Source: an uncultured Opitutaceae bacterium
Lineage (GTDB): Bacteria > Verrucomicrobiota > Verrucomicrobiia > Opitutales > Opitutaceae
Direction: 5' to 3'
Assembly (NCBI GenBank): GCA_903929355.1
Contig: CAIYUN010000057.1
Span: 62,001-126,000 of the forward strand
DNA: 64,000 nt
In this document: positions 1-64,000 of the stretch, piece by piece
Layout: the number at the start of each line of letters is the position of its first letter
Position numbering within the stretch: position 1 is the stretch's first letter
Program-made: the position numbers and the translations under genes
Notes under the pieces: model-generated
The model's database searches: none
Told to the model about the DNA's origin: nothing
What the model saw: the letters and a program-made list of their open reading frames with translations, nothing else

Positions 1-129
1 TTTTGTGCCTCTTTGTGGCCAATCCGGATTGAGGGTTTGTCGCAGGCTGCCTCGGAGCCATGGTCCGGTTTTTGCTGGAAAAACCAGCCATTTGGGTCCA
101 GCTTGGACCCTCACCACGTTTCCAACACC
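1..129. repeat. Left copy of an imperfect direct repeat flanking the yugP gene
   Basis: Positions 2-75 resemble positions 990-1062. Both begin with TTTTGTGCyTC, pass through TGGCCAATC and end with a TGGTCCGG-type sequence before the next gene. An inverted scrap of the same text (CCACAAAAAAGCACAAGATT) lies at 901-920. No coding capacity was recognised here. Confidence 0.5.
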
Positions 130-861
130 ATGCACGTCTCCCTCCTCCTGGCCGCCTTTGGTCTCTCCGGCTCTTTCCTGCCGCAATGGATGCTCTTCCT
201 GCTCATCATCCTGATGCTGCCGGTCTCGCTCTACGCGCAATATCGCGTCTCGAGCACCTATAGCAAGAACGCGCAGATCCCCTCCCGCGGTGGCATCACC
301 GGCCGCGAGGCCGCCGAGGCGGTGATGAAACACGCCGGCATCACCGACGTTGAGATCGTCGAAATCCCCGGGCACCTGACCGACCACTATGATCCGATCA
401 ACAAGCGGCTCGCCTTGTCTTCGGAAGATTACCACGGCACCAGCCTGGCCGCGCTCGGCGTGGCGGCGCATGAATCCGGCCACGCGATCCAACACCAGGT
501 TGGCTATGCCATGCTGCACGCGCGCATGGCCCTTGTGCCCGCGACCAACTTCGTCTCGCGGGTGCTGCCGATCCTCTGGTTCGCCAGCTTCTTCCTTGTG
601 CGGGGGCTCTCGGGCACGATCCTCGACGTGGCGATCCTCTGCTACGCGGTCCTGACCGTGTTCCAATTGGTGACGCTGCCGGTTGAGTTCGACGCCAGCC
701 GCCGCGCCAAAGTGCAGTTGGTCGAGCTGGGGATCCTCGATCGCGACGAGATGACTGGCGTCAACCAAACGCTCGACGCCGCGGCGCTCACCTATGTCGC
801 CGCCTTTGTCAGCTCGCTGCTCATGTTGTTGTATTTGCTCAACTCGCGGCGGAACAACTGA
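130..861 (+). CDS. yugP: YugP-type neutral zinc metallopeptidase (membrane)
   Basis: Membrane-bound zinc peptidase of the YugP/Zn_peptidase_2 family (243 aa). The HESGH motif at residues 114-118 is the HExxH zinc site. It follows a hydrophobic N-terminus and is followed by hydrophobic stretches at about 135-180 and at the C-terminus, so the active site probably sits at the membrane. The frame is open upstream to position 13, but the ATG at 130 begins directly with the hydrophobic segment, as usual in the family; an in-frame ATG about 20 codons further in is a weaker alternative. Family members are usually 220-235 aa, so the length fits. The substrate is unknown. It stands alone, with repeat-like DNA on both sides, and aroK lies 216 bases downstream. 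Confidence 0.9.
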   Translation: MHVSLLLAAFGLSGSFLPQWMLFLLIILMLPVSLYAQYRVSSTYSKNAQIPSRGGITGREAAEAVMKHAGITDVEIVEIPGHLTDHYDPINKRLALSSEDYHGTSLAALGVAAHESGHAIQHQVGYAMLHARMALVPATNFVSRVLPILWFASFFLVRGLSGTILDVAILCYAVLTVFQLVTLPVEFDASRRAKVQLVELGILDRDEMTGVNQTLDAAALTYVAAFVSSLLMLLYLLNSRRNN

Positions 862-1077
862 GGCGGAGGGGGAAGGCAGAGGCCGAAGGCCGGATTTAGG
901 CCACAAAAAAGCACAAGATTCCAAGGTGAGGATGGGGCCCTGCGTCGCGCCTATAGGCGCGCTGGAGGCTGTCGCCGGAGCCAGAGACATTTTTGTGCTT
1001 CCGGGTGGCCAATCAAGTTTGGGCTTCGCGTTTTCAGGTTTGGCAAACGCGCCGTGGTCCGGCACCAAGGGGGTGTC
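862..1077. repeat. Intergenic repeat region with 16-bp palindrome
   Basis: Holds the right copy of the direct repeat that brackets yugP (about 990-1062), an inverted fragment at 901-920, and a perfect palindrome CGCGCCTATAGGCGCG at 946-961 that could fold as a hairpin or bind a dimer. It has no run of T, so it is not a typical terminator. No gene is seen. Confidence 0.45.
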
Positions 1078-1635
1078 ATGCCTTCCCCCGACACCAACCT
1101 CTACCTCGTGGGCTTCATGGGCACGGGCAAAACCACCGTGGGCCGGGCCACGGCCATCCGCCTCGGCTTCAAATTTCTCGACAGTGACCACGAGATTGAG
1201 CGGAAACAGGGGCGGACCGTCCCGCAGATCTTCGCGACCGAGGGCGAGACCAGGTTCCGGCAGATGGAGCGCGAATTTGTCGAAGGGGGCCATCCGCCGC
1301 AGCGGCAGGTCGTCGCCTGCGGCGGCGGGCTGGTGCTGGCGCCCGGGATGCTCGAGTTGCTGAAAACCAAAGGGGTGGTCATCTGCCTGCACGCCTCGCC
1401 CGAGACCATCCTGCGCCGCACCCAGCACAACCGCCACCGGCCGCTGCTGGAAGTGCCCGACCCGCTCGCGCGCATCCGCGAGCTTCAGGCGGAGCGCGAG
1501 CCCGTCTACCGGCGGGCGGGCAGTGTGATCCTGACCGACGGCCGGCCGCTGGGCGACCTGGTGCCCCACGTCCTGCGCGCCTACCAGCAGGAGGCGCGCG
1601 AGTTCGCCCGTCTGGCGAAGGCCCATGGCCGCTGA
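1078..1635 (+). CDS. aroK: Shikimate kinase
   Basis: Phosphorylates shikimate at the 3-hydroxyl with ATP, in the cytoplasmic shikimate pathway to aromatic amino acids. The 185-aa protein has the P-loop GFMGTGKTT at about residues 12-20, the shikimate-contact motif LDSDHEIE near 37-44 and the glycine-rich CGGGLVL near 82, in the family order. The ATG at 1078 is chosen because homologues begin a few residues before the first beta strand; the upstream ATG at 1054 would add eight atypical residues. The last 11 bases overlap the start of queG, which suggests translational coupling. Confidence 0.95.
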   Translation: MPSPDTNLYLVGFMGTGKTTVGRATAIRLGFKFLDSDHEIERKQGRTVPQIFATEGETRFRQMEREFVEGGHPPQRQVVACGGGLVLAPGMLELLKTKGVVICLHASPETILRRTQHNRHRPLLEVPDPLARIRELQAEREPVYRRAGSVILTDGRPLGDLVPHVLRAYQQEAREFARLAKAHGR

Positions 1636-2968
1636 CCGCGAGGCGGTGCGGGTGCGGCTGCACGCGCTCGGCTTTGACGAGGTGCGGTTTGCCCGCGTCG
1701 CCGGGGCGGACGCCGGCGCGGCGGCCTTGCGCGCGTGGCTCGACGCCGGCCGGCAGGCCGACATGGCGTGGATGGAACGCACCGCCGAAAAGCGCGCCGA
1801 CCCCGGACGCGTGCTGCCCGGCGCCCGCACGGTGATCATGCTCGGGGTGAATTACTGGGGGGGCGGCCGGCGGACAGACGCCAGAGGTCAGACGTCAGAG
1901 GTCAGAGGCCCGAAGCCAGACGCTGGAGGAAGGAGGGCAATCGGCGGCCGGGAGGGAGGGGATGGGGACGCAATCCAAATTCAAGATTCCAAAATCGAAA
2001 ATCCCCTCTGGGCCCGCTATGCGCTGCACGCCGACTACCACGACACGCTGAAGCCCGCGCTCGTCGCGGCCGGGCGGGTGCTGGAGGAGATCGCCGGCGC
2101 CGGGCCGGCCGACTACCGCTATTATGTGGACACCGGCCCGGTGCTGGAGCGCGGCTGGGCGGAGCGGGCGGGCATCGGGTTTCTCGGCAAGAACGCCATG
2201 CTCATCTCCCCCCGGCACGGCAACTGGCTGCTGCTCTCGGCCATCCTGACCGTGGTGGAGTTGGAGCCGGATGAGCCGCTGCGGAAAAAATCCCGGGGCC
2301 CTGCGCCCGGGAAGGAGACAGTCGGCCTGCTCTGCGGCAAGTGCTCGCGCTGCCTCGACGCCTGCCCCACGCAGGCCTTTGCCGCACCCGGGGTGGTGGA
2401 TGCGCGTCGTTGCATCTCCTATCAAACCATTGAAAACCGGGGCATCATCCCGCGCGAGCTGCGCCCGGGTATCGGCAACCATGTCTACGGCTGCGACGTG
2501 TGCCTGGAGGTCTGCCCGTGGAACCGCTTCGCCCAGGCCGGCCGGCGTGTGCTGCTCCAGGTGCGTGGCGGCATTGCCGCGCTCACGCTGTGCGAAATCC
2601 TCGAGCTCACCCCGGGCCGGTTCGCCGAGGTGTTCCGGGGCACCGCGATCAAGCGCCTGAAACTCGCCGGATTGTTGCGCAACGCCTGTGTGGTGGCGGG
2701 GAATCAGGGGTCAGAGGTCAGAGGTCAGAAGTCAGAGGTCATAGGTCAGAAGCCGGAGGCCAGACGGCAGGCAACGGAAGCAGGACGAGAGCAGACCGAG
2801 GAGTTGCTGGGGCCGTTGCTGCGGCTGGCGCTGCACCCGCTGCCGGTGGTGCGGGCGCACGCCGTGTGGGCGGTGTTTCGGTTGGGTGCCGGCGACCGGC
2901 TCGCCGCCGCGCGCGCGACCGAGACGGATCCGGCGGTGCTGGCGGAGTATGAGTTAGAGGGGAGCTAG
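1625..2968 (+). CDS. queG: Epoxyqueuosine reductase QueG with repeat-derived insertions
   Basis: Catalyses the last step of queuosine synthesis, reducing epoxyqueuosine in tRNA with cobalamin and two 4Fe-4S clusters. The signature DTGPVLERGWAERAGIGFLG with its catalytic Asp is present, as are the cluster motifs CGKCSRCLDACP (about residues 236-247) and CDVCLEVCP (about 289-297); a HEAT-like C-terminus follows. At 447 aa it is longer than usual (about 310-390). The surplus sits in two low-complexity blocks, roughly residues 82-130 and 358-395, encoded by GGTCAGA-type heptamer arrays and AATCCAAAATC-type text otherwise seen between genes. The frame is kept through both. It overlaps aroK, and its TAG stop shares the bases CTAG with the stop of the convergent neighbour. 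Confidence 0.93.
   Translation: MAADREAVRVRLHALGFDEVRFARVAGADAGAAALRAWLDAGRQADMAWMERTAEKRADPGRVLPGARTVIMLGVNYWGGGRRTDARGQTSEVRGPKPDAGGRRAIGGREGGDGDAIQIQDSKIENPLWARYALHADYHDTLKPALVAAGRVLEEIAGAGPADYRYYVDTGPVLERGWAERAGIGFLGKNAMLISPRHGNWLLLSAILTVVELEPDEPLRKKSRGPAPGKETVGLLCGKCSRCLDACPTQAFAAPGVVDARRCISYQTIENRGIIPRELRPGIGNHVYGCDVCLEVCPWNRFAQAGRRVLLQVRGGIAALTLCEILELTPGRFAEVFRGTAIKRLKLAGLLRNACVVAGNQGSEVRGQKSEVIGQKPEARRQATEAGREQTEELLGPLLRLALHPLPVVRAHAVWAVFRLGAGDRLAAARATETDPAVLAEYELEGS
1872..2012 (+). repeat. Intergenic-type repeat array inside queG (insert 1)
   Basis: Heptamers of the form GGTCAGA/CGTCAGA run from about 1872 to 1930, followed by AATCCAAATTCAAGATTCC-like text to about 2012. The same two text types occur outside genes at 11774-11907 and 34336-34378. 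They are translated here as a hydrophilic block between conserved parts of QueG. Confidence 0.7.
2707..2806 (+). repeat. GGTCAGA heptamer array inside queG (insert 2)
   Basis: About nine imperfect TCAGAGG units with a 7-base period. Because 7 and 3 are coprime, the reading frame cycles through all phases and gives a 7-residue repeat (SEVRGQK, then SEVIGQK). It lies in the C-terminal HEAT-like part, between conserved NACVVAGN and LLGPLLRLAL segments. Confidence 0.75.
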
Positions 2969-3522
2969 GTGTCCGGGGTCGTGCCGACGAGGTCCCCGTA
3001 ATGCTCCCGGGCACATTTTGGACAAAAAGAGTGGGTGAAATTCGCCTGGGAGTGGGCGGAAATGTACTTCTCCAGCTGCTGCCAGTTTTGATCCTCGTCC
3101 CGAATGCGTTTGCAGAAACAGCAAATCGGCAGGATCCCCTCCAGTTGAACAATTTTGCGTTCCAGCTCGCGTTTCTGCCGGACGGTACAGGCCAGATATG
3201 CGATCAGGACAAGCGCCACAATCCGGATGGCGGCATTGGCCATGATGAAGGACGGCGGGCTGGATTTCTCGAGGCTGGCCTCAATCACGGCCCGCCCGAG
3301 CGGGAGGATGACGCCGAGGATGAAGCCCATTCTGGCCGAGCAGAACCAAGCGGCAAGGCTGACCGGGACAACAAAGAGGCTGTCCAGCATCAGGAACTGC
3401 CCCGTCAACGCATCCAGCACCAGCAGCAGGCATCCAGTCAGCAGGTGAGTGGCGCGCCATCTGGCCGCGGCGAGTGCGCCACGAATCAAAGCCGGCGGTG
3501 GCGAGGGTGGGGCGGGGGACAT
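2965..3522 (-). CDS. Membrane protein with C-terminal CxxC...CPxC zinc-ribbon-like domain
   Basis: A 185-aa protein of unknown role. A Pro-rich start is followed by about four hydrophobic segments (roughly residues 22-105). A short charged coil (RQKRELERKIVQLEG) leads to a C-terminal motif with CCFCKRIRD, a W..LEKYIS core and CPKCAREHY. I recognise this cysteine module from the tails of PAS, GAF and receiver proteins, where it likely binds zinc; here it is attached to a membrane domain instead. The start is uncertain: ATG at 3522 is preferred because it opens just before the membrane part; ATG at 3609 and TTG at 3648 are open alternatives. It is convergent with queG, the two stop codons sharing CTAG. 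Confidence 0.75.
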   Translation of the reverse strand: MSPAPPSPPPALIRGALAAARWRATHLLTGCLLLVLDALTGQFLMLDSLFVVPVSLAAWFCSARMGFILGVILPLGRAVIEASLEKSSPPSFIMANAAIRIVALVLIAYLACTVRQKRELERKIVQLEGILPICCFCKRIRDEDQNWQQLEKYISAHSQANFTHSFCPKCAREHYGDLVGTTPDT

Positions 3523-3666
3523 GGGGTGGGCAGGCGCTGAGGGGGCGCGCGAAGCTGTCGTTGCTCCCCGTTGCCCTGCATGCACGAAGGATGACCAAAC
3601 CCGCCGCATTGTCGAGGGGAGGTTGGCGTCGGCGCCCCGGGGACACAAGGTGGACGGATGAGCGAA

Positions 3667-4068
3667 CTACCCGAACAGCGCCGCCATCTTCCCCGCGAAA
3701 TTTGCCGGCGGGCGGGTGGGGCGGCCCTCGCGGTCAATGAAGGCATGCACCGTGTGACCCGTGGCCAGCAGCTCGGCGGCCCGGAATACTTCATAGTCGA
3801 GCCGGATGCGGGCGACGGGCCGCTCGCGCAGGGTGGTGACAATCTCCAGCTCGTCGTCGTAACGGGCCGGGCGCAGGTAACGCGCCGAAACCTCCAGCAC
3901 GGGTAGGAAATAGCCGGCGGCCTCCAACTCGCGATAGGGCAGACCGTGCGCCTTGAGGAGGGCGGTGCGGCCGAGCTCAAACCAGGGCAGGTAGCTGCCA
4001 TGATAGGCCACGCCCATCATGTCGGTCTCGGCATAGCGGACGTTGAGGCTGGTGCGGGAGGAGAGCAT
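3667..4068 (-). CDS. YbgC/FadM-like acyl-CoA (acyl-ACP) thioesterase
   Basis: Single hot-dog-fold thioesterase (133 aa) expected to hydrolyse acyl-CoA or acyl-ACP thioesters. The family signature is clear near the N-terminus: RYAETDMMGVAYHGSYLPWFE, with the catalytic Asp in ETD and the YHGSY helix start. ATG at 4068 is chosen because the signature then begins about 10 residues in, as in YbgC; the longer frame to 4122 would run into the upstream gene. It starts 5 bases after the glycosyltransferase stop, so the two are an operon. The divergent neighbours (ACP-dehydratase, ketosynthase, reductase) make a role as chain-release enzyme of a dedicated acyl synthase plausible, though that is inference. 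Confidence 0.9.
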   Translation of the reverse strand: MLSSRTSLNVRYAETDMMGVAYHGSYLPWFELGRTALLKAHGLPYRELEAAGYFLPVLEVSARYLRPARYDDELEIVTTLRERPVARIRLDYEVFRAAELLATGHTVHAFIDREGRPTRPPANFAGKMAALFG

Positions 4069-4073
4069 GGTGG

Positions 4074-5222
4074 TCAGGCGGGTTCGGGCGGGGAGAACAG
4101 GAGCTCGGCGGAGCGGGTCCAACTATTGCGTGCGGCCCAGTCGCGGCCGGCGGTGCCGAGACGGTGGCGCAGGTCCGGATCGGTGAGCAGGCGGGCGAAC
4201 GCCGCGGTGAGCCGGCTGGGTTGGTGCGGGAAGACGAGCAGCCCGGTGACATGATCCACGACCGCCTCGGACACGCCGCCGACCGTGTGCGCGACCACGG
4301 GCAGACCGTGCGCGGCCGCCTCGAGGTACACCAGGCCGAAGCCCTCCACGCTGTGGCCGTGGTCGATGCTCGTCAGGGAAAAGATATCGGCCTGGTCGTA
4401 AACCGCATCGAGCTCCGCGTCGGACAGGTCGCCGAGGAATTTGACCACAAAACCCGCGTGGGCGGCCGCCGCGCGGAGGGTTTTCTCGTAGTGCGGGCGG
4501 CTGGCGGTGCCGACGATCCAGTATTCGAGACCGGCGCGGAGCGCGGGCGGCAGCGCCTGCAGGGCCTGAAGGGTGAGGAGCTGGCCCTTGCGCGGGTGCA
4601 GGCGGCCGACCGTGAGCACGACCGAGCGACCGGCCGGGCCGGGTCGGGCGGCTGCGGCACGGTCGGCGGCGAAACCGGTGCGGAGCGCCCCGGGGGTGAG
4701 AAAGGTTTTGGCCGTGGCGGCGGGGAAGCGGGCGCAGAGGAGGCGCTTCGTGTAGTGGGTGAGCGTGCTGATCCGGTCGGCGTGGCGGATGAGCCGCCGG
4801 GTGAGCAGGCGCAAAGACGGCCGGTGGTGAAACCGCAGGATTTCGGAGCCGTGAAACGTGAGCACCAGCCGGCGCGGGCGGAAGGCGTGGAAAAACTGCA
4901 GGGTCATCAGCGTGAGCATGGGGCCCGGCTCGGGCAGATAGACGGTGGCATGGCGGAGCCGGCGCCGGTGCCGGATCAGCTCGCGGGCGAGCTGGAGCTG
5001 GCAGCCGAAGTTGTGGGTGCCCCGGACGGCGGGCAGGCGGCGCACGCGGAACGGCCAGGATTTCTCCGGCGGCCCGCCGCCCGGCAGGGCCGGGGCCCAC
5101 ACTTCGACGTCATGGCCCAGCCCGGTGGCGGCTCCCGCGATTTCCTCGGCAAACGTCGCGATGCCGCCCCGTTGCGGGTGGAACTCGTGCGTAAGGAGGT
5201 AGACCGGCGGCGAGGAGGCCAT
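4074..5222 (-). CDS. Glycosyltransferase family 4
   Basis: A 382-aa GT-B fold, retaining glycosyltransferase. The N-terminal domain opens with the acceptor-side motif HEFHPQRGGIATFAEEIA (residues 12-29). The C-terminal nucleotide-sugar domain has VGRLHPRKGQ and the EX7E-type segment SVEGFGLVYLEAAAHGLPVV typical of GT4. There is no signal peptide or membrane segment, so it works on the cytoplasmic face. Donor and acceptor cannot be read from sequence. It heads a two-gene operon with the thioesterase and is divergent from the ACP-dehydratase gene across 144 bases, which suggests that it glycosylates the lipid made by that cluster. Confidence 0.93.
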   Translation of the reverse strand: MASSPPVYLLTHEFHPQRGGIATFAEEIAGAATGLGHDVEVWAPALPGGGPPEKSWPFRVRRLPAVRGTHNFGCQLQLARELIRHRRRLRHATVYLPEPGPMLTLMTLQFFHAFRPRRLVLTFHGSEILRFHHRPSLRLLTRRLIRHADRISTLTHYTKRLLCARFPAATAKTFLTPGALRTGFAADRAAAARPGPAGRSVVLTVGRLHPRKGQLLTLQALQALPPALRAGLEYWIVGTASRPHYEKTLRAAAAHAGFVVKFLGDLSDAELDAVYDQADIFSLTSIDHGHSVEGFGLVYLEAAAHGLPVVAHTVGGVSEAVVDHVTGLLVFPHQPSRLTAAFARLLTDPDLRHRLGTAGRDWAARNSWTRSAELLFSPPEPA

Positions 5223-5366
5223 CGGGAGGAACCCTATCGGCCCACCCTGGGCGGCTCAAGCTGCAATCCGCGGCACCTGTGGGACGCGGCCTGACACGGC
5301 CGACCCGGGTTGGGCTGGAAAATAGCATTTACAACCAGGCGGGCGCGGGCGTTATTTGACCCAGTC

Positions 5367-6359
5367 ATGCCCGAACCCGCACTTCCCGTCGCGCCGTCTG
5401 TCGGCAAAACCTTCCCGCCCGAGGCCGAGGCAGCCATCCGCGACAGCTTGAAGCGTTGCTCGTCGTCGACCATTGAGGCGGCCGTGGGTTATCGCCGGGA
5501 TGGTGACACGCGGCATCTGCCGGCGATCATCATCGGGATTGTGGAGCGGTTTGTGGAGCCGGATTTGCGCGCCCGGCTCGGCACCGGCGACGACGACCTG
5601 CGTTTTGTCGAGGATCTGGGCATCGATTCGCTCACCATGATGGAGATCGTGATCCTGGTGGAGGAGGTGGCGCAGCTGCAGATCCCGAATGACGACCTGC
5701 GGAACCTGCGCACCCTGAGCGACGTGAAAACCTACATTGACTGCCGGGCGCGCGGACTGCCCCCGCCCAAGCCGAGCAAGTTTTTCGCCATCGAGGATCT
5801 CGTCGCCCTGATGCCGGTCCAGCCCCCATTTCTGTTTCTCAACGAAGCGTCGGTCAGCGCCGCCAGCGCCTCGGGCAAATACAAGATCACCGGCCAGGAG
5901 TTTTTTCTCCAGGGCCACTTCAAGGACAATCCGGTCATGCCCGCCTCGATCATGCTGGAGGCGCTCGGGCAGCTGGGGGTGCTCCACCTGCTCGCCGGCC
6001 ATGTGGTGGCCGAGCCGGGAAAGGTGGTCGGCTCCGGCACCATTTTCTTCACGGGTTGCGAGGGCGTGCGCGCCCACCGCGTCTGCAAGCCCGGTGATGT
6101 CCTCACCCTGTCCATCAAGCCGAAGCGCATGAAGCTGCCCCTCGCCACCTTTGAGGGCAGTGTGCGCGTCGGCCAGGAAAAGGCGGTCATGGCGGAGGAG
6201 ATCACGCTGACCTACGGCTATGTGGAGGCGGTGGTGCCGGTTGTGGCCTTGCCCCCGGCGGAGACCAACGGTGTCGGCCCCAACGGGGCGAACGGGCTTA
6301 ACGGCGTGAATGGTTCGGCGCACGACCCGCATGACGCGCCCGTCACCGGCCGCGTCTAG
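5367..6359 (+). CDS. Acyl carrier protein - FabZ-like dehydratase fusion
   Basis: A two-domain protein (330 aa). Residues 50-130 are an acyl carrier domain with the phosphopantetheine site DLGIDSLTMMEI (Ser88). Residues 150-300 are a hot-dog 3-hydroxyacyl-ACP dehydratase with GHFKDNPVMPASIMLEALGQ (His184, Glu about 200), matching the FabZ catalytic helix. The C-terminus is a Gly/Asn-rich tail. ATG at 5367 is used because the frame upstream has no domain; the segment before the ACP (1-45) is of unknown use. Fusing carrier and dehydratase would tether the substrate. The ketosynthase and reductase follow on the same strand. An AT-rich stretch at 5320-5360 (including TTTACA at 5328-5333) may carry the promoter, but no clear -10 element was identified. 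Confidence 0.92.
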   Translation: MPEPALPVAPSVGKTFPPEAEAAIRDSLKRCSSSTIEAAVGYRRDGDTRHLPAIIIGIVERFVEPDLRARLGTGDDDLRFVEDLGIDSLTMMEIVILVEEVAQLQIPNDDLRNLRTLSDVKTYIDCRARGLPPPKPSKFFAIEDLVALMPVQPPFLFLNEASVSAASASGKYKITGQEFFLQGHFKDNPVMPASIMLEALGQLGVLHLLAGHVVAEPGKVVGSGTIFFTGCEGVRAHRVCKPGDVLTLSIKPKRMKLPLATFEGSVRVGQEKAVMAEEITLTYGYVEAVVPVVALPPAETNGVGPNGANGLNGVNGSAHDPHDAPVTGRV

Positions 6360-6480
6360 GTCGCTGGTGGTAGAAGGGCCGGCGGGCCGCCCCCGCCCCT
6401 CCCTTCCGTCCCGCCGTCTTCGCCCGCATTTTTCGCTTTAAGGTCGCGCGGGTTTCCCGACGATGGGGCACTCCTCGGGC

Positions 6481-7740
6481 ATGCCCAAAGTTTTCATCAC
6501 CGGACTCGGCTTCATCACCAGCATCGGCAACGACGCGACCACGGTCGGCGACAGCCTGCGGGCGTTGCGGCATGGCATCGTCCGCTACCCGCCGTTCGAC
6601 CACCCCAGCGTGCCGGTCAAGGTCGCCGCGCCGGTGCGGGAGTTTCAGACCGAGGCGGAGGACTGCGAGGACTGGACGCTGCCCGCCCGCTACCGCGTGC
6701 GCCGCGAGGTGCTCCGCAGCCTCGGCCCCGGCTCGCTCTACGCCCATTGCGCCCTGCTGCAGGCCATCGAGGACGCGCGGCTGACCGACGCCGATGTGTC
6801 CAACGACGGCACCGGGCTTTACGCCGCCTCCGCCGGCTCGCCGGGCATCCTCACCCGGCACGTCACCCGCATGCACGAGCAGGGGGTGATGCGCTGCCCG
6901 CCGCTCGGCATTGTGGCCAGCATCGCCGGCACGGTGCAGTTCAACCTGGTGGCCCATTTCAAGATCAAGGGCGCCTCGACCGGTTTTTCCTCGGCCTGCG
7001 CCTCATCCTCCCATGCGGCCGGCTTCGCCCATGACGAGATCGCGCTCGGTCGCCAGCACCGGATGTTCGTGATCGGCGCGGAGGACGGCAACGTCGAGAC
7101 CATCCTGCCGTTTGCCGGCATGCGGGCGCTGTCGCTCAACCCCGATCCCGACACCGCCTCACGGCCTTTCGATGTCGCCCGGGATGGTTTTGTGGGCACC
7201 GGTGGCGCGACCGTGCTCGTCCTGGAGAGCGAGGCCGAGGTCCGGCGCCGGGGCGTCACGCCCTATTGCGAGCTGCTTGGCTGGGGCCAGGCCTCCGACG
7301 GCCACAATGTCGCCATCTCCCACCCCGAGGGGGCCGGTCTCGCCCACGCCATGCGCCGGGCGCTCCAGGCCTCCGGCCGCACCACGGCCGAGGTTGACCA
7401 CATCAACGCCCACGCGACCTCCACCCCCATCGGGGATATCTCGGAATGCCGGGCGCTGCACGCCGTGCTCGGGGCCGAGGCGGCGCGGGTCGCCGTGAGC
7501 AGCACCAAGGCGTTGACGGGTCACGGGCTCTCGTTGGCGGGGGCGATGGAGACCGGCTTTTGCGCCCTCGCTTTGCGGGACGGCTTCATCCCCGGCTCGG
7601 CGCACATCCACCAGCTCGACCCGGCCTGTGCGGGCCTCAACATCCCGCGCGTCACCCGGCCGACCGCGCCCCGCGTGGTGCTCAACAACAGCAGCGGCTT
7701 CGGCGGTGCCAACGTGTGCCTGGTGCTGCAACGCGCCTGA
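6481..7740 (+). CDS. Beta-ketoacyl-ACP synthase (FabF/KAS II type)
   Basis: Condensing enzyme with a thiolase fold (419 aa) that extends acyl chains using malonyl-ACP. The Cys-His-His triad is intact: Cys173 in FSSACASSS, His311 in NAHATSTPIGD and His348 in LTGHGLSLAG; the C-terminal NNSSGFGGAN loop is also conserved. ATG at 6481 gives the usual start just before the first strand (KVFITGLG); ATG at 6463 adds six residues. It lies 121 bases after the ACP-dehydratase fusion and 13 bases before the SDR. The setting beside a dehydratase fusion and a thioesterase points to a specialised acyl or polyene pathway rather than housekeeping FabF. Confidence 0.95.
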   Translation: MPKVFITGLGFITSIGNDATTVGDSLRALRHGIVRYPPFDHPSVPVKVAAPVREFQTEAEDCEDWTLPARYRVRREVLRSLGPGSLYAHCALLQAIEDARLTDADVSNDGTGLYAASAGSPGILTRHVTRMHEQGVMRCPPLGIVASIAGTVQFNLVAHFKIKGASTGFSSACASSSHAAGFAHDEIALGRQHRMFVIGAEDGNVETILPFAGMRALSLNPDPDTASRPFDVARDGFVGTGGATVLVLESEAEVRRRGVTPYCELLGWGQASDGHNVAISHPEGAGLAHAMRRALQASGRTTAEVDHINAHATSTPIGDISECRALHAVLGAEAARVAVSSTKALTGHGLSLAGAMETGFCALALRDGFIPGSAHIHQLDPACAGLNIPRVTRPTAPRVVLNNSSGFGGANVCLVLQRA

Positions 7741-7753
7741 GCCCCGCCCGATC

Positions 7754-8584
7754 ATGGCCCAACGTCTCGCCGAACTTTACCCGACCGCCTTTGTCACCGG
7801 CGCCAGCACGGGTCTGGGGCGGGCGTTTGCCGAGATGCTGCTCGCCGAGGGCGTGCGGGTCTGGGGCACCGCGCGCGATCCGGCGAGGCTGGCGGAGCTC
7901 GCCCGGCACCCACACTTCACCCCGGTCGCGCTTGAACTCCGCGCGGGTGCCGCGGCCGAGGCCGCGTTCCAGGCTGCGGCGGTGGCGGCCGGTGGTGCGT
8001 TTGCCCTGGTGATCAACAATGCCGGTTACGGCGTGTTCGGGGACTTTGCCGCGACGGATTTTGCGGTCTGGCAGGAGCAGATGGAGGTGATGCTCATCAA
8101 CACCGCCCGGCTCGCGCATGCCGCCCTGCGCGGGATGCGCGCCGCCAATCGGGGCGCGCTGGTCAACATCTCCTCGCTCGCGGCGGAGTTCCCGCTGCCG
8201 TTCCAAAGCGCCTACAACGTCACCAAGGCCGGCCTGACCGCGCTCAACGAGAGCCTCATGATTGAGACGGCGGGCACGGGCCTCGTGGTGCTGGATGTCC
8301 GGCCGGGCGATTACCGCACCGACTTTGAAGGCTCGGTCCGCCGTCCGGCGGGTGCGACGACCCCGCGCATGGAACGCGCCTGGGCCGCGTTTGGCCGCAT
8401 GATGCTCACGGGCCCGGAGCCCGCCCACGCCGCGGCCGCGCTGCGGCGCGCGCTGCTGCGTCGGCGCAGCGGCACGGTGCGCTGCGGGCGTTTTTTCCAG
8501 GCGGTCATGGCGCCGCTGCTTTCCCGCCTCGGATCCCTGCCGCTGCGGCGCCGGATCCAGGCCAAGTATTTCGACCTGGGTTGA
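7754..8584 (+). CDS. SDR-family NAD(P)-dependent reductase
   Basis: Classical short-chain dehydrogenase/reductase (276 aa). It has the dinucleotide motif TGASTGLGRAFA near residues 14-25, NNAGYG near 90, catalytic Ser about 140 in NISSLAAE, and Tyr154/Lys158 in SAYNVTKAG. The C-terminal 40 residues extend beyond FabG length and carry a basic amphipathic segment. ATG at 7754 is preferred over in-frame starts inside the ketosynthase gene. It follows the ketosynthase by 13 bases, so it probably reduces the 3-ketoacyl chain made there; an unrelated alcohol or sugar substrate cannot be excluded. Confidence 0.9.
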   Translation: MAQRLAELYPTAFVTGASTGLGRAFAEMLLAEGVRVWGTARDPARLAELARHPHFTPVALELRAGAAAEAAFQAAAVAAGGAFALVINNAGYGVFGDFAATDFAVWQEQMEVMLINTARLAHAALRGMRAANRGALVNISSLAAEFPLPFQSAYNVTKAGLTALNESLMIETAGTGLVVLDVRPGDYRTDFEGSVRRPAGATTPRMERAWAAFGRMMLTGPEPAHAAAALRRALLRRRSGTVRCGRFFQAVMAPLLSRLGSLPLRRRIQAKYFDLG

Positions 8585-8610
8585 GCCGCAGTTCTTTCTC
8601 TTTTCCGCCG

Positions 8611-8671
8611 TTTTCTCTGTGAACTCGGGTTTTATCTCTGTGGCCTCTGTGACTAACTGCCGAATTTAGTC
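8611..8671 (-). repeat. Dispersed CACAGAGATAAAA repeat, copy 1
   Basis: Read on the minus strand this is GGCAGTTAGTCACAGAGGCC then ACAGAGATAAAACCCGAGTT and a CACAGAG tail. Related copies lie at 15554-15655, 22150-22259 and 52600-52700. It fills the gap between the convergent SDR and PilB/GspE genes and contains no gene. Confidence 0.7.
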
Positions 8672-8680
8672 TTACCGTGC

Positions 8681-10858
8681 TCACAAAATCAAATCCGGCG
8701 GGACGTTCGACAGCGCCTCCTCGATCGTGGTCAGCCCCATCTTCACCTTGAGGATGCTGTCCTGGTGGAGGGTTTTCATGCCGTTCTTCATCGCGATGCG
8801 TTTCAGATGCGCGACCTCGACCTCCTTGTTGATGCCCTCGGTCAGTTCCTCGCTGTTGACCATCAGCTCATGGATGCCGACGCGGCCCTTGTAGCCGGTG
8901 CCGCCGCAACTGGGGCAACCCTGCGGGTTGGCCTTGAAAATCTGGCCGCTCCAGCCGATGGCCTTCTCGATCAGATCCTTTTCGCGGCCCTCCGGCTCGA
9001 AGGGCTGCTTGCAATTTTTGCAGACCCGGCGGAGCAGACGCTGGGCGCAGACACACACCAAGGACGCGGAGATGTTGAAGGGCTCGACCCCCATCTCGCC
9101 GATACGCGCGACGGTTGAGGGCGCGTCGTTGGTGTGCAGGGTGGACACCAGCAAGTGGCCCGTCAGTGCGGCCTCGACCGCGATGCCGGCGGTCTCCTCG
9201 TCGCGGATTTCACCGACGAGGATGATGTCGGGGTCCATGCGGAGGTAGCAGCGCAGCGCCCGGGCAAAGGTCAGGCCGATGGCCCGGCTCATCTGCATCT
9301 GGTTGATGCCGGCCAGCGTGTACTCGATGGGATCCTCGGCCGTCTGGATGTTGACGTCGGGGGTGTTCACCTCGCCGAGCGCGGAATAGAGCGTCATGGA
9401 CTTGCCGGAGCCGGTGGGGCCGCAGTGGAGGATCATCCCGTAGGGCTGGCGGATGCACTCGCGGTACCGGGCCAGGTTCTCGTCGGAGAACCCGAGCGCC
9501 GGCAGGGGCAGGGTGGACTTGGACTTGTCCAGGATACGCATGACGACCTTCTCGCCGTCCTTCATCGGGCCGGTGGCGACGCGCAGATCGATGTCGATGT
9601 TCTTCTTGGTGTATTTCTTGAAGACAATGCGGCCGTCCTGCGGCAGGCGCCGCTCGGCGATGTCGAGGTTGCACATGATCTTCAGGCGGGTGACCATGGC
9701 GTTGGTGACCTGCTTGGGCAGGCGGAGCTTCTCCTGACAGAGGCCGTCGATGCGGTACCGGATGAGCAGGTCCTTCTCCATCGGCTCGATGTGGATGTCG
9801 GACGCCCCGGACACATAGGCGTCCTCGATGATGCGGTTGGTCAGCTGGATGATGGGCGCGGAGTCCTCGCTCTCGAGGTCGCTGGCGCTGATCTCGCCGC
9901 CGCCGTCGCTGTTGTAGGCGGTGCTGATGACCTCGGCGACCGAGCTGATGTCCACATCCCCCTCCTGCGCGCCGGGCTTGGACTCCTTGAAGAATTTTTT
10001 GACGAGAGCCTCGATGAGCGTGGCGGGGGCGACCCGCACCTCCTCGATGACGAGCTCGCTGGCCTGCTGGAACGCCTCGCGTTTGGCGTAGTCGAGGGGG
10101 TTGGCCATCAGCACGGCGACCGTGTTGGGCGAGATGCGCTTGTGCGGGAACACACCCTCGCGGCGGATGAGTGCGTCGCCGACGACCTCGACGAGCTTCT
10201 CGTCGATCTCGATCTCCTCGGGCTTGGTGACGAGCGGGAGATCGGTGAGCTTGGCGACAAATTTGGCGGTGTCCTCGGAACTCAGCTGGAACTTCGGGTC
10301 CATCATGCGCTGGAGCAGGGTGGAGGAATACTCGGCGACCTCCTGGAGCAGGGTGAGGTCGTTGTCGGTGAAGCTGCCGCCCGTGCCGCTGGACGGCTCC
10401 TTGTTCAGCACCTGGATCGCGCCGATGACGATGTTGGTCTTGAGCGGCACCGTGAGCATGGAGCGCACCTCAAACCCGGTGGTCTGCGTCATCGACGTCA
10501 TGAAGGGCACCTGCGTCTCGGTGTTGCGGAAGAACACCGGCGCGCCCGAGCTGATCACCCGGCCGACGATGCCCTTGCCCAGCGGGAGCTTGAGCGCGAG
10601 CAGCTTGGCGGCGGTTTCCTTGAACTGGGTCTCCTTGGCCTTGTTGTCACCCCAGAGGGTGGGGGAGTAGTAAACATGCCGGAAAATGATGTCATTGCCC
10701 TCGACCAGGTACATGGTCATGGACTGCGCCTGCAACGCCTCGACGACCTTGGAGGCGCTCAGCTCGACGACCGACTGCAAATCCTCGCGGCTGGGGGCCG
10801 GTTTGGAAATGACCTTGATGAGCAGCGACCGGCGCAACGCATGCGCGATCGCCGCCAT
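8681..10858 (-). CDS. GAF-domain type II/IV pilus secretion ATPase (PilB/GspE family)
   Basis: Cytoplasmic hexameric ATPase that drives pilin or pseudopilin assembly (725 aa). Residues about 20-185 form a GAF domain ([34 protein letters not shown]). A MshEN/T2SSE N-terminal-like region covers about 215-310 and the ATPase about 340-710. The ATPase has Walker [12 protein letters not shown] near residue 478, Walker [14 protein letters not shown], the [13 protein letters not shown] motif, and a CxxC pair ([20 protein letters not shown]) for structural zinc. ATG at 10858 begins the domain structure; the longer frame is only low-complexity sequence antisense to yraN. The GAF sensor at the front is unusual for classical PilB. 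No other pilus genes are adjacent; a pilin-like gene lies 43 kb away. Confidence 0.93.
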
Positions 10859-10976
10859 GGGTTGGGGCGGGCGCGAGCCTTGGATGATGGGGGAGAGTGT
10901 GGCCAAGCAGCCTTCCGATTGCCATTGCCGGGCCGCCGCCGCAATGACAATTAGCGGCCAGGCTGGTCGTTTTACC

Positions 10977-11477
10977 ATGCTGCCACACCTTCCCGAATGG
11001 CTCCAGCGTCTGCGCGGTCCCACGCCGGCCCGGGCGCGGGCGCGCGCGCCGGCCTCGGATCGCAATTCGGGGGCCGCCGGAGAGGAGACGGAGGCGGCCG
11101 CTGCCGGAGCAGCCGGCGAGTTGGCGGCGGCAAAGTTTCTGCTGGCCCATGGGCTGACGGTGGTCACGCGCAACTGGCGCAACCCCCGCGACGAGCGCGA
11201 GGAGCTGGACCTCGTGTGCCGTGACGGGGAGGTCCTCGTGTTTGTCGAGGTGAAATCCCGCGCCGCCTCCGCCTTGGTGCCGGGCTACTTTGCGGTTAAT
11301 CTGCGGAAGAAAAAGGTGCTGCGCCGCGCCGTCGCCGCCTACCTGCGCGCGCTCCGCCCGCCCCCGGCCACCTTCCGGTTCGACGTGGTCGAGGTGGCCA
11401 CGTCCCCCGACGGTCGCCCGCCCGAGGTGCTCCATTTCGAAAACGTAGCGCTGTTCTCCAAGCACTTCCGGCCTTGA
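10977..11477 (+). CDS. yraN: YraN/UPF0102 family nuclease-like protein
   Basis: A 166-aa protein with the UPF0102 endonuclease-like fold: [22 protein letters not shown], then [21 protein letters not shown] carrying the E-x(n)-D-x(n)-ExK nuclease pattern, and a C-terminal RFDVVEV strand. The first 45 residues are an Ala/Arg-rich extension that most homologues (about 115-130 aa) lack. ATG at 10977 is the first in the 118-base divergent gap; a start nearer the conserved core is possible. The family's cellular role is not settled (Holliday-junction resolvase-related fold). Divergent from the PilB/GspE gene. Confidence 0.85.
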
Positions 11478-11909
11478 GCCAGCGCCGATTCATTAGAAAT
11501 ACAAAACAATGATTATGAGAGACAAAACATCATTTAGAAACCCAGGATGAAAACTTTCCGAACGGGCGGATTTGAACCACTGATGGACACTGATTCTGAG
11601 GGTCGGATAAGTGCAAATTAGTGTGCATAAGTGGTTAAAGATTTTTGTCTGGCTAGGTCAAAGGCGAAAGGCAAGCCCTGATGGCCTCGATATTCTTCTC
11701 TTCGTGAATCAGCAGTGGCCTTGAGCCGGGTCGCTCGAAATTGCATGGCTTTAGTTGGCTTCGTCGCCATTTTCCGACCTTCGACCTTCGACCTTCGACC
11801 TCCGACCTTCGACCTCCGACCTCCGACCTTCGACCTCCGACCTCCGACCTTTGACCTTCGACTTTCGACCTTCGACTTCTGACTTACGGCGTCTGACCTC
11901 TGATCCACA
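11478..11909. repeat. Intergenic region with CTTCGAC/CTCTGAC heptamer array
   Basis: A 432-base gap. Positions 11570-11640 carry degenerate CACTGATGGACACTGATT and AAATTAGTGTGCATAAGTGG text. Positions 11774-11907 are about nineteen 7-base units, mainly CTTCGAC, CTCCGAC and CTCTGAC, ending only a few bases before the prlC ATG. The array is read as open frame on the minus strand (KSKVEGRR-like), but this is not a gene. No promoter could be identified with confidence. Confidence 0.8.
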
Positions 11910-13973
11910 ATGTCCACCAATCCCTTCCTCGATCCCGCCTTTGCCATCCGCTGGTCGCAGCTCACGCCCGACCAGATCGCGCCGGCCATCGGCGAGGCGC
12001 TGCAGCGAGCGCAGGCGGCCATTGATGCCATCGCGGCGCTCGACCCGGGGACACTGTCCTACGCCAATACCTTTCTTGCGCTCGAGCACGCGACCGAGGA
12101 GCTCAATGTGGCCTGGTCCAAGGTCACGCACCTCCAGGCCGTGGCCGATTCGCCCGCGCTGCGTGCGGCCCATAACGCCATGCTGCCGGAGGTGACCGCG
12201 TTGTACGCCCGGATTCCGCTCAACGCCGCCCTGTGGGCGCGGCTCAAGGCGGTGGCGGAATCGCCGGCCGCGGTGGCGCTCACCGGCATCCACCGGCGCT
12301 TTCTCGATGAGACCGCGGCCGATTTCCGGCAGGCGGGTGCGGATCTACCCGCCGACCAGCGGGCCCGGCTGGAGGCCCTGCAGGGCGAGTTGGCCCAGCT
12401 TACCCAGAAATACTCGGAGAACGTCCTCGATGCGACCAACGCGTGGCAGATGCTCGTTGACGACCCCGCCAAGCTCGCCGGGCTGCCGCCCCATGCGGTT
12501 GTGGCGGCGCGGGCCGGCGCGGAGGCCAAGGGGCTGGGGTCGGCGGAAAAGCCGGTGTGGCGGTTCACGCTGCACGGGCCCTCGCAGGAGCCGGTCATGA
12601 CCTACGCGGAGGACGAGGCGCTGCGCCGGGAGACCTGGACGGCCGCGGTCGCGGTCGGCGCGGAGGCGCCGCACGATAACGAGGCCCTCATTAAAAAAAT
12701 TCTTGCCCTGCGCGCCGAGAAGGCCGCGCTGCTGGGCCGGGCGCATTTCGCGGACCTGGTGCTGGAGCGGCGCATGGCGAAGAGCGGCGCGCGGGCATTG
12801 GCCTTTGTCGAGGACATCCAGGCCCGCGCCCGGGTGGCGTTTGCCCGCGAGTGCGGCGAGCTCGAGGCGTTTCGTGCGCGGCTGGCCGGTGGGCCGGTCG
12901 GCCGGCTCAAGGCCTGGGAGGTCACCTATTGGGCGGAAAAGCTGCGCCGGGAGCGGTATGATTTCGACGAGGAGGCGCTCCGGCCTTATTTTCCGATGAA
13001 CCGGGTGGTGGCGGGGATGTTTGAGCTGGTCGGCAAGATCTTCGGCCTGCGCATCACGGAACGGGCGGCTGGCGCGGTCGAGGTCTGGCATCCCGAGGTC
13101 AAGTTTTACGAGCTGCACGATTCGCGGGACCGGCACCTGGGCTCCTTCTATGCCGACTGGCACCCGCGCGAGGCCAAACGCGGTGGCGCCTGGATGGGCT
13201 ACCTCCTCACCGGCGGCCCGCAGCCGGACGGCACCCGCGTGCCGCACCTCGGCTACATCTGCGGCAACCTCACCCCGCCGGCCGGCGGTCGGCCCGCGCT
13301 GCTCACCCACCGCGAGGTCGAGACGATTTTCCACGAGTTTGGCCACCTGTTGCACCACCTGCTGGGCGAGGTGGAGATCAAGTCGCTCAACGGCGTCAAC
13401 GTGGCCTGGGACTTCGTCGAGCTGCCGTCGCAGATCATGGAGAACTGGACCTGGGAGCGTGCCAGTCTCGACCTGTTCGCGCAGCACCACGAGACCGGCG
13501 ACGCGATCCCCGAGGAGCTCTTTGCCAAGATGCGGGCGGCGCGGACCTTTCGCGCGGCCTGCGCCACGATGCGGCAGGTGCAGCTGGGCAAGATGGACTT
13601 GCTGCTCCACCTCCACCCGGCGGATTTTCTCGACGGCGATCTGGAGGCCAAGGCGGCCGCTGTCGTGGCCGATTGCCTGGTTCCCACCGCGCCGCCGGGC
13701 CGGACGCTCATCAAGCGTTTCGGGCACCTGTTCTCCGACCCGGTGGGCTACGCCGCAGGCTACTACTCCTACAAATGGGCGGAAGTCCTCGATGCCGACG
13801 CGTTCACGCGCTTCCAGCGCGAGGGCATCTTCAGCCCGGTGGTGGGCGCCGAGTTTGTGGAGAAAATCCTGAGCAAAGGCAATTCCGCCGACCCGATGGA
13901 GCTCTACCGCGATTTCATGGGCCGCGAGCCCGATCTGCAGCCACTCCTCATCCGCAGCGGGCTGGAGGGGTGA
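11910..13973 (+). CDS. prlC: Oligopeptidase A (M3 family metallopeptidase)
   Basis: Cytoplasmic thimet-type zinc oligopeptidase (687 aa, the normal size) that degrades short peptides including cleaved signal peptides. The zinc motif is HEFGH at residues 475-479 within ETIFHEFGHLLHHLLG, followed downstream by the third zinc ligand helix (VAWDFVELPSQIMENW) and the substrate-side GYAAGYYSYKWAEVLDAD segment, all hallmarks of M3A. The ATG at 11910 follows the heptamer array almost directly; no clear Shine-Dalgarno sequence is visible, since the preceding bases are repeat text. Confidence 0.96.
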   Translation: MSTNPFLDPAFAIRWSQLTPDQIAPAIGEALQRAQAAIDAIAALDPGTLSYANTFLALEHATEELNVAWSKVTHLQAVADSPALRAAHNAMLPEVTALYARIPLNAALWARLKAVAESPAAVALTGIHRRFLDETAADFRQAGADLPADQRARLEALQGELAQLTQKYSENVLDATNAWQMLVDDPAKLAGLPPHAVVAARAGAEAKGLGSAEKPVWRFTLHGPSQEPVMTYAEDEALRRETWTAAVAVGAEAPHDNEALIKKILALRAEKAALLGRAHFADLVLERRMAKSGARALAFVEDIQARARVAFARECGELEAFRARLAGGPVGRLKAWEVTYWAEKLRRERYDFDEEALRPYFPMNRVVAGMFELVGKIFGLRITERAAGAVEVWHPEVKFYELHDSRDRHLGSFYADWHPREAKRGGAWMGYLLTGGPQPDGTRVPHLGYICGNLTPPAGGRPALLTHREVETIFHEFGHLLHHLLGEVEIKSLNGVNVAWDFVELPSQIMENWTWERASLDLFAQHHETGDAIPEELFAKMRAARTFRAACATMRQVQLGKMDLLLHLHPADFLDGDLEAKAAAVVADCLVPTAPPGRTLIKRFGHLFSDPVGYAAGYYSYKWAEVLDADAFTRFQREGIFSPVVGAEFVEKILSKGNSADPMELYRDFMGREPDLQPLLIRSGLEG

Positions 13974-14305
13974 GGCGGCTCCCGCGTGCTGTCCGGTCAT
14001 GTGCTGTGGGTGGGGCGCAACCGTCTTGTCGCGCCGGAGGCTGGGCGAAAGTGGACACGCGTGCCGCTTGGTCGTCGTGGGCGTTCCAGCCGCCCCCCGC
14101 AGCAACCATCGCGCCTGAATTCACTGTCAATTTGATGGCATTTTCGGTTTTTGACCATCGGAATATTATATATACCTGAAAACTAACATGTAACGATAAT
14201 TGTGGTTCAGTTTATCCGACCCCGATGGGATAAAAATGTCACACAACCGTAACGATTCCGTAACACTCGCGTCTGTATGATGAGCCCATCAAGCCGATCA
14301 AACCG
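13974..14305. promoter_or_regulatory. AT-rich upstream region of the MFS gene with GTAACGAT direct repeats
   Basis: The first half (13974-14100) is GC-rich and holds a CTTGTCGCGCCGGAGGC copy of a dispersed repeat near 14027. From 14120 the DNA turns AT-rich, with TTTTTGACC at 14149-14157 and TATATATACC near 14168. GTAACGAT occurs at 14190-14197 and 14249-14256, with a GTAACACT variant at 14260-14267. Spaced repeats in an AT-rich stretch just before a transporter suggest regulator sites and the promoter; no regulator is assigned. Confidence 0.45.
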
Positions 14306-15511
14306 ATGTCTTCCACTCTTGTCGCCAGCGCTGCTTTTCCCGCACCTGCCACTTTTTCGGGCAAAATTAAAAACTGGGTTCTTCCCCTCTGTAACTTTCT
14401 GAGCAAGGGGTGGGAGGTGAGCATCCTGGGGCTCCTCGTTTTCATCAAGCAAAAGTATGACCTCCCCTTGTACCTGGTGGGCCTCCTGAGCACCGTCTTC
14501 ATTGTCTGCCAGATCAGCATCAGTATTTTTGCCGGGGTGATCGCCCATCGTTTGGGGAGCAAGAATGTCATCCTGCTTTCCATCTCCGCCAGTGGAACGG
14601 CGTGGCTCATTTTGTGTTTGCCCGCCAATTTTTACGCCTTGTTCCTCGCCTATGCGTTTGCCGGCCTGTCCTCCGGTTTGTTTGAGCCCATCGGCAACTC
14701 CCTCGTGGCCAAGGGCGCGTCCGCCAAGACCCGGTCCTCCGCGATCGGCAACTTTGCCGCCTTCGGTGACATGGGTCGAATCGCGATGGTCGCCATGGCC
14801 ACGACCTTGGCCGGGTTCTTTGGGGTGGCCATCACCTGCGCCGTGCTCCTGGCGTCGACGGTCATCGCCTTGGTGCTCGCCCTCTTGGTCAACAATCAGC
14901 GAACCGCCGGGTCGGCCGAGGCGCCGGTCAGCGAGGCGCCGGTCAAGCTGGCCACCCTGTTGAAAAACAAACGTTTTTGCTACGCCACCATCGCCGGCAT
15001 CGCCGATTCATTTTCCAGCGCTTCACTCTACATCTTTATCCCGTTTTTATTGAGCGCCAAAGGCATGCCGCTGGATCAAACCGGCTGGTTCAACGCGCTG
15101 TTTTTCATGGGCTATCTCATGGGCCGGCTGGCCCTGGGGAGGCTGTCGGATCGGCATGGCGGGCCCATCATCCTGATCGCCTCCAAAATCGCCATGACGG
15201 CGCTCATTCTGCTGCTGATTGTCGTGCCCTCCAGCATTGTCCTGCTCATGGCCTTGATTTTCCTGCTGGGCATCTTCACCCGCGGGTCGTCGCCCATCAT
15301 TCGTGCCATGGTGGCCGACTCGATGGACGAAAGGATCAGTTTTCACAGCGCATTCGGCACCTTTTCCTTTGCCTCCCGCGGTTCGACCGCCTTGTGCCGC
15401 CCCATTTTTGGTTTTCTGGCCAGCTACGCGGGCATCTCGGCGGTTTTTTACGTCGCGGCGACGGTTTCCCTGCTCACCCTCTACCCGGCGGCTAAATACC
15501 GCAACTGTTAG
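14306..15511 (+). CDS. Major facilitator superfamily transporter
   Basis: Inner-membrane secondary transporter (401 aa) with 12 predicted hydrophobic segments in two halves joined by a loop near residues 195-215. The A-motif-like GRLALGRLSDRHGG lies between segments of the second half (about 272-285), and FAGVIAHRLGSKN marks the first half (about 75-87). The substrate cannot be told from sequence. It looks less GC-rich than its neighbours, as does its upstream region, which hints at a different history. It stands alone between prlC and the glycoside hydrolases; uptake of a sugar released by those enzymes is only a guess. Confidence 0.9.
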   Translation: MSSTLVASAAFPAPATFSGKIKNWVLPLCNFLSKGWEVSILGLLVFIKQKYDLPLYLVGLLSTVFIVCQISISIFAGVIAHRLGSKNVILLSISASGTAWLILCLPANFYALFLAYAFAGLSSGLFEPIGNSLVAKGASAKTRSSAIGNFAAFGDMGRIAMVAMATTLAGFFGVAITCAVLLASTVIALVLALLVNNQRTAGSAEAPVSEAPVKLATLLKNKRFCYATIAGIADSFSSASLYIFIPFLLSAKGMPLDQTGWFNALFFMGYLMGRLALGRLSDRHGGPIILIASKIAMTALILLLIVVPSSIVLLMALIFLLGIFTRGSSPIIRAMVADSMDERISFHSAFGTFSFASRGSTALCRPIFGFLASYAGISAVFYVAATVSLLTLYPAAKYRNC

Positions 15512-15832
15512 CGGCCGTTTGAGAGGCGTCTTCCCGCTCCGGGAATTTCTTCCTAAATTCAGCAATTGGACACAGAGATCATTGAGATAAAATCCGAGTT
15601 CACAGAGCAGAAATGCATCGGAAGGAGGGAAGATTTGGATGTCACCCGGCGGGTGTCGGTATTGCAGCCACCATTGAGTCTTTACGTGGTTTGCTCTGTG
15701 AACTCTGTGTCTGCACTCGGTGTTCTCTGGGTATTCCTTCCGCGCATTTTAAGTTCATCTCAAAATAACCCTTCCGGCATTTGCCACCGTCGGTCTTTTG
15801 TGCTGCGCTCATTTCCGCCTCCCCCCACCCTG
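15512..15832. repeat. Intergenic region with dispersed CACAGAGATAAAA repeat, copy 2
   Basis: Positions 15554-15655 hold ATTGAGATAAAATCCGAGTT followed by CACAGAG, GAAATGCATCGGAAG and GTCACCCGGCGGGTG, matching the copies near 22.2 and 52.6 kb. Positions 15680-15725 repeat GCTCTGTGAACTCTGTGTC-type text. The rest (15730-15832) is the leader of the hydrolase gene; no gene is seen. Confidence 0.7.
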
Positions 15833-17278
15833 ATGAAAACCCCGGCATGCCTCCTTGCCTTGATCGCGGCCTTTGGCGCCTGCGCCTTCGCCCAAACGCC
15901 CTCCACGGCGTCTTCGCCCACCCTTCCCGCCATCCGCGTTTCGGACAATGGCCGCGCCTTTGTGCGCACCGACGGCACACCGTTCTTTTGGCTCGGCGAC
16001 ACCGCCTGGTGCATTTTCAACCATCCCTCACCCCAGGACGTGGACCTTTACCTCGACGACCGCCAGGCCAAGGGTTTTACCGTCATCCAGGGTTGCGTTG
16101 CCGTTTGGGACTTCCGCAACCATCGCAACCCCGACGGCCAGCTGCCTTTCACCGGCACCGACCCGACTGGGATCAACGACGCCTATTTCAAGAACGTGGA
16201 CAGCATCATCGCCAAGGCCGCCGCCCGGGGTCTTTATGTGGCGCTGCTGCCATTCTGGACCAAGAACACGCGTACCGGTCCGTTCGCCGATCCCGCCGGG
16301 ATGCAGGGGTATTGCCGCTATCTCGCGAAACGCTACGCGGGAAAAAATATTTTCTGGGTCCTCGGCGGCGACACGGCGGGCACCGACATCCAGCCCGTGA
16401 TTGACGCCGAGGCCGCCGGTCTGCTCGCGGGCGCCAAGGAGGCCGGCATGGCCAAAATCATGATCACCTACCATCCGACCGGGAGGCAGAGCTCGTCGTT
16501 TTGGTTCCAGGATCGCCCTTGGCTCGATTTCAATGCGATCCAGTCCGGCCACTTCATCAATACCACCAATTTCCAGATCGTCGGCGGCGACTTCGCCAAG
16601 ACCCCCGTCAAGCCGACCTTGGACATGGAGCCGGGTTACGAGAACATCACCAACAACCTGGTGCGGACCAATGTCACGGCCGCCACCCCGCGGATCCAGG
16701 CTGTCGATGTCCGCCGCTCCGCCTATCTCGCGGTCTTCGCCGGCGCCGCCGGCCACACCTACGGCAACGGCGAGGTGTACGAGTTCTTCCATCCCGCCCC
16801 CGATGGCGCTCCGCCACCGGGCAACGCCGGCTGGCATGCCAACATGGATTGGAAGGACGCCCTCAAGCTTCCCGCTTCCGGCCAGGTGCAGTTCCTCCGC
16901 TATCTGGTTGAGTCCCGGCCGATGCTGGAGCGCATCCCCGACCAGTCCCTCCTCGCCGGCACCGTCTCCAACCGCGCCGTCGATCGCCTCGCCGCCACCC
17001 GCGGCACCAGCGGGCGTTATGCTTTCATTTATCTACCGGCCGGGCAGACCGGGGTCACCGTCAACACCAGCGGGCTGTCCGGCACGACACTTGCCGCCTG
17101 GTGGTATGACCCGCGTACCGGTGGGGCGAAGGCGGCGGAAACCTTTGCCAAGGCCGCCACCCACAGCTTTACCCCGCCCACGGCCGGTCCGGGCGACGAC
17201 TGGGTGCTCGTGCTCGATGACACTGCGGCCAAATTTCCGCCGCCGGGCCGCGCGCCGCCGACGACTGCGGGGCGTTGA
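15833..17278 (+). CDS. DUF4038 apiosidase-like glycoside hydrolase (GH140-like), secreted
   Basis: A 481-aa exported (beta/alpha)8-barrel enzyme. It has a signal peptide (MKTPACLLALIAAFGACAFA), then the typical DUF4038 opening with DGTPFFWLGDTAW (about residues 43-55), VLGGDTAGTD near 182 and LDMEPGYEN near 264, which hold likely catalytic carboxylates. The last 100 residues match the putative collagen-binding or C-terminal beta domain that follows DUF4038. GH140 members act on apiose in rhamnogalacturonan II; that substrate is a family guess. ATG at 15833 is chosen because it starts the signal peptide. A GH2 gene follows after 96 bases. Confidence 0.88.
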   Translation: MKTPACLLALIAAFGACAFAQTPSTASSPTLPAIRVSDNGRAFVRTDGTPFFWLGDTAWCIFNHPSPQDVDLYLDDRQAKGFTVIQGCVAVWDFRNHRNPDGQLPFTGTDPTGINDAYFKNVDSIIAKAAARGLYVALLPFWTKNTRTGPFADPAGMQGYCRYLAKRYAGKNIFWVLGGDTAGTDIQPVIDAEAAGLLAGAKEAGMAKIMITYHPTGRQSSSFWFQDRPWLDFNAIQSGHFINTTNFQIVGGDFAKTPVKPTLDMEPGYENITNNLVRTNVTAATPRIQAVDVRRSAYLAVFAGAAGHTYGNGEVYEFFHPAPDGAPPPGNAGWHANMDWKDALKLPASGQVQFLRYLVESRPMLERIPDQSLLAGTVSNRAVDRLAATRGTSGRYAFIYLPAGQTGVTVNTSGLSGTTLAAWWYDPRTGGAKAAETFAKAATHSFTPPTAGPGDDWVLVLDDTAAKFPPPGRAPPTTAGR

Positions 17279-17374
17279 CCCGTTCTCCCGCACTGATCTG
17301 TCCGGCACCGGGAAAGAATCCTGTCCCTCCAGTTCCGGCTGGGTACTGCGGTTGGTCTCCTTCACCTTTTGCCC

Positions 17375-19810
17375 ATGAACAGCCGCTTCCCCCTCCCTGT
17401 CGTTCTCTTGTGTTTTCTGGCGCTCGTTTGCCGCGGCGCCGAAAGTCCGCCGCCCATCTCAGCTTCGGCCAGGACCGTGGTGGATTTCGATTTTGGCTGG
17501 CGGTTTGCCCTGAGCGATTCCCCGATGGCGATGCAGCCCAAGTTTGACGACGCCGGCTGGCGTCAGGTCAATGTGCCGCATGACTGGAGCATCGAGGGCC
17601 CGTTCAGTGCTTCGTATGGCAGCGGCAACGGCTACGCTCCCGGCGGCATCGCCTGGTATCGCCGGCATTTTCAGATGAAGCCCGCGGACCGCGGCCGGTT
17701 CGCCACCTTGGTGCTTGACGGGGTCTACGACAATGCCGAGGTCTGGCTCAACGGTTTCCGGGTGGGCGGTCGCCCGTATGGTTTTGAGAGCTTCAGCTGC
17801 GATTTGACGCCCTACCTTAAATTTGGCGCCAATGACAATGTCCTGTCGGTTCGGGTGGACCACTCGCGGTTTGCGGACTCCCGCTGGTATACCGGCTCGG
17901 GCATCTACCGCAACGTCCGCCTCCTGATGACGGACCCATTGCACCTGGACCTTTGGGGCACCTTTGTCACCACTCCGTCGGTCGCGGCCGGTTCGGCCAC
18001 GGTCCGGGTCGAGACTGCGGTCGAAAACAGCTCGGCCCGCAGCCTGACCTTCAGCCTGCAATCCGACCTGGTCGGGTCGGACGGCCAGGTTGTGGCGAGC
18101 GGTACCACGCCGCCGGGTACCGTCGAGGCCGGCCAAAGCCAGTCGCTCGTTCAGACCCTGACCATCACCCAGCCGCAACTTTGGTCGCCGGACACGCCGG
18201 CGCTTTACACCCTGCGCAGCCGGGTGAGCGCCGAGGGCGCCGTCACGGATGAGACCACCACGGTCTTTGGGGTGCGCTCGGTGGTGTTCGACCCCGGCCA
18301 TGGTTGTTTGCTCAACGGGACTTCGGTGAAACTGAAAGGCGTGTGCGTTCACCAGGACGGCGGCAGCGTGGGGGTGGCGATCCCGGTTCCGATCTGGGAG
18401 CGACGGCTGCGTGAATTCAAGAAACTGGGAATCAACGCGATACGAACCAGCCACAACCCGCCCGGACCGGAGTTTCTGGACCTTTGCGATCGGCTGGGAT
18501 TTCTGGTGATGGACGAGTCCTTTGACGAGTTCACCCCCGCCAAGAACAAATGGGTGGTGGGTTGGAATCAGGGGGTCCCGGGCCACTTTGGCTACAGCGA
18601 CGACTTCGTCGATTGGTCGGTGCGGGACGTTTCGGACATGGTGCGCCGCGACCGCAACCATCCCAGCATCGTGATGTGGAGCATTGGCAATGAGATCGAC
18701 TACCCCAACGATCCCTTCACCGACCCGGCCTTGGGCCGGGACTACCGGCCGGGCAACCCGCCGGGCACGGACTTGGTCAAATGGGGCCGCCCGCTGGTGG
18801 CGGCCGTCAAGCAACTGGACTCCACCCGTCCGGTGACGGCCGCCATGGCTAGCCTCACGATGTCCAACGCGGTGGGCTTTGCCCAGATCCTCGACGTCGC
18901 CGGCTACAACTATCAGGAGTCCCGGTATGCGGTGGACCACCAGAAGTATCCCGAGCGGGTCATTTACGGCAGCGAGAACACGCATGATCTGGCCTCGTGG
19001 CTGGCGGTGCGTGACAATCCCATCATCAGCGGCCAGTTTTTGTGGACGGGCATTGATTATTTGGGCGAGGCCCGGGCCTGGCCGGATCGCGCCATGCCCG
19101 ACGGGCTCATGGACCTGTGCGGGTTCGTCAAACCCCTCGGCCGCTTCCGCCAGAGCCTGTGGAGCAGCCAGCCGATGGCTTATTTGTGTGTGGCGAAAAC
19201 CGCCAGACTGCCGAACCCGCCCAACGACACCAAGATGCCGACCGGCACCGAGAGCTGGAACTGGCCGGGGTCCACGCCGCTCTTCGTCACCTGCTACACG
19301 AACTGCCCCGACGTGACCCTCACCCTGAATGACCAGCCTTTGGGGACCAGGCATCTTGCAGAGGCCGTGGGTGGCGTGCTGGTCTGGCCCGTGCCCTACG
19401 CCCCCGGGGTGTTGAAGGCGGTCGGAGCCAAGGATGGCAGGACGTTGTGCGAGTTTGCACTCACCACCGCCGGCCCCGCCAACCGGATCGAGCTCCACCC
19501 CTGGGCGCCGGAGCTGCGGGCCGATGGCAAGGATGTCAGCCAGGTGGAGTTTGACGTGGTGGACGCCCAGGGGGTGCGGGTGCCCGATGCGGATCAGGAG
19601 CTGACCTTTGAGTTGAGCGGCCCGGCAACGATCCTGGGCTTGGGCAACGGCGACCCGGCCAACAGCGAGCCCGTGCGCGGTCCGGCCCACCGGGTGGCCG
19701 AAGGCCGCGGGCTGGCCATCATTCAATCCTCCACTACCCCGGGCCAGATCACGCTCAAGGTCTCCGCCCCCGGATTGCAGCCCGCAGTCTTGACGCTGAC
19801 CAGCCGCTAG
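17375..19810 (+). CDS. Glycoside hydrolase family 2 (beta-galactosidase-like), secreted
   Basis: An 811-aa GH2 enzyme with a signal peptide (cleavage probably after about residue 22, CRGAES). The order is sugar-binding jelly roll (about 30-190), immunoglobulin-like domain (190-290) and catalytic barrel (300-600), then C-terminal DUF4982-like and Ig domains. The acid/base Glu is in WSIGNEID (about residue 439) and the nucleophile Glu in YGSENT (about 533). TSHNPPGPEFLDLCDRLG is the classic GH2 barrel motif. It may act on beta-galactosides or related glycans. ATG at 17375 is used; a TTG two codons upstream is less likely. It lies in tandem with the DUF4038 enzyme, suggesting joint breakdown of a plant polysaccharide side chain. 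Confidence 0.93.
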   Translation: MNSRFPLPVVLLCFLALVCRGAESPPPISASARTVVDFDFGWRFALSDSPMAMQPKFDDAGWRQVNVPHDWSIEGPFSASYGSGNGYAPGGIAWYRRHFQMKPADRGRFATLVLDGVYDNAEVWLNGFRVGGRPYGFESFSCDLTPYLKFGANDNVLSVRVDHSRFADSRWYTGSGIYRNVRLLMTDPLHLDLWGTFVTTPSVAAGSATVRVETAVENSSARSLTFSLQSDLVGSDGQVVASGTTPPGTVEAGQSQSLVQTLTITQPQLWSPDTPALYTLRSRVSAEGAVTDETTTVFGVRSVVFDPGHGCLLNGTSVKLKGVCVHQDGGSVGVAIPVPIWERRLREFKKLGINAIRTSHNPPGPEFLDLCDRLGFLVMDESFDEFTPAKNKWVVGWNQGVPGHFGYSDDFVDWSVRDVSDMVRRDRNHPSIVMWSIGNEIDYPNDPFTDPALGRDYRPGNPPGTDLVKWGRPLVAAVKQLDSTRPVTAAMASLTMSNAVGFAQILDVAGYNYQESRYAVDHQKYPERVIYGSENTHDLASWLAVRDNPIISGQFLWTGIDYLGEARAWPDRAMPDGLMDLCGFVKPLGRFRQSLWSSQPMAYLCVAKTARLPNPPNDTKMPTGTESWNWPGSTPLFVTCYTNCPDVTLTLNDQPLGTRHLAEAVGGVLVWPVPYAPGVLKAVGAKDGRTLCEFALTTAGPANRIELHPWAPELRADGKDVSQVEFDVVDAQGVRVPDADQELTFELSGPATILGLGNGDPANSEPVRGPAHRVAEGRGLAIIQSSTTPGQITLKVSAPGLQPAVLTLTSR

Positions 19811-19849
19811 ACAACCGCGCTATGGTTGCCGCCAGTGGTACGTGTGCGA

Positions 19850-21076
19850 TCAGCTTCGGACGACCGTCGGCGACTGCGGCGGGGCAAAGGGGAACTGGGT
19901 GGCGGCGGCGTGGCTTTCCAGCGGGAGATCTTGCACGCAAAAGGGCGGCTTGATCGTGCGCAGGTTGAGGTGGTTGAGGATGAGCTTGATCGTCAGGCCG
20001 GTCAGCCGGCTGCCAACCGGAACCAGCAGCATGCCGTCCGTGGTCACAATGTCCTCGGCCACGGTTTGGTTGGGCCACAGCCCGGCCGCTGGGACGCGGC
20101 GGATGGTCATGCTTGGCGAGAGGCCGCGCATGAAGCAGTCGGGCACAAGCTCAAATGCAGCGGCCAGCAGCGTCGGATCGTAACATCCTCGACGCGCCTG
20201 CATCTGATCTCGGACCTCCCGAAGGCCAAAACCATCCAGTTCGAGGCGCGCCCGGTCGGTGAATATCCTCAAGATCCGCGCTCCCGATGGAATCTGGTCG
20301 CGGGCGCAGGCATCGGTCGGAGGACCGCTCCCGTCGAAGTTCCGCAATTGGTACCGCACCGCCTCGGCCACCTGTTCCATGCGCGGCACGGTTTTGAGCA
20401 GTTGGGCCCCGACTTCCGGCACATGTTCGACCAGCGTCTGCTCGTCGGGATTAAGCGGTGAACCGGCCACCAGCTTGCCCATGACGGCCGCCGGCAGCGA
20501 GGCGGTGCCGATCCGGGCCAGTGCCGCCGCCATCTCCAGTTCCCAGACCCGGGGCAGCCGGGCCGCCTGGGCAAACTGGCGCACTGCGCGGCGCACGCCC
20601 TGGCTCACCTCGAACGAATGCGGGTCCACCGCCGCGAGGACTTCCATCACCAGGTTGATGCTGCTGCGCAGCGTCGTCTCCAGCAACTGGTGCTCGGCCG
20701 TGATCAATTGGTGGTGCCGGACCCCTTCCTGCACCGTCGCGAGCAGTTGCGCCGTGGTGATGGGCTTGCTGATGAACGCAAAAACATGGCCCAAGTTGAC
20801 CGCCTCGATGGCCGTGTCCGGATTGCCGTCCCCGCTTTGCATGATGCGGGTGGTCTCGGGGCTGAGCCTTTCGACCTCCGCGAGCAGCTGGGCCCCCGTC
20901 ATGTCCCCCAGACGCATGTCGGACACCACCACCGCATAGGTTTCGGCCTCCCGGATGCGACGGAGTGCCTCCGCCCCGTTCGCCGCGACGTCCACCACGC
21001 CGACGTTGGGTAAGGCGGCGCGGCCCAGCTCGCGGACAATCTCCTCGTTATCCACAATGAGCACACGGGGGGGCAT
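19850..21076 (-). CDS. Response regulator with degenerate HD-GYP output domain
   Basis: A 408-aa protein. Residues 1-120 are a receiver with phosphoacceptor Asp53 (VVSDMRLGDMTG), acidic pocket VDNEE and Lys in FISKPIT. Residues about 150-300 have the HD-GYP helical layout, but the metal-binding HD pair of LHDIGK is replaced (MAAALARIGTASLP) and the GYP loop reads NFDGSGPP, so cyclic-di-GMP hydrolysis is unlikely. A C-terminal domain with two PilZ- or SHS2-like strands (DIVTTDGMLLVPVGSRLTG) follows, as in RpfG-type regulators with this tail. ATG at 21076 starts the receiver. It is divergent from an HDOD gene across 134 bases; the two probably work in one signalling system. Confidence 0.88.
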   Translation of the reverse strand: MPPRVLIVDNEEIVRELGRAALPNVGVVDVAANGAEALRRIREAETYAVVVSDMRLGDMTGAQLLAEVERLSPETTRIMQSGDGNPDTAIEAVNLGHVFAFISKPITTAQLLATVQEGVRHHQLITAEHQLLETTLRSSINLVMEVLAAVDPHSFEVSQGVRRAVRQFAQAARLPRVWELEMAAALARIGTASLPAAVMGKLVAGSPLNPDEQTLVEHVPEVGAQLLKTVPRMEQVAEAVRYQLRNFDGSGPPTDACARDQIPSGARILRIFTDRARLELDGFGLREVRDQMQARRGCYDPTLLAAAFELVPDCFMRGLSPSMTIRRVPAAGLWPNQTVAEDIVTTDGMLLVPVGSRLTGLTIKLILNHLNLRTIKPPFCVQDLPLESHAAATQFPFAPPQSPTVVRS

Positions 21077-21210
21077 GGGCCTGCATCGGCGCGGGTGGCG
21101 ACCGGCTTGAGCCGGGCCGACGAGGAAGCCGACGTTTGCTCCAGCGGGCCCGGGATCCTCGTCCGGCCTAAAGTTTCGGGTCATCCAGCCGATTCATCCG
21201 GTCATTGCCC

Positions 21211-22056
21211 ATGGTTGACCTCAATGAACTTCTTTCCCGTGCCCATGAGCTGGCTCCGCTCCCACCCAGCACCGTGACGTTGATTGAGATGTCGGCCAAT
21301 CCGGACTGCCACCTGGACGACATCGCCGACCTCGTCGAATTCGACCAGGCCTTGACCATCCGCCTGCTGCGCGCGGCCAATTCGGCCTTCAGCGCCAGCG
21401 TGATCCCCGTGGTCACCGTCCGCGAGGCCGTGGCGCGCATGGGCACCCAGCAGGTGCTGGATCTGGCCATCGCGGCGGGAGTCCGGTCGTTCCTCCAGGC
21501 CCGGGTGCCCGCCTATGGTCTCGACGAGGGCTCCCTGTGGAGGCATTCCGTGGCGTCGGCGGTCAGCGCGGAGTCGGCGAAGTCCTTCTGCTCGGTGCCG
21601 GTTCCGTCGGAGGCGTTCACCGCCGCCCTGCTGCATGATGTGGGCAAGCTGATCATGGGCCGTTTTCTCAGCGCCGAGATCCTCGGACTCATCCGTCGCG
21701 CCCGGGAGGTCGACGGCCTCGACCCACTGGCCGCGGAATCGCTGGTGCTGCAGGTCAATCACGCCGAGCTCGGCGGGCGCATCGCCCAGCATTGGCGGCT
21801 GCCGCGCCGGATCGTCCAGGGCATCATCTATCACCACAACCCCGGTCAGGGGGGCGACGTCATCTGCGACGTCACTTATTTGGCGAACTTGGTGGCCAAG
21901 CAGGTCGAGGCCGGCCTGGTCGGCAAAAAAATCGAGGTCAGCCTGGATGCCGGGGTGGTGGGGCGCCTGGGTCTGGGACCGGAGGTGTTCGACCAGATCT
22001 GCCCCGCAGCCTCCGTTCGCTATGTGCAGGTCAGCCGGCGGTATAATTCGCTTTGA
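21211..22056 (+). CDS. HDOD domain protein
   Basis: A 281-aa single-domain protein with the HDOD fold found in bacterial signalling. LPPSTVTLIEMSANPDCHLDDIADLVEFDQALTIR is the typical opening (broken here only by its length), with ALLHDVGKLIMG near residue 138 and HAELGGRIAQHW near 180, where the HD pair is retained. HDOD proteins act as regulators near two-component systems, chemotaxis or surface attachment; the activity is generally unknown. ATG at 21211 is preferred to TTG at 21205. The divergent receiver with a decayed HD-GYP domain next door supports a shared pathway. Confidence 0.9.
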   Translation: MVDLNELLSRAHELAPLPPSTVTLIEMSANPDCHLDDIADLVEFDQALTIRLLRAANSAFSASVIPVVTVREAVARMGTQQVLDLAIAAGVRSFLQARVPAYGLDEGSLWRHSVASAVSAESAKSFCSVPVPSEAFTAALLHDVGKLIMGRFLSAEILGLIRRAREVDGLDPLAAESLVLQVNHAELGGRIAQHWRLPRRIVQGIIYHHNPGQGGDVICDVTYLANLVAKQVEAGLVGKKIEVSLDAGVVGRLGLGPEVFDQICPAASVRYVQVSRRYNSL

Positions 22057-22149
22057 GACGGTTGGCCCAAAAACCCCAGCAGGTTGACCCAGAGCGCGGA
22101 CAGAGAGGTCACGGGGCAAACCAATTGGATCTTCGAACCCGGGGTAGGG

Positions 22150-22259
22150 TCATCTCACCCGGTGGTTGACTGAAGAGTCTGCGGTCGGTCCAATGAATTC
22201 TGCTCTGTGAACGCGGCTGTTATCTCTGTGGCCTCTGTGACCAACTGCCGAATTAGGGT
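22150..22259 (-). repeat. Dispersed CACAGAGATAAAA repeat, copy 3
   Basis: On the minus strand it starts at the valS stop codon with CTAATTCGGCAGTTGGTCAC, continues AGAGGCCACAGAGATAACAG, and later CCACCGGGTGAGATGACCC. It is closest to copies 1 and 4, and fills the gap between the convergent HDOD and valS genes. Confidence 0.7.
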
Positions 22260-25040
22260 CTAGAGCGCCTTCAGCAGCCGGGCCAGTTCCGCATGCTTGG
22301 CCTGCTGCTCGGCGAGCTGTTTCCTTGCGCCCGCCAAAACCGCCGGCGGCGCCTTGCTCACAAACGCCTCGTTCCCCAGCCGGGCCTCGGTCGCGGCGAT
22401 ATGTTTTGCGAGGACCTCAAGTTCCTTGGCGAGCCGGGCTTTCTCCGCCCCCGCGTCCACGGTGCTGGCCAGGTCGAGGTAGAGCGTGCCGAGCTGGGTG
22501 ACTGCGGCCGGTGCGCCGTCGACGGAGGCCTGGCGGACAATCTCGGCCGCGCCCGCCAGTCGCGCGAGCTTGGCCAGATTGGCGGCGAGCACGGTCCACT
22601 CGGCGTCGCCGGTGGTCACCAGCAGGCGCACATCGCGCCGGCTGGCGAGGTTGTGGTCCGCCTTGAGCGCCCGGGCTGACGACACCCAGCCCTTCAACTT
22701 CTGCACGGTGGCGACCGCGGCCAGGTCCAGCACCAGGCCGTGGGAGTGCGACGTGGTGGCCAGTTGCGAGGCGTTGTCGAGATGCGCGTCCTGGATGAAC
22801 TTTCCCGGCGTGCCATACCCGAGGAGCGACCAGAGCTCCTCCGTGATGAATGGGATGAACGGGTGCAGCAGCAGCAGGGTCTGCCGCAGCACGAGGTCCT
22901 GGATGCCGAGGCAGTTGGCCTTCGTCTCCGGCGCCTGGAGCTTGGACTTTGAGACCTCCACATACCAGTCGCAAAAGTCGTTCCAGAAAAATCCGTAGAG
23001 TGCCTGCACCGCCGCGCTGAACTCGAACTCGGCAAAACACCGGTCCACCTCGCGCGTGGTGGTGAACAGCCGGTCGAGGATCGCGTGATCGTCGGCGTCG
23101 AACTGCGCGGGGCGCAGGCGCGTGACGATGGCCGCCGGCGTGGAGTTGTCACCGGCCTCGCCGCTCATCTGCCGGAAGCGCGCGGCGTTCCACAGCTTGT
23201 TGCAGAAATTCTTCCCGCTTTCGATCCGGTCCTCCTGGAACCGGATGTCCTGCCCCTGCGGCGCCAGCGAGATGATCCCGAAGCGCAGGCCATCGGCCCC
23301 GTATTTCGCGATCAGGTCGAGCGGGTCGGGCGAGTTGCCCAGTGACTTCGACATCTTGCGGCCCTGCTGGTCGCGGATGATCCCGGTGAAATAGACATGC
23401 TTGAACGGCAGCGTGCCCATGAACTCGTAGCCCGCCATGATCATGCGCGCCACCCAGAAGAAAATGATGTCCGGCCCCGTCACGAGCGTCGCCGTCGGGT
23501 AAAACTTTTTCAGGGTCGCCGTCTGCTCCGGCCAGCCCATGGTCGCAAACGGCCACAGCCAGGAGCTGAACCAGGTGTCGAGCACGTCGGGGTCCTGCTC
23601 CCAATCAAGCCCCGGCGAATCAATCTGGCAGCGAATCACGTCAGGCCCATGAATCCCTGCCGCCGTGGGCGTGATCTCGACCGTCGGGCGGGTGCCCCGG
23701 CGATACCACACCGGGATCCGGTGCCCCCACCAGAGCTGGCGGCTGATGCACCAGTCCTGGATGTTGCCCATCCAGTGATCATAGACCTTGGCCCAGCGCT
23801 CGGGGTGGAAATGGATCTTTTCCGAACCGGGGGCGGCGGCGGACGGCGCGTTGGGGTCAACGCGCCCCACCTCGTTCAACCCGCCGGCCACCGCGGCGCG
23901 GGCTTGTTCGACGCAGGGATACTTCAGAAACCACTGCTCGCTCAGGCGCGGCTCGACGGGCACGTCGGCCCGCTCGCTGTAGCCGACATTGTTGGTGTAG
24001 GGCTCCTCTTTCACCAGCGCGCCCAGCTCCGTCAGCTTTTCCACCGCGACCTTGCGCGCCTTGAACCGGTCGAGACCCCGCAGGTCCGCGCCCGCGGCGT
24101 CGTTCATTTTGCCGTCCGCCGCGATGACCTCGAGCTGCGCCAGCCCGTGCCGCTGGCCGATGTCAAAGTCGGCCTTGTCGTGGGCGGGCGTGACCTTGAG
24201 CACGCCGGTGCCGAACTCGAAGTCCACGTGGGCGTCGCCGACGATGGGGATGAGCTTCTGCTCGCGCGGCAGCTCGGACGGCAGCGGGCGCACCACAAAT
24301 TTTCCGATGAGGTGCGCGTAACGCGGATCCTTCGGGTTCACCGCCACCGCGGTGTCGCCGGGGATGGTCTCCGGCCGGGTGGTGGCGATGGTGAGGAACG
24401 TGCCCGGCGACTCCGCCACCTCCACCTTGAAATAGCAGAGCGTGCCGCGCTGCTCCTTCATGATGACCTCCTCGTCCGACAGCGCCGTGAGCGAGACCGG
24501 GCACCAGTTCACCATTCGTTTGCCGCGATAGATGAGCCCCTTCGCATAGAGCTCGACGAACACCTTCTGCACGCAATGCGAATATTCCGGGTCCATCGTG
24601 AACCGCTCCCGGCCCCAATCGCAGGAGCAGCCGAGCTTCTTGAGCTGCTGGATGATGATGCCGCCATGCTTTTCCTTCCACTCCCAGACGCGCGCGAGAA
24701 ACGCTTCGCGCCCGAGGTCGTCGCGGTGCTTGATCTCGCCCGACTTTTTCAAGGTGCGCTCGACCACCGTCTGGGTGGCGATGCCCGCGTGGTCCGTGCC
24801 GGGCAGCCAGAGGACCGACTTGCCCTCCAGGCGCGCGCGGCGGGCGAGGATGTCCTGGATGGTGTTGTTGAGCACATGGCCCATCGTGAGCACCCCCGTG
24901 ACGTTGGGCGGCGGGATGACGATGCTGTAGGGCTCCTTGCCATCGTCGGTGCGCCCCGTGAAGGCGCCGGCGGCCAGCCAGGCGGCATACCACTTTTCTT
25001 CGACGTCGTGCGGCTCGTAGCTCTTGGTGATTTCGGGCAT
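22260..25040 (-). CDS. valS: Valyl-tRNA synthetase
   Basis: Class I aminoacyl-tRNA synthetase that charges tRNA-Val and edits threonine (926 aa, normal length). The HIGH-type motif is in PPPNVTGVLTMGHVLNN (about residues 42-58) and KMSKS in GRKMSKSLGNSPDPLD (about 562). The CP1 editing domain (TTRPETIPGDTAVAVNP, near 218) and the C-terminal coiled coil (EKARLAKELEVLAKHIAATE, about residues 860-879) are present. The upstream region to 25280 includes a short GC-rich gap shared with the divergent membrane protein. Single gene, no operon partner. Confidence 0.98.
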   Translation of the reverse strand: MPEITKSYEPHDVEEKWYAAWLAAGAFTGRTDDGKEPYSIVIPPPNVTGVLTMGHVLNNTIQDILARRARLEGKSVLWLPGTDHAGIATQTVVERTLKKSGEIKHRDDLGREAFLARVWEWKEKHGGIIIQQLKKLGCSCDWGRERFTMDPEYSHCVQKVFVELYAKGLIYRGKRMVNWCPVSLTALSDEEVIMKEQRGTLCYFKVEVAESPGTFLTIATTRPETIPGDTAVAVNPKDPRYAHLIGKFVVRPLPSELPREQKLIPIVGDAHVDFEFGTGVLKVTPAHDKADFDIGQRHGLAQLEVIAADGKMNDAAGADLRGLDRFKARKVAVEKLTELGALVKEEPYTNNVGYSERADVPVEPRLSEQWFLKYPCVEQARAAVAGGLNEVGRVDPNAPSAAAPGSEKIHFHPERWAKVYDHWMGNIQDWCISRQLWWGHRIPVWYRRGTRPTVEITPTAAGIHGPDVIRCQIDSPGLDWEQDPDVLDTWFSSWLWPFATMGWPEQTATLKKFYPTATLVTGPDIIFFWVARMIMAGYEFMGTLPFKHVYFTGIIRDQQGRKMSKSLGNSPDPLDLIAKYGADGLRFGIISLAPQGQDIRFQEDRIESGKNFCNKLWNAARFRQMSGEAGDNSTPAAIVTRLRPAQFDADDHAILDRLFTTTREVDRCFAEFEFSAAVQALYGFFWNDFCDWYVEVSKSKLQAPETKANCLGIQDLVLRQTLLLLHPFIPFITEELWSLLGYGTPGKFIQDAHLDNASQLATTSHSHGLVLDLAAVATVQKLKGWVSSARALKADHNLASRRDVRLLVTTGDAEWTVLAANLAKLARLAGAAEIVRQASVDGAPAAVTQLGTLYLDLASTVDAGAEKARLAKELEVLAKHIAATEARLGNEAFVSKAPPAVLAGARKQLAEQQAKHAELARLLKAL

Positions 25041-25280
25041 GGAAGGGGAGGGCGGAAAGGATGAAGGACGAATTTTGAATTATGAAGGCAAATCACGGGG
25101 TCGGCATGACCCGCCGAACAAGGCGGCTTTCCCTCTTTTTGTCGAACCAAGCACCAGGCACCAAGAACCTCCCCCCTCAACCTGCCGGCCCCCCGTCGGC
25201 CGGCGGGGAAATTTACCGCTTTGCCCATGCCGGCTTTTCCGTTTCAGTTCCCGGTTTGATCATCCCGCGAACACCCTGAA

Positions 25281-27143
25281 ATGAGCCTCTGCCTGATCGT
25301 CCTCGCCTACGTGGTCGGCCTGATTGCCCCCGGGTATGCTTGCGCGCGGTGGCTGGGCGGTCGTTCGCCCTGGGCGCTCGCGGTGCCGCTCTCCCTCCTC
25401 TTCCTGCTGGCCGGGATGCTCTTGCTCGATGCCGTGGGCGTGCCCCTTCGCCTGGGCCCGGTGCTGGCCTGGGAGCTCGCGGGGACCGCCCTGTTTGCCG
25501 CCGCCGCGTGGCAATGGCGGCTCGCGCCGCCACCGGCCGGGGTGCCGCCCGCAGCCGGCGCGGCTTCGCCGGCCGATTCCGGCCGCTGGCTGGACCGCCT
25601 CCTCATCGCCGGCCTCGTGCTCACGGGTTTGGTGACGGTGACGCGCGGTTTTCTGGCACCCCTGACCGGCTACGATGTGCCGTTCCGCTGGGAGTTTCTC
25701 GCGCTCCAGGTCCTCTCCCATCACACGCTGGCGTTTTATCCGCCCGTCAGCGCCGCCGACTTCCATGTTTATTTTCACCCCGATGGCTTTGCCCCGGTCG
25801 TCTCGATGGGCTACTGGTGGATCTATGTCATGCTGGGCCACCCCAGCCTGACGGCGCTGGTGCCGCTGGTGCTGGCGCAATATTTCGGCACCCTGGCGCT
25901 CGTTTATGCCACCGCCGCCCAGCTCCACTCCCGACGTGCGGGACTGCTGGCGGCCGCGATTTTGGCGGCCACCCCGCTGTTTTTCCGCTCCGTCCTCATC
26001 GGCCAGGAGACCGGCCTGACCGCCCTGGCCATGACGGCCATGGTGGCGGTGCTGGTTCAGGTCGGGGGGCCCGGCGACTGGCGCGCGTTGGTGCTCGCCG
26101 GTCTGCTGGCGGGTGTGGCCGGCTTGGCCCGCGAATACGGCCCGGCCCTCGCGGCCTGCGGTGCGCTGGTGATCCTATGGCGGCGGTTGGGTTGGCGGTC
26201 GCTCGCGTGGTTTGGGGTCGTCGCCCTGCTGGTCATCCTGCCTTGGAACGTGCGCAACTGGCTTCACTCCGGCAATCCGCTCTACGGCCACTTGGCGGGC
26301 CTGTTCCCGGTCAACCCGGTGTTCGACCGGCTGATGTCCTCCTACCCGGCGGTCTTCGGCTTCCAGGCCTACCACGCCGACGACTGGCAGTTGCTGGCCC
26401 GGCAGTTGGTGCTGGAGGCCGGCTGGCCCTTGCTGGCCGGTGGGCTGGCGGCCTTGCTGCTGGTCCGGCGTCTCGGCCACCTTGCGGCCGGTGCGTTGCT
26501 CGTGGTTGCCCTGTGGGTGTGGTCGGTCGGCTACACGTCCGGCCAGTTGGAGTATTCCATGCGCGTGCTTAGTCCGGCCCTGGCGCTCCTGAGCATCGCC
26601 GCCGGGGTGGGCTTGGCGGGGTGGGGGCGCTCCGCCGCCTGTCGCTGCCTGGCCGGTGGCGTGCTCGGTCTGTCGCTGCTTTACGCCGCCGTGGCGGCGG
26701 CGGTGTTTCCGGTTCCGCTCCGGCTGCTGGCCTGGGATCAGCTCAGGGCCACGCTGTCCTCAACTTTCCGCTATGCCTACGCCGAGCAGGATCTCGCGCC
26801 GGTCCTGCCCCAGGCCCTGCCGCCGGGCACGCGCATTCTCACCGAAAATGCCTACGCCCACCGCGCGCTCGCGGTCGCCGGTGCCGACTACGACGTGGTG
26901 CCAATCTGGAGCCCGGAGGTCGCGTTTCTCTTCGATCCCGGGCTCGATCCGACGGAGCAGCGCCGCCAGCTTCTGGCCCGCCACATCACCGCCTTGTTCT
27001 ATTACCCCAACGGTCCCAACACGATGTTTTGTCTGGCGAATTCCACCTTCTACCGGCTGGACCGCCCCAACTGGCGGGTGCTGGGTAATTTCAAGAATGT
27101 GTTTGTCATTTGCCGGCTTCCGCCCGCCCTCCTGTTGCCATGA
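25281..27143 (+). CDS. GT39/ArnT-like multipass membrane glycosyltransferase-type protein
   Basis: A 620-aa integral membrane protein with a first segment at residues 1-20 and about ten to twelve hydrophobic spans to about 500. A soluble C-terminal part (about 515-620) carries TRILTENAYAHRALAVAGAD. The large loop after the second to third span holds acidic residues (GYDVPFRWEFLA), as in lipid-phosphate-sugar dependent GT39/GT83 enzymes. The specific family is not certain, so the function is proposed from topology only: transfer of a sugar from a polyprenyl carrier to an extracytoplasmic acceptor. The stop TGA overlaps the glnD start in ATGA, so the two are translationally coupled although they share no obvious pathway. 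Confidence 0.75.
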   Translation: MSLCLIVLAYVVGLIAPGYACARWLGGRSPWALAVPLSLLFLLAGMLLLDAVGVPLRLGPVLAWELAGTALFAAAAWQWRLAPPPAGVPPAAGAASPADSGRWLDRLLIAGLVLTGLVTVTRGFLAPLTGYDVPFRWEFLALQVLSHHTLAFYPPVSAADFHVYFHPDGFAPVVSMGYWWIYVMLGHPSLTALVPLVLAQYFGTLALVYATAAQLHSRRAGLLAAAILAATPLFFRSVLIGQETGLTALAMTAMVAVLVQVGGPGDWRALVLAGLLAGVAGLAREYGPALAACGALVILWRRLGWRSLAWFGVVALLVILPWNVRNWLHSGNPLYGHLAGLFPVNPVFDRLMSSYPAVFGFQAYHADDWQLLARQLVLEAGWPLLAGGLAALLLVRRLGHLAAGALLVVALWVWSVGYTSGQLEYSMRVLSPALALLSIAAGVGLAGWGRSAACRCLAGGVLGLSLLYAAVAAAVFPVPLRLLAWDQLRATLSSTFRYAYAEQDLAPVLPQALPPGTRILTENAYAHRALAVAGADYDVVPIWSPEVAFLFDPGLDPTEQRRQLLARHITALFYYPNGPNTMFCLANSTFYRLDRPNWRVLGNFKNVFVICRLPPALLLP

Positions 27144-29977
27144 CCGGTCGTCTTCAAAAACACGCGCGCGCGCGCCTCGACTTCACCGGCGAGGTGCCGA
27201 TCGCCAAACGCCTCGCGGCCTGCAAGACCTTCGTGCGCCTCGAGAGCGCCATGATCCGCATGCGCCACGACGCGGGCGAGTCGGGCCGCGCCGTCGCCGA
27301 GGCGCGCTCCGCGATGGTGGACGCGGTCCTCTCGCACCTGTTTGACTATGCGATGGCCGACTATGCGCGCCGCCTCGGCGCGCCACCCGCGCCGGTCGCC
27401 CTGCTCGCCCTCGGGGGCTACGGGCGCGCCGAACTCTCGCCGTTCAGCGACATCGACATCATGTTCCTGTTCCCGTCCAAGGTGAAGCCGGCGGCCGTCA
27501 AGCCCCTCCAGGCCCATCTGGTGAACGAGATTCTTTATCTCCTCTGGGATCTCGGCCTCAAGGTCGGCCATTCCACCCGCACCATTGACGACGCTTTCAC
27601 CGAGGCGCGGCGCGACATTCAGACCAAGACCTCCCTCCTCGAGGCCCGGCTGGTCGCCGGCTCCACCAACCTTTTCGACGGCTTCGCGACTGCCTACCGC
27701 TACTTCTACACCACCGAGAATCCGCGCGCCTACATCGCCGCCCGCCTCGAGGACCAGGCGCTCCGCCGGGCCAAGTATGGCGGCACGGTCTTCCTCCAGG
27801 AGCCCGACGTCAAAAACGGCGTCGGCGGCCTGCGCGATGCGCACAACGCCCTCTGGATGGCCCGGGTCAAGCTGGGCATCACCGGTCTCGACGAGCTCGT
27901 CACGCAAAACTACCTCCGGCGCAACGAGGTACGCGACCTGCGCCGCGCCTGCGACTTCCTCCTGCGCACCCGCAACGAGCTGCACTTCCTCAGCCGGCGG
28001 CCCACCGACCTGCTCGACCTCGAGGCCCAGCCCCGCGTCGCCCTCGGTCTCGGCTACACCAACCGCAGTCTCCTCGGCCGCGTCGAGCAGTTCATGCACG
28101 ACTACTACGGTGCGGCCCAGACCATTTACCGCGTCACCAAGATACTGGAGCACCGGCTCGCCCTGACCACCGCGCCCGAGGAAAAACCCGGCGGCATGTC
28201 CTTTCGCGCCCTGGTGCGCTCGACCCGTTTTCAGAAAACCAAGCATCTCGACGGCTTCGCCCTGCGCGGCCATGAGCTCAGCGCCGAGTCGCCCGAGGTC
28301 TTCCGCGAGGAGCCCGCCCGGCTCATCCGCGTCTTCCGCCACTGTCAGCAGCTCGGGGCCCAGCCGGACTTCGCCCTCCAGTCGCTCATCCGCGACTCCC
28401 TCCCGCTCATCACCCGCAAGGTCACCCGGTCGCCGGACGCCAATGTCAGCTTCCGCGCCATCCTCGAGGAGGCCGGCGCCGTCTTCCCGACGCTCAACCT
28501 CATGCACGAACTCGGGGTGCTCGGGCGCTTCATCCCCGAATTCAACGCGCTGACCTGTTTGGTCCAGCATGAGTTTTACCACCGTTACACCGCCGACATC
28601 CACACCCTCAGCGCCATCCGTGAGCTCGACCTGGTATTCACCGACGCCGACCCGTCGCGGCTCAAGTATCGCGACGCCCTCCATGAGACGGCCCACCCGA
28701 CCCTCCTTTATCTCGTTTTGCTGCTCCACGACATCGGCAAGGCCCGGGGCATCCAGGGCCATGCCGAGAGCGGGGTCGTGATCGCCCTCCCGCTCCTTGA
28801 GCGCCTCGGCATCGGCCCGGCGGAAAGTGAAATTGTCACCTTTCTGATCAAAAATCACCTCATCATGGCACGATTCTGGCAGAAGCGGGATGTCGATGAC
28901 CCGAACACCGCCGCCGCTTTTGCCCAGCTTATGCCTGATGCCGAGCGACTTCGTTTCCTCTACGTCCACACCTTTTGCGACGCGCGCGGCACCGCCGCGG
29001 GCCTCTGGAACGACTACAAGGACACCCTCCACACCACTCTCTACCGGGCCACGCTGGACCGCCTGATCCACGGCGCCGACCTCACTCTCCGCCATTCCCA
29101 GCGACTGCAAATGCTCCACCACGATCTTGCCGCCCAGAACATCCCCGGCGTCCCGCCTGAGGAGGTCACCGCGCATTTCCATCTGCTGCCGGAGCGGTAT
29201 TTCATCAATGCCGATCCCGACGAGATCGTCCTGCATCTCAAAATGGTCAACCGGCTCCTCGCTTCCATCGCGACGGCCGACTCCCTCGGGGCCCTCAAAC
29301 CCGTGATCGACTGGCAGGACGATCTCAACCGCTCCCTCACGGTGGTGAACGTCGTCACCTGGGATCGCGCGGGCCTCTTCTACCGGCTGGCCGGCGCCTT
29401 CAGTGTCGCGGGGCTCTCCATTCTGGGGGCCAAGATCATCTCCCGCACCGATCACATCGCCATCGACACCTTTCACGTCGTCGACCCCGTGCGCGGTGGC
29501 GTCGTGCAAAGCGTCAAGGCGCAGGAAATCTTTCTGAAGACGGTGGACGAGGCGCTCGTCCACCATCGCGACCTCTACCCCGACATTGTCGCCCAGGCCA
29601 AAAAACACGCCGCCAGCCGACTCCTGGCCCCGCCGGGCGACGGCGGCCTGCACACCTCGTTTCCGCCCACGGTGGATGTTTATCACGAGCTTTCCATGGA
29701 GCGCACCATCGTGGAGGTGCAGGCGCGCGACGAGATCGGCCTGCTCTACCGGCTGGCCAAGATCATCTCCGACCACCATTTCGACATCACCTTCGCCCGC
29801 ATCGGCACGGAGCGCGGGGTCGCGATCGACACCTTTTACATCGAGGGTGAAAACCGCGAGCTGGTCGCCGACAGCGCCCGCCTGCTCGCTTTGCGCGACG
29901 CCCTCGCCGCCGCCATCGTCCCCCTCGTGCCGGATCTCGCCTCCCCGCTCCCCCTCGCCGTGGGCACCCGCCCCTGA
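27140..29977 (+). CDS. glnD: [Protein-PII] uridylyltransferase / uridylyl-removing enzyme
   Basis: Bifunctional nitrogen sensor that adds UMP to PII when glutamine is low and removes it when high (945 aa, a typical length). Domains in order: nucleotidyltransferase with GGYGRAELSPFSDIDIMF (about 92-109), helical linker, HD hydrolase with LLHDIGKARG (His530, Asp531), and two ACT domains opening at TVVNVVTWDRAGLFYRLAG (about 734) and IVEVQARDEIGLLYRLAK (about 857), where glutamine binds. ATG at 27140 is chosen because it overlaps the upstream stop as ATGA and starts a basic N-terminus. No PII (glnB) gene is in the window. Confidence 0.97.
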   Translation: MTGRLQKHARARLDFTGEVPIAKRLAACKTFVRLESAMIRMRHDAGESGRAVAEARSAMVDAVLSHLFDYAMADYARRLGAPPAPVALLALGGYGRAELSPFSDIDIMFLFPSKVKPAAVKPLQAHLVNEILYLLWDLGLKVGHSTRTIDDAFTEARRDIQTKTSLLEARLVAGSTNLFDGFATAYRYFYTTENPRAYIAARLEDQALRRAKYGGTVFLQEPDVKNGVGGLRDAHNALWMARVKLGITGLDELVTQNYLRRNEVRDLRRACDFLLRTRNELHFLSRRPTDLLDLEAQPRVALGLGYTNRSLLGRVEQFMHDYYGAAQTIYRVTKILEHRLALTTAPEEKPGGMSFRALVRSTRFQKTKHLDGFALRGHELSAESPEVFREEPARLIRVFRHCQQLGAQPDFALQSLIRDSLPLITRKVTRSPDANVSFRAILEEAGAVFPTLNLMHELGVLGRFIPEFNALTCLVQHEFYHRYTADIHTLSAIRELDLVFTDADPSRLKYRDALHETAHPTLLYLVLLLHDIGKARGIQGHAESGVVIALPLLERLGIGPAESEIVTFLIKNHLIMARFWQKRDVDDPNTAAAFAQLMPDAERLRFLYVHTFCDARGTAAGLWNDYKDTLHTTLYRATLDRLIHGADLTLRHSQRLQMLHHDLAAQNIPGVPPEEVTAHFHLLPERYFINADPDEIVLHLKMVNRLLASIATADSLGALKPVIDWQDDLNRSLTVVNVVTWDRAGLFYRLAGAFSVAGLSILGAKIISRTDHIAIDTFHVVDPVRGGVVQSVKAQEIFLKTVDEALVHHRDLYPDIVAQAKKHAASRLLAPPGDGGLHTSFPPTVDVYHELSMERTIVEVQARDEIGLLYRLAKIISDHHFDITFARIGTERGVAIDTFYIEGENRELVADSARLLALRDALAAAIVPLVPDLASPLPLAVGTRP

Positions 29978-30034
29978 TTTCTCGTCCGTTCTTTCATCGG
30001 CCCACGGCGGCCGACCGGCTTTTCCGGCTGAAAC

Positions 30035-34147
<4,113 letters not shown>

Positions 34148-34378
34148 AGAAAGTAACAAGGGCCAAGTAACAAGAACGAAGCACCCTCCTTCCTCCGTCG
34201 CCTGGCGATGGAGGACACGATCGCTGAAGCTACGCCGCGACCAGCCAAGCATCCGCCTTCGCTAAAGCTACGGCGCGACCAGCCAAGCATCCGCCTTCGC
34301 TAAAGCTACGGCGCGACAAGCCAAGAACTCCTTCCGCAATCCGCAATCCGAAATCCAAAATCCGAAATCCACAATCCC
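34148..34378 (+). repeat. 38-bp tandem repeat plus AATCCGAAATCC text before yceH
   Basis: A 38-base unit starting GCTACGGCGCGACCAGCCAA occurs at 34229-34266 and 34267-34304, with a third partial copy to 34325. Positions 34336-34378 are a run of AATCCGCAATCCGAAATCC-like words ending at the yceH ATG. No clear ribosome-binding site is left in this leader. Confidence 0.85.
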
Positions 34379-35041
34379 ATGCCCCTCCCCCTGAGCGCCG
34401 CCGAAATCCGGGTGCTGGGCTCGTTGATCGAGAAACAGATCACGACGCCCGACTACTACCCGCTCACCCTCAACGCGCTCACCAACGCCTGCAACCAGCT
34501 CTCCAACCGCGACCCGGTCGTGCTGTTCGACGAGGCCACGGTTGTGCGGGCGCTGGAGGCCCTGCGGGAGCAACGGCTCGCGCTCCTCTTCGACGGCGCG
34601 ACCAGCCGCGTGCCCAAATACGCGCACCAATTCGACGAAGCCCTCGGACTCACCCGGCCTGAGCTCGCCGCCCTTGCGGTGCTGTTCCTGCGCGGCCCCC
34701 AGACGGTCGGAGAAATCCGCGGCCGCTCCGGCCGGATGCACGAGTTCGCCACCATTGAGGAAACCGAGGCCACCCTGCGCGGTCTCGCGGAAAAATCCCC
34801 GCCGTTTGTGGTGAAACTCCCGCGCCAGTCCGGTTTCAAGGAATCGCGTTACGCGCACCTGCTCTCCGGTCCTGTGGCGGTGGAGGCGGCCGACGCCGCC
34901 CCCCGTCCTGAAGCCGCCTCCCTCCCGACCTCCCTCGAAAGCGAACGTCTGGCGAAGCTCGAAACCGAGACCGCCGCCCTCCGCCAGGAGATCACCGGCC
35001 TGAAAACCGAGCTGGCCGAGTTCAAGCGCCAGTTCGCCTGA
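34379..35041 (+). CDS. yceH: YceH/DUF480 winged-helix protein (UPF0502)
   Basis: A 220-aa protein of the conserved DUF480 family, with two winged-helix domains and a C-terminal coiled coil. The family opening LSAAEIRVLGSLIEKQITTP (residues 4-23) is followed by DYYPLTLNALTNACNQLSNR, the second unit RPELAALAVLFLRGPQTVGE and the conserved GFKESRYAHLLSG. The tail (about 175-215) is predicted coiled coil. Length is normal. The biochemical role is unknown; a regulatory DNA-binding role is often assumed. The ATG follows repeat text and has no visible Shine-Dalgarno sequence. Confidence 0.95.
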   Translation: MPLPLSAAEIRVLGSLIEKQITTPDYYPLTLNALTNACNQLSNRDPVVLFDEATVVRALEALREQRLALLFDGATSRVPKYAHQFDEALGLTRPELAALAVLFLRGPQTVGEIRGRSGRMHEFATIEETEATLRGLAEKSPPFVVKLPRQSGFKESRYAHLLSGPVAVEAADAAPRPEAASLPTSLESERLAKLETETAALRQEITGLKTELAEFKRQFA

Positions 35042-35386
35042 GCCGAAATTCGGCATTTGGACATAGTCCCTCCGTGGTAAAATCTCCTCCGCCCGCGCCG
35101 GCCCCTCGTCGCGCCGAAGCCTTTGCTTGCCGCGCCAAAGCCATGCGACGGCGGGGCGAAGGCGGATCCGTGGTCTCCGCGACCTCCGTGTTAAAATCCG
35201 CCTTTCCGGCTTCAATCCGAATCCGCGTCCATTCGTGTAATCCGCGGCTAACTCCGAACTCCTCCCTCCGTCTCCGCCCATTAGCGTATATTAGTGTCCA
35301 TTAGTGGTTAATAATTCCGTCCTCCGTCCTCTGCTCTCTGACATCTGACCTCTGGCATCTGGCATCCGCCCCCCGTCCCCCCCCCC
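35042..35386. repeat. Intergenic mosaic of four repeat families
   Basis: No gene is seen. In order: a CTCGTCGCGCCGAAGCCTTTG copy (35107-35160, partly doubled), GACCTCCGTGTTAAAATCCG at 35181-35200, CGTCCATTCGTGTAATCCGC and TAGTGTCCATTAGTGGTTAA at 35228-35312, and CTCTGACATCTGACCTCTGG heptamers at 35328-35368. It lies between two convergent genes. Confidence 0.7.
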
Positions 35387-35797
35387 TCACCCCGCCTTCT
35401 CGCAATTGATCATCCACGGGATGCCGAATTGGTCCACGAGCATCCCGAAGCGCAGGGCCCAGAAAGTCTCCTGCAGCGGCATGCCCACCTGGCCCTTTTC
35501 CGCGAGCGCGGCAAAGATGCGTTCCGCCTCCGCCGGATCCCCGATGCCGATCGACATGGTGAATCCCTTGGGCGCCTCAAACCGGCCGGGCGGGGAGTCC
35601 GAACCCATCACCACCTGGTCCTTCACGGCCAGACGGGCGTGCATGATTTTCCCGCGCCAGTCGGCCGGGGTCTGTTCCGCCATGGGCGACTCGCCGTAGG
35701 TGAGCTTGAACACAATCTTTCCGCCCAGGCACTGCTCATAGAAATTGAACGCGGCCTCGCACTGGCCGTTGTATTGCAGATAGGCGTTGATTTGCAT
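35387..35797 (-). CDS. VOC family (PhnB/glyoxalase-like) protein
   Basis: A 136-aa vicinal-oxygen-chelate fold protein of the PhnB/3-demethylubiquinone methyltransferase-like group. It opens with INAYLQYNGQCEAAFNFYEQ LGG-type sequence, has FTMSIGIGDPAEAERIFAAL in the middle, and ends WALRFGMLVDQFGIPWMINC, the family's C-terminal signature. These proteins are often dimers of unknown substrate; some detoxify or bind small molecules. A good ribosome-binding site (GGGAG) lies 7 bases before the ATG at 35797. It is a single gene with long repeat-filled gaps on both sides. Confidence 0.92.
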   Translation of the reverse strand: MQINAYLQYNGQCEAAFNFYEQCLGGKIVFKLTYGESPMAEQTPADWRGKIMHARLAVKDQVVMGSDSPPGRFEAPKGFTMSIGIGDPAEAERIFAALAEKGQVGMPLQETFWALRFGMLVDQFGIPWMINCEKAG

Positions 35798-36151
35798 GGT
35801 GGGCTCCCTTTGTTGTCAGGTTTATATGGATACGCAGGTGGCGGACGAAGGATCACTCCGCCACGCATCCAACCCCGTTCCCCACCCCCGTGCCAAGCCC
35901 ATTCTTCCCCAAAAATCTTTCTCGTTATCTTTATCTTATTCCCCCAACCAACACCGCACCAATTAATAATACCAAGAACTAAGAACCAAGCACTCCTTCA
36001 TCCTTAAACTTTCATCCTTCAACCTCTGGTCTGCCCCCTCCGCGTCTTCGCGTCAAATCCCGTCCCTCCATCGATAATCATTTTACCTCCGTGTCCTCGG
36101 TGACCTCCGTGTTAAAACTCCGTCCCTTTCAACCCCTCAACCCTTCAACTT
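35798..36151. other. Intergenic region without a gene
   Basis: Near the VOC gene, 35835-35872 has GGCGGACGAAGGATCACTCC-like text and the promoter side of that gene. The rest is pyrimidine-rich with short repeats: GACCTCCGTGTTAAAACTCC at about 36103-36122 and CAACCCCTCAACCCTTCAAC just before the receiver gene's stop. No open frame with domain sense was found. Confidence 0.6.
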
Positions 36152-36649
36152 TCATGACTGGGGCGGCCGCGAACCACGCTGCCGGAGCAGGTCCGCGCGC
36201 AGGCTTTCCCTCTCTTCCTCCAGCCAGCGCGTCCGGCGGCGCTCGCCGGCGAGCCGCAGCGCCCGCCGCACCGCCGGGAGCAGCTCCGTCAAACGGTCCT
36301 TGCTGATCCACTCGTCCGCGCCCTCCGCCAGAACCTGCTGCATGAGCTCCTGGCCCGGTCGCCCGGTCACGACGATGAAGGGCACATCCGGGGCCACGGC
36401 CCGCACGCGGCGCAGCGCGCTGAAACTGTCGTAGGCGATGCCGCCATGGTCGCACAGCACCAGGTCGGGCGTCTGCCGCTGGAGCGCCTCGACGAGACCG
36501 GCCTCGGTGTCAACCCGCGTGGGGGTGAGATGGAGATCGCCCCGGCCCAGCTCGCGCAGGACGCGCGCATAGTCCTCCGGCCGGTCTTCCACCATCAGGA
36601 GATGGAGCGTGAGGTTGGGCTCGTCGGCCCGATCGCCTGGCACCGTCAT
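36152..36649 (-). CDS. Single-domain response regulator (receiver)
   Basis: A 165-aa stand-alone receiver. It has the acidic pair ED (residues 21-22, LLMVEDRPED), phosphoacceptor Asp67 in LVLCDHGG, Thr in IVVTGRPG and Lys in WISKDRL. The Arg-rich C-terminal 35 residues (RRTRWLEEERESLRADLLRQ) form a short coiled tail and no output domain. ATG at 36649 starts just ahead of the first strand; an ATG at 36709 would add 20 residues. The AT-rich bases just upstream (TTGATT about 36687, CATACT about 36665 on the minus strand) could be a promoter for a nearly leaderless message. No histidine kinase is nearby. Confidence 0.85.
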   Translation of the reverse strand: MTVPGDRADEPNLTLHLLMVEDRPEDYARVLRELGRGDLHLTPTRVDTEAGLVEALQRQTPDLVLCDHGGIAYDSFSALRRVRAVAPDVPFIVVTGRPGQELMQQVLAEGADEWISKDRLTELLPAVRRALRLAGERRRTRWLEEERESLRADLLRQRGSRPPQS

Positions 36650-37061
36650 GAGAACAGGCAGTATGGCAGAATCAGGGAAATAATCAAAAGGTAATCGCCT
36701 TATTTCCATGGGGATTATCCCTCATCCGCCCGCCTTCGATCTCGTTCTCCCGCCGCGCCATCGCCTTGCCAGCGAGCCGAAGCCGATGAGGCGAAAGCAA
36801 TCATTTCCAATTCGCGAAAATTAGCGGTTCAAACTCCGTCCTCTGGTCTCCTCCCCTCGGCTCGTCCCTCCGTGCCCCCAGCGACCTCCGTGTTAAAACT
36901 CCGTCTTATTTGGTTTCCTTCCCATTCCGCGTCTCTCCATGTCATCGGCGGCAAACCCCGACCTCCGTCCTCTGACATCTGACGTCTGGCATCTGACATC
37001 TGGTCTCCTCCCCCTCTCACCCTCGCCCTCCACCAAGCACAAGGCACACAACCCCGCATCC
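36650..37061. repeat. Intergenic repeat region between receiver and hipA
   Basis: An AT-rich part next to the receiver (36655-36710) is followed by repeat words: CGAAAATTAGCGGTTCAAAC (36815-36834), GCGACCTCCGTGTTAAAACT (36881-36900) and the heptamer run TCTGACATCTGACGTCTGGC near 36971-36990. No gene is seen. The end abuts the hipA stop codon. Confidence 0.65.
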
Positions 37062-38375
37062 CTAGAGCCGTTCTGAAGCTGATCGAACGCCGTTCAGGAT
37101 CGAATCCGCAATCTGGGCCGGGAATCCTGCCGGCACCAAGTGTTGCACGCGCTCAATGACCGCGGGAACGCGGGCGACCAGCTCCGCCACAATCTCCTCC
37201 ATGCCCGCCATGCCGCATCGCTTCGCGGTTTCGATCGAGTGTCGGGCCTTGATCCGATCCCAGTGGTAATGCCGAATTTTCCCCTCCAACGCCATGGCCA
37301 TGGTGATCCTTTGCGGCGCGAGCTTTCCGTGGCCGCGCCCCAGCATCGGGTGGGCCGACAGGACATCATACCGCGGAGTGAGCTGAAAGGAGCCGCCCGG
37401 CAGCAGAAAAAGGCTGAAGTTTTTCGCGTGCCCATCAACGGCTGCGAGCAACCAGAAGACCAGCTGCGTGCGCATAAAATCGCGGCGGTCTGCTTCCGAC
37501 CGTTGCGAGCCGAGGAGTAAATCCATGATCCTACGGACTCCCGGACCGCCTTCGTTTTCGTACTTTGATTCCGGCGGGGTGGCCGTGGCCTGACAGAGAT
37601 CCTCTTGCGGCAGGCGGAGCCACCAAGCGCCGCCCGGCGCCAGTTTTCGGTCGAATCGCTCCACGATGAGTGTCTTCTGCTCCCCGAACGTCGCCATTTG
37701 GCAGGGTGCGACGGGCAGGCCAAACTCCCGGACAATTTGCGCGCAGAGCCATTCGTTTTCCACCGAGCTGGAAAGGTCGATGCCGTGGGGACTCACCCCC
37801 ATCGGGAGCTTGAAGATATGCGTTGTCGGTGTCGCTCCGGTGGGACGAAACCACGCTCCATCCTGTTTCAGCAGGGCGGTTTTTTCCTGTGCCCCCGCGA
37901 GTGAAATGCGAAACGCCTCGTCGTCGCCCGCCCCGTGGCCGAAGCCCGGGCCCAGGGAGGCCGCGAGCATCTGGCTGACGCCGTTGGACGTCAGGCGTTC
38001 GGCCGTGATGTGCCTGATGTCCGGCGGGCCGGCCTCCTCGGGCAATAATTGCAGGGCCCCGACACAATCGCGCCCGATTGCCTGCAGGAGATCGAAAGCC
38101 CCCGTTGATTCGGCTCCGAAACGCCGTTGGATCCTCTCCCTGATCCGCCGGTTGTCGGGCAGAAGATTCTCAAAAAACGCCTCGACGCCCGCGCGGTAGG
38201 GCAACGGGGAAGGGCGCAAAGGGAACGAAAGCGAGATGGGCCTCGCCGCGGCGGAGGCGAGCCAGGATTCGGCATAGAGAAACTCCTGGCTTCCGCCGGC
38301 GGGCCATCGCCAGTTGCCGACCTTTTCGCCGTTCATCCATGCTGCGAGCGATCGGGATTTGCTTGGGCGGCCCAT
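37062..38375 (-). CDS. hipA: HipA-type serine/threonine kinase toxin
   Basis: Type II toxin of the HipA family (437 aa). In Escherichia coli HipA phosphorylates glutamyl-tRNA synthetase and causes growth arrest. Conserved parts are the N-terminal HipA-1 region (FFENLLPDNRRIRERI), the ATP-site loop ISLAGAQEKTALL, the catalytic Asp314 with Asn319 in VDGHAKNFSLF, and the metal motif TPRYDVLSA. All key residues look intact, so it may be active. ATG at 38375 has a GGTGGTGAGAT ribosome site. It starts 4 bases after the hipB stop, the usual antitoxin-first order. Confidence 0.93.
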   Translation of the reverse strand: MGRPSKSRSLAAWMNGEKVGNWRWPAGGSQEFLYAESWLASAAARPISLSFPLRPSPLPYRAGVEAFFENLLPDNRRIRERIQRRFGAESTGAFDLLQAIGRDCVGALQLLPEEAGPPDIRHITAERLTSNGVSQMLAASLGPGFGHGAGDDEAFRISLAGAQEKTALLKQDGAWFRPTGATPTTHIFKLPMGVSPHGIDLSSSVENEWLCAQIVREFGLPVAPCQMATFGEQKTLIVERFDRKLAPGGAWWLRLPQEDLCQATATPPESKYENEGGPGVRRIMDLLLGSQRSEADRRDFMRTQLVFWLLAAVDGHAKNFSLFLLPGGSFQLTPRYDVLSAHPMLGRGHGKLAPQRITMAMALEGKIRHYHWDRIKARHSIETAKRCGMAGMEEIVAELVARVPAVIERVQHLVPAGFPAQIADSILNGVRSASERL

Positions 38376-38379
38376 GATC

Positions 38380-38625
38380 TCACCACCCCGGTTTGCCACC
38401 GGTCGCTTGGCGCTGACGCACGACCAGCTCAAGGTTGAGTGCGGCCAGCAGTTTGAAAATCTGGGCCAGACTGGTCGGGCCCGGTCTGGCCTCGATCTGC
38501 GAGATGACGTTCTGGGCCAGGCCGGCACGCAGGCCGACGGCCTGCTGGGTCAACTCCTGCTCACGGCGAAATCCTTGGAGGATGGGGCCAAGTTGCTGCG
38601 GGGTTTGGATCGGGAAGTCGGTCAT
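38380..38625 (-). CDS. hipB: HipB-type HTH antitoxin
   Basis: An 81-aa XRE/Cro-type helix-turn-helix protein: LGPILQGFRREQELTQQAVG, LRAGLAQNVISQIEARPGPT, SLAQIFKLLAALNLELVV. It is expected to neutralise HipA and repress the operon through sites upstream. The C-terminus (RQRQATGGKPGW) is short and Trp-ended, as in HipB, where the last residues matter for stability and degradation. ATG at 38625 follows an AT-rich palindrome cluster; the longer frame to 38751 lacks domain sense. Confidence 0.92.
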   Translation of the reverse strand: MTDFPIQTPQQLGPILQGFRREQELTQQAVGLRAGLAQNVISQIEARPGPTSLAQIFKLLAALNLELVVRQRQATGGKPGW

Positions 38626-38638
38626 ATCATTCAAAGCA

Positions 38639-38695
38639 GATAAACATCTTTTATCACCTAAACAAGATAATAGTAATATATCATTTATGCATGAT
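38639..38695 (-). promoter_or_regulatory. Candidate HipB operator cluster and hipBA promoter
   Basis: Three inverted repeats stand in AT-rich DNA: GATAAA and TTTATC with a 5-base gap (38639-38655), TTATC and GATAA with a 10-base gap (38651-38670), and ATCAT and ATGAT with a 6-base gap (38680-38695). The first two overlap. They sit directly before hipB and resemble the TATCC-N8-GGATA layout of the E. coli HipB sites. Confidence 0.65.
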
Positions 38696-38747
38696 AAAAT
38701 AGGATTAAGTAACCTCCCCCCGCCGGATCTCGGCCCGCCGACCGCCC

Positions 38748-40058
38748 TCACCAGTTCGTCTGCGAGCCGTCGGCCCGGAAGTAGATCGCGCGGGCCTGGC
38801 CTGGGTCGGTGATCGCGGCGAGGAGCGTGAGCCGCTCCATGTTCAGCGTGACGCCGAGGCCGGGGCGCGGGTTGGGCCAGATCTTGCCCTTGTGGAAATC
38901 CAGCCCCTCGCTGAGGTGCGAGGGCAGGCGTTGGTTGGTGCCAATCTCACATAGCACCGGGCCGGAATAGGGGCCCAAGGCATGCACCAGCGCCGCGGTC
39001 GAGACCGCCCCGGTGAAGTGCGGCACCATCCCGATGGCATGGGTCTCACACAGGGCGGCGATCTTCACCAGCTCGGTGATGCCGCCGACATTCGGCAGCG
39101 TGCAGCGCACATAATCCAGGCTGTGGTTTTCCACCAGCTTGTTGAAGTCCGAGCGCTGCCCCCACTCCTCGCCGGCCGCGAGCGGCACCGTGGTCAGCTC
39201 GCGCAGCTTGGGGATGTCCTCGTTGAACTGGTCGGTGCGGACGGGGTCCTCGACCAGATAGGGCTCATATTGCTCGATCAGCTTGCAGATCCGCAGGCCG
39301 TCGGGGAAGTCGAAGCGCTGGTGCAGGTCAATCAGCCAGTCGCCGTTGGGGCCGACGCCCTCACGCAGGTCCTTGCAGTCCTGGGCCACCTGCCGGACGC
39401 GCTCGTGGGTGTCGTAAATCGGGCCGGGCAGCGGGCCGGCGTCGGTCTCCGGTGCGGGGGCGCCGCGGCGGCCGATGCGGTCCATGCTGGCGGCGTCCAT
39501 CCGAAACGCCCGGTAACCCGCTTCCATCGCGGCCCGGGCCTGCTCCTGGAGCAGCTGGCCCGTGCCGGCGCCGCTGCTGTAGGACTCCAGATAGGTGCGG
39601 TTCATGCCCCCCAGGAGGTCATAGACCGGGACGCCGAGCGCCTTGCCCTTGAGATCCCACAGGGCCAGGTCGAGCGCACCGAGGGCGTGGATTTTTTCCC
39701 GTCCGGGCGGATAGAACCACGCGCGGTACATGTCCTGCCAGCAGCGTTCGATGTCGAACGGGTTTTTACCGACCAGGCGCTCGGCGCATTGCGTGAGCGT
39801 GTCCACCGCCCCGCCCTCGCCGACCCCGACGAGGCCGGGCTGGTCGGTCTCGATCGTGACGATCATGCTGCTCTGGTTGAAGATCAGGTTGAGGTTCGGC
39901 GGCCGGTAAATGTTGACCTTGGTGATCCGGGCCTTGGGCAGTGCGGCCCAGGCGCGCGGGAGAAAGGCGAACGCCGCGCCCCCGACGACGAGGTGGCGGA
40001 GAAACCGGCGGCGGGAGGGGTCCGGCGTCGCGACCGGGGCGGGGTGGGTCGGTTTCAT
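38748..40058 (-). CDS. Tat-exported enolase-superfamily (mandelate racemase/sugar-acid dehydratase-like) enzyme
   Basis: A 436-aa enolase-superfamily member. The N-terminus has a twin-Arg-type signal (SRRRFLRHLVVGGAAFAFLP) leading to a probable cleavage after AWA. The mature part has the capping domain, LGALDLALWDLKGKALGVPV and YDLLGG (about 150-175), the metal ligand region IDLHQRFDFPDGL, VEDPV and AAGEEWG, and ends in a TIM barrel. Members dehydrate sugar acids (galactonate, mannonate, rhamnonate) or racemise. The substrate is not fixed by sequence, but an operator shared with kdgK-eda suggests a sugar acid converted to a 2-keto-3-deoxy acid. Export of such an enzyme is unusual. Divergent from the LacI gene. 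Confidence 0.9.
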   Translation of the reverse strand: MKPTHPAPVATPDPSRRRFLRHLVVGGAAFAFLPRAWAALPKARITKVNIYRPPNLNLIFNQSSMIVTIETDQPGLVGVGEGGAVDTLTQCAERLVGKNPFDIERCWQDMYRAWFYPPGREKIHALGALDLALWDLKGKALGVPVYDLLGGMNRTYLESYSSGAGTGQLLQEQARAAMEAGYRAFRMDAASMDRIGRRGAPAPETDAGPLPGPIYDTHERVRQVAQDCKDLREGVGPNGDWLIDLHQRFDFPDGLRICKLIEQYEPYLVEDPVRTDQFNEDIPKLRELTTVPLAAGEEWGQRSDFNKLVENHSLDYVRCTLPNVGGITELVKIAALCETHAIGMVPHFTGAVSTAALVHALGPYSGPVLCEIGTNQRLPSHLSEGLDFHKGKIWPNPRPGLGVTLNMERLTLLAAITDPGQARAIYFRADGSQTNW

Positions 40059-40103
40059 GGGACGAGGCAACCACGCGTGGCGGCGGGTGCAAAGCCGGGA
40101 AGC

Positions 40104-40116
40104 TGTTATTCTAACA
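40104..40116. promoter_or_regulatory. Candidate LacI-type operator 1 (TGTTA-N3-TAACA)
   Basis: The perfect inverted repeat TGTTA TTC TAACA lies in the 100-base divergent gap between the enolase-superfamily gene and the LacI gene. A nearly identical site is found before eda-kdgK at 43168-43182. Position and symmetry suit autoregulation and control of the divergent gene. Confidence 0.65.
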
Positions 40117-40158
40117 AATCTGCTCGATTTCGCCGGCCGTCCGGCGTCCCATCCCCCC

Positions 40159-41220
40159 GTGCCCCGCCCCGCCCCCAGCGACAATCTCGCCGCCGTCGCC
40201 GCCCTCGCGGGGGTTTCGGCCATGACGGTTTCCCGGGTGTTGCGCCACGCCCCCCACGTCTCCGCCGCGACCCGCCGCCGCGTCCTCGCCGCGGTGGCGC
40301 GCGCTGGCTACCGGCCCAACCCCCAGATCGCGCGCCTCATGGCCCTGGTGCGCGGCGCCAAGCGCCGCCGGCTGCGGGCGGTGATCGGGGTCGTGCGCGA
40401 CGACCTCGCCGGGGACGACCTCCACGACGCCGCCTACCAATATGTCTCGATCGACGACATTCGCGCGCGCGCCGCGCACCATGGCTATGGCGCGGAGGAG
40501 TTTTTTCTCGGGCGTCAGGGCCTCACCCCCGCGCGGCTCACGTCCATCCTCCGCGCGCGCGGAGTCGAGGGGCTGCTCGTGTCGCCGCAGTCGTCCCGCG
40601 CCATCGGCTCCCAGCTCGACTACCGTCTGTTTGCCGCGGCGACCTTCGGCTACGGGCTGCCGTCGCCCGTCCTGCACCTCGCGAGCACCAACATGATGCA
40701 GGGTCTGCTCGCCGCGCTGGCCGCGCTCGGCCGGCGCGGTTACCGGCGGGTCGGCCTGGCCATCACCCAGTGGATCGACGCGCGGGCCGACCACGCCTAT
40801 TCGGGCGCGTTCCTTTTTCACCAGCAGCCGCTCCCCGCCCGCGACCGGGTGCCCCTGTTCTTTTTCCCCGAGAACAACCCGGCGCGCGGGCGCGAGCCGT
40901 TTTGCGCGTGGGCGAAAAAGCACCGGCCCGACGCCATCATCTCGTTCCACTCCTACGTCCCCGGGTGGCTGACCGGGCATCTCGGCTGGCGCATCCCGGA
41001 GGATGTCGGGCTGGTGGTGCATGACTGGACGGAGGCGATGCCGGGTTTCGCCGGCATCCACCACCGGCGTCCCGCCGTGGCGGCGGCGGCGGTGGACCTG
41101 ATCGCGGCCCAGCTCATGCACCACGAGCGCGGGCTCCCCGAGGTGCCGCGCCAGGTGCTCGTGCGCCCGGCGTGGGTGCCGGGCGCGAGCCTCCGCGCCG
41201 AGCCGGCGGCCGCCGATTAG
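40159..41220 (+). CDS. LacI/GalR family transcriptional regulator
   Basis: A 353-aa LacI-type repressor. The HTH is NLAAVAALAGVSAMTVSRVL (about residues 9-28), with hinge helix HAPHVSAATRRRVLAAVARA and GYRPNP, then a periplasmic-binding-like effector domain (about 65-345) with VEGLLVSP and GLVVHDWTEAMPG. GTG at 40159 is the start because the HTH begins just after it and the first ATG would cut the HTH. It lies between the enolase gene and kdgK-eda; the palindrome in its own leader and before eda suggests it senses an intermediate of that pathway, probably a keto-deoxy sugar acid. Its stop codon overlaps the kdgK stop. Confidence 0.92.
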   Translation: MPRPAPSDNLAAVAALAGVSAMTVSRVLRHAPHVSAATRRRVLAAVARAGYRPNPQIARLMALVRGAKRRRLRAVIGVVRDDLAGDDLHDAAYQYVSIDDIRARAAHHGYGAEEFFLGRQGLTPARLTSILRARGVEGLLVSPQSSRAIGSQLDYRLFAAATFGYGLPSPVLHLASTNMMQGLLAALAALGRRGYRRVGLAITQWIDARADHAYSGAFLFHQQPLPARDRVPLFFFPENNPARGREPFCAWAKKHRPDAIISFHSYVPGWLTGHLGWRIPEDVGLVVHDWTEAMPGFAGIHHRRPAVAAAAVDLIAAQLMHHERGLPEVPRQVLVRPAWVPGASLRAEPAAAD

Positions 41221-42311
41221 CGCGCGACCTGCCCGCCCGCGACCCCCGCCATCAATTGCTCGACCTCGGCGCGCGAGCAGAGGAGAAAATCCCCCGGCAC
41301 CGAATGCGCCAGGCAGCCCGCCGCGGTCGCAAAGGCCAGCGCGCGTCCGGGCGGGGCCAGCTCCGGTGTCTGCAACGCGAGGATGAGTGCGCCCGCAAAC
41401 GCGTCCCCCGTGCCGATGCGGTCCACGATGGGCTCGATTTGATACGGCGCATACCCCCCGTCGGCCCCCGCGGGTGCGTGCCACACCTGGCCGTCCGCGA
41501 CGCGCAGCAGCAGTGCGCCCCAGGCGTGGTGCGACGCAGTGTGGCTTTGCCGCAAGGTCATGGCGACCCAGCGCAGTTGCGGGAAGGCTCCCGCCAGCCG
41601 CCGCGCCAGCGCCTCGTGCCGCGCCCGCCCGTCGTCAGTGGCCGGGCCGGTCCCCGGGTCAAACTCCGCGCCGATCACCTCGGCGAGGTCGGCCGGGTTG
41701 CCGATCAGCAGGTCCGTGTGGGGCAGGAGCCCCCGCAACGTGCGCCGCGCGAGCTCCGCCGGGGCCACGCCTGGGGCCCAGCGCCAGAGCTTCCGCCGGA
41801 AGTTCAGGTCGCAGGACACGGGCACGCCGGCCTGCCTCGCCGCCGTGACGGCCGCCAGGGTGGCCTCCGCGGCGACCGCCGACACGCCCGCGGCGATCCC
41901 GGTCGTGTGCAGCCAGCCCGCGCCGGCCAGAATCTGGTCCCACGCATAGGCCGCCGGGCCGGTCTGCGCGTAGGTCGAGCCCTCGCGGTCATAGACCACC
42001 AGCCCGCCGCGCTGGCCCGCGCCGGCCTCGACAAAATACAGCCCCAGCCGCCCCTCGTCACGCCAGACAATCCGGTCCACGCCGACTCCCGTCGCCCGCA
42101 CCGCCGCCACGCCGGCCTCCGCCAGCGGGTTCGTCGGCAGCGCGGTCACAAATTCCGCGCGGCCGCCGAGCATGGCGACGGCCACCGCGACGTTGACCTC
42201 CGCCCCGGCAAAGGTCGTTTCCAGCCGCCCCGGCATGGCCTGGCGCAGGCGTTGCTGGTCCGGCGGCGAAAGCCGAAGCATGATCTCCCCGAAGCATACG
42301 ACCGGTTTCAT
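41217..42311 (-). CDS. kdgK: 2-dehydro-3-deoxygluconokinase (PfkB family)
   Basis: PfkB-family sugar kinase (364 aa) that phosphorylates 2-keto-3-deoxygluconate to KDPG. It opens with VVCFGEIMLRLSPPDQQRLR (FGEIMLRL is typical of KdgK), followed by FAGAEVNVAVAVAMLGG (residues about 35-50). CDLNFRRKLW is near 190, and GTGDAFAGAL holds the catalytic Asp303. The C-terminus is slightly longer than average. Its ATG overlaps the eda stop as ATGA, so it is translated with eda. It is convergent with the LacI gene, the stops TAG and TAA sharing bases. Confidence 0.93.
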   Translation of the reverse strand: MKPVVCFGEIMLRLSPPDQQRLRQAMPGRLETTFAGAEVNVAVAVAMLGGRAEFVTALPTNPLAEAGVAAVRATGVGVDRIVWRDEGRLGLYFVEAGAGQRGGLVVYDREGSTYAQTGPAAYAWDQILAGAGWLHTTGIAAGVSAVAAEATLAAVTAARQAGVPVSCDLNFRRKLWRWAPGVAPAELARRTLRGLLPHTDLLIGNPADLAEVIGAEFDPGTGPATDDGRARHEALARRLAGAFPQLRWVAMTLRQSHTASHHAWGALLLRVADGQVWHAPAGADGGYAPYQIEPIVDRIGTGDAFAGALILALQTPELAPPGRALAFATAAGCLAHSVPGDFLLCSRAEVEQLMAGVAGGQVAR

Positions 42312-43015
42312 CGGGCGACTTGCGGGTTGCTGGCGGCCAGGGCGGCGGCGGCGGCCGCGCGCGCGCGGATCACGTCCCAGGCGCGCTGCCGCACCAGGGC
42401 CGGGGGCGCGATCCACGAGCCGCCGAGTGCGGCCACGGCCGGCTCGCGCAGGTAGTCGGCGGCGCCGGCCTCGTCCACGCCGCCGAGCACCAGGTAACGC
42501 AGGCCGAGATGGGCGAACGGCGCGTGGATGCTCCGCAGATGCGCCAGCCCGCCGGCGGAGACGGCGGGGAAGAATTTCAGGAAGCGGCAGCCCAGCCGGA
42601 CCGCCGCGTGCAGGTCGCCCGGCGTCATCACGCCCGGCGCATAGGGCAGCCCGGCGCGCCGCGCGGCGGCGACCACGTGCTCGCACAGCCCGGGCGACAC
42701 CCCGAAATCCGCCCCCGCGGCGTGGACGGCCCCGACTTGTTCCGGCGTGAGCAACGTGCCCGCGCCCGCGAGCATCTCCGGCACCTCCCGCCTGATCGCG
42801 CGGAGCGCGGGCAGGAAATCCGTCGTGCGCCAGGCCAGCTCCATCGCGGTGATGCCGCCCGCCACCAGCGCGCGCGCCAGCGGCACGGCGTCCGCCGCCC
42901 GGTCCACCGTGATCACGGCGACGATGCGCGCCGCCACCACGCGCGCCTCCATGGCGGCGGCAAACGCGCCCTCCGGCGGCAGCCCGGGGATCCCGGCCTG
43001 TTCGGTCGCGGTCAT
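42308..43015 (-). CDS. eda: KDPG/KHG aldolase
   Basis: Class I aldolase (235 aa) cleaving 2-keto-3-deoxy-6-phosphogluconate to pyruvate and glyceraldehyde-3-phosphate. The Schiff-base Lys147 is in CRFLKFFPA, the catalytic Glu59 in AMELAWRT, and the phosphate loops are LAGAGTLL and LGGV. About 20 residues precede the first strand. ATG at 43015 is the first with domain sense; the longer frame to 43189 reads through the operator region and is discarded. First gene of the eda-kdgK unit, so it converts the KdgK product. Confidence 0.93.
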   Translation of the reverse strand: MTATEQAGIPGLPPEGAFAAAMEARVVAARIVAVITVDRAADAVPLARALVAGGITAMELAWRTTDFLPALRAIRREVPEMLAGAGTLLTPEQVGAVHAAGADFGVSPGLCEHVVAAARRAGLPYAPGVMTPGDLHAAVRLGCRFLKFFPAVSAGGLAHLRSIHAPFAHLGLRYLVLGGVDEAGAADYLREPAVAALGGSWIAPPALVRQRAWDVIRARAAAAAALAASNPQVAR

Positions 43016-43520
43016 CCGACCGTCCCCCTGGCCGGTACGGCCGGGCTCGCGCGAAGCCCGCGGCCCGCCGGCGCGGCCTCGCGGTCGGGTCTGATGCAAT
43101 GAGCAAGGGGGCGGGCCATAGCCCTCAGACGACGCGGTCAAACCTCCCGGCCGGCAAAGTGAATGTGCTGTTATGGTAACAGCCCCCAAGCCCCCGTGAT
43201 GGCCGTCCTCCGCCCTGCTCTTTCTCTTTCCTCTTTATCTTTCTCATTCTCCCCAACCAAGCATCTGCCCTCCTCCCCGTCGCGCCCTCCGTGTTCTCCG
43301 CGTCCTCCGTGTTAAAAGTTCGCCCCCCTGCGCCTTTGCGCCTTCGCGTCTTTGCGCCAAACTATTCCGTGCCTTTGAGTTTCCGTCCTTCTTGAATCAG
43401 CGGTGACGGGTTGGCCCCAAGAACCATTCCCCTCTTCCCCCTTCCCCTCAACCTCTCAACCCTCTTGTCGCGCCATAGCTTTAGCGACGGCGGATCAACC
43501 CTCCAACCACCCCCCTCCCC
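43016..43520. other. Intergenic region (505 bases) with operator and repeat text
   Basis: The eda side (43016-43190) contains the operator and the eda leader. The rest is pyrimidine-rich repeat text: TCCTCCGTGTTAAAAGTTCG (43305-43324), GCGCCTTTGCGCCTTCGCGT, and TCTTGTCGCGCCATAGCTTT at about 43463-43482, a copy of the GGCGCGACAAG family. It ends just before the lipoprotein gene. No gene is seen. Confidence 0.6.
43168..43182. promoter_or_regulatory. Candidate LacI-type operator 2 (CTGTTA-N3-TAACAG)
   Basis: The inverted repeat CTGTTA TGG TAACAG lies 153 bases before the eda start codon. It matches operator 1 at 40104-40116 (both arms of TGTTA/TAACA plus a 3-base centre), so one repressor probably controls eda-kdgK and the enolase gene. 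Confidence 0.65.
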
Positions 43521-43991
43521 ATGAAAAAACTTCTGCTCTCCGCCGTCCTGGTGTGCGCCGTCCTGCTGGCGTCCTGCGTCAGCCCCCTCGCCGCCGGCGG
43601 GGCCGGGGAGGGCGCGGCGGCGCGCCAACGCGCGGTCATCGCCACCGAGCAGCAGCGGGTGGACGCGCTTGTTCACGGCGACTATGCGGCGCTCGACCGG
43701 ATTTTCGCGGATGAGCTGACCTATTCGCACACGTCCGGTGTGGTGGACACCAAGACCAGCTTCCTGCGGAAGCTCACGTCCGGCCAGTTGAAATACCTCT
43801 CCCTCGATCACTCGGCCGAGCAGGTGCGGCTTTACGGCGACACCGCGATCCTGACCGGCCTGACCAAGGTCGTGTCGGTCTTGGACGGACAGGAAAGCCG
43901 TCCCACCGTCAATTTTCTCACGGTGTACCTCTGGCGGGACGGCGCGTGGCGCCTGGTCGCGTGGCACGCCACACGGCTGCCGGACCCGTGA
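43521..43991 (+). CDS. NTF2/SnoaL-like (DUF4440-type) lipoprotein
   Basis: A 156-aa protein with a lipoprotein signal (MKKLLLSAVLVCAVLLASC, the lipobox LASC at residues 16-19), so it is probably anchored to a membrane. The mature part is a SnoaL/DUF4440 cone-shaped fold: VDALVHGDYAALDRIFADEL (about 47-66), LTYSHTSGVVDTK and the C-terminal strands VNFLTVYLWRDGAWRLVAWH. The role is unknown; such folds bind small ligands or act as isomerase- or hydrolase-like scaffolds. Single gene. Confidence 0.88.
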   Translation: MKKLLLSAVLVCAVLLASCVSPLAAGGAGEGAAARQRAVIATEQQRVDALVHGDYAALDRIFADELTYSHTSGVVDTKTSFLRKLTSGQLKYLSLDHSAEQVRLYGDTAILTGLTKVVSVLDGQESRPTVNFLTVYLWRDGAWRLVAWHATRLPDP

Positions 43992-44363
43992 GCGGCCGTG
44001 GGTGCCACGGCCCCCTGCTCATTCTCGCTCTCCTACGATCCGCGAGAAAATTCCGCCACCACCCTTTCATCATTCATCCTTCCTCCGTCCTCGTCCGCTT
44101 CCTCCCGTTCAAATCCGTCTTCCGTCATTCGCGTTTCTTCGCAGCTTGTCGCGCCGTAGTATGCGGAGGCGGATCCATCCGTGGTTAAAACTCCGGAATC
44201 CGGCGCTGCTCCATGTCGAAACTCGGCTTGCTTCACCTTCCTGTTCCATTCCGACCGTTGACTACGTTCCCTCCTGTAAAACTCCGGCCCCTGGCTTCTG
44301 ACCGCTGACATCTGACCTCTGGCTTCTGCCATCTGGCCTCCGACTTCTTGTCGCTCCCGACCT
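43992..44363. repeat. Intergenic repeat region between convergent genes
   Basis: Holds AGCTTGTCGCGCCGTAGTAT with GGCGGATCCATCCGTGGTTA (44143-44184), a copy of the GGCGCGACAAG family joined to a CCGTGGTTAAAAC word, and a heptamer run CTTCTGACCGCTGACATCTG at 44295-44346. No gene is seen. Confidence 0.65.
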
Positions 44364-45431
44364 TCATTTTCCCGCCGGGGGATGGACCACCTGCAAAAGC
44401 ACCACCGCGCTGCTGCAGCCAAATGAGCTGCGCCGCCCCTCCGGGGTCGGGTCCGGCCAGCGGCACCAGGAAAGGTTGTCGGTGGCCCGCCGCGCGTTCC
44501 ACGCCGCCTCGGCGTTTTTCTGCAGCCAGGGCTCCAGGACAGCCTCCTGGCCGCGTTCGTACATGAACCGGGCGATCCACCGCACGCCCACGCCGTTGAA
44601 GCCCCCGCTGTCGTCGTTCTCGCCATATTGGGGCAGCAGACCGTTGCGGCAAACGTGGTTCATGGTGTAAGTCGCAGCCAGCAGGGCGTCGTCCGGATGA
44701 TCGAGCAGATCGGCCGCCCCCACGAACGTGCCCTCGTTGTAGGTGAATGCGGTGTCGGATTTGCGGCCGTTGCGGTTGAGGTTGTCGGAGACCCGGCCGG
44801 TCTTGGGGTCGAACAGCGTCGCCCGTTCCCAGCGATACAGGTCGGCGGCCTTCGCCCGGTAGGCCGGTTCCGCCCAGGCGCGGCTCAGGAGCACCGCCGC
44901 GATGGCCGCCGGTCCGTTCACGCACGAGTTTTTCGACTGGTTGTCCGTGGTCCACCACAGCCCGCCGCTCAGGTCGGGGGAGATCGCCCGGGCGTAGCAG
45001 AGGTCAAAGTTGGCCTTGGCCGTATCCCGATATTCCGGGCGGCCGGTCAGCAGATAGCCCCGGGCGCAGGCGATGACCATCCACATGATGTCGTCGTTGT
45101 ATTTGTTCTCCATCCAGGTCGCCCCATTTTCACCGACAAATCCCCGGTACAGGTTGGCGAACATTTCCAGTTGTTGCGGGTTGCCTGTCCGCTCGTAGGC
45201 GTCCAGCTCCAGCTCAATTTGCTCGGCCCGTTTCCAGAACGAGGCCTTCTTGGTGCCTTCCGTCGTTTCCTTGAACCAGGCGCGGCCGTCCTGGACTTGG
45301 TAGAAGGTGTCGGTGTGCGCCTGCAGCAGCACATCGGCCCGGGGCGAGACAAACGTCCGGGTCGGCGCGGAATTGCATCCGGCCGTCACGCCAATCAGGG
45401 TGAGCAAAAGAGCGAGGGGTGGGCGGGTCAT
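44364..45431 (-). CDS. GH76 family alpha-1,6-mannanase-like lipoprotein
   Basis: A 355-aa GH76 (alpha/alpha)6-barrel enzyme that hydrolyses alpha-1,6-mannan backbones. It has a lipoprotein signal (lipobox VTAGC, Cys19), then QVQDGRAWFKET and the paired catalytic Asp113-Asp114 in KYNDDIMWMV. GGLWWTTDNQSKNSCVNGPA and TYNEGTFVGAADLL follow in the family order. It is likely at the outer membrane. It lies 92 bases downstream of the GH125 gene on the same strand; together they suit stepwise breakdown of yeast-type mannan or a similar alpha-mannan. Confidence 0.92.
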   Translation of the reverse strand: MTRPPLALLLTLIGVTAGCNSAPTRTFVSPRADVLLQAHTDTFYQVQDGRAWFKETTEGTKKASFWKRAEQIELELDAYERTGNPQQLEMFANLYRGFVGENGATWMENKYNDDIMWMVIACARGYLLTGRPEYRDTAKANFDLCYARAISPDLSGGLWWTTDNQSKNSCVNGPAAIAAVLLSRAWAEPAYRAKAADLYRWERATLFDPKTGRVSDNLNRNGRKSDTAFTYNEGTFVGAADLLDHPDDALLAATYTMNHVCRNGLLPQYGENDDSGGFNGVGVRWIARFMYERGQEAVLEPWLQKNAEAAWNARRATDNLSWCRWPDPTPEGRRSSFGCSSAVVLLQVVHPPAGK

Positions 45432-45475
45432 GGGCGGTGGATTCCAGCAGACAGAAGGTTTTTCACCAAAGGTGG

Positions 45476-45496
45476 GGACGGCTCTCCGGGCCGTCC
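45476..45496. repeat. GGACGGC/GCCGTCC hairpin repeat
   Basis: A perfect 7-base stem with a TCTCCGG loop between GH125 and GH76. The text resembles the inner hairpins of the element at 60483-60586. It may reduce read-through or stabilise the message end of GH125, but it has no run of T. Confidence 0.5.
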
Positions 45497-45523
45497 GCCG
45501 GTACGGTTGGTTGCGCCGCGGCT

Positions 45524-46963
45524 TTAGTCCAGCAAGTGCGGGCGCTGTTGGAAGGTTTTCAGGACCAATTCACCGAATATGGTGTTGGCCCAGGCAAACC
45601 ACGCGCGGGTGAATTTCTGCGGGTTGTCCTGGTGGAAGGATTCATGCATGAATCCCGTCCCCGCGTGGGTCTGCCGCAGGGTCTCAAGACAGGCCCGGAT
45701 TTCCCCGTCGTCCCCGCTGGTCAGCCCGCGGGTGATGACGCCCAGGGGCCAGATCATGTCCTTGCCGACGTGCGGGCCGCCGGGGCCTTCCGCGGCCCGG
45801 CCCTGGCAGTAATAGGGGTTGCTGGCGGACAGCACATAGCGGCGGGTCTGCGCGTAGCGCGGGTCGTCGGCCGCGACCGCGCCCAGATAGGGCAGGGACA
45901 GCAGGCTGGGGATGTTGCCGTCGTCGATGCAGTAGGAGTTGCCGTATCCGTCCACCTCGTACGGATAGAGGTTGCCAAAACCCAGCGGACTGGCCGTGGC
46001 GAATTGGCGCAGGGCGCCGGCCACCTCGTCGGCCAGCGCGCGACAGTCGGCGGCGGCGGTCCGGTCCTGGCGGATTTGCTCCAGCATGTCCGCCGCCTGG
46101 CGCAGGCTCACGACCGCGAAGAAATTGGACGGTACCAGAAACGGCAGCACGGTCGCGTCGTCGCTGGGGCGGAACATGGAGCAGATCAGCCCGACCGGCT
46201 TCACGGGATTGCCGTAGCCGGACCCCGGCAGGCTGTCCGTGGGGGTGGTGGTTTTGCGCTGGAAGTGATACGGCCCGTGGCCGTGCTTGCGCTGCTGCTC
46301 CCGAAAGGTCGCGGGGATCCGCAACAGCGCCTCGTGCCACCGGTCGTCAAATGGCGCGGTGTCCCCGGTGGTTTTCCAGTAGCCGTGGGCCAGCCGGATC
46401 GTGTAGCAGAGCGAGTCGATCTCCCATTTCCGCTCATGCACGCCCGGCTTCATGTCCGTCACATCGCTTTTCCATGGTCCGATTCTGGTTTCGTCCTTGT
46501 AAAAGGCGTTGGCATAGGGGTCCTCCAACACGCAGCGCGTCTGCCGGTTGATGACGCCGGCAATCAGCTGGCGCAGGGCGTCGTCGTCCTTGGTCAACGG
46601 CAGGTAGGGCCAGACCTGCGCCGAGCTGTCGCGCAACCACATGGCGTCAATGTCGCCGGTGATGACAAAGGTGTCCGGCCGCCCGTCTTTCACCTCAAAA
46701 TCAACGGTGGTGTCCAGGGTGTTGGGAAAACAGTTCTCAAACAGCCACCCGTACTCCTTGTTGCCGGCGGACGCTTTGACTTGCGCGATGATCTGCTCGA
46801 CGGCCGGGCTTTTAAAACGGCGTTTCGACTCGGGGATTCGCACCACCGGGAACTCCGCGATGGCGGCCTTGGCCAAGGGGCCGAGCAGGGCGGCGGAGGC
46901 CAGGAGGGACGTTTGGCAGATGAAATCTCTGCGGTTCAAAGGACATGGGGCAGGGGGGGGCAC
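45524..46963 (-). CDS. GH125 family exo-alpha-1,6-mannosidase, exported
   Basis: A 479-aa GH125 enzyme that removes alpha-1,6-linked mannose from chain ends. A twin-Arg-like export signal (NRRDFICQTSLLASAALLGP, residues 10-29) precedes the barrel. The family motifs TGDIDAMWLRDSSAQVWPYL (about 111-130), VHERKWEIDSLCYTIRLA, CIDDGNIPSLLSLPY and GTGFMHESFHQD are clear. The start is GTG at 46963, or possibly TTG at about 46939 just before the RRDF motif. Next to a GH76 gene on the same strand, it probably completes mannan hydrolysis. The upstream end faces the ftsB stop at 47032. Confidence 0.92.
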   Translation of the reverse strand: MPPPAPCPLNRRDFICQTSLLASAALLGPLAKAAIAEFPVVRIPESKRRFKSPAVEQIIAQVKASAGNKEYGWLFENCFPNTLDTTVDFEVKDGRPDTFVITGDIDAMWLRDSSAQVWPYLPLTKDDDALRQLIAGVINRQTRCVLEDPYANAFYKDETRIGPWKSDVTDMKPGVHERKWEIDSLCYTIRLAHGYWKTTGDTAPFDDRWHEALLRIPATFREQQRKHGHGPYHFQRKTTTPTDSLPGSGYGNPVKPVGLICSMFRPSDDATVLPFLVPSNFFAVVSLRQAADMLEQIRQDRTAAADCRALADEVAGALRQFATASPLGFGNLYPYEVDGYGNSYCIDDGNIPSLLSLPYLGAVAADDPRYAQTRRYVLSASNPYYCQGRAAEGPGGPHVGKDMIWPLGVITRGLTSGDDGEIRACLETLRQTHAGTGFMHESFHQDNPQKFTRAWFAWANTIFGELVLKTFQQRPHLLD

Positions 46964-47031
46964 AACCGGACGATTGGTTCACCTGGATCGGGTCGGTGCA
47001 AGCCAATGCTTTGAACCAAGAACCAAGAACC

Positions 47032-47313
47032 CTACTCCTCAAACTTGAACACCATCTCGTCCGGCCGCGTGTAGCCCAGGCGACGGCGGATGATCAGCTC
47101 GACGTACGCGGGGTCGGTGCGGAGCCGGTCAAGGATTTTCTCGCGCGCGTGCAGCTCCGCCTCGACTTTTGCCAGATCCATGCGCGCCCGGGACTCGGCT
47201 GCGGCCGCCTGCCGGTATTCCTGCCACGCCGGCCAGAAACTGGCGGCCGCGCCCACGATCAGGCCCGCGAAAAGCAGCAGATAGAGCAGGGCGATGAGCC
47301 GACGGTTGGGCAT
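47032..47313 (-). CDS. ftsB: FtsB/DivIC-like septum formation protein
   Basis: A 93-aa bitopic membrane protein. One transmembrane segment (about residues 7-27, LIALLYLLLFAGLIVGAA) is followed by a coiled coil (about 30-68) and the C-terminal IIRRRLGYTRPDEMVFKF. The latter matches the FtsB/DivIC family end, which contacts FtsL/FtsQ at the divisome. ATG at 47313 is the start with a short cytoplasmic tail. It is divergent from the ExeA-type gene across 102 bases. No other division gene is near. Confidence 0.85.
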   Translation of the reverse strand: MPNRRLIALLYLLLFAGLIVGAAASFWPAWQEYRQAAAAESRARMDLAKVEAELHAREKILDRLRTDPAYVELIIRRRLGYTRPDEMVFKFEE

Positions 47314-47415
47314 GGGTGGTGGGCGGGCCGAGGTGAACACGCGGACCGGGAATCCGCAAGCGTTTCGCGCGGTTTTGGCGTGCGTTGCCGCCGCCACCCC
47401 CCTAGGGTGCCCCGC

Positions 47416-48231
47416 ATGTATCAGAGTTTTTACGGGCTGCGCGAGCTGCCGTTTAACATCACGCCGGACCCGAAGTTTCTATACCTCAGCCCGACGCACC
47501 AGGAGGCGCTGCAACATCTCAAATACGGGGTCGGCGAGCGCAAGGGCTTCATTGTGCTCGTGGGCGAGGTCGGGTGCGGCAAGACCACCCTGTGCCGCCG
47601 CTTTCTCAACGAGCTCGACCCGGCCCGCTACGACACCGCGCTCATCCTCAACCCCCGGATCACCGAGACGCAGATGCTCAAGGCCATCCTCACCGAGCTG
47701 GGGGAGAAGAAGCTCGCCCGCAGCCAGGCCGACCTGGTCGCGCAGATCAACCGGGTGCTGCTGGAGCGGATTGAGCACGGCCGGGACATCGTGCTCATCA
47801 TCGACGAGGCGCAAAACCTCACTTTCGACGTGCTCGAGCAGGTGCGGCTGCTGTCCAACCTCGAGACCGACAAGCAAAAGCTGCTCCAGACGGTCCTCAT
47901 CGGCCAGCCCGAGCTGAAGGAGATCCTCTCGCGGGAGGAGCTTCGCCAGCTCCGGCAGCGCATCCTGGTGCATTGCGAGCTCCGGCCCCTCACCCTGGCC
48001 GACGTGACACACTATGTGCACCACCGGCTCACCCTGGCCGGGAGCGGCGGCCGCCCGGCGTTCACCAAGTGGGCGTTGCGCGCCATCCACCGGCACAGCG
48101 GCGGGATTCCGCGCATCATCAATAATCTTTGCGACAAGGCCGTTCTCGCCGCCTACATCCGGGAGTCTGACGACGTCACCTATTGGGACGTGCGCCGCGC
48201 CCTCAAGGATGTCCGTGCCCTCACCCACTAG
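47416..48231 (+). CDS. ExeA/GspA-type AAA ATPase
   Basis: A 271-aa AAA ATPase of the ExeA (GspA) family. It opens MYQSFYGLRELPFNITPDPK, the family N-terminus, with Walker A GEVGCGKTT (residues 50-58), Walker B IVLIIDEAQNL (Asp130-Glu131) and the sensor-2-like SGGIPRIINNLCDKAVLAAY. Such proteins help to assemble type II secretion or pilus machinery at the cell wall. The usual C-terminal peptidoglycan-binding domain is missing, so this may work with a partner. The GspB-like gene follows after 13 bases. Confidence 0.92.
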   Translation: MYQSFYGLRELPFNITPDPKFLYLSPTHQEALQHLKYGVGERKGFIVLVGEVGCGKTTLCRRFLNELDPARYDTALILNPRITETQMLKAILTELGEKKLARSQADLVAQINRVLLERIEHGRDIVLIIDEAQNLTFDVLEQVRLLSNLETDKQKLLQTVLIGQPELKEILSREELRQLRQRILVHCELRPLTLADVTHYVHHRLTLAGSGGRPAFTKWALRAIHRHSGGIPRIINNLCDKAVLAAYIRESDDVTYWDVRRALKDVRALTH

Positions 48232-48244
48232 TCCCCGTCCCGCC

Positions 48245-49042
48245 ATGAGCCTGATCAACGAAGCCCTCAAACGCGCCCAGCGCCAGCGCGGTGACCTGCC
48301 CCCCGCTGCCCCGCCGGACCCGGGCTTCCCGGTTCCACCGTCCTCCCCGGGGCCCGGCCGTCCTCCCCGGCGGGCCGGACCGGGCCGCAATCTGGCGCTT
48401 CCCTTCGCCGTCGCCGCACTCCTGGTCGTGGGCGGCTTGGTGGTTTATTTCCGCCCGGCGGCACCTCCGCCGATGGGGTCGGCTTCACCGCTCCCGCCGG
48501 TCGTCAAACCGCCGGTTGCTGCGGCGGGGGAGGAGGCTCCCGCCTCCGGGCCCACCGCACCACGAACCCCCTTGGTTGAGCAGGGCGCCGTGCCTGCCAT
48601 GACCCCGCCCCCGGTCATGCCCGATGTCCCGCCGGCCTCCATCGCTGCCGTCACGTTCCCGGTCGCTCCTGGTCCGGCGGCCATGGCGCTGTCGACACCC
48701 ACCCCGTCGCCGGTTGCCTTGAAACCGCCGCCGGTGGCGGTGCCTGCGGCTGCGGTTACTGCCCCCCCGGTTGTGCCGGTGGCGGTCATCATCCCGGCGG
48801 CCCCGCCTCCGCCGCCCACCCCCGCACCCAATCCGCGGGTCATGGCGTTTCTCGAAACCCTCCGCGTGACCGCGATTCTCCCCTCGCTCACCGCCCCCAA
48901 GGTGCTCATGAACGGCGAGGTCTACAAACTCAACGACATCGTGGACCGCCCCACCAGCCTGCGCATCACCAAGATCACCAGCAGCAACCTCACGTTCAGG
49001 GATCCCGCGGGTTTCGAATACACGCATGAGCCGCACCCCTGA
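48245..49042 (+). CDS. GspB-like secretion pathway membrane protein
   Basis: A 265-aa bitopic protein with the GspB opening MSLINEALKRAQRQRGD, a Pro/Arg-rich cytoplasmic stretch, one transmembrane segment (about residues 48-66, ALPFAVAALLVVGGLVVYFR), a long Pro/Ala-rich spacer, and a C-terminal conserved piece (LRVTAILPSLTAPKVLMNGE, about 203-222) as in GspB C-terminal domains. It lies directly after the ExeA-type ATPase; ExeA-ExeB pairs place the secretin through peptidoglycan. The spacer is unlike its neighbours in composition. The next gene starts 17 bases before its end. Confidence 0.88.
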   Translation: MSLINEALKRAQRQRGDLPPAAPPDPGFPVPPSSPGPGRPPRRAGPGRNLALPFAVAALLVVGGLVVYFRPAAPPPMGSASPLPPVVKPPVAAAGEEAPASGPTAPRTPLVEQGAVPAMTPPPVMPDVPPASIAAVTFPVAPGPAAMALSTPTPSPVALKPPPVAVPAAAVTAPPVVPVAVIIPAAPPPPPTPAPNPRVMAFLETLRVTAILPSLTAPKVLMNGEVYKLNDIVDRPTSLRITKITSSNLTFRDPAGFEYTHEPHP

Positions 49043-49676
49043 CCCGGTCCCGCCACCCACGACCTTGGACGCCGATGCCCCCGTCGGCCCCCGTCGGTCT
49101 TTGGTGCCCTGGTTGGTTGCCGCCATCGCCACCGCCGGCGCATTGTGGCTGGCGCGGCAAAATCTCGCGCTCAACGCCGAACTTGACACCCAAAGCCTGG
49201 CCGAGAGCGAGACCCAGCTCAGAATCCGCGCCCTGCATCAGCAGCTCGAGGCCGAACAACTCCTCGGCCGGGGTGAGATAGCACGTCTCCGGCAGGCGCA
49301 GGCCGGGACCGATCCGGCCCGGATGCAGGTCACCCTGCTCGCCCCGCCCGCCGGGGCATGGTCCGGACCACGCGCGGTGGTGCTTTGGAACCTGCTTACT
49401 TCGCAAGGGGTGCTCGTTGCCACCGGCCTCCCTCCCGCCGCACTGGGCGAGGAGTACCGTCTCTGGTTTGCGCCCGTCGCGCCCCAGGCGGCCGGAGCGG
49501 TGGGGCCGGCCTCACTCCCGCTGGATGGGGGGGGCTTCACCGTCGATCCCGCGACCGGGGAGGCCCGCCATCCGTTCAAGACGACCGGTCGGCCACCGGC
49601 GAAGTTCATGGTCACGCGTGCCCCCCCCGGCGGCGCGCCCCCCTCCGGCGGTCCCGTGGTGCTGACCGGCCCGTAG
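49026..49676 (+). CDS. Anti-sigma-K (RskA) C-terminal-like membrane protein
   Basis: A 216-aa bitopic protein. A Pro-rich N-terminus, one transmembrane segment (about 27-42, LVPWLVAAIATAGALW) and a coiled part (LDTQSLAESETQLRIRALHQ) precede a domain resembling the RskA extracytoplasmic domain (LLAPPAGAWSGPRAVVLWNL, LPPAALGEEYRLWFAPVAP). Anti-sigma-K family members hold sigma factors at the membrane, but no sigma factor gene is seen here, and the zinc-binding anti-sigma module is absent. It overlaps the GspB-like gene by 17 bases, so it is translated with it; it may be a secretion accessory protein. Confidence 0.75.
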   Translation: MSRTPDPVPPPTTLDADAPVGPRRSLVPWLVAAIATAGALWLARQNLALNAELDTQSLAESETQLRIRALHQQLEAEQLLGRGEIARLRQAQAGTDPARMQVTLLAPPAGAWSGPRAVVLWNLLTSQGVLVATGLPPAALGEEYRLWFAPVAPQAAGAVGPASLPLDGGGFTVDPATGEARHPFKTTGRPPAKFMVTRAPPGGAPPSGGPVVLTGP

Positions 49677-49826
49677 GGGGCCGGTGCAGAGCGCCCCCTC
49701 CGCCGGAAACGCACATTTGCTAACGCCTCCGGCGTGTGCCGCTAATTTTCCCGGGTAGGCCCGGTGATTTGCCGGGACTTTGCTTGGCAACGGGTGTGAT
49801 TCCTGCTTGGCTGGCTCCTTACCCTT

Positions 49827-51128
<1,302 letters not shown>

Positions 51129-51253
51129 GCCCGGCTCCCGGCCTCTGCCGTCGTGGCGGTTTGTCCGGTCGCACCGCGCCAAAACTGCGGCGCCCGACGC
51201 CCGGTCCCGCTGGCAGAATGGCCCCAGCCGGGTGCAGATTCGGCCAAACCATG

Positions 51254-51273
51254 TGGGGCGCAGTCTTGCCCCA
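51254..51273 (+). terminator. Weak candidate terminator downstream of gltA
   Basis: TGGGGC and GCCCCA (6-base stem, 8-base loop) followed by TTTAAAT. The T stretch is short, so the call is tentative. Confidence 0.4.
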
Positions 51274-51367
51274 TTTAAATATACCTGTAGGGTTGACCGC
51301 TGCTCTTCCCCAGGCTGCTCCCGCCTGCCTCCTTCGTCCTTCGTAATTCATTCTCATCCTTTCGGCC

Positions 51368-52033
51368 ATGATCAGCGACAAAATCAAGCTCCTCAGGCAG
51401 CTCAAAACCCAGGCCGCCCACCTGGAGGCCGGGCTCGTCGCGCACCGCCGCGCCGCCTTGGCCGTCCTGCCGGCGCAATATGGCTATCCGAATCTGGCCG
51501 CCTTTATCCGGGCGCTCCGGCAGGCCGCCGGCGCGCGGCCCGGAGCCGGGACCAGGGCAAAGCCGGCTCCCGCCCTTTCCCCGGTGCGGCCGCGCCCCCG
51601 TATCACCCCCGAGACCAAAGCCGCCGTCAAGGCGGCCTTCGAGACCGGCCAGTCCGGCCAGGCAGTGGCCCGGCAGTTTGGCATTTCGTTTTCGAGCGCG
51701 CAGAACTTGAAAAAGGCTTTCGGCCTGACGCGGGCGCGGGCCCGCGCCGTGGTCCCACCGGCCGCAGTGGCGGCCATCGGACCATTGCGTGTGGCCGGCC
51801 CGCCGGTGGCCGCCAGCTTGCCGCCCCCGCCGCCCGATCTGGCTCCGGTTGACCTGCCTGTTCTGGTTCCCGGCGCCGAAATCGAGTTTCGGCATCAACT
51901 GGCGACCGAGCTGGCGCGCACCCTCGTGAAGCTGGGTGACACCCGCCTGAAACCCTTTGAATGGCGCTCATGGCGCGAATACGAAAAGAGAATCCGCGCG
52001 GCCGCGGTGGGACAGGTAAATCTGCCCGATTAA
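51368..52033 (+). CDS. Unknown protein with homeodomain-like HTH and Pro-rich linker
   Basis: A 221-aa protein not recognised. Residues 1-50 are helical (MISDKIKLLRQLKTQAAHLE). Residues about 77-118 have a resolvase/transposase-type HTH (ITPETKAAVKAAFETGQSGQ, then AVARQFGISFSSAQNLKKAF). A Pro/Ala linker (about 125-165) follows, and the last 50 residues form a charged helical end (ELARTLVKLGDTRLKPFEWR). The HTH suggests DNA binding, and the ends could be oligomerisation parts. It has its own spacing (239 bases from gltA, 161 to the receiver). The gene is real by codon use and a clean start, but its function is unknown. Confidence 0.75.
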   Translation: MISDKIKLLRQLKTQAAHLEAGLVAHRRAALAVLPAQYGYPNLAAFIRALRQAAGARPGAGTRAKPAPALSPVRPRPRITPETKAAVKAAFETGQSGQAVARQFGISFSSAQNLKKAFGLTRARARAVVPPAAVAAIGPLRVAGPPVAASLPPPPPDLAPVDLPVLVPGAEIEFRHQLATELARTLVKLGDTRLKPFEWRSWREYEKRIRAAAVGQVNLPD

Positions 52034-52194
52034 GGGCCGGACATCGTGCCCAGACTCAGCGCCCGCGCCAGCGGGCATGGCGGCCGCAACCTTGAGGCGG
52101 GGAAATGGACCCGCTCCGCCGGGGTGGAGGTGGATTTTACTTTTCGGCTTTCATCATTCATCATTCTTCATAACCCATCCTTCCTCCTTCCCCG

Positions 52195-52566
52195 ATGCCG
52201 CACCTCCTTGTCATTGATGATGACGATCAGCTCCGGACCATGCTCCGGATGTCCTTGACGCAGATGGGGCACACCGTGGCGGAGGCCCGCGATGGCAACG
52301 AGGGCCTCGCGCAGCACGCCCGGGGTCCCGCCGACCTGGTGCTGACCGACCTCATCATGCCGGAGAAGGACGGACTCGAAACCATCATGGCCCTGCGGAA
52401 AAAATCCCCCGGCATTAGAATCATCGCCATGTCCGGGGGTGGGCGCAACACGGCCTCGAGCTACCTGCAAATTGCCCGGGTGATGGGTGCCCGCCGGGTC
52501 CTGGCCAAGCCCTTCACCATCGTGGAGCTGGCGACGGCGGTCGCCCAGAGTCTCGCCGAACCTTGA
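52195..52566 (+). CDS. CheY-like single-domain response regulator
   Basis: A 123-aa receiver domain alone. Acidic residues Asp8-Asp10 (LLVIDDDDQL), phosphoacceptor Asp52 in LVLTDLIMPEKDG, Ser/Thr in IAMSGGGRN and Lys in LAKPFTIVELA are all in place, so it should be phosphorylatable. There is no output domain; it may act by binding another protein. No kinase gene is next to it. A dispersed repeat copy follows at 52600. Confidence 0.93.
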   Translation: MPHLLVIDDDDQLRTMLRMSLTQMGHTVAEARDGNEGLAQHARGPADLVLTDLIMPEKDGLETIMALRKKSPGIRIIAMSGGGRNTASSYLQIARVMGARRVLAKPFTIVELATAVAQSLAEP

Positions 52567-52599
52567 CGGACCGGTTTGGGCCCAATCCAAACTCAGTCA

Positions 52600-52700
52600 A
52601 GAATCAGCAGTTGGTCACGGAGACCACAGAGATAAAATCCGAGGTCACAGAGAAATGCATCGAACGGCGGGAAGGTCTGGGAGTCACCCACCTTGCGGAT
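52600..52700 (+). repeat. Dispersed CACAGAGATAAAA repeat, copy 4
   Basis: GCAGTTGGTCACGGAGACCA, CAGAGATAAAATCCGAGGTC, then ACAGAGAAATGCATCG and GTCACCCACC. It is best matched to copies at 15554 and 22150 (minus). The ACCACGGATTGCACGGATGG word follows at 52750-52769. It fills the gap before lexA. Confidence 0.7.
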
Positions 52701-52843
52701 TTAAACAGAAGATCACGAAGGAAACCAAAGGGGAGCATCAGAAATTTTTAACCACGGATTGCACGGATGGGCACGGATAAAGTAAAAGACTGAACGACTG
52801 AAGGGCTGAAGGCTGAAGGAAAGCCAAGCTTCGGCACGGAGGC

Positions 52844-53458
52844 TCAGGCGGCGCGCGCGACGTGCCGGCGGATGACCCCGACCACCACGCCCTGCGATTC
52901 CAGCCGGGAGGGAAAGATGTCGGCATAACGGGCGTTGGCGGCCCGCAACAGCGTCCGCCCGCCCTCGCGGAGGTATCGCTTCAAGGTCGTGGTGGTTTCG
53001 TCCACCAGCGCGGCGATGATGTCGCCGGACTGCGGTTCCCGGCGCACGAGGGCGACAAGGTCGCCGTCGAGGATGTGGGCGCCGGTCATCGAGTCGCCCG
53101 TGACCCGCAGCAGCCAGAAATCCCCCGGCCGCGGCCGGCTCACCCCGAACACCGCCGGATCCACCGCGAGGCTCTCCTCCGGGTCCTGCTCCTGCATCGC
53201 CGGCCGGCCGGCCGGGATCGCGCCGTAGACCGGCGCGTCAAACAGGTGCGCCTGCACGACCCGGGCCTCCAGCCCCCACTTGCCGTCCGCGAGCTTCGCC
53301 AGTTGGCCCTTTCTGGCCAGCACCTGCAGGTGCTTGGCGGCGCCCTGCTGGCTGCACCCAAACTGGCGCGCGACTTCGCGCGTCGACGGGGGGACATTCT
53401 GCGCCGCCTGGTAGGCGCGGACAAAATCCAGGATGGTTTCCTGACGTTCGGTGAGCAT
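52844..53458 (-). CDS. lexA: LexA SOS repressor
   Basis: A 204-aa repressor and self-cleaving serine peptidase that controls the SOS response. The winged HTH (STREVARQFGCSQQGAAKHL, residues 25-44) is followed by the cleavage site Ala83-Gly84 (YGAIPAGRP) and the S24 catalytic Ser123 (GDSM) and Lys160 (TTTLKRYL). RecA-filament-triggered cleavage is therefore possible. ATG at 53458 lies inside a perfect 24-bp palindrome, so initiation and autorepression share the same DNA. There is no Shine-Dalgarno sequence and the message may be near leaderless. The HTH is not the canonical E. coli type, so a different SOS box is likely. Confidence 0.95.
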   Translation of the reverse strand: MLTERQETILDFVRAYQAAQNVPPSTREVARQFGCSQQGAAKHLQVLARKGQLAKLADGKWGLEARVVQAHLFDAPVYGAIPAGRPAMQEQDPEESLAVDPAVFGVSRPRPGDFWLLRVTGDSMTGAHILDGDLVALVRREPQSGDIIAALVDETTTTLKRYLREGGRTLLRAANARYADIFPSRLESQGVVVGVIRRHVARAA

Positions 53459-53480
53459 AGGTTGTCGGACGACAACCTAT
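53457..53480. promoter_or_regulatory. Perfect 24-bp palindrome over the lexA start (candidate SOS box)
   Basis: Arms ATAGGTTGTCG and CGACAACCTAT are separated by GA. The AT of the lexA start codon (53458-53456) lies in the left arm. This is neither the E. coli CTG-N10-CAG box nor the Gram-positive GAAC-N4-GTTC box. No other copy was noticed in the window. Confidence 0.7.
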
Positions 53481-53812
53481 CTGTGACCATGGCCGGCGGC
53501 GGCGCAAGCCCCATTTTGTGGCCGGATGAATAGTAGCCTGGGTCATCCGCCTGCGCCAAGGCTCCGGCGCGACGAGGCGACCCCGGCTACAGGATCGATG
53601 CGGCGGGGTGCCCCGCAGGAGCGCGATCACCCCCGGTCGCTGGTTGCCCCTCGCGAAGCGGTCGCATGTCCCCGGGCTGAAAGCGGGAAAGACCCCATGG
53701 CGGCTTTTGGCGCTGTCGGCTACCGTACTACATGTGCAATCCAATGCTCAGCAATGTTTCCAGCCCACAGCTTGGTTCTGCGCGCGCCCCTTATCAAAGG
53801 GACTCGGCCCCA
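53481..53812. repeat. Intergenic region with 58-bp imperfect hairpin element
   Basis: 53533-53590 forms a long hairpin: GTAGCCTGGGTC pairs with GACCCCGGCTAC (11 of 12), and inside, CGCCT with AGGCG and GCGCC with GGCGC. Its centre matches the GGCGCGACAAG repeat family. The remaining part to 53812 is the pilin leader, with CTTATCAAAGGGACTCGGCC just before the ATG. No gene is seen. Confidence 0.6.
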
Positions 53813-54169
53813 ATGAAATTCACCCCTGCCAACCATGGATTCACCCTCGTTGAAATCATGATCGTCGTGGTCATCATCGGTTTGCTGGCTGCAATGGCCC
53901 TGCCCGCGTTCCAGAAAGTCCGCGCCAGCTCCCAGGACAAGACGGTGATGAACAATCTCCGTCAAATTCAGGCCGGGGCCGACATCTATTTTTTGGAAAA
54001 GGGGGTCAGCTCCGTCGCTTCCTCCACCCTGGTCGGCACCAACTCGTCCCAGTATGTGAAGAGCTTCGCCACGGTGGCCCAGGAAACCTACACCGCCGCG
54101 GTGGTGCAGGGCGCGGGGATCACCGCCTCCGGCGTGGCGGGTGCGCGGACCGTGACCTTCGGGCCGTGA
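53813..54169 (+). CDS. Type IV pilin-like prepilin (GspG/PilA type)
   Basis: A 118-aa pseudopilin-like protein. The class III signal NHGFTLVEIMIVVVIIGLLA (residues 8-27) is cut by prepilin peptidase after Gly9, leaving methylated Phe10 and Glu14 as the fifth mature residue. The mature part has an N-terminal helix, PAFQKVRASSQDKTVMNNLR and a Ser/Thr-rich globular end with no cysteines. The ATG at 53813 starts six residues before the conserved Gly. It is a lone gene far from the PilB/GspE ATPase; a role in competence or surface structures is likely. A terminator follows at 54300. Confidence 0.93.
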   Translation: MKFTPANHGFTLVEIMIVVVIIGLLAAMALPAFQKVRASSQDKTVMNNLRQIQAGADIYFLEKGVSSVASSTLVGTNSSQYVKSFATVAQETYTAAVVQGAGITASGVAGARTVTFGP

Positions 54170-54299
54170 TCCGCCCCTCGTGCGTCCCGTGTCGAAGCGG
54201 GCGCATCTCAGTTTCCTGCAGATTCAACTGCTCGCTCTGATCTCTGGCGGCCCACTTTGCTTGGCTGGCCAAAACTTGCCGGCGGCGGCTGATGTCTCC

Positions 54300-54318
54300 C
54301 AGCTGAAAAGCTGTTTTT
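54300..54318 (+). terminator. Candidate intrinsic terminator of the pilin gene
   Basis: CAGCT and AGCTG with a GAAA loop, followed by TTTTTG. It is a short stem with a stable tetraloop and a 5-base T run, 130 bases downstream of the pilin stop. Confidence 0.5.
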
Positions 54319-54345
54319 GTCTCTGACTTTCCAATTATCCGGCAA

Positions 54346-54438
54346 TGGCTCAGTTTGCCTATATTGTAGATTGCGAGCTTGCCTCGCAACGTGGCGCGAC
54401 CAGCGCGCCACCCACCCCGGCAAAGCCAAACTGAGCCA
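54346..54438. mobile_element. MITE-like 93-bp element with branched fold
   Basis: The terminal inverted repeats TGGCTCAGTTTG (54346-54357) and CAAACTGAGCCA (54427-54438) are perfect. Inside are two perfect hairpins: TTGCGAG/CTCGCAA (54371-54389) and GTGGCGCG/CGCGCCAC (54391-54411). A single strand would fold into a three-way junction. It is non-coding, and a second element of the same design lies at 60483. Confidence 0.6.
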
Positions 54439-54759
54439 CTAGCAACTATCATTATTAATCGACCATTAGCGGTTAATAATATTTTCTGCCTCCGTTTTCT
54501 CTGTTCCGTCCTGTTCAAATTTCCGGTCCGGTCCTGTTGATTCAGTCACCTGTGCCATTTTGCAATCAACTGAGATGCGCCCTGTCGAAGCCCGGCTTTC
54601 TTTCAGCCCTTCAATCGTTCAGCCTTTTACTGTATCCGTGTTCATCCGTGTGATCCGCGGTTAAAACCTCCTTCCCTTTCCCCCCGCTCTCGTGATTTTG
54701 TGGCAGCCAGTACCTCTGCCGCATCTCCTTACTCCCTTCAGTCCCTCCCCCCGCCCCCC

Positions 54760-55566
54760 ATGTTCCCCCTCCCCGCCCCCCGGTCCCGCTTCATTCTCCC
54801 CGCCCTGTTCCTCGCCGTGACGGCCGCGCCCTGCGTCCATGCCGCCGCCCCGATCGACGCCGCCACCGAGGTCTGGACGCCCGTGCCGCCTGTCATCAAC
54901 GCCCCCGCCAATGGGGTCCCGTCCGACGCCATCGTCCTTTTTGACGGCAAAAACCTCAATGAGTGGGAGCCGCTGCGCCCCGACGCCCCCGGTTGGAAAA
55001 TTGAGGAGGGCGCCATGGTCGTCGTGCCCCAGCCCACCCCGTGTGACGAGCGCACGAAGCGCGTCTTTGGCGACCTGCAGTTGCACCTCGAGTTCCGCGA
55101 GCCGGCGGTGGTGAAGGGTGACGGGCAGTCCCGCGGCAACAGCGGGGTCTTCTTCATGGGTCTCTACGAGCTGCAGATCCTCGACTCGGTCAACAACCCC
55201 ACCTACGTCAACGGCCAGGCCGCCGCCGTGTACAAGGAGCACGCGCCGCTGGTCAATGCCTCGCGCGCGCCGGGCGAGTGGCAGACCTATGATGTCGTGT
55301 TCATCGCGCCCCGCTTCGCGGCGGATGGGAAGCTGCTCAGCCCCGCGCGCCTGACCGCCTTCCACAACGGTGTGCTCGTGCAGCATGATGTCGCGCTCAC
55401 CGGTCCCACCCCCAACGGCCCGACCTTTCACATGGCGACGCTGCCTCCCTACACGGCCCATGCCGCCAAGCTGCCGCTGAGCCTGCAGGATCACCGCAGC
55501 CCGGTTGCCTTCCGCAACATCTGGGTCCGGGATCTGACGCTGCCCGGGCCCGCCGCCCAGCCTTGA
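54760..55566 (+). CDS. Secreted DUF1080 (3-keto-disaccharide hydrolase-like) protein
   Basis: A 268-aa exported protein of the DUF1080/LamG-like family (beta-jelly-roll). The signal peptide ends around residue 28 (CVHAAAP). The domain shows DAIVLFDGKNLNEWEP (about 55-70), GDLQLHLEFREP, the hallmark GNSGVFFMGLYELQILDS (about 127-144), and KLPLSLQDHRSPVAFRNIWV near the end. Members bind or hydrolyse glycans and 3-keto sugars, and are common in Verrucomicrobiota and Planctomycetota. Single gene, followed by tRNA-Leu on the other strand. Confidence 0.92.
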   Translation: MFPLPAPRSRFILPALFLAVTAAPCVHAAAPIDAATEVWTPVPPVINAPANGVPSDAIVLFDGKNLNEWEPLRPDAPGWKIEEGAMVVVPQPTPCDERTKRVFGDLQLHLEFREPAVVKGDGQSRGNSGVFFMGLYELQILDSVNNPTYVNGQAAAVYKEHAPLVNASRAPGEWQTYDVVFIAPRFAADGKLLSPARLTAFHNGVLVQHDVALTGPTPNGPTFHMATLPPYTAHAAKLPLSLQDHRSPVAFRNIWVRDLTLPGPAAQP

Positions 55567-55594
55567 CGCGGCTGGAACCGACCGCCGTCAAAAT

Positions 55595-55679
55595 TGGTGC
55601 TCGGGACAGGACTCGAACCTGCATGCCTTACGGCACACGCCCCTCAAACGTGTGTGTCTACCAATTCCACCACCCGAGC
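55595..55679 (-). tRNA. tRNA-Leu (anticodon GAG)
   Basis: Class II tRNA of 85 bases including an encoded CCA end (55595-55597 on the minus strand). The acceptor stem GCTCGGG pairs with CCCGAGC; the anticodon loop TTGAGGG has GAG at its centre; a long variable arm (GCCGTAAGGC) and the T loop GGTTCGAGTCC follow. All three point to leucine. Confidence 0.95.
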
Positions 55680-55759
55680 AATTTTCCAACTTGGGACGGG
55701 CACTAAGAGCCTGACCGTGGGCGTTGTCCAGCCCAGAAAGCAGAATTTTCCCGCCGTCC

Positions 55760-57202
55760 TCAACGCACATTCAGCGTGATCGCCTGGATCGCCCGGCGGT
55801 AAAACACGTTCATCTCGTTGTCGCCGGGATGCAGCAGCTTGCGGGCGGTTTCCACGTCGGACACGGGGGTCTTGTTGATTCCGACGATGACCACCCCGGT
55901 GACCAGTTCCCGCCCATAGGGCGAGCCGCGGCTGATGTCGGTGATCACCAGCCCGCTCGTGATGCTTTTGTCCACATTGAGACCGGCGCGAATCACCGGA
56001 TCGAGCGAGGACAGGGCGGTGACCGTGACCCCGGTCAACAGCTCGTTGTTGGGGAGCTCCGCGAGGCTGACCTTGATGGTGGTGTCCTTGCCGTCGCGGA
56101 CGAGGCGGACGCTGGCGGTGCTGTTCGGGGACATCTGTGCGACCGTGAGGCGGAGGTCCTGGATCGACGCGATGGGGTGCTCGCTGATGCCGGTGATGAC
56201 GTCGTTGCGCTTGAGGCCGGCCGTGCCGGCGGGGCCGGCGGCCGGGACCTCGGTGACCAGCACCCCTCTCGTCTCCTTGGGCAGCTGGTGGGCCGTGGCG
56301 ATCTCGGCGGTGACGGTGTCGCCACCGACCCCGAGGTAGCCGCGCACGACCTTGCCTCCGTTCTCGAGGAGGCTGTGCATGATGGTGGAGGCGAGGTTGA
56401 CGGGGATGGCAAAGCCGATGCCGATATTGCCCTCGGACGGGGACACGATGGCGCTGTTGATGGCGACCAGCCGGCCTTTGGCGTCAACGAGGGCGCCGCC
56501 CGAGTTGCCCATGTTGATCGCGGCGTCGGTCTGGATGAAGTTTTCGTAGCCACCCCGCACGTTGTCGAGGATGTCGAGATTGTTGCGCCCGGTGGCCGAG
56601 ATGATGCCGTTGGTCACGGTCTGGCCGACACCGAGAGGATTGCCGATGGCAAAGACGATGTCCCCGACGCGCAGCTTGTCGCTGTCAGCGAGGGTGGCGA
56701 CGGGCAGGTTGTCGGCCGCGATCTTGATCACGGCGATGTCCGTCTTGTCGTCGGCGCCCATGACCTTCGCGGTGAACTCACGGTCATCGTTCAGGGTGAC
56801 CTTGAGCACATCGGCCCCCTCGACGACATGGTTGTTGGTGAGGATGTAGCCGTTGGGGGAGATGATGACCCCCGATCCCAGCCCTTCCTGCTTGCGCTCG
56901 TTCCCGGGGTTCTGGCCGAAGCCGCCGCCCAGCCCGCGCAGACCGATCCCCTGGCCCGGACGGATGATCTTGGTGGAATAGACCGTGACGACGGCCCTCT
57001 GCACCGGCTCGATGATGTCGGCATAGCTGGTGATGAGACCGCCCGGGCCGGATGTGCCGATGGGCGAGGTGTCAATCTTGAGCACCGGCCGGGGTGGCGC
57101 GGCGGCGCTGGGCGCGGTCGGCGGCACGGCCCCGGCCCAGAAACTGCCCAGGGCCAGCAACAGGGCGGGGGCGATGAGGCTGGAAAGTGGGCGGTGTTTC
57201 AT
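55760..57202 (-). CDS. HtrA/DegP-family periplasmic serine protease
   Basis: A 480-aa Do-type protease or chaperone with a signal peptide (1-25, ending AGA). The trypsin-like domain has His125 in TNNHVVEG, Asp155 in KTDIAVIK and Ser234 in GNSGGALV. Two PDZ domains follow (about 295-390 and 395-480), with GYLGVGGD opening the first. The intact triad indicates an active periplasmic quality-control enzyme. A Gly-rich loop (GQGIGLRGLGGGFGQNPGNE, LA-loop) is typical. The ATG at 57202 is clear. No sensor or sigma-E genes are near. Confidence 0.95.
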   Translation of the reverse strand: MKHRPLSSLIAPALLLALGSFWAGAVPPTAPSAAAPPRPVLKIDTSPIGTSGPGGLITSYADIIEPVQRAVVTVYSTKIIRPGQGIGLRGLGGGFGQNPGNERKQEGLGSGVIISPNGYILTNNHVVEGADVLKVTLNDDREFTAKVMGADDKTDIAVIKIAADNLPVATLADSDKLRVGDIVFAIGNPLGVGQTVTNGIISATGRNNLDILDNVRGGYENFIQTDAAINMGNSGGALVDAKGRLVAINSAIVSPSEGNIGIGFAIPVNLASTIMHSLLENGGKVVRGYLGVGGDTVTAEIATAHQLPKETRGVLVTEVPAAGPAGTAGLKRNDVITGISEHPIASIQDLRLTVAQMSPNSTASVRLVRDGKDTTIKVSLAELPNNELLTGVTVTALSSLDPVIRAGLNVDKSITSGLVITDISRGSPYGRELVTGVVIVGINKTPVSDVETARKLLHPGDNEMNVFYRRAIQAITLNVR

Positions 57203-57265
57203 GACAGTTTGATACTATAAAGACACAACCGAGATGGTGCAAGTTACGTTCCACCCTCGGGGCGG

Positions 57266-58225
57266 CTAGAACCCCTTGATCTTGAACAGACTGGTCACGC
57301 TCTCGTTGGAATTGATGCGCACAATGGCGTCGGCGAGCAGGCGGGCGATGCTGAGCACGCGGATGGGCAGGTCGCGCGGATCCACCGGGATGGAGTTGGT
57401 GGTGATCAGCTCGTCAATGTCGCCCTCGGCCAGCCGCTGGTAGGCGAGCGGGTTCAGCAGCGCGTGGCTCACCACGGCCCGGACGCTCAGGGCTCCGTGG
57501 GCGCGCATGATCTTCGCCGCGTTGACCAGGGTGCCGGCGGTCTCGGTGATGTCGTCCACGATCAGCACATCCTTGCCGGCCACCTCGCCGACGATGTTGA
57601 CCGGCTCGACGGTGGTCGCGCTGGTCCGCTTTTTCCAGACCATGCCGAGGCCGGAACCGAGCAGGTTGGCGTAGGCCGCGGCCATCTTCATGCCGCCGAC
57701 ATCGGGGGAGACGACGACCAGGTTGGCGCTGCTGAAACTCTCGAAGTGCTTGAAAAAAACGGGTGAGGCGAAGAGGTGGTCGACGGGGATGTCGAAGAAG
57801 CCCTGGATCTGCTGGGAGTGGAGGTCCATGGTGAGGATCCGGTTCGCGCCCGCGGCGACGAGCAGGTTGGCCACCAGCTTGGCCGTGATCGGCACGCGCG
57901 GCTGGTCCTTGCGGTCCTGGCGCGCGTAGCCGTAAAACGGGAGCACCGCCGTGATGCGCTGCGCCGACGCCCGGCGTGCGGCGTCGATCATGATCAGCAG
58001 CTCCATGATGTGATGGTTCGTCGGCGTGCAGGTGGATTGGACGATGTAGATGTCCTGCCCGCGGATGTTCTCGTCGATTTTGACGAAGGTCTCACCGTCC
58101 GGAAAACTGGTGACGACGGCCTCGCCCAGCGGCACGCCGACATGCAGGCAAATCTCCTCGGCGAGGGGACGGTTGGAATTGCCCGAAAAGATTTTCAAAC
58201 GCGGCGCGATCATGTGGACCGTCAT
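57266..58225 (-). CDS. prs: Ribose-phosphate pyrophosphokinase
   Basis: A 319-aa class I PRPP synthetase, producing PRPP from ribose-5-phosphate and ATP for nucleotide, His and Trp synthesis. It has the flexible loop with YGYARQDRKDQPR (about residues 95-107), the PRPP-binding loop VLIVDDITETAGTL (about 220-233), and the N-terminal KIFSGNSNRPLAEEI. Normal length. ATG at 58225 is used; an ATG four codons in is possible. It lies 13 bases after lpxD on the same strand, so the two are probably cotranscribed. Confidence 0.97.
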   Translation of the reverse strand: MTVHMIAPRLKIFSGNSNRPLAEEICLHVGVPLGEAVVTSFPDGETFVKIDENIRGQDIYIVQSTCTPTNHHIMELLIMIDAARRASAQRITAVLPFYGYARQDRKDQPRVPITAKLVANLLVAAGANRILTMDLHSQQIQGFFDIPVDHLFASPVFFKHFESFSSANLVVVSPDVGGMKMAAAYANLLGSGLGMVWKKRTSATTVEPVNIVGEVAGKDVLIVDDITETAGTLVNAAKIMRAHGALSVRAVVSHALLNPLAYQRLAEGDIDELITTNSIPVDPRDLPIRVLSIARLLADAIVRINSNESVTSLFKIKGF

Positions 58226-58238
58226 CGTGACGAGAATG

Positions 58239-59294
58239 TCACGCGGCGGAAGACTTTTTTAACCGGGCGAGTTCCGCCTCCAGCTCGTCCACCCGGCGGA
58301 AGAGTCCCGGCAGACGCGGCCGGAGGACGTTGATCCGCTGCTCCAGCTGGTAGGGCAGGCCGGGGGTGCCCTTGACGAAGCTGCCCGGGGTCAGGTCGGT
58401 CCGCACCCCCGTCTGCCCATCCACCTTGCAGCCCTGGCCGATGGTGAGGTGGCCGGCCCGGCCGGCCGGGCCGCCGAGCACGACGTAATCACCCACCGTC
58501 GTACTGCCGGAGATGCCGGCCTGCGCGCAGATAAGGCAGTGGCGGCCGATCACCACATTGTGCGCGATCTGGACGAGATTGTCGATCTTGGTGCCCTCGC
58601 CGACCAGGGTGCGGCTGAAGCGGGCGCGGTCGAGGGTCGAGTTCGCGCCGATCTCAACGTCGGGACCGATCTCGACCACCCCGACCTGGGGCACCTTCTC
58701 GTGGCGGCCCGCGACGAACTCGTAGCCGAAGCCGTCGGAGCCGACCACCACGCCGGCATGCAGCCGCACCCGCTCGCGGAGGACGCACCCCGCCGCGATG
58801 ACCACCCCGGGATGCAGCCAGCAGTCGTCGCCGACCACCGCATCGCGCCCGACATAGACCTGGGCCTGCAAATGGGCGCGCTCCCCCACCACCGCGCCGG
58901 CCTCGAGCACACACAGCGGACCGACGGTCGCGCTGGGTGCCACCTGTGCGCCGGGGGCGATCACCGCGCTCGCATGGATGCCGGACACCGGGCGGGGCCA
59001 GAGCATTTGCTCCACCCGGGCACACACCCGGGCCAGTGCGACGGACGGGTTCTCGACGAAGAGAAAAAGCTGGTCCGGCCGGGGTTCGCCGGCGTAGCCC
59101 GGCGGCAGCAGGACGATGGAGGCGGCGGAATCCGCGACTTCCGCCCGGTACTTCGCGTTGCCCAGAAAGGAGAGCTCGCCGGCCTGTGCGCCGCGCAAGG
59201 CGGCAAAACCGCGGATGACCGCACCGGTCGCGCCCTTGGCGGACAAAGGCTGGACCAGGGTGGTGATGTCACCGGCGCTGAAAGCGAGCTCCAT
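58239..59294 (-). CDS. lpxD: UDP-3-O-acylglucosamine N-acyltransferase
   Basis: A 351-aa left-handed beta-helix acyltransferase, adding the second acyl chain in lipid A synthesis. The N-terminal uridine-binding domain (about 1-105) is followed by hexapeptide repeats (about 108-300: [20 protein letters not shown] and so on). [20 protein letters not shown] carries the family's catalytic His region, and [10 protein letters not shown] also matches LpxD. The C-terminal helix ends KKSSAA. It follows the skp-like and bamA genes upstream, as in many Gram-negatives (bamA-skp-lpxD), but a terminator at 59355 separates it from the skp-like gene. Confidence 0.96.
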
Positions 59295-59354
59295 GGCCGG
59301 AGGGTGGAGCAGAGCCCGCCGTCAAGGCAATGCTGCAAAGTGCGGGCAATAAAA

Positions 59355-59382
59355 ATCCCGCTCCGCGGAAGCGGAGCGGGAT
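59355..59382 (-). terminator. Strong intrinsic terminator after skp-like gene 2
   Basis: A 12-base perfect stem (ATCCCGCTCCGC and GCGGAGCGGGAT) with loop GGAA, followed on the minus strand by TTTTATT. It ends the skp-like message before lpxD. Confidence 0.85.
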
Positions 59383-59408
59383 GAAACTTAAGCTGATTCG
59401 CGGAACAA

Positions 59409-60047
59409 TTACTTCTTCGCGGGCTCCGCAGCGGCGGGAGCAGCGGCGGGAGCGGCCGTCATCGGGTGGTCCTTGTTGAGCTCTTTCAGCACCTCTTCGG
59501 TGATGTCGGAGTAATCCGGGGCGATGTAGAGGAAAGCCGAGGTCTGGTAGGTCGTGCTGTTCGACTTGTCGATCAGGAGGTTGGCCCCTTTCGTCTTGGC
59601 AACCCGGGTGGCCACATCGGTGATCGCGGCGATCGCGACGCCCTTGTAGGTGGCGAACTCCTGCTGCAGCTGGCTGGTGATGTCATTGGACAGTTTCTGC
59701 AGCTGGTTGTTCTTGTCGGTGATGTCAGCGCTCCAGGTCTTGAGCTTGCCTTCCGCCACGGTCTTGGCCTCGATCGTGATGGCCGGGTTGTTGGTGGCTT
59801 CGTTGAAAAGCTGCTGGGCCTTGGTGATGATCTCGGTGCGGTCCTGGATCAGACCGTTGGCGGTCAACTGGGCCTGGGCGCGCTCAGAGTTGATTTTGTT
59901 GCTCTCAGCCGCAGTCTGCCAGTAGCCGTCGAACAGCTTGGCCAGGTCGACGACCGCGATTTTGGGCGCGGGCTGGGCCTGAACGCCAATGGCGCCAAAG
60001 CCGGTCAGACCGACGAGAATGAGGGATTTGAGGAGGGATGATTTCAT
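59409..60047 (-). CDS. skp: Skp/OmpH-like periplasmic chaperone (copy 2)
   Basis: A 212-aa OmpH-family protein that holds unfolded outer-membrane proteins. It has a signal peptide (1-24, GFGAIGVQAQ), the beta-strand KIAVVDLAKLFDGYWQTAAE, a long alpha-helical arm (about 45-150) and a C-terminal strand with LLIDKSNSTTYQTSAFLYIA, followed by a short Ala-rich tail (AAPAAAPAAAEPAKK). The central part reads NPAITIEAKTVAEGKLKTWS. It is a tandem paralogue of the gene at 60966; parts of the DNA are almost identical. ATG at 60047 starts the signal peptide. Confidence 0.93.
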   Translation of the reverse strand: MKSSLLKSLILVGLTGFGAIGVQAQPAPKIAVVDLAKLFDGYWQTAAESNKINSERAQAQLTANGLIQDRTEIITKAQQLFNEATNNPAITIEAKTVAEGKLKTWSADITDKNNQLQKLSNDITSQLQQEFATYKGVAIAAITDVATRVAKTKGANLLIDKSNSTTYQTSAFLYIAPDYSDITEEVLKELNKDHPMTAAPAAAPAAAEPAKK

Positions 60048-60910
60048 TTTTGGTTTGGGTGGATGAGGGGATTGAAAAACCGGCAACAGGATGACCCAAC
60101 GGCACGCCCCTGAGGTGTCAAAGGCGGGCAGTGAGGGAAAACGAGGTTTTAAGCTGAGGCCTCTGCTGGCCGGATGCAAGCGCAAATTGGAGGCAATTTT
60201 AGTGAGCCGTGCAAGCCCATTTTGATTGTTTTGGTCGGAGAGTGGATTTTTTGGGGTGGGGCGCGACGGCGGGGCGCGCCGTCAAGGCCCCCGCGTTCCC
60301 GCAGCCTCCGTGAGACGTTGGTCCGAGGAGTTTGTTCCGTGAATTCTGTGGCCGTCCGCTCTCACACGCTCCGGGTCAGCCGGCCATGCTTTTGGGTTCA
60401 GCTCATTTATCCTGAAAAACGCAGTTGAAACCACGGATTACACGGATGGGCAGGGATAATCAACCTGGGTAAATATTCGGTCGTGACGCATTTTGTAATG
60501 TTACCACCACGGCAGAGGCGGCTCTCCGAGCCGTCTGCGGACGCCACGGAGTGGCGTCCCTACCCAAAGACGGCAAAATGCGTCACCACCAAATCTTCGA
60601 GGTTTCACCCTCTGGGTGACTGAGCCTGGTCTGGATCCCATTCCGTAACTTTCTGTATCCGTGTCATCCGTGGTTATAAATCAGTCCTCCGTTCCTGATT
60701 TCCAAATTAAGTTTGAATCTGGAACTCAGGAACTCAGGTCATCTCCCCTATCCGCACGGGGTATCGTGGGTTGACTGCGAATAGGGCCAACTGGCAGAAG
60801 GGCACCCCATCCGTGTGCATCCACTACCGAGCGAAGCGACAGTTTGACCATCCGGGGTAAAATCTGACTGCCGGATTTGGCGCCCCGGGCGGGGCAACCG
60901 GACAACAAAA
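60048..60910. repeat. Intergenic region between the two skp-like genes (863 bases)
   Basis: No gene is seen. It holds the leader of copy 2 (to about 60185), a CGGCCATGC-rich stretch, ACCACGGATTACACGGATGG (60431-60450), the 104-bp element at 60483-60586, GTGTCATCCGTGGTTATAAA (60660-60679) and further unmatched DNA (60720-60905) that may contain a promoter for copy 2. Confidence 0.6.
60483..60586. mobile_element. MITE-like 104-bp element with branched fold
   Basis: The terminal inverted repeats GTGACGCATTTTG (60483-60495) and CAAAATGCGTCAC (60574-60586) are perfect. Inside are a hairpin around CGGCTC/GAGCCG (60512-60538, with a GG bulge) and a perfect 9-base hairpin GGACGCCAC/GTGGCGTCC (60539-60559). 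It has the same design as 54346-54438 but unrelated sequence. Confidence 0.6.
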
Positions 60911-60938
60911 ATCCCGCTCCACCAGGGTGGAGCGGGAT
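60911..60938 (-). terminator. Strong intrinsic terminator after skp-like gene 1
   Basis: A 13-base perfect stem (ATCCCGCTCCACC and GGTGGAGCGGGAT) with an AG loop, followed on the minus strand by TTTTTGTTG. The outer 10 bases match the terminator at 59355 and the inner part differs in both arms. Confidence 0.85.
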
Positions 60939-60965
60939 GAGAAAACTTGGTTCGGGATGCCGGGC

Positions 60966-61652
60966 TTACTTGGTGCTCGGGGCCGGGAACGTCACGGAAG
61001 GCGGCTTCGAGCCCGAGCCAGTCTTCGGGGCGGCCGCACCGGTGGCCGGCGGGGTCAGGGGCGTCACCGGATGGTCCCGGTTCAGCTCCTTCAACACTTC
61101 ATCGGTCAGATCGGAATAATCCGGGGCGATGTAGAGGAAAGCCGAGGTCTGGTAGGTCGTGCTGTTCGACTTGTCGATCAGGAGGTTGGCCCCTTTCGAC
61201 TTGGCCAGCTTGGTGGCCGCCTCGGTGATGGTGCTGATCGCGAGGTTTTTGTACGTGTTGAACTCGTTCTGCAGCACCTGGGAGGTGTTTTGGGAAAAGG
61301 TCTGCAGGTCGCCGGCCTTGGCGTTGATGTCCGCGCTCCAGGCCTTGAGCTGCGCTTCGGCCTTGGCCTTGGCGTCCGGCGTGATGGCCGGATTGTTGTT
61401 GGTCTCGTTGAAAAGCGTTTGGGCCTTGGTGATCAGGTCGGCGCGATCCTTGATGATCGCGTCGGCCGAGGTCTGGGCCTGGGCCCGCTCGGCGTTGATC
61501 TTGTTGCTCTCAATACTGGTTTGCCAGTAGTTGGTGAAGAGCTTCTCCAGGTCGACGACCGCGATTTTGGGCGCGGGCTGGGCCTGAGCGCCAATGGCGC
61601 CAAAGCCGGTCAGACCGACGAGAATAAGGGATTTGAGGAGGGATGCTTTCAT
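60966..61652 (-). CDS. skp: Skp/OmpH-like periplasmic chaperone (copy 1)
   Basis: A 228-aa OmpH-family chaperone with signal peptide (1-24), the strand KIAVVDLEKLFTNYWQTSIE, a helical arm with AKAEAQLKAWSADINAKAGD, and the same LLIDKSNSTTYQTSAFLYIA strand. Its tail (PPATGAAAPKTGSGSKPPS) differs from that of copy 2. It lies 24 bases after bamA, so it is cotranscribed with it. The paralogue at 59409 is separated by the 863-base repeat region. Both have intact Skp layouts; different tails may give different partners. Confidence 0.94.
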   Translation of the reverse strand: MKASLLKSLILVGLTGFGAIGAQAQPAPKIAVVDLEKLFTNYWQTSIESNKINAERAQAQTSADAIIKDRADLITKAQTLFNETNNNPAITPDAKAKAEAQLKAWSADINAKAGDLQTFSQNTSQVLQNEFNTYKNLAISTITEAATKLAKSKGANLLIDKSNSTTYQTSAFLYIAPDYSDLTDEVLKELNRDHPVTPLTPPATGAAAPKTGSGSKPPSVTFPAPSTK

Positions 61653-61676
61653 GGGTTGTTGGTTGATCAGGGGAGA

Positions 61677-64000
61677 TTAGAACCGCGTGCCGACGGAAAA
61701 ATTGAACTGCATGCCCTTGTGGTTGAAAGGGCCGGATTTCAGCGGAAAGCCAAAGTCAAGGTTAAGCGGCGCGCCGGCCAGAAGCAAGCGGAATCCAAAT
61801 CCAAAATCGTCGTTTAACTGGGAGACGCTGAAGTCGTAGGCGTTGGAGTTGATGAAACCGGCGTCGTAAAAAAGGGCGAAGCGGGCGGAGTCGAAAACCT
61901 CGAGCGAATACTCCGTGCTGAACAAACCATAGCTTTTGCCCCCGAGGGACTCCCCGGTCGAGTCCGTGGGGCCGACCGCCCGGTATTGGAAACCGCGCAG
62001 GGTGTAGGGGCCGCCGAGGAAGAACTTGTCGAAATAGGGCACATCGGCGCTGCTGCCGTAATTGTCGATCACGCCCACCCGCCCGAGCACTGAGACCACC
62101 TGGTTCTGGGTGCTGGAGATGGGGAAGAACTGTGCGTCGCGCGCCTCGACCCGGTAGTAGTCCACATCGCCGCCAAAGCGGCCCGCCAGCTCCAGGGTGA
62201 GCTCGGCCCGGTTGCCCCTGGTCGGGGTGAGGAGCCGGTCGCGGGTGTCGCGCGTCAGGGTGAGCGTGATTTTGGAGACGGTCTGCTGGCCTGCCAGGCC
62301 CTGGATGACCGGGCCGGCCGTGGGGTCAATTTTGTCGATGTTCACGACCTCATAAGTGTAGCCGATCTGGCCCTCGACCAGTTCAATCAGGTGCCTGCGC
62401 AGGTAAACCTCCCCGCCGGTGCGGATTTCGTTGTAAAGCTGGCCGGGGTAATCCGCCGAAGTGCGATAGATCTGGAAGCCGAGGGCCAGTTGCTGCTCAA
62501 ACAGCCACGGCTCCTCAAACGACAGCAGCGCCTCGCTGGAATTCGTCCCCAGCTGCAACCGCAGCCGGGCTTTCTGGCCCGCGCCCTGGTAGAGGGACCC
62601 AGGGTTGGCGTAGTCAAAGTTCCCCTGCGTGATCTCCGCATACACCACCAACCGCTCCAGCGAGCTGAACCCGGCCCCGAAATTCAGGGCCCCCGTCGAA
62701 GCCTCCTTGACGGAAATCTTGAGATCCTTCCGGGCCGGGATCGCCGTGGTCTGGGGCGACAGGATCACCTCGTCAAAAAAGCTCGTGTTCTTCAGTTTCT
62801 GCTCGGAGCTCTTCATGCGCACGGTGTCAAAGATGTCGCCGGGCCCGAGATTGAGCTCGCGCAGGATGACGAGGCTCTTGGTCTTCGTGTTGCCCTCGAC
62901 CTTGATGGACTCCACGTGGTACTGTTCGCCCTCGGTGAACGCGTATTCGACGTCAATGGCCCCGGTCTGGAGATTCGGCCGGCGGTTGAGCTGGACGCGG
63001 GTGTCGATGTAGCCGCGGGAACCGTAGGCATCCTCCAGCGCCGCGACATCCTTGTCGATTTTGGACGGGGCGAACGGCAGGCCCGTGGTCTCGGTGAGTG
63101 CCCTCAGCAGTTGGTCCGTGGGGATGATGGCGTTGCCGGTGAGGCTGATTTTGCCCACCCGGTACTGGCGGCCCTCCACCACCGGGATGGTGATGACCAG
63201 CTTGCCCGGCGCGGGATAGGCATAGACGATCTGGTTGCGCGGCGGGATCGCCACGTCGAGGTAGCCCTGCTCCCGGTAATAGTTCCGCAGCTTGTCCAGA
63301 TCGTCGTCAAACTGGTCGTCCTTCAGCCGGCCCGAGCCGGTGATCCAGGAAAAGAGCCACCATTTCTTGGTGTCCATCTGCTTGCTGAGCTCGGCGGTCT
63401 TGAGGTGGTCGTTGCCCGTGAAAACAATGCCCGTGATCTTGAGCTTGGGCCCCTCGTTGATCTCAAAGACCACCGTGGCGAAACCGGTGGCGGGATCACC
63501 CTCGAGGTGGTGCTTGACGGTGACCTGATTGTAGCCGTGTTCCTGGTAATAGGTGCGGATGGCCGTCGCATCCTCGTTGATCTGGTGCTCGTCAAGCGGC
63601 TCGTTGACCTTGGTTTTGATCTCCTTGGCGAAGCCGCCGAAGGACAGGAAGCCGATCGGCTTGAGCTCGACGTTGCCGTCGTAGCGCACCGTCTGGACCC
63701 GCCGTTTGGGCGTCAGTTCCACGGTCAGGTCCACCATCGTGCGGTCGGGCCGCTCCGCCTCCTTGATGTCCACCAGCTCGAAGTGCCCCGTCAGCATGAG
63801 CGCATGGATGTCACGGTCGGCCATCGTGCGGTCAAACTCCAGCCCCTCGTGCAACTGCATGTTGGCCCGGACCACCTGCTCGCTGATGAGATTGGCCTGG
63901 TTGAGAAACTTCACCGTGATGACTCCCACCTTGGGGGGCGGGGGGGCGGAGAGGGCCGGCTGGGCGGCGACCCGGGGGGCGGCGGCGAGCCCAAGGACGA
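61677..64000 (-). CDS. bamA: BamA outer-membrane assembly factor (5' end beyond window)
   Basis: The central Omp85 protein that inserts beta-barrel proteins in the outer membrane. Visible are five POTRA domains (about the first 390 residues in the window), then the beta-barrel with FGAGFSSLERLVVYAEITQG, the VRGF-type motif as YTLRGFQYRAVGP, and a C-terminus ending FSVGTRF with the aromatic last residue of barrel proteins. The frame stays open to base 64000 (reading AAAPRVAAQPALSAPPPPK upstream of the GTG at 63929), a probable signal-peptide end, so the start lies outside. It is followed by skp-like gene 1, the usual order. Confidence 0.96.
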   Translation of the reverse strand, partial: VLGLAAAPRVAAQPALSAPPPPKVGVITVKFLNQANLISEQVVRANMQLHEGLEFDRTMADRDIHALMLTGHFELVDIKEAERPDRTMVDLTVELTPKRRVQTVRYDGNVELKPIGFLSFGGFAKEIKTKVNEPLDEHQINEDATAIRTYYQEHGYNQVTVKHHLEGDPATGFATVVFEINEGPKLKITGIVFTGNDHLKTAELSKQMDTKKWWLFSWITGSGRLKDDQFDDDLDKLRNYYREQGYLDVAIPPRNQIVYAYPAPGKLVITIPVVEGRQYRVGKISLTGNAIIPTDQLLRALTETTGLPFAPSKIDKDVAALEDAYGSRGYIDTRVQLNRRPNLQTGAIDVEYAFTEGEQYHVESIKVEGNTKTKSLVILRELNLGPGDIFDTVRMKSSEQKLKNTSFFDEVILSPQTTAIPARKDLKISVKEASTGALNFGAGFSSLERLVVYAEITQGNFDYANPGSLYQGAGQKARLRLQLGTNSSEALLSFEEPWLFEQQLALGFQIYRTSADYPGQLYNEIRTGGEVYLRRHLIELVEGQIGYTYEVVNIDKIDPTAGPVIQGLAGQQTVSKITLTLTRDTRDRLLTPTRGNRAELTLELAGRFGGDVDYYRVEARDAQFFPISSTQNQVVSVLGRVGVIDNYGSSADVPYFDKFFLGGPYTLRGFQYRAVGPTDSTGESLGGKSYGLFSTEYSLEVFDSARFALFYDAGFINSNAYDFSVSQLNDDFGFGFRLLLAGAPLNLDFGFPLKSGPFNHKGMQFNFSVGTRF

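Follow-up and report, generated by a model that had tools for sequence, protein, structure and literature searches.

We analysed a window of 64,000 nucleotides from a contig of an uncultured Opitutaceae bacterium, in which five genes lie between positions 3667 and 8584. An earlier note on this DNA had described them as a set within 5 kb, and all five reading frames proved to be open and intact, with matches to their families well beyond chance in Pfam and NCBIfam profile searches. The reverse strand carries a YbgC/FadM-type hot-dog thioesterase of the 4HBT family (3667–4068; PF13279 at 2.9e-18; TIGR00051, the YbgC/FadM subfamily, at 76.4 bits, above the cut-off of 68.7), which probably starts at ATG 4068 in a frame that reaches a TTG at 4122, and a GT4 glycosyltransferase (4074–5222; PF00534 at 2.5e-34) that is divergent from the fusion gene. 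On the forward strand follow an ACP-dehydratase fusion (5367–6359), a beta-ketoacyl synthase (KS) with PF00109 and PF02801 (6481–7740), and a classical SDR reductase (7754–8584; PF00106 at 1.8e-32), with likely ATG starts at 5367, 6481, and 7754, the last of these 13 bases past the KS stop. The thioesterase was present in 11 of 21 family loci, and a GT4 homolog stood divergently beside the fusion in 16 of 20.

The fusion protein consists of extra N-terminal helices (residues 18–45), an ACP with Ser88, a FabZ hot-dog domain with His184 and Glu198, and a low-complexity tail, and it matches PF00550 (PP-binding, 5.9e-6) and PF07977 (FabA/FabZ, 2.1e-14). The earlier numbering of Ser88 and His184 is correct if translation begins at 5367. 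The site as known from FabZ is completed by Glu198, and all three residues are invariant among the aligned fusions (24 of 24). An AlphaFold model (mean pLDDT 84.4) shows the ACP leading into a hot-dog fold of the FabZ type, with FabZ 3az8 as the top PDB match (3.2e-12). The dehydratase thus has the FabZ fold with its His/Glu dyad, yet it scores below the FabZ equivalog cut-offs (65 of 113 bits). FabA carries Asp where FabZ has Glu, and the Glu in all 24 fusions makes a FabA-type dehydratase/isomerase improbable; isomerases of the FabZ type exist. The fusion had been regarded as an unusual architecture, but within this family it is standard, with the fusion or a split ACP and dehydratase in 136 of 150 sampled genomes at our own threshold. 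Nor does it generally occur alone elsewhere: a KS matching at 1e-90 accompanies it in 38 of the 39 phylum genomes that we scored fusion-positive, in some of them at a different locus.

The catalytic set of the KS, Cys173, His311, and His348 with Lys343, is identical in 19 of 19 aligned sequences, so that the Cys-His-His triad is intact as previously read, and its motif is NSSGFGG, versus NSFGFGG in E. coli FabB and FabF. In trees, the cluster KS group was separate from housekeeping FabF with a support of 100/100, and its nearest reference was FabB, itself a long branch. When the KS family profile was compared with PDB, the best 17 matches comprised 14 entries labelled KAS I and 3 untyped ones (345–385 bits), with the best KAS II at 324 bits; the window KS alone barely separates FabF from FabB (308 versus 302 bits). 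It is 55–63% identical to KSs encoded at a second locus of family members, with which it forms one supported group and some of which lie in aryl-polyene-like clusters, and 29–34% identical to ApeR and ApeO. The SDR has a YxxxK motif, seen by eye, and its nearest NCBIfam entries are general oxidoreductases; KdsR, a ketosphinganine reductase, reaches 94.7 bits against a cut-off of 400 and is not the top entry, and FabG reaches 90.7 of 222 bits. Hence neither enzyme groups with housekeeping FabF or FabG, and the SDR is a candidate 3-ketosphinganine or 3-ketoacyl reductase. The same genome encodes FabG-ACP-FabF on contig C25 (FabG and ACP by our own assignment), and on contig C22 a FabI-type gene with FabZ as its neighbor; the reported absence of an enoyl reductase therefore holds for the cluster but not for the genome.

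Within the Opitutaceae, the fusion is present or absent together with a gene like that for serine palmitoyltransferase (SPT). Our family sample contained 150 genomes, 96 of them at least 95% complete; of these, 91 have SPT together with the fusion (or split ACP and dehydratase), 5 have neither, and none has one alone (Fisher p 1.6e-8, not corrected for phylogeny). The five double-negative genomes, 2.9–4.9 Mb in size, belong to three genera, each of which also includes double-positive genomes in the sample: G044, G098, and G135 stand beside G075 and G118, G061 beside G017, and G148 beside G040, G074, G096, and G116. The cluster-type KS is also gone from all five, the best remaining KS belonging to the second-locus clade (G044, G061, and G148) or to FabF (G098 and G135). 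At 90% completeness (n = 122) there were 4 fusion-only genomes and 1 SPT-only genome, and 8 and 4, respectively, among all 150 genomes, incomplete ones included. In the phylum sample, 34 of 337 genomes encode the fusion together with an SPT that is 54% identical or more; the two genes share a contig in 22 of these 34 genomes and lie within 15 kb of each other in 17. The operon order in relatives is fusion, KS, SDR, GT28, GT4, GT4, and then the SPT-like gene; in three genomes (G048, G078, and G101) the block from SDR to SPT is intact and fusion and KS are elsewhere. In the genome of the window, SPT lies on another contig (C50) with no cluster gene beside it, which is why the first reading missed the link, and GT28 is represented by a 39% relative only. 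The notion of a dedicated, probably glycosylated lipid cluster with conserved co-occurrence is supported. A dedicated ACP linked to SPT, as for AcpR, was found within the family, with exceptions outside it. Four genomes at the order level (G257, G265, G296, and G357) have the fusion or split ACP and dehydratase and a KS without an SPT ortholog (best identity 28–36%), and nine more distant genomes of the phylum with an SPT relative (37–44% identity, 1e-80; G198, G202, G262, G298, G344, G374, G406, G435, and G454), which we left out of the SPT ortholog count, had no fusion match at 1e-20.

SPT was the best NCBIfam entry for the SPT-like proteins, with 353 bits for the genome's own copy and 388 for L043; the own copy falls short of the curated cut-off of 640 bits, and the BioF/Kbl profiles score nearly equally (341). 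Its best PDB match was the SPT of S. multivorum (3a2b, 5.2e-89). Every one of the 28 relatives in the alignment, from which one 317-residue sequence was left out, retains the catalytic His, Asp, His, and Lys, and the motif GSLSKS takes the place of GTFSKS in the S. multivorum enzyme.

Because the cluster is kept or lost together with SPT in relatives, its probable role is to make or deliver the fatty chain of sugar-bearing sphingolipids. We favor the view that it serves a (glyco)sphingolipid pathway as the arm for acyl supply and glycosylation, and consider this reading reasonably probable. The analysis shows that the genes are present with intact catalytic sites, that their order is conserved in relatives, and that they come and go with SPT; from this we infer the enzymatic steps, the direction of hand-off, the lipid class, and the sugars as follows. 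The KS would extend an acyl chain on the ACP of the fusion, with malonyl-ACP and any missing reduction supplied by housekeeping enzymes, and the FabZ half of that protein would act as dehydratase at the 3-hydroxyacyl stage. Once complete, the acyl-ACP would pass to the SPT-like alpha-oxoamine synthase encoded on contig C50 and be joined to serine, the SDR would reduce the resulting 3-keto base or serve the chain cycle, and the GT4 would add sugars, as would GT28 and two more GT4 enzymes in relatives.

In our reading, the ACP of the fusion is a dedicated carrier that resembles proteobacterial AcpR in role, not in architecture. In Proteobacteria, a dedicated ACP is described as serving SPT in the AcpR/AasR/SPT system of Caulobacter and E. 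coli BL21 (PMC9386255). Both systems have a dedicated ACP that co-occurs with SPT, and hhalign aligned the window ACP family with BL21 AcpR over 47 columns at 94.8% probability, a score that any ACP might reach. Here, however, the ACP shares one protein with a FabZ dehydratase, has the extra N-terminal helices, and is accompanied by a KS, and no AasR-type ligase was noticed among the recurring neighbors (the AMP-ligase cluster c12 is in 0 of 33 fusion loci, and none was noticed among those neighbors of SPT that were scanned). SgaAB of Pseudomonas fluorescens MYb115, described as the source of PKS-derived sphinganines, likewise pairs chain-building enzymes with an SPT-like alpha-oxoamine synthase, but SgaA is one PKS protein, in contrast to the separate type II enzymes and ACP-dehydratase fusion here (PMC12134224). 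We rejected a single-protein PKS adjacent to the synthase for our locus, where the proteins are separate and the own SPT is on another contig.

The rhizobial acpXL-fabZXL-fabFXL cluster makes very-long-chain acyl groups for lipid A from unfused genes and is similar in devoting an ACP, a FabZ, and a KS to one special envelope lipid. The FabZ fold with His/Glu and the FabB-nearest KS family resemble FabA/FabB and FabZ of type II synthesis. In an alternative reading, the cluster is a branch of the FabA/FabB kind that produces unsaturated fatty acids by an oxygen-independent route for membrane lipids generally, with a secondary link to SPT. The preference of the KS profile for KAS I structures and the position of FabB as nearest reference in the trees fit such a branch, which would also explain the order-level genomes with ACP, dehydratase, and KS but without SPT. 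We nevertheless think it unlikely: the window KS hardly distinguishes FabF from FabB, the FabB branch is long, Glu198 is as in FabZ, and a general fatty-acid branch does not predict the joint loss of fusion, cluster KS, and SPT in five near-complete genomes. The cluster also differs from FabA/FabB and FabZ of the type II system in that separate FabZ-FabI and FabG-ACP-FabF genes exist in the same genome and the KS has its own NSSGFGG motif. The same co-occurrence with SPT would be expected if the module made an amide-linked (N-acyl) or hydroxylated sphingolipid chain and not the substrate of SPT; the module should pass through 3-hydroxyacyl-ACP, and fusion and KS are sometimes far from SPT. This appears very improbable, as no N-acyltransferase candidate was identified and a search for homologs of the E. 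coli N-acyltransferase YghO, run without a positive control, matched in 0 of 8 genomes.

The earlier note had drawn an analogy to aryl-polyene-type pathways and inferred an unsaturated or hydroxylated, perhaps glycosylated, lipid. KS, dehydratase, ACP, reductase, thioesterase, and glycosyltransferase are indeed common to this locus and the E. coli CFT073 cluster, flexirubin-type clusters have a similar set, and the window KS groups with the second-locus KSs. However, the hallmark genes that the CFT073 cluster has by annotation are missing: a Pfam scan of 14 ORFs of the window includes no chain-length factor, AMP ligase, MMPL, LolA, or GT2, and hallmark gene clusters occur in 0 of 33 fusion loci. 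Some relatives, e.g., L187, hold a separate aryl-polyene-like cluster with these genes, and three genomes that retain a second-locus KS (G044, G061, and G148) have neither fusion nor SPT. With the low identity to ApeR and ApeO, and an enoyl-reductase absence that is local, the analogy is not supported and an aryl-polyene-type or polyunsaturated, glycosylated product is highly improbable. We give least credence to the view that the glycosyltransferases are part of an ordinary locus for exopolysaccharide or LPS and that the fatty acid synthesis genes are spare ones, with an association with SPT that would reflect shared ancestry only. The GT4 proteins do match EpsE and other polysaccharide models, and the counts are not independent because family members share history. 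Against this stand the lack of both genes in some genomes of three genera that also include double-positive ones, with 0 of 96 genomes discordant, the 2.9–4.9 Mb sizes of the double-negative genomes, and the proximity of fusion and SPT in half of the double-positive phylum genomes.

Returning to the sphingolipid reading, the pairing of a dehydratase with no dedicated enoyl reductase may itself be meaningful: the fusion could conceivably make trans-2-enoyl-ACP and hand it over unreduced to the SPT-like enzyme. Because carbon 2 of the acyl chain ends up as carbon 4 in the long-chain base, this route would yield 3-keto-4E-sphingosine and lead to true sphingosine, which eukaryotes make via an oxygen-dependent desaturase, without such an enzyme. 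CqsA of Vibrio, an alpha-oxoamine synthase that accepts an enoyl thioester, is a precedent, although we regard this variant as distinctly unlikely. One genome (G292) has SPT, KS, and ACP with no dehydratase of this family beside the ACP, which counts against an unreduced-enoyl hand-off as a rule and is also an exception to a strict pairing of SPT with ACP and dehydratase. With this cluster, an oxygen-free origin of 4-unsaturated sphingoid bases becomes a testable question. If the favored reading is true, Opitutaceae would make glycosphingolipids via a chain module that is complete in itself and an ACP-dehydratase carrier of a new kind. A Black Sea study counted SPT-like genes in 22 genomes of Verrucomicrobiota (PMC11334938), and the cluster provides a genetic handle on the possible products of such bacteria.

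The five ORFs named by the earlier note are present where it had put them, and open. Their products were assigned by Pfam and NCBIfam to a YbgC/FadM-type hot-dog thioesterase (TE; minus strand, probable start 4068), a GT4 glycosyltransferase (minus strand, 5222), a protein with PP-binding (ACP) and FabA/FabZ dehydratase (DH) domains, hereafter the fusion (plus strand, 5367), a ketosynthase (KS; plus strand, 6481) and a classical SDR (plus strand, 7754), all starts being read from the sequence. With the start at 5367, the numbering given previously for Ser88 and His184 of the fusion is right, and Glu198 is the second member of the FabZ dyad, beside His184; all three residues are identical in the 24 aligned fusions. 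The Cys-His-His triad, described as intact in the KS, is kept together with a Lys in 19 of 19 aligned KSs. The predicted fold of the fusion is an ACP with a FabZ hot dog C-terminal to it (mean pLDDT 84.4), with FabZ 3az8 as the top PDB match to the model (3.2e-12) and two further confident N-terminal helices (residues 18-27 and 33-45) preceding the ACP. When the ACP part was modelled alone, solved ACPs matched over about 80 of 132 residues; these were ordinary ACPs, matched weakly (best 3.5e-3), and no solved relative of the N-terminal helices was among the best 50 PDB matches listed. Stand-alone ACPs related to that of the fusion occur at about 9480-10230 in four compared loci (L087, L088, L089 and L090), adjoining genes that by eye resemble those for a sigma factor and FecR-like and TonB-receptor-like proteins; two of these ACPs were aligned, and both have the N-terminal extension of the fusion ACP. 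PADLOC assigned 0 defence families to 4 proteins. Plasmid spread was rejected; PLSDB gave one weak FabZ match.

We compared the locus with those of relatives. Among 21 family loci, the own locus and one 7.4-kb contig included, GT4 and KS are each present in 20, SDR in 13, and GT28 and TE each in 11, and a serine-palmitoyltransferase-like (SPT) gene lies inside the fetched stretch in 8. A homolog of the window GT4 adjoins the fusion divergently in 16 of 20 compared loci. The fullest order, seen for example in genomes G003, G004, G006 and G020, is AroK, QueG, TE, GT4, fusion, KS, SDR, GT28, GT4, GT4 and a convergent SPT-like gene; in G048, G078 and G101 the block SDR-GT28-GT4-GT4-SPT is intact and fusion-KS stands at another place. 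The convergent gene encodes an alpha-oxoamine synthase with serine palmitoyltransferase as its best family and Sphingobacterium multivorum SPT as its best structure. The source organism has its own copy on a separate contig (C50:34259-35452; 73% identity to the SPT query), where the surrounding 20 kb hold no other gene common to the compared loci; the sole counterpart of GT28 in this genome is a 39% relative on contig C29. The own protein also has SPT as best family (353 bits) and 3a2b as best structure (5.2e-89). It shares Asn52, His138, Ser185, Asp210, His213 and Lys244 with S. multivorum SPT, but differs from it in having GSLSKS for GTFSKS and Ala for Ser81 (residues as described in passages of PMC10196870). 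We call the gene SPT-like, as its product falls short of the SPT cut-off and scores almost as well with BioF/Kbl profiles. A sulfonolipid route was rejected, the cysteate acyltransferase structure scoring well below SPT (193 versus 302 bits).

Within the family, the fusion or a split ACP and DH was found in 136 of 150 sampled genomes, counting as present the split versions of G005, G053 and G118 and partial matches at contig ends. The 14 genomes with a best match weaker than 1e-40 were scored as lacking it, G106 (2e-20) and G109 (2e-31) among them. In the phylum sample it was found in 39 of 337 genomes at 1e-20, all of the same family, order or class; this count takes as positive G393, where the DH part alone matches, and as negative G292. 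A wider scan gave 520 fusion-encoding stretches, of which the best 80 are titled metagenome assemblies of Verrucomicrobia, many of them Opitutae, Opitutaceae or Opitutus.

SPT was scored in the same 150 family genomes at 1e-80. Both genes are present in 128, the fusion only in 8, SPT only in 4 and neither in 10; the corresponding numbers are 112, 4, 1 and 5 for the 122 genomes at least 90% complete, and 91, 0, 0 and 5 for the 96 at least 95% complete. The five with neither belong to three genera (G044, G098 and G135 to g44, G061 to g17, G148 to g40), each of which also has sampled members with both, and the cluster-type KS is missing from all five as well. Such co-loss in three genera is a better argument than Fisher values, which ignore shared ancestry. 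G148, G044 and G061 retain a KS of another clade, found at a second locus in relatives, while G098 and G135 have only FabF-like KSs at 1e-60. In the phylum sample (n = 337), SPT was counted at an identity of at least 54%, that is, in the 44 genomes found at 1e-80 minus nine at 37-44%. Here 34 genomes have both genes, on one contig in 22 and less than 15 kb apart in 17, five have the fusion only (G257, G265, G296, G357 and G393) and one has SPT only (G292). In G257 and three genomes of genus g54, ACP/DH and KS are present and the best SPT relatives reach 28-36%; lacking an SPT ortholog, they show that SPT is not required for the module to occur. The ACP of G292, which also carries SPT and KS, belongs to the same family but has no adjoining dehydratase of the fusion's family, and the DH half is therefore not obligatory. 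The nine genomes with the weaker relatives have no fusion and show that predicted SPT-type enzymes occur in the phylum without it.

With moderate confidence, we assign the cluster to a (glyco)sphingolipid pathway; the exact hand-off of the acyl chain is less certain than this assignment. On the simplest view, the cluster would provide SPT with an acyl-ACP supply of its own, and reduction and glycosylation would follow. KS and DH would build the acyl chain on the ACP carrier, in place of loading by AasR, the acyl-ACP would be supplied to SPT, and the product would then be reduced and afterwards glycosylated. By analogy with Bacteroides, where an SDR performs ketosphinganine reduction (passages of PMC9278070), the cluster SDR may be a ketosphinganine reductase. 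The SPTs of Proteobacteria are known to be served by a dedicated ACP: they prefer acyl-AcpR, and the synthetase AasR loads the acyl chain (passages of PMC9386255), whereas no such ligase was seen recurring among the neighbours of the cluster or of SPT. The PKS-made sphinganines of Pseudomonas show that an SPT-like synthase can draw its substrate from enzymes that build chains (passages of PMC12134224). A search of 8 genomes, made without a positive control, gave no match to a YghO-type N-acyltransferase. SPT-like genes in Verrucomicrobiota have already been counted in print (passages of PMC11334938), and the one passage found in PMC7203096 mentions sphingolipids for Bacteroidetes and Chlorobiales only. 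In a literature search that covered a minority of subscription papers, we found no link from Opitutaceae, or from Verrucomicrobiota SPT-like genes, to an ACP-dehydratase/KS module. We file as the new element the carrier architecture, an ACP-dehydratase fusion, dedicated-ACP sphingolipid synthesis itself being already known.

Housekeeping fatty acid synthesis was rejected as the role of these genes, separate fab genes being present elsewhere in the genome. Pfam finds three KS genes: the window KS, a FabF-like KS on contig C25 (48% identity to E. coli FabF), which adjoins a putative ACP and FabG as identified by reading, and one on contig C62. On C22 a FabZ gene adjoins one with the enoyl reductase FabI as best family, both below curated cut-offs, and a further FabZ match lies inside a 482-residue open frame on C9, taken for an LpxC-FabZ fusion. 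The cluster is thus a second fatty-acid system of this genome. The absence of an enoyl reductase pointed out in the earlier note holds for the cluster but, given the FabI-type gene on C22, is local to it. Grouping of the KS with housekeeping FabF, which that note had named among the findings that would count against its reading, was not what we found: in trees the window KS stands apart from FabF and groups with same-locus KSs of relatives, the nearest reference being E. coli FabB, a long branch. Locus rows were trimmed to the last 440 residues; the first tree was built without ApeC, two duplicates and KS-like locus rows shorter than 400 residues, and the second, where the outgroup does not form one side of a branch, additionally without ApeO, ApeR, the C62 KS, L197_7728 and a duplicate of L252. 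With the KS family profile, KAS I structures score highest: 14 of the 17 top PDB matches (345-385 bits) carry that label, and the best KAS II structure reaches 324 bits. The window KS alone scored 308 bits for FabF versus 302 for FabB, and is 36% identical both to E. coli FabB and to the own FabF. The cluster KS family has Ser in place of the Phe of NSFGFGG.

The earlier note had also likened the cluster to aryl-polyene-type pathways. This was not borne out: membership was rejected on the placement of the cluster KS and on the hallmark genes, which are missing among the 14 window ORFs scanned with Pfam. Some relatives have a separate aryl-polyene-like cluster elsewhere in the genome, recognized by Pfam in locus L187 and by similarity in others, with a halogenase-like FAD protein, two ACPs, a KS, KS-like proteins as possible chain-length factors, GT2, LolA, MMPL and an AMP ligase. 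Whole or partial aryl-polyene/flexirubin-like clusters were seen at family loci L187, L179, L192, L193, L196 and L197 and at order-level loci L182, L185 and L195; at L178, L180, L181, L188, L191 and L194 an ACP and a KS of the second-locus clade form a small pair with no adjoining aryl-polyene remainder. The second-locus KSs of family members are 55-63% identical to the window KS and form with it one group, supported as a whole but not in its inner branching order, so that the two systems share an ancestor. No KS of the second clade is among the three KS genes of the own genome (window, FabF and C62). The C62 gene (L002, C62:92429-93151) lies beside an ORF that by eye resembles a phytoene-desaturase-type FAD oxidoreductase.

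Several minor features of the window were recorded. Adjoining the thioesterase gene, a 227-aa ORF (2965-3648, minus strand) has no Pfam family above cut-off, and its C-terminal part has a 32% match in locus L043. The QueG ORF is 447 aa long, compared with 377-429 in nine relatives (uncut ORFs), and contains two in-frame tandem 7/14/21-base repeats (1875-1923 and 2704-2764). Positions 11775-11876, upstream of an M3 peptidase gene, hold a further 7-base array, and an apiosidase-like glycoside hydrolase and a GH2-family protein are encoded in tandem at 15566-19810.
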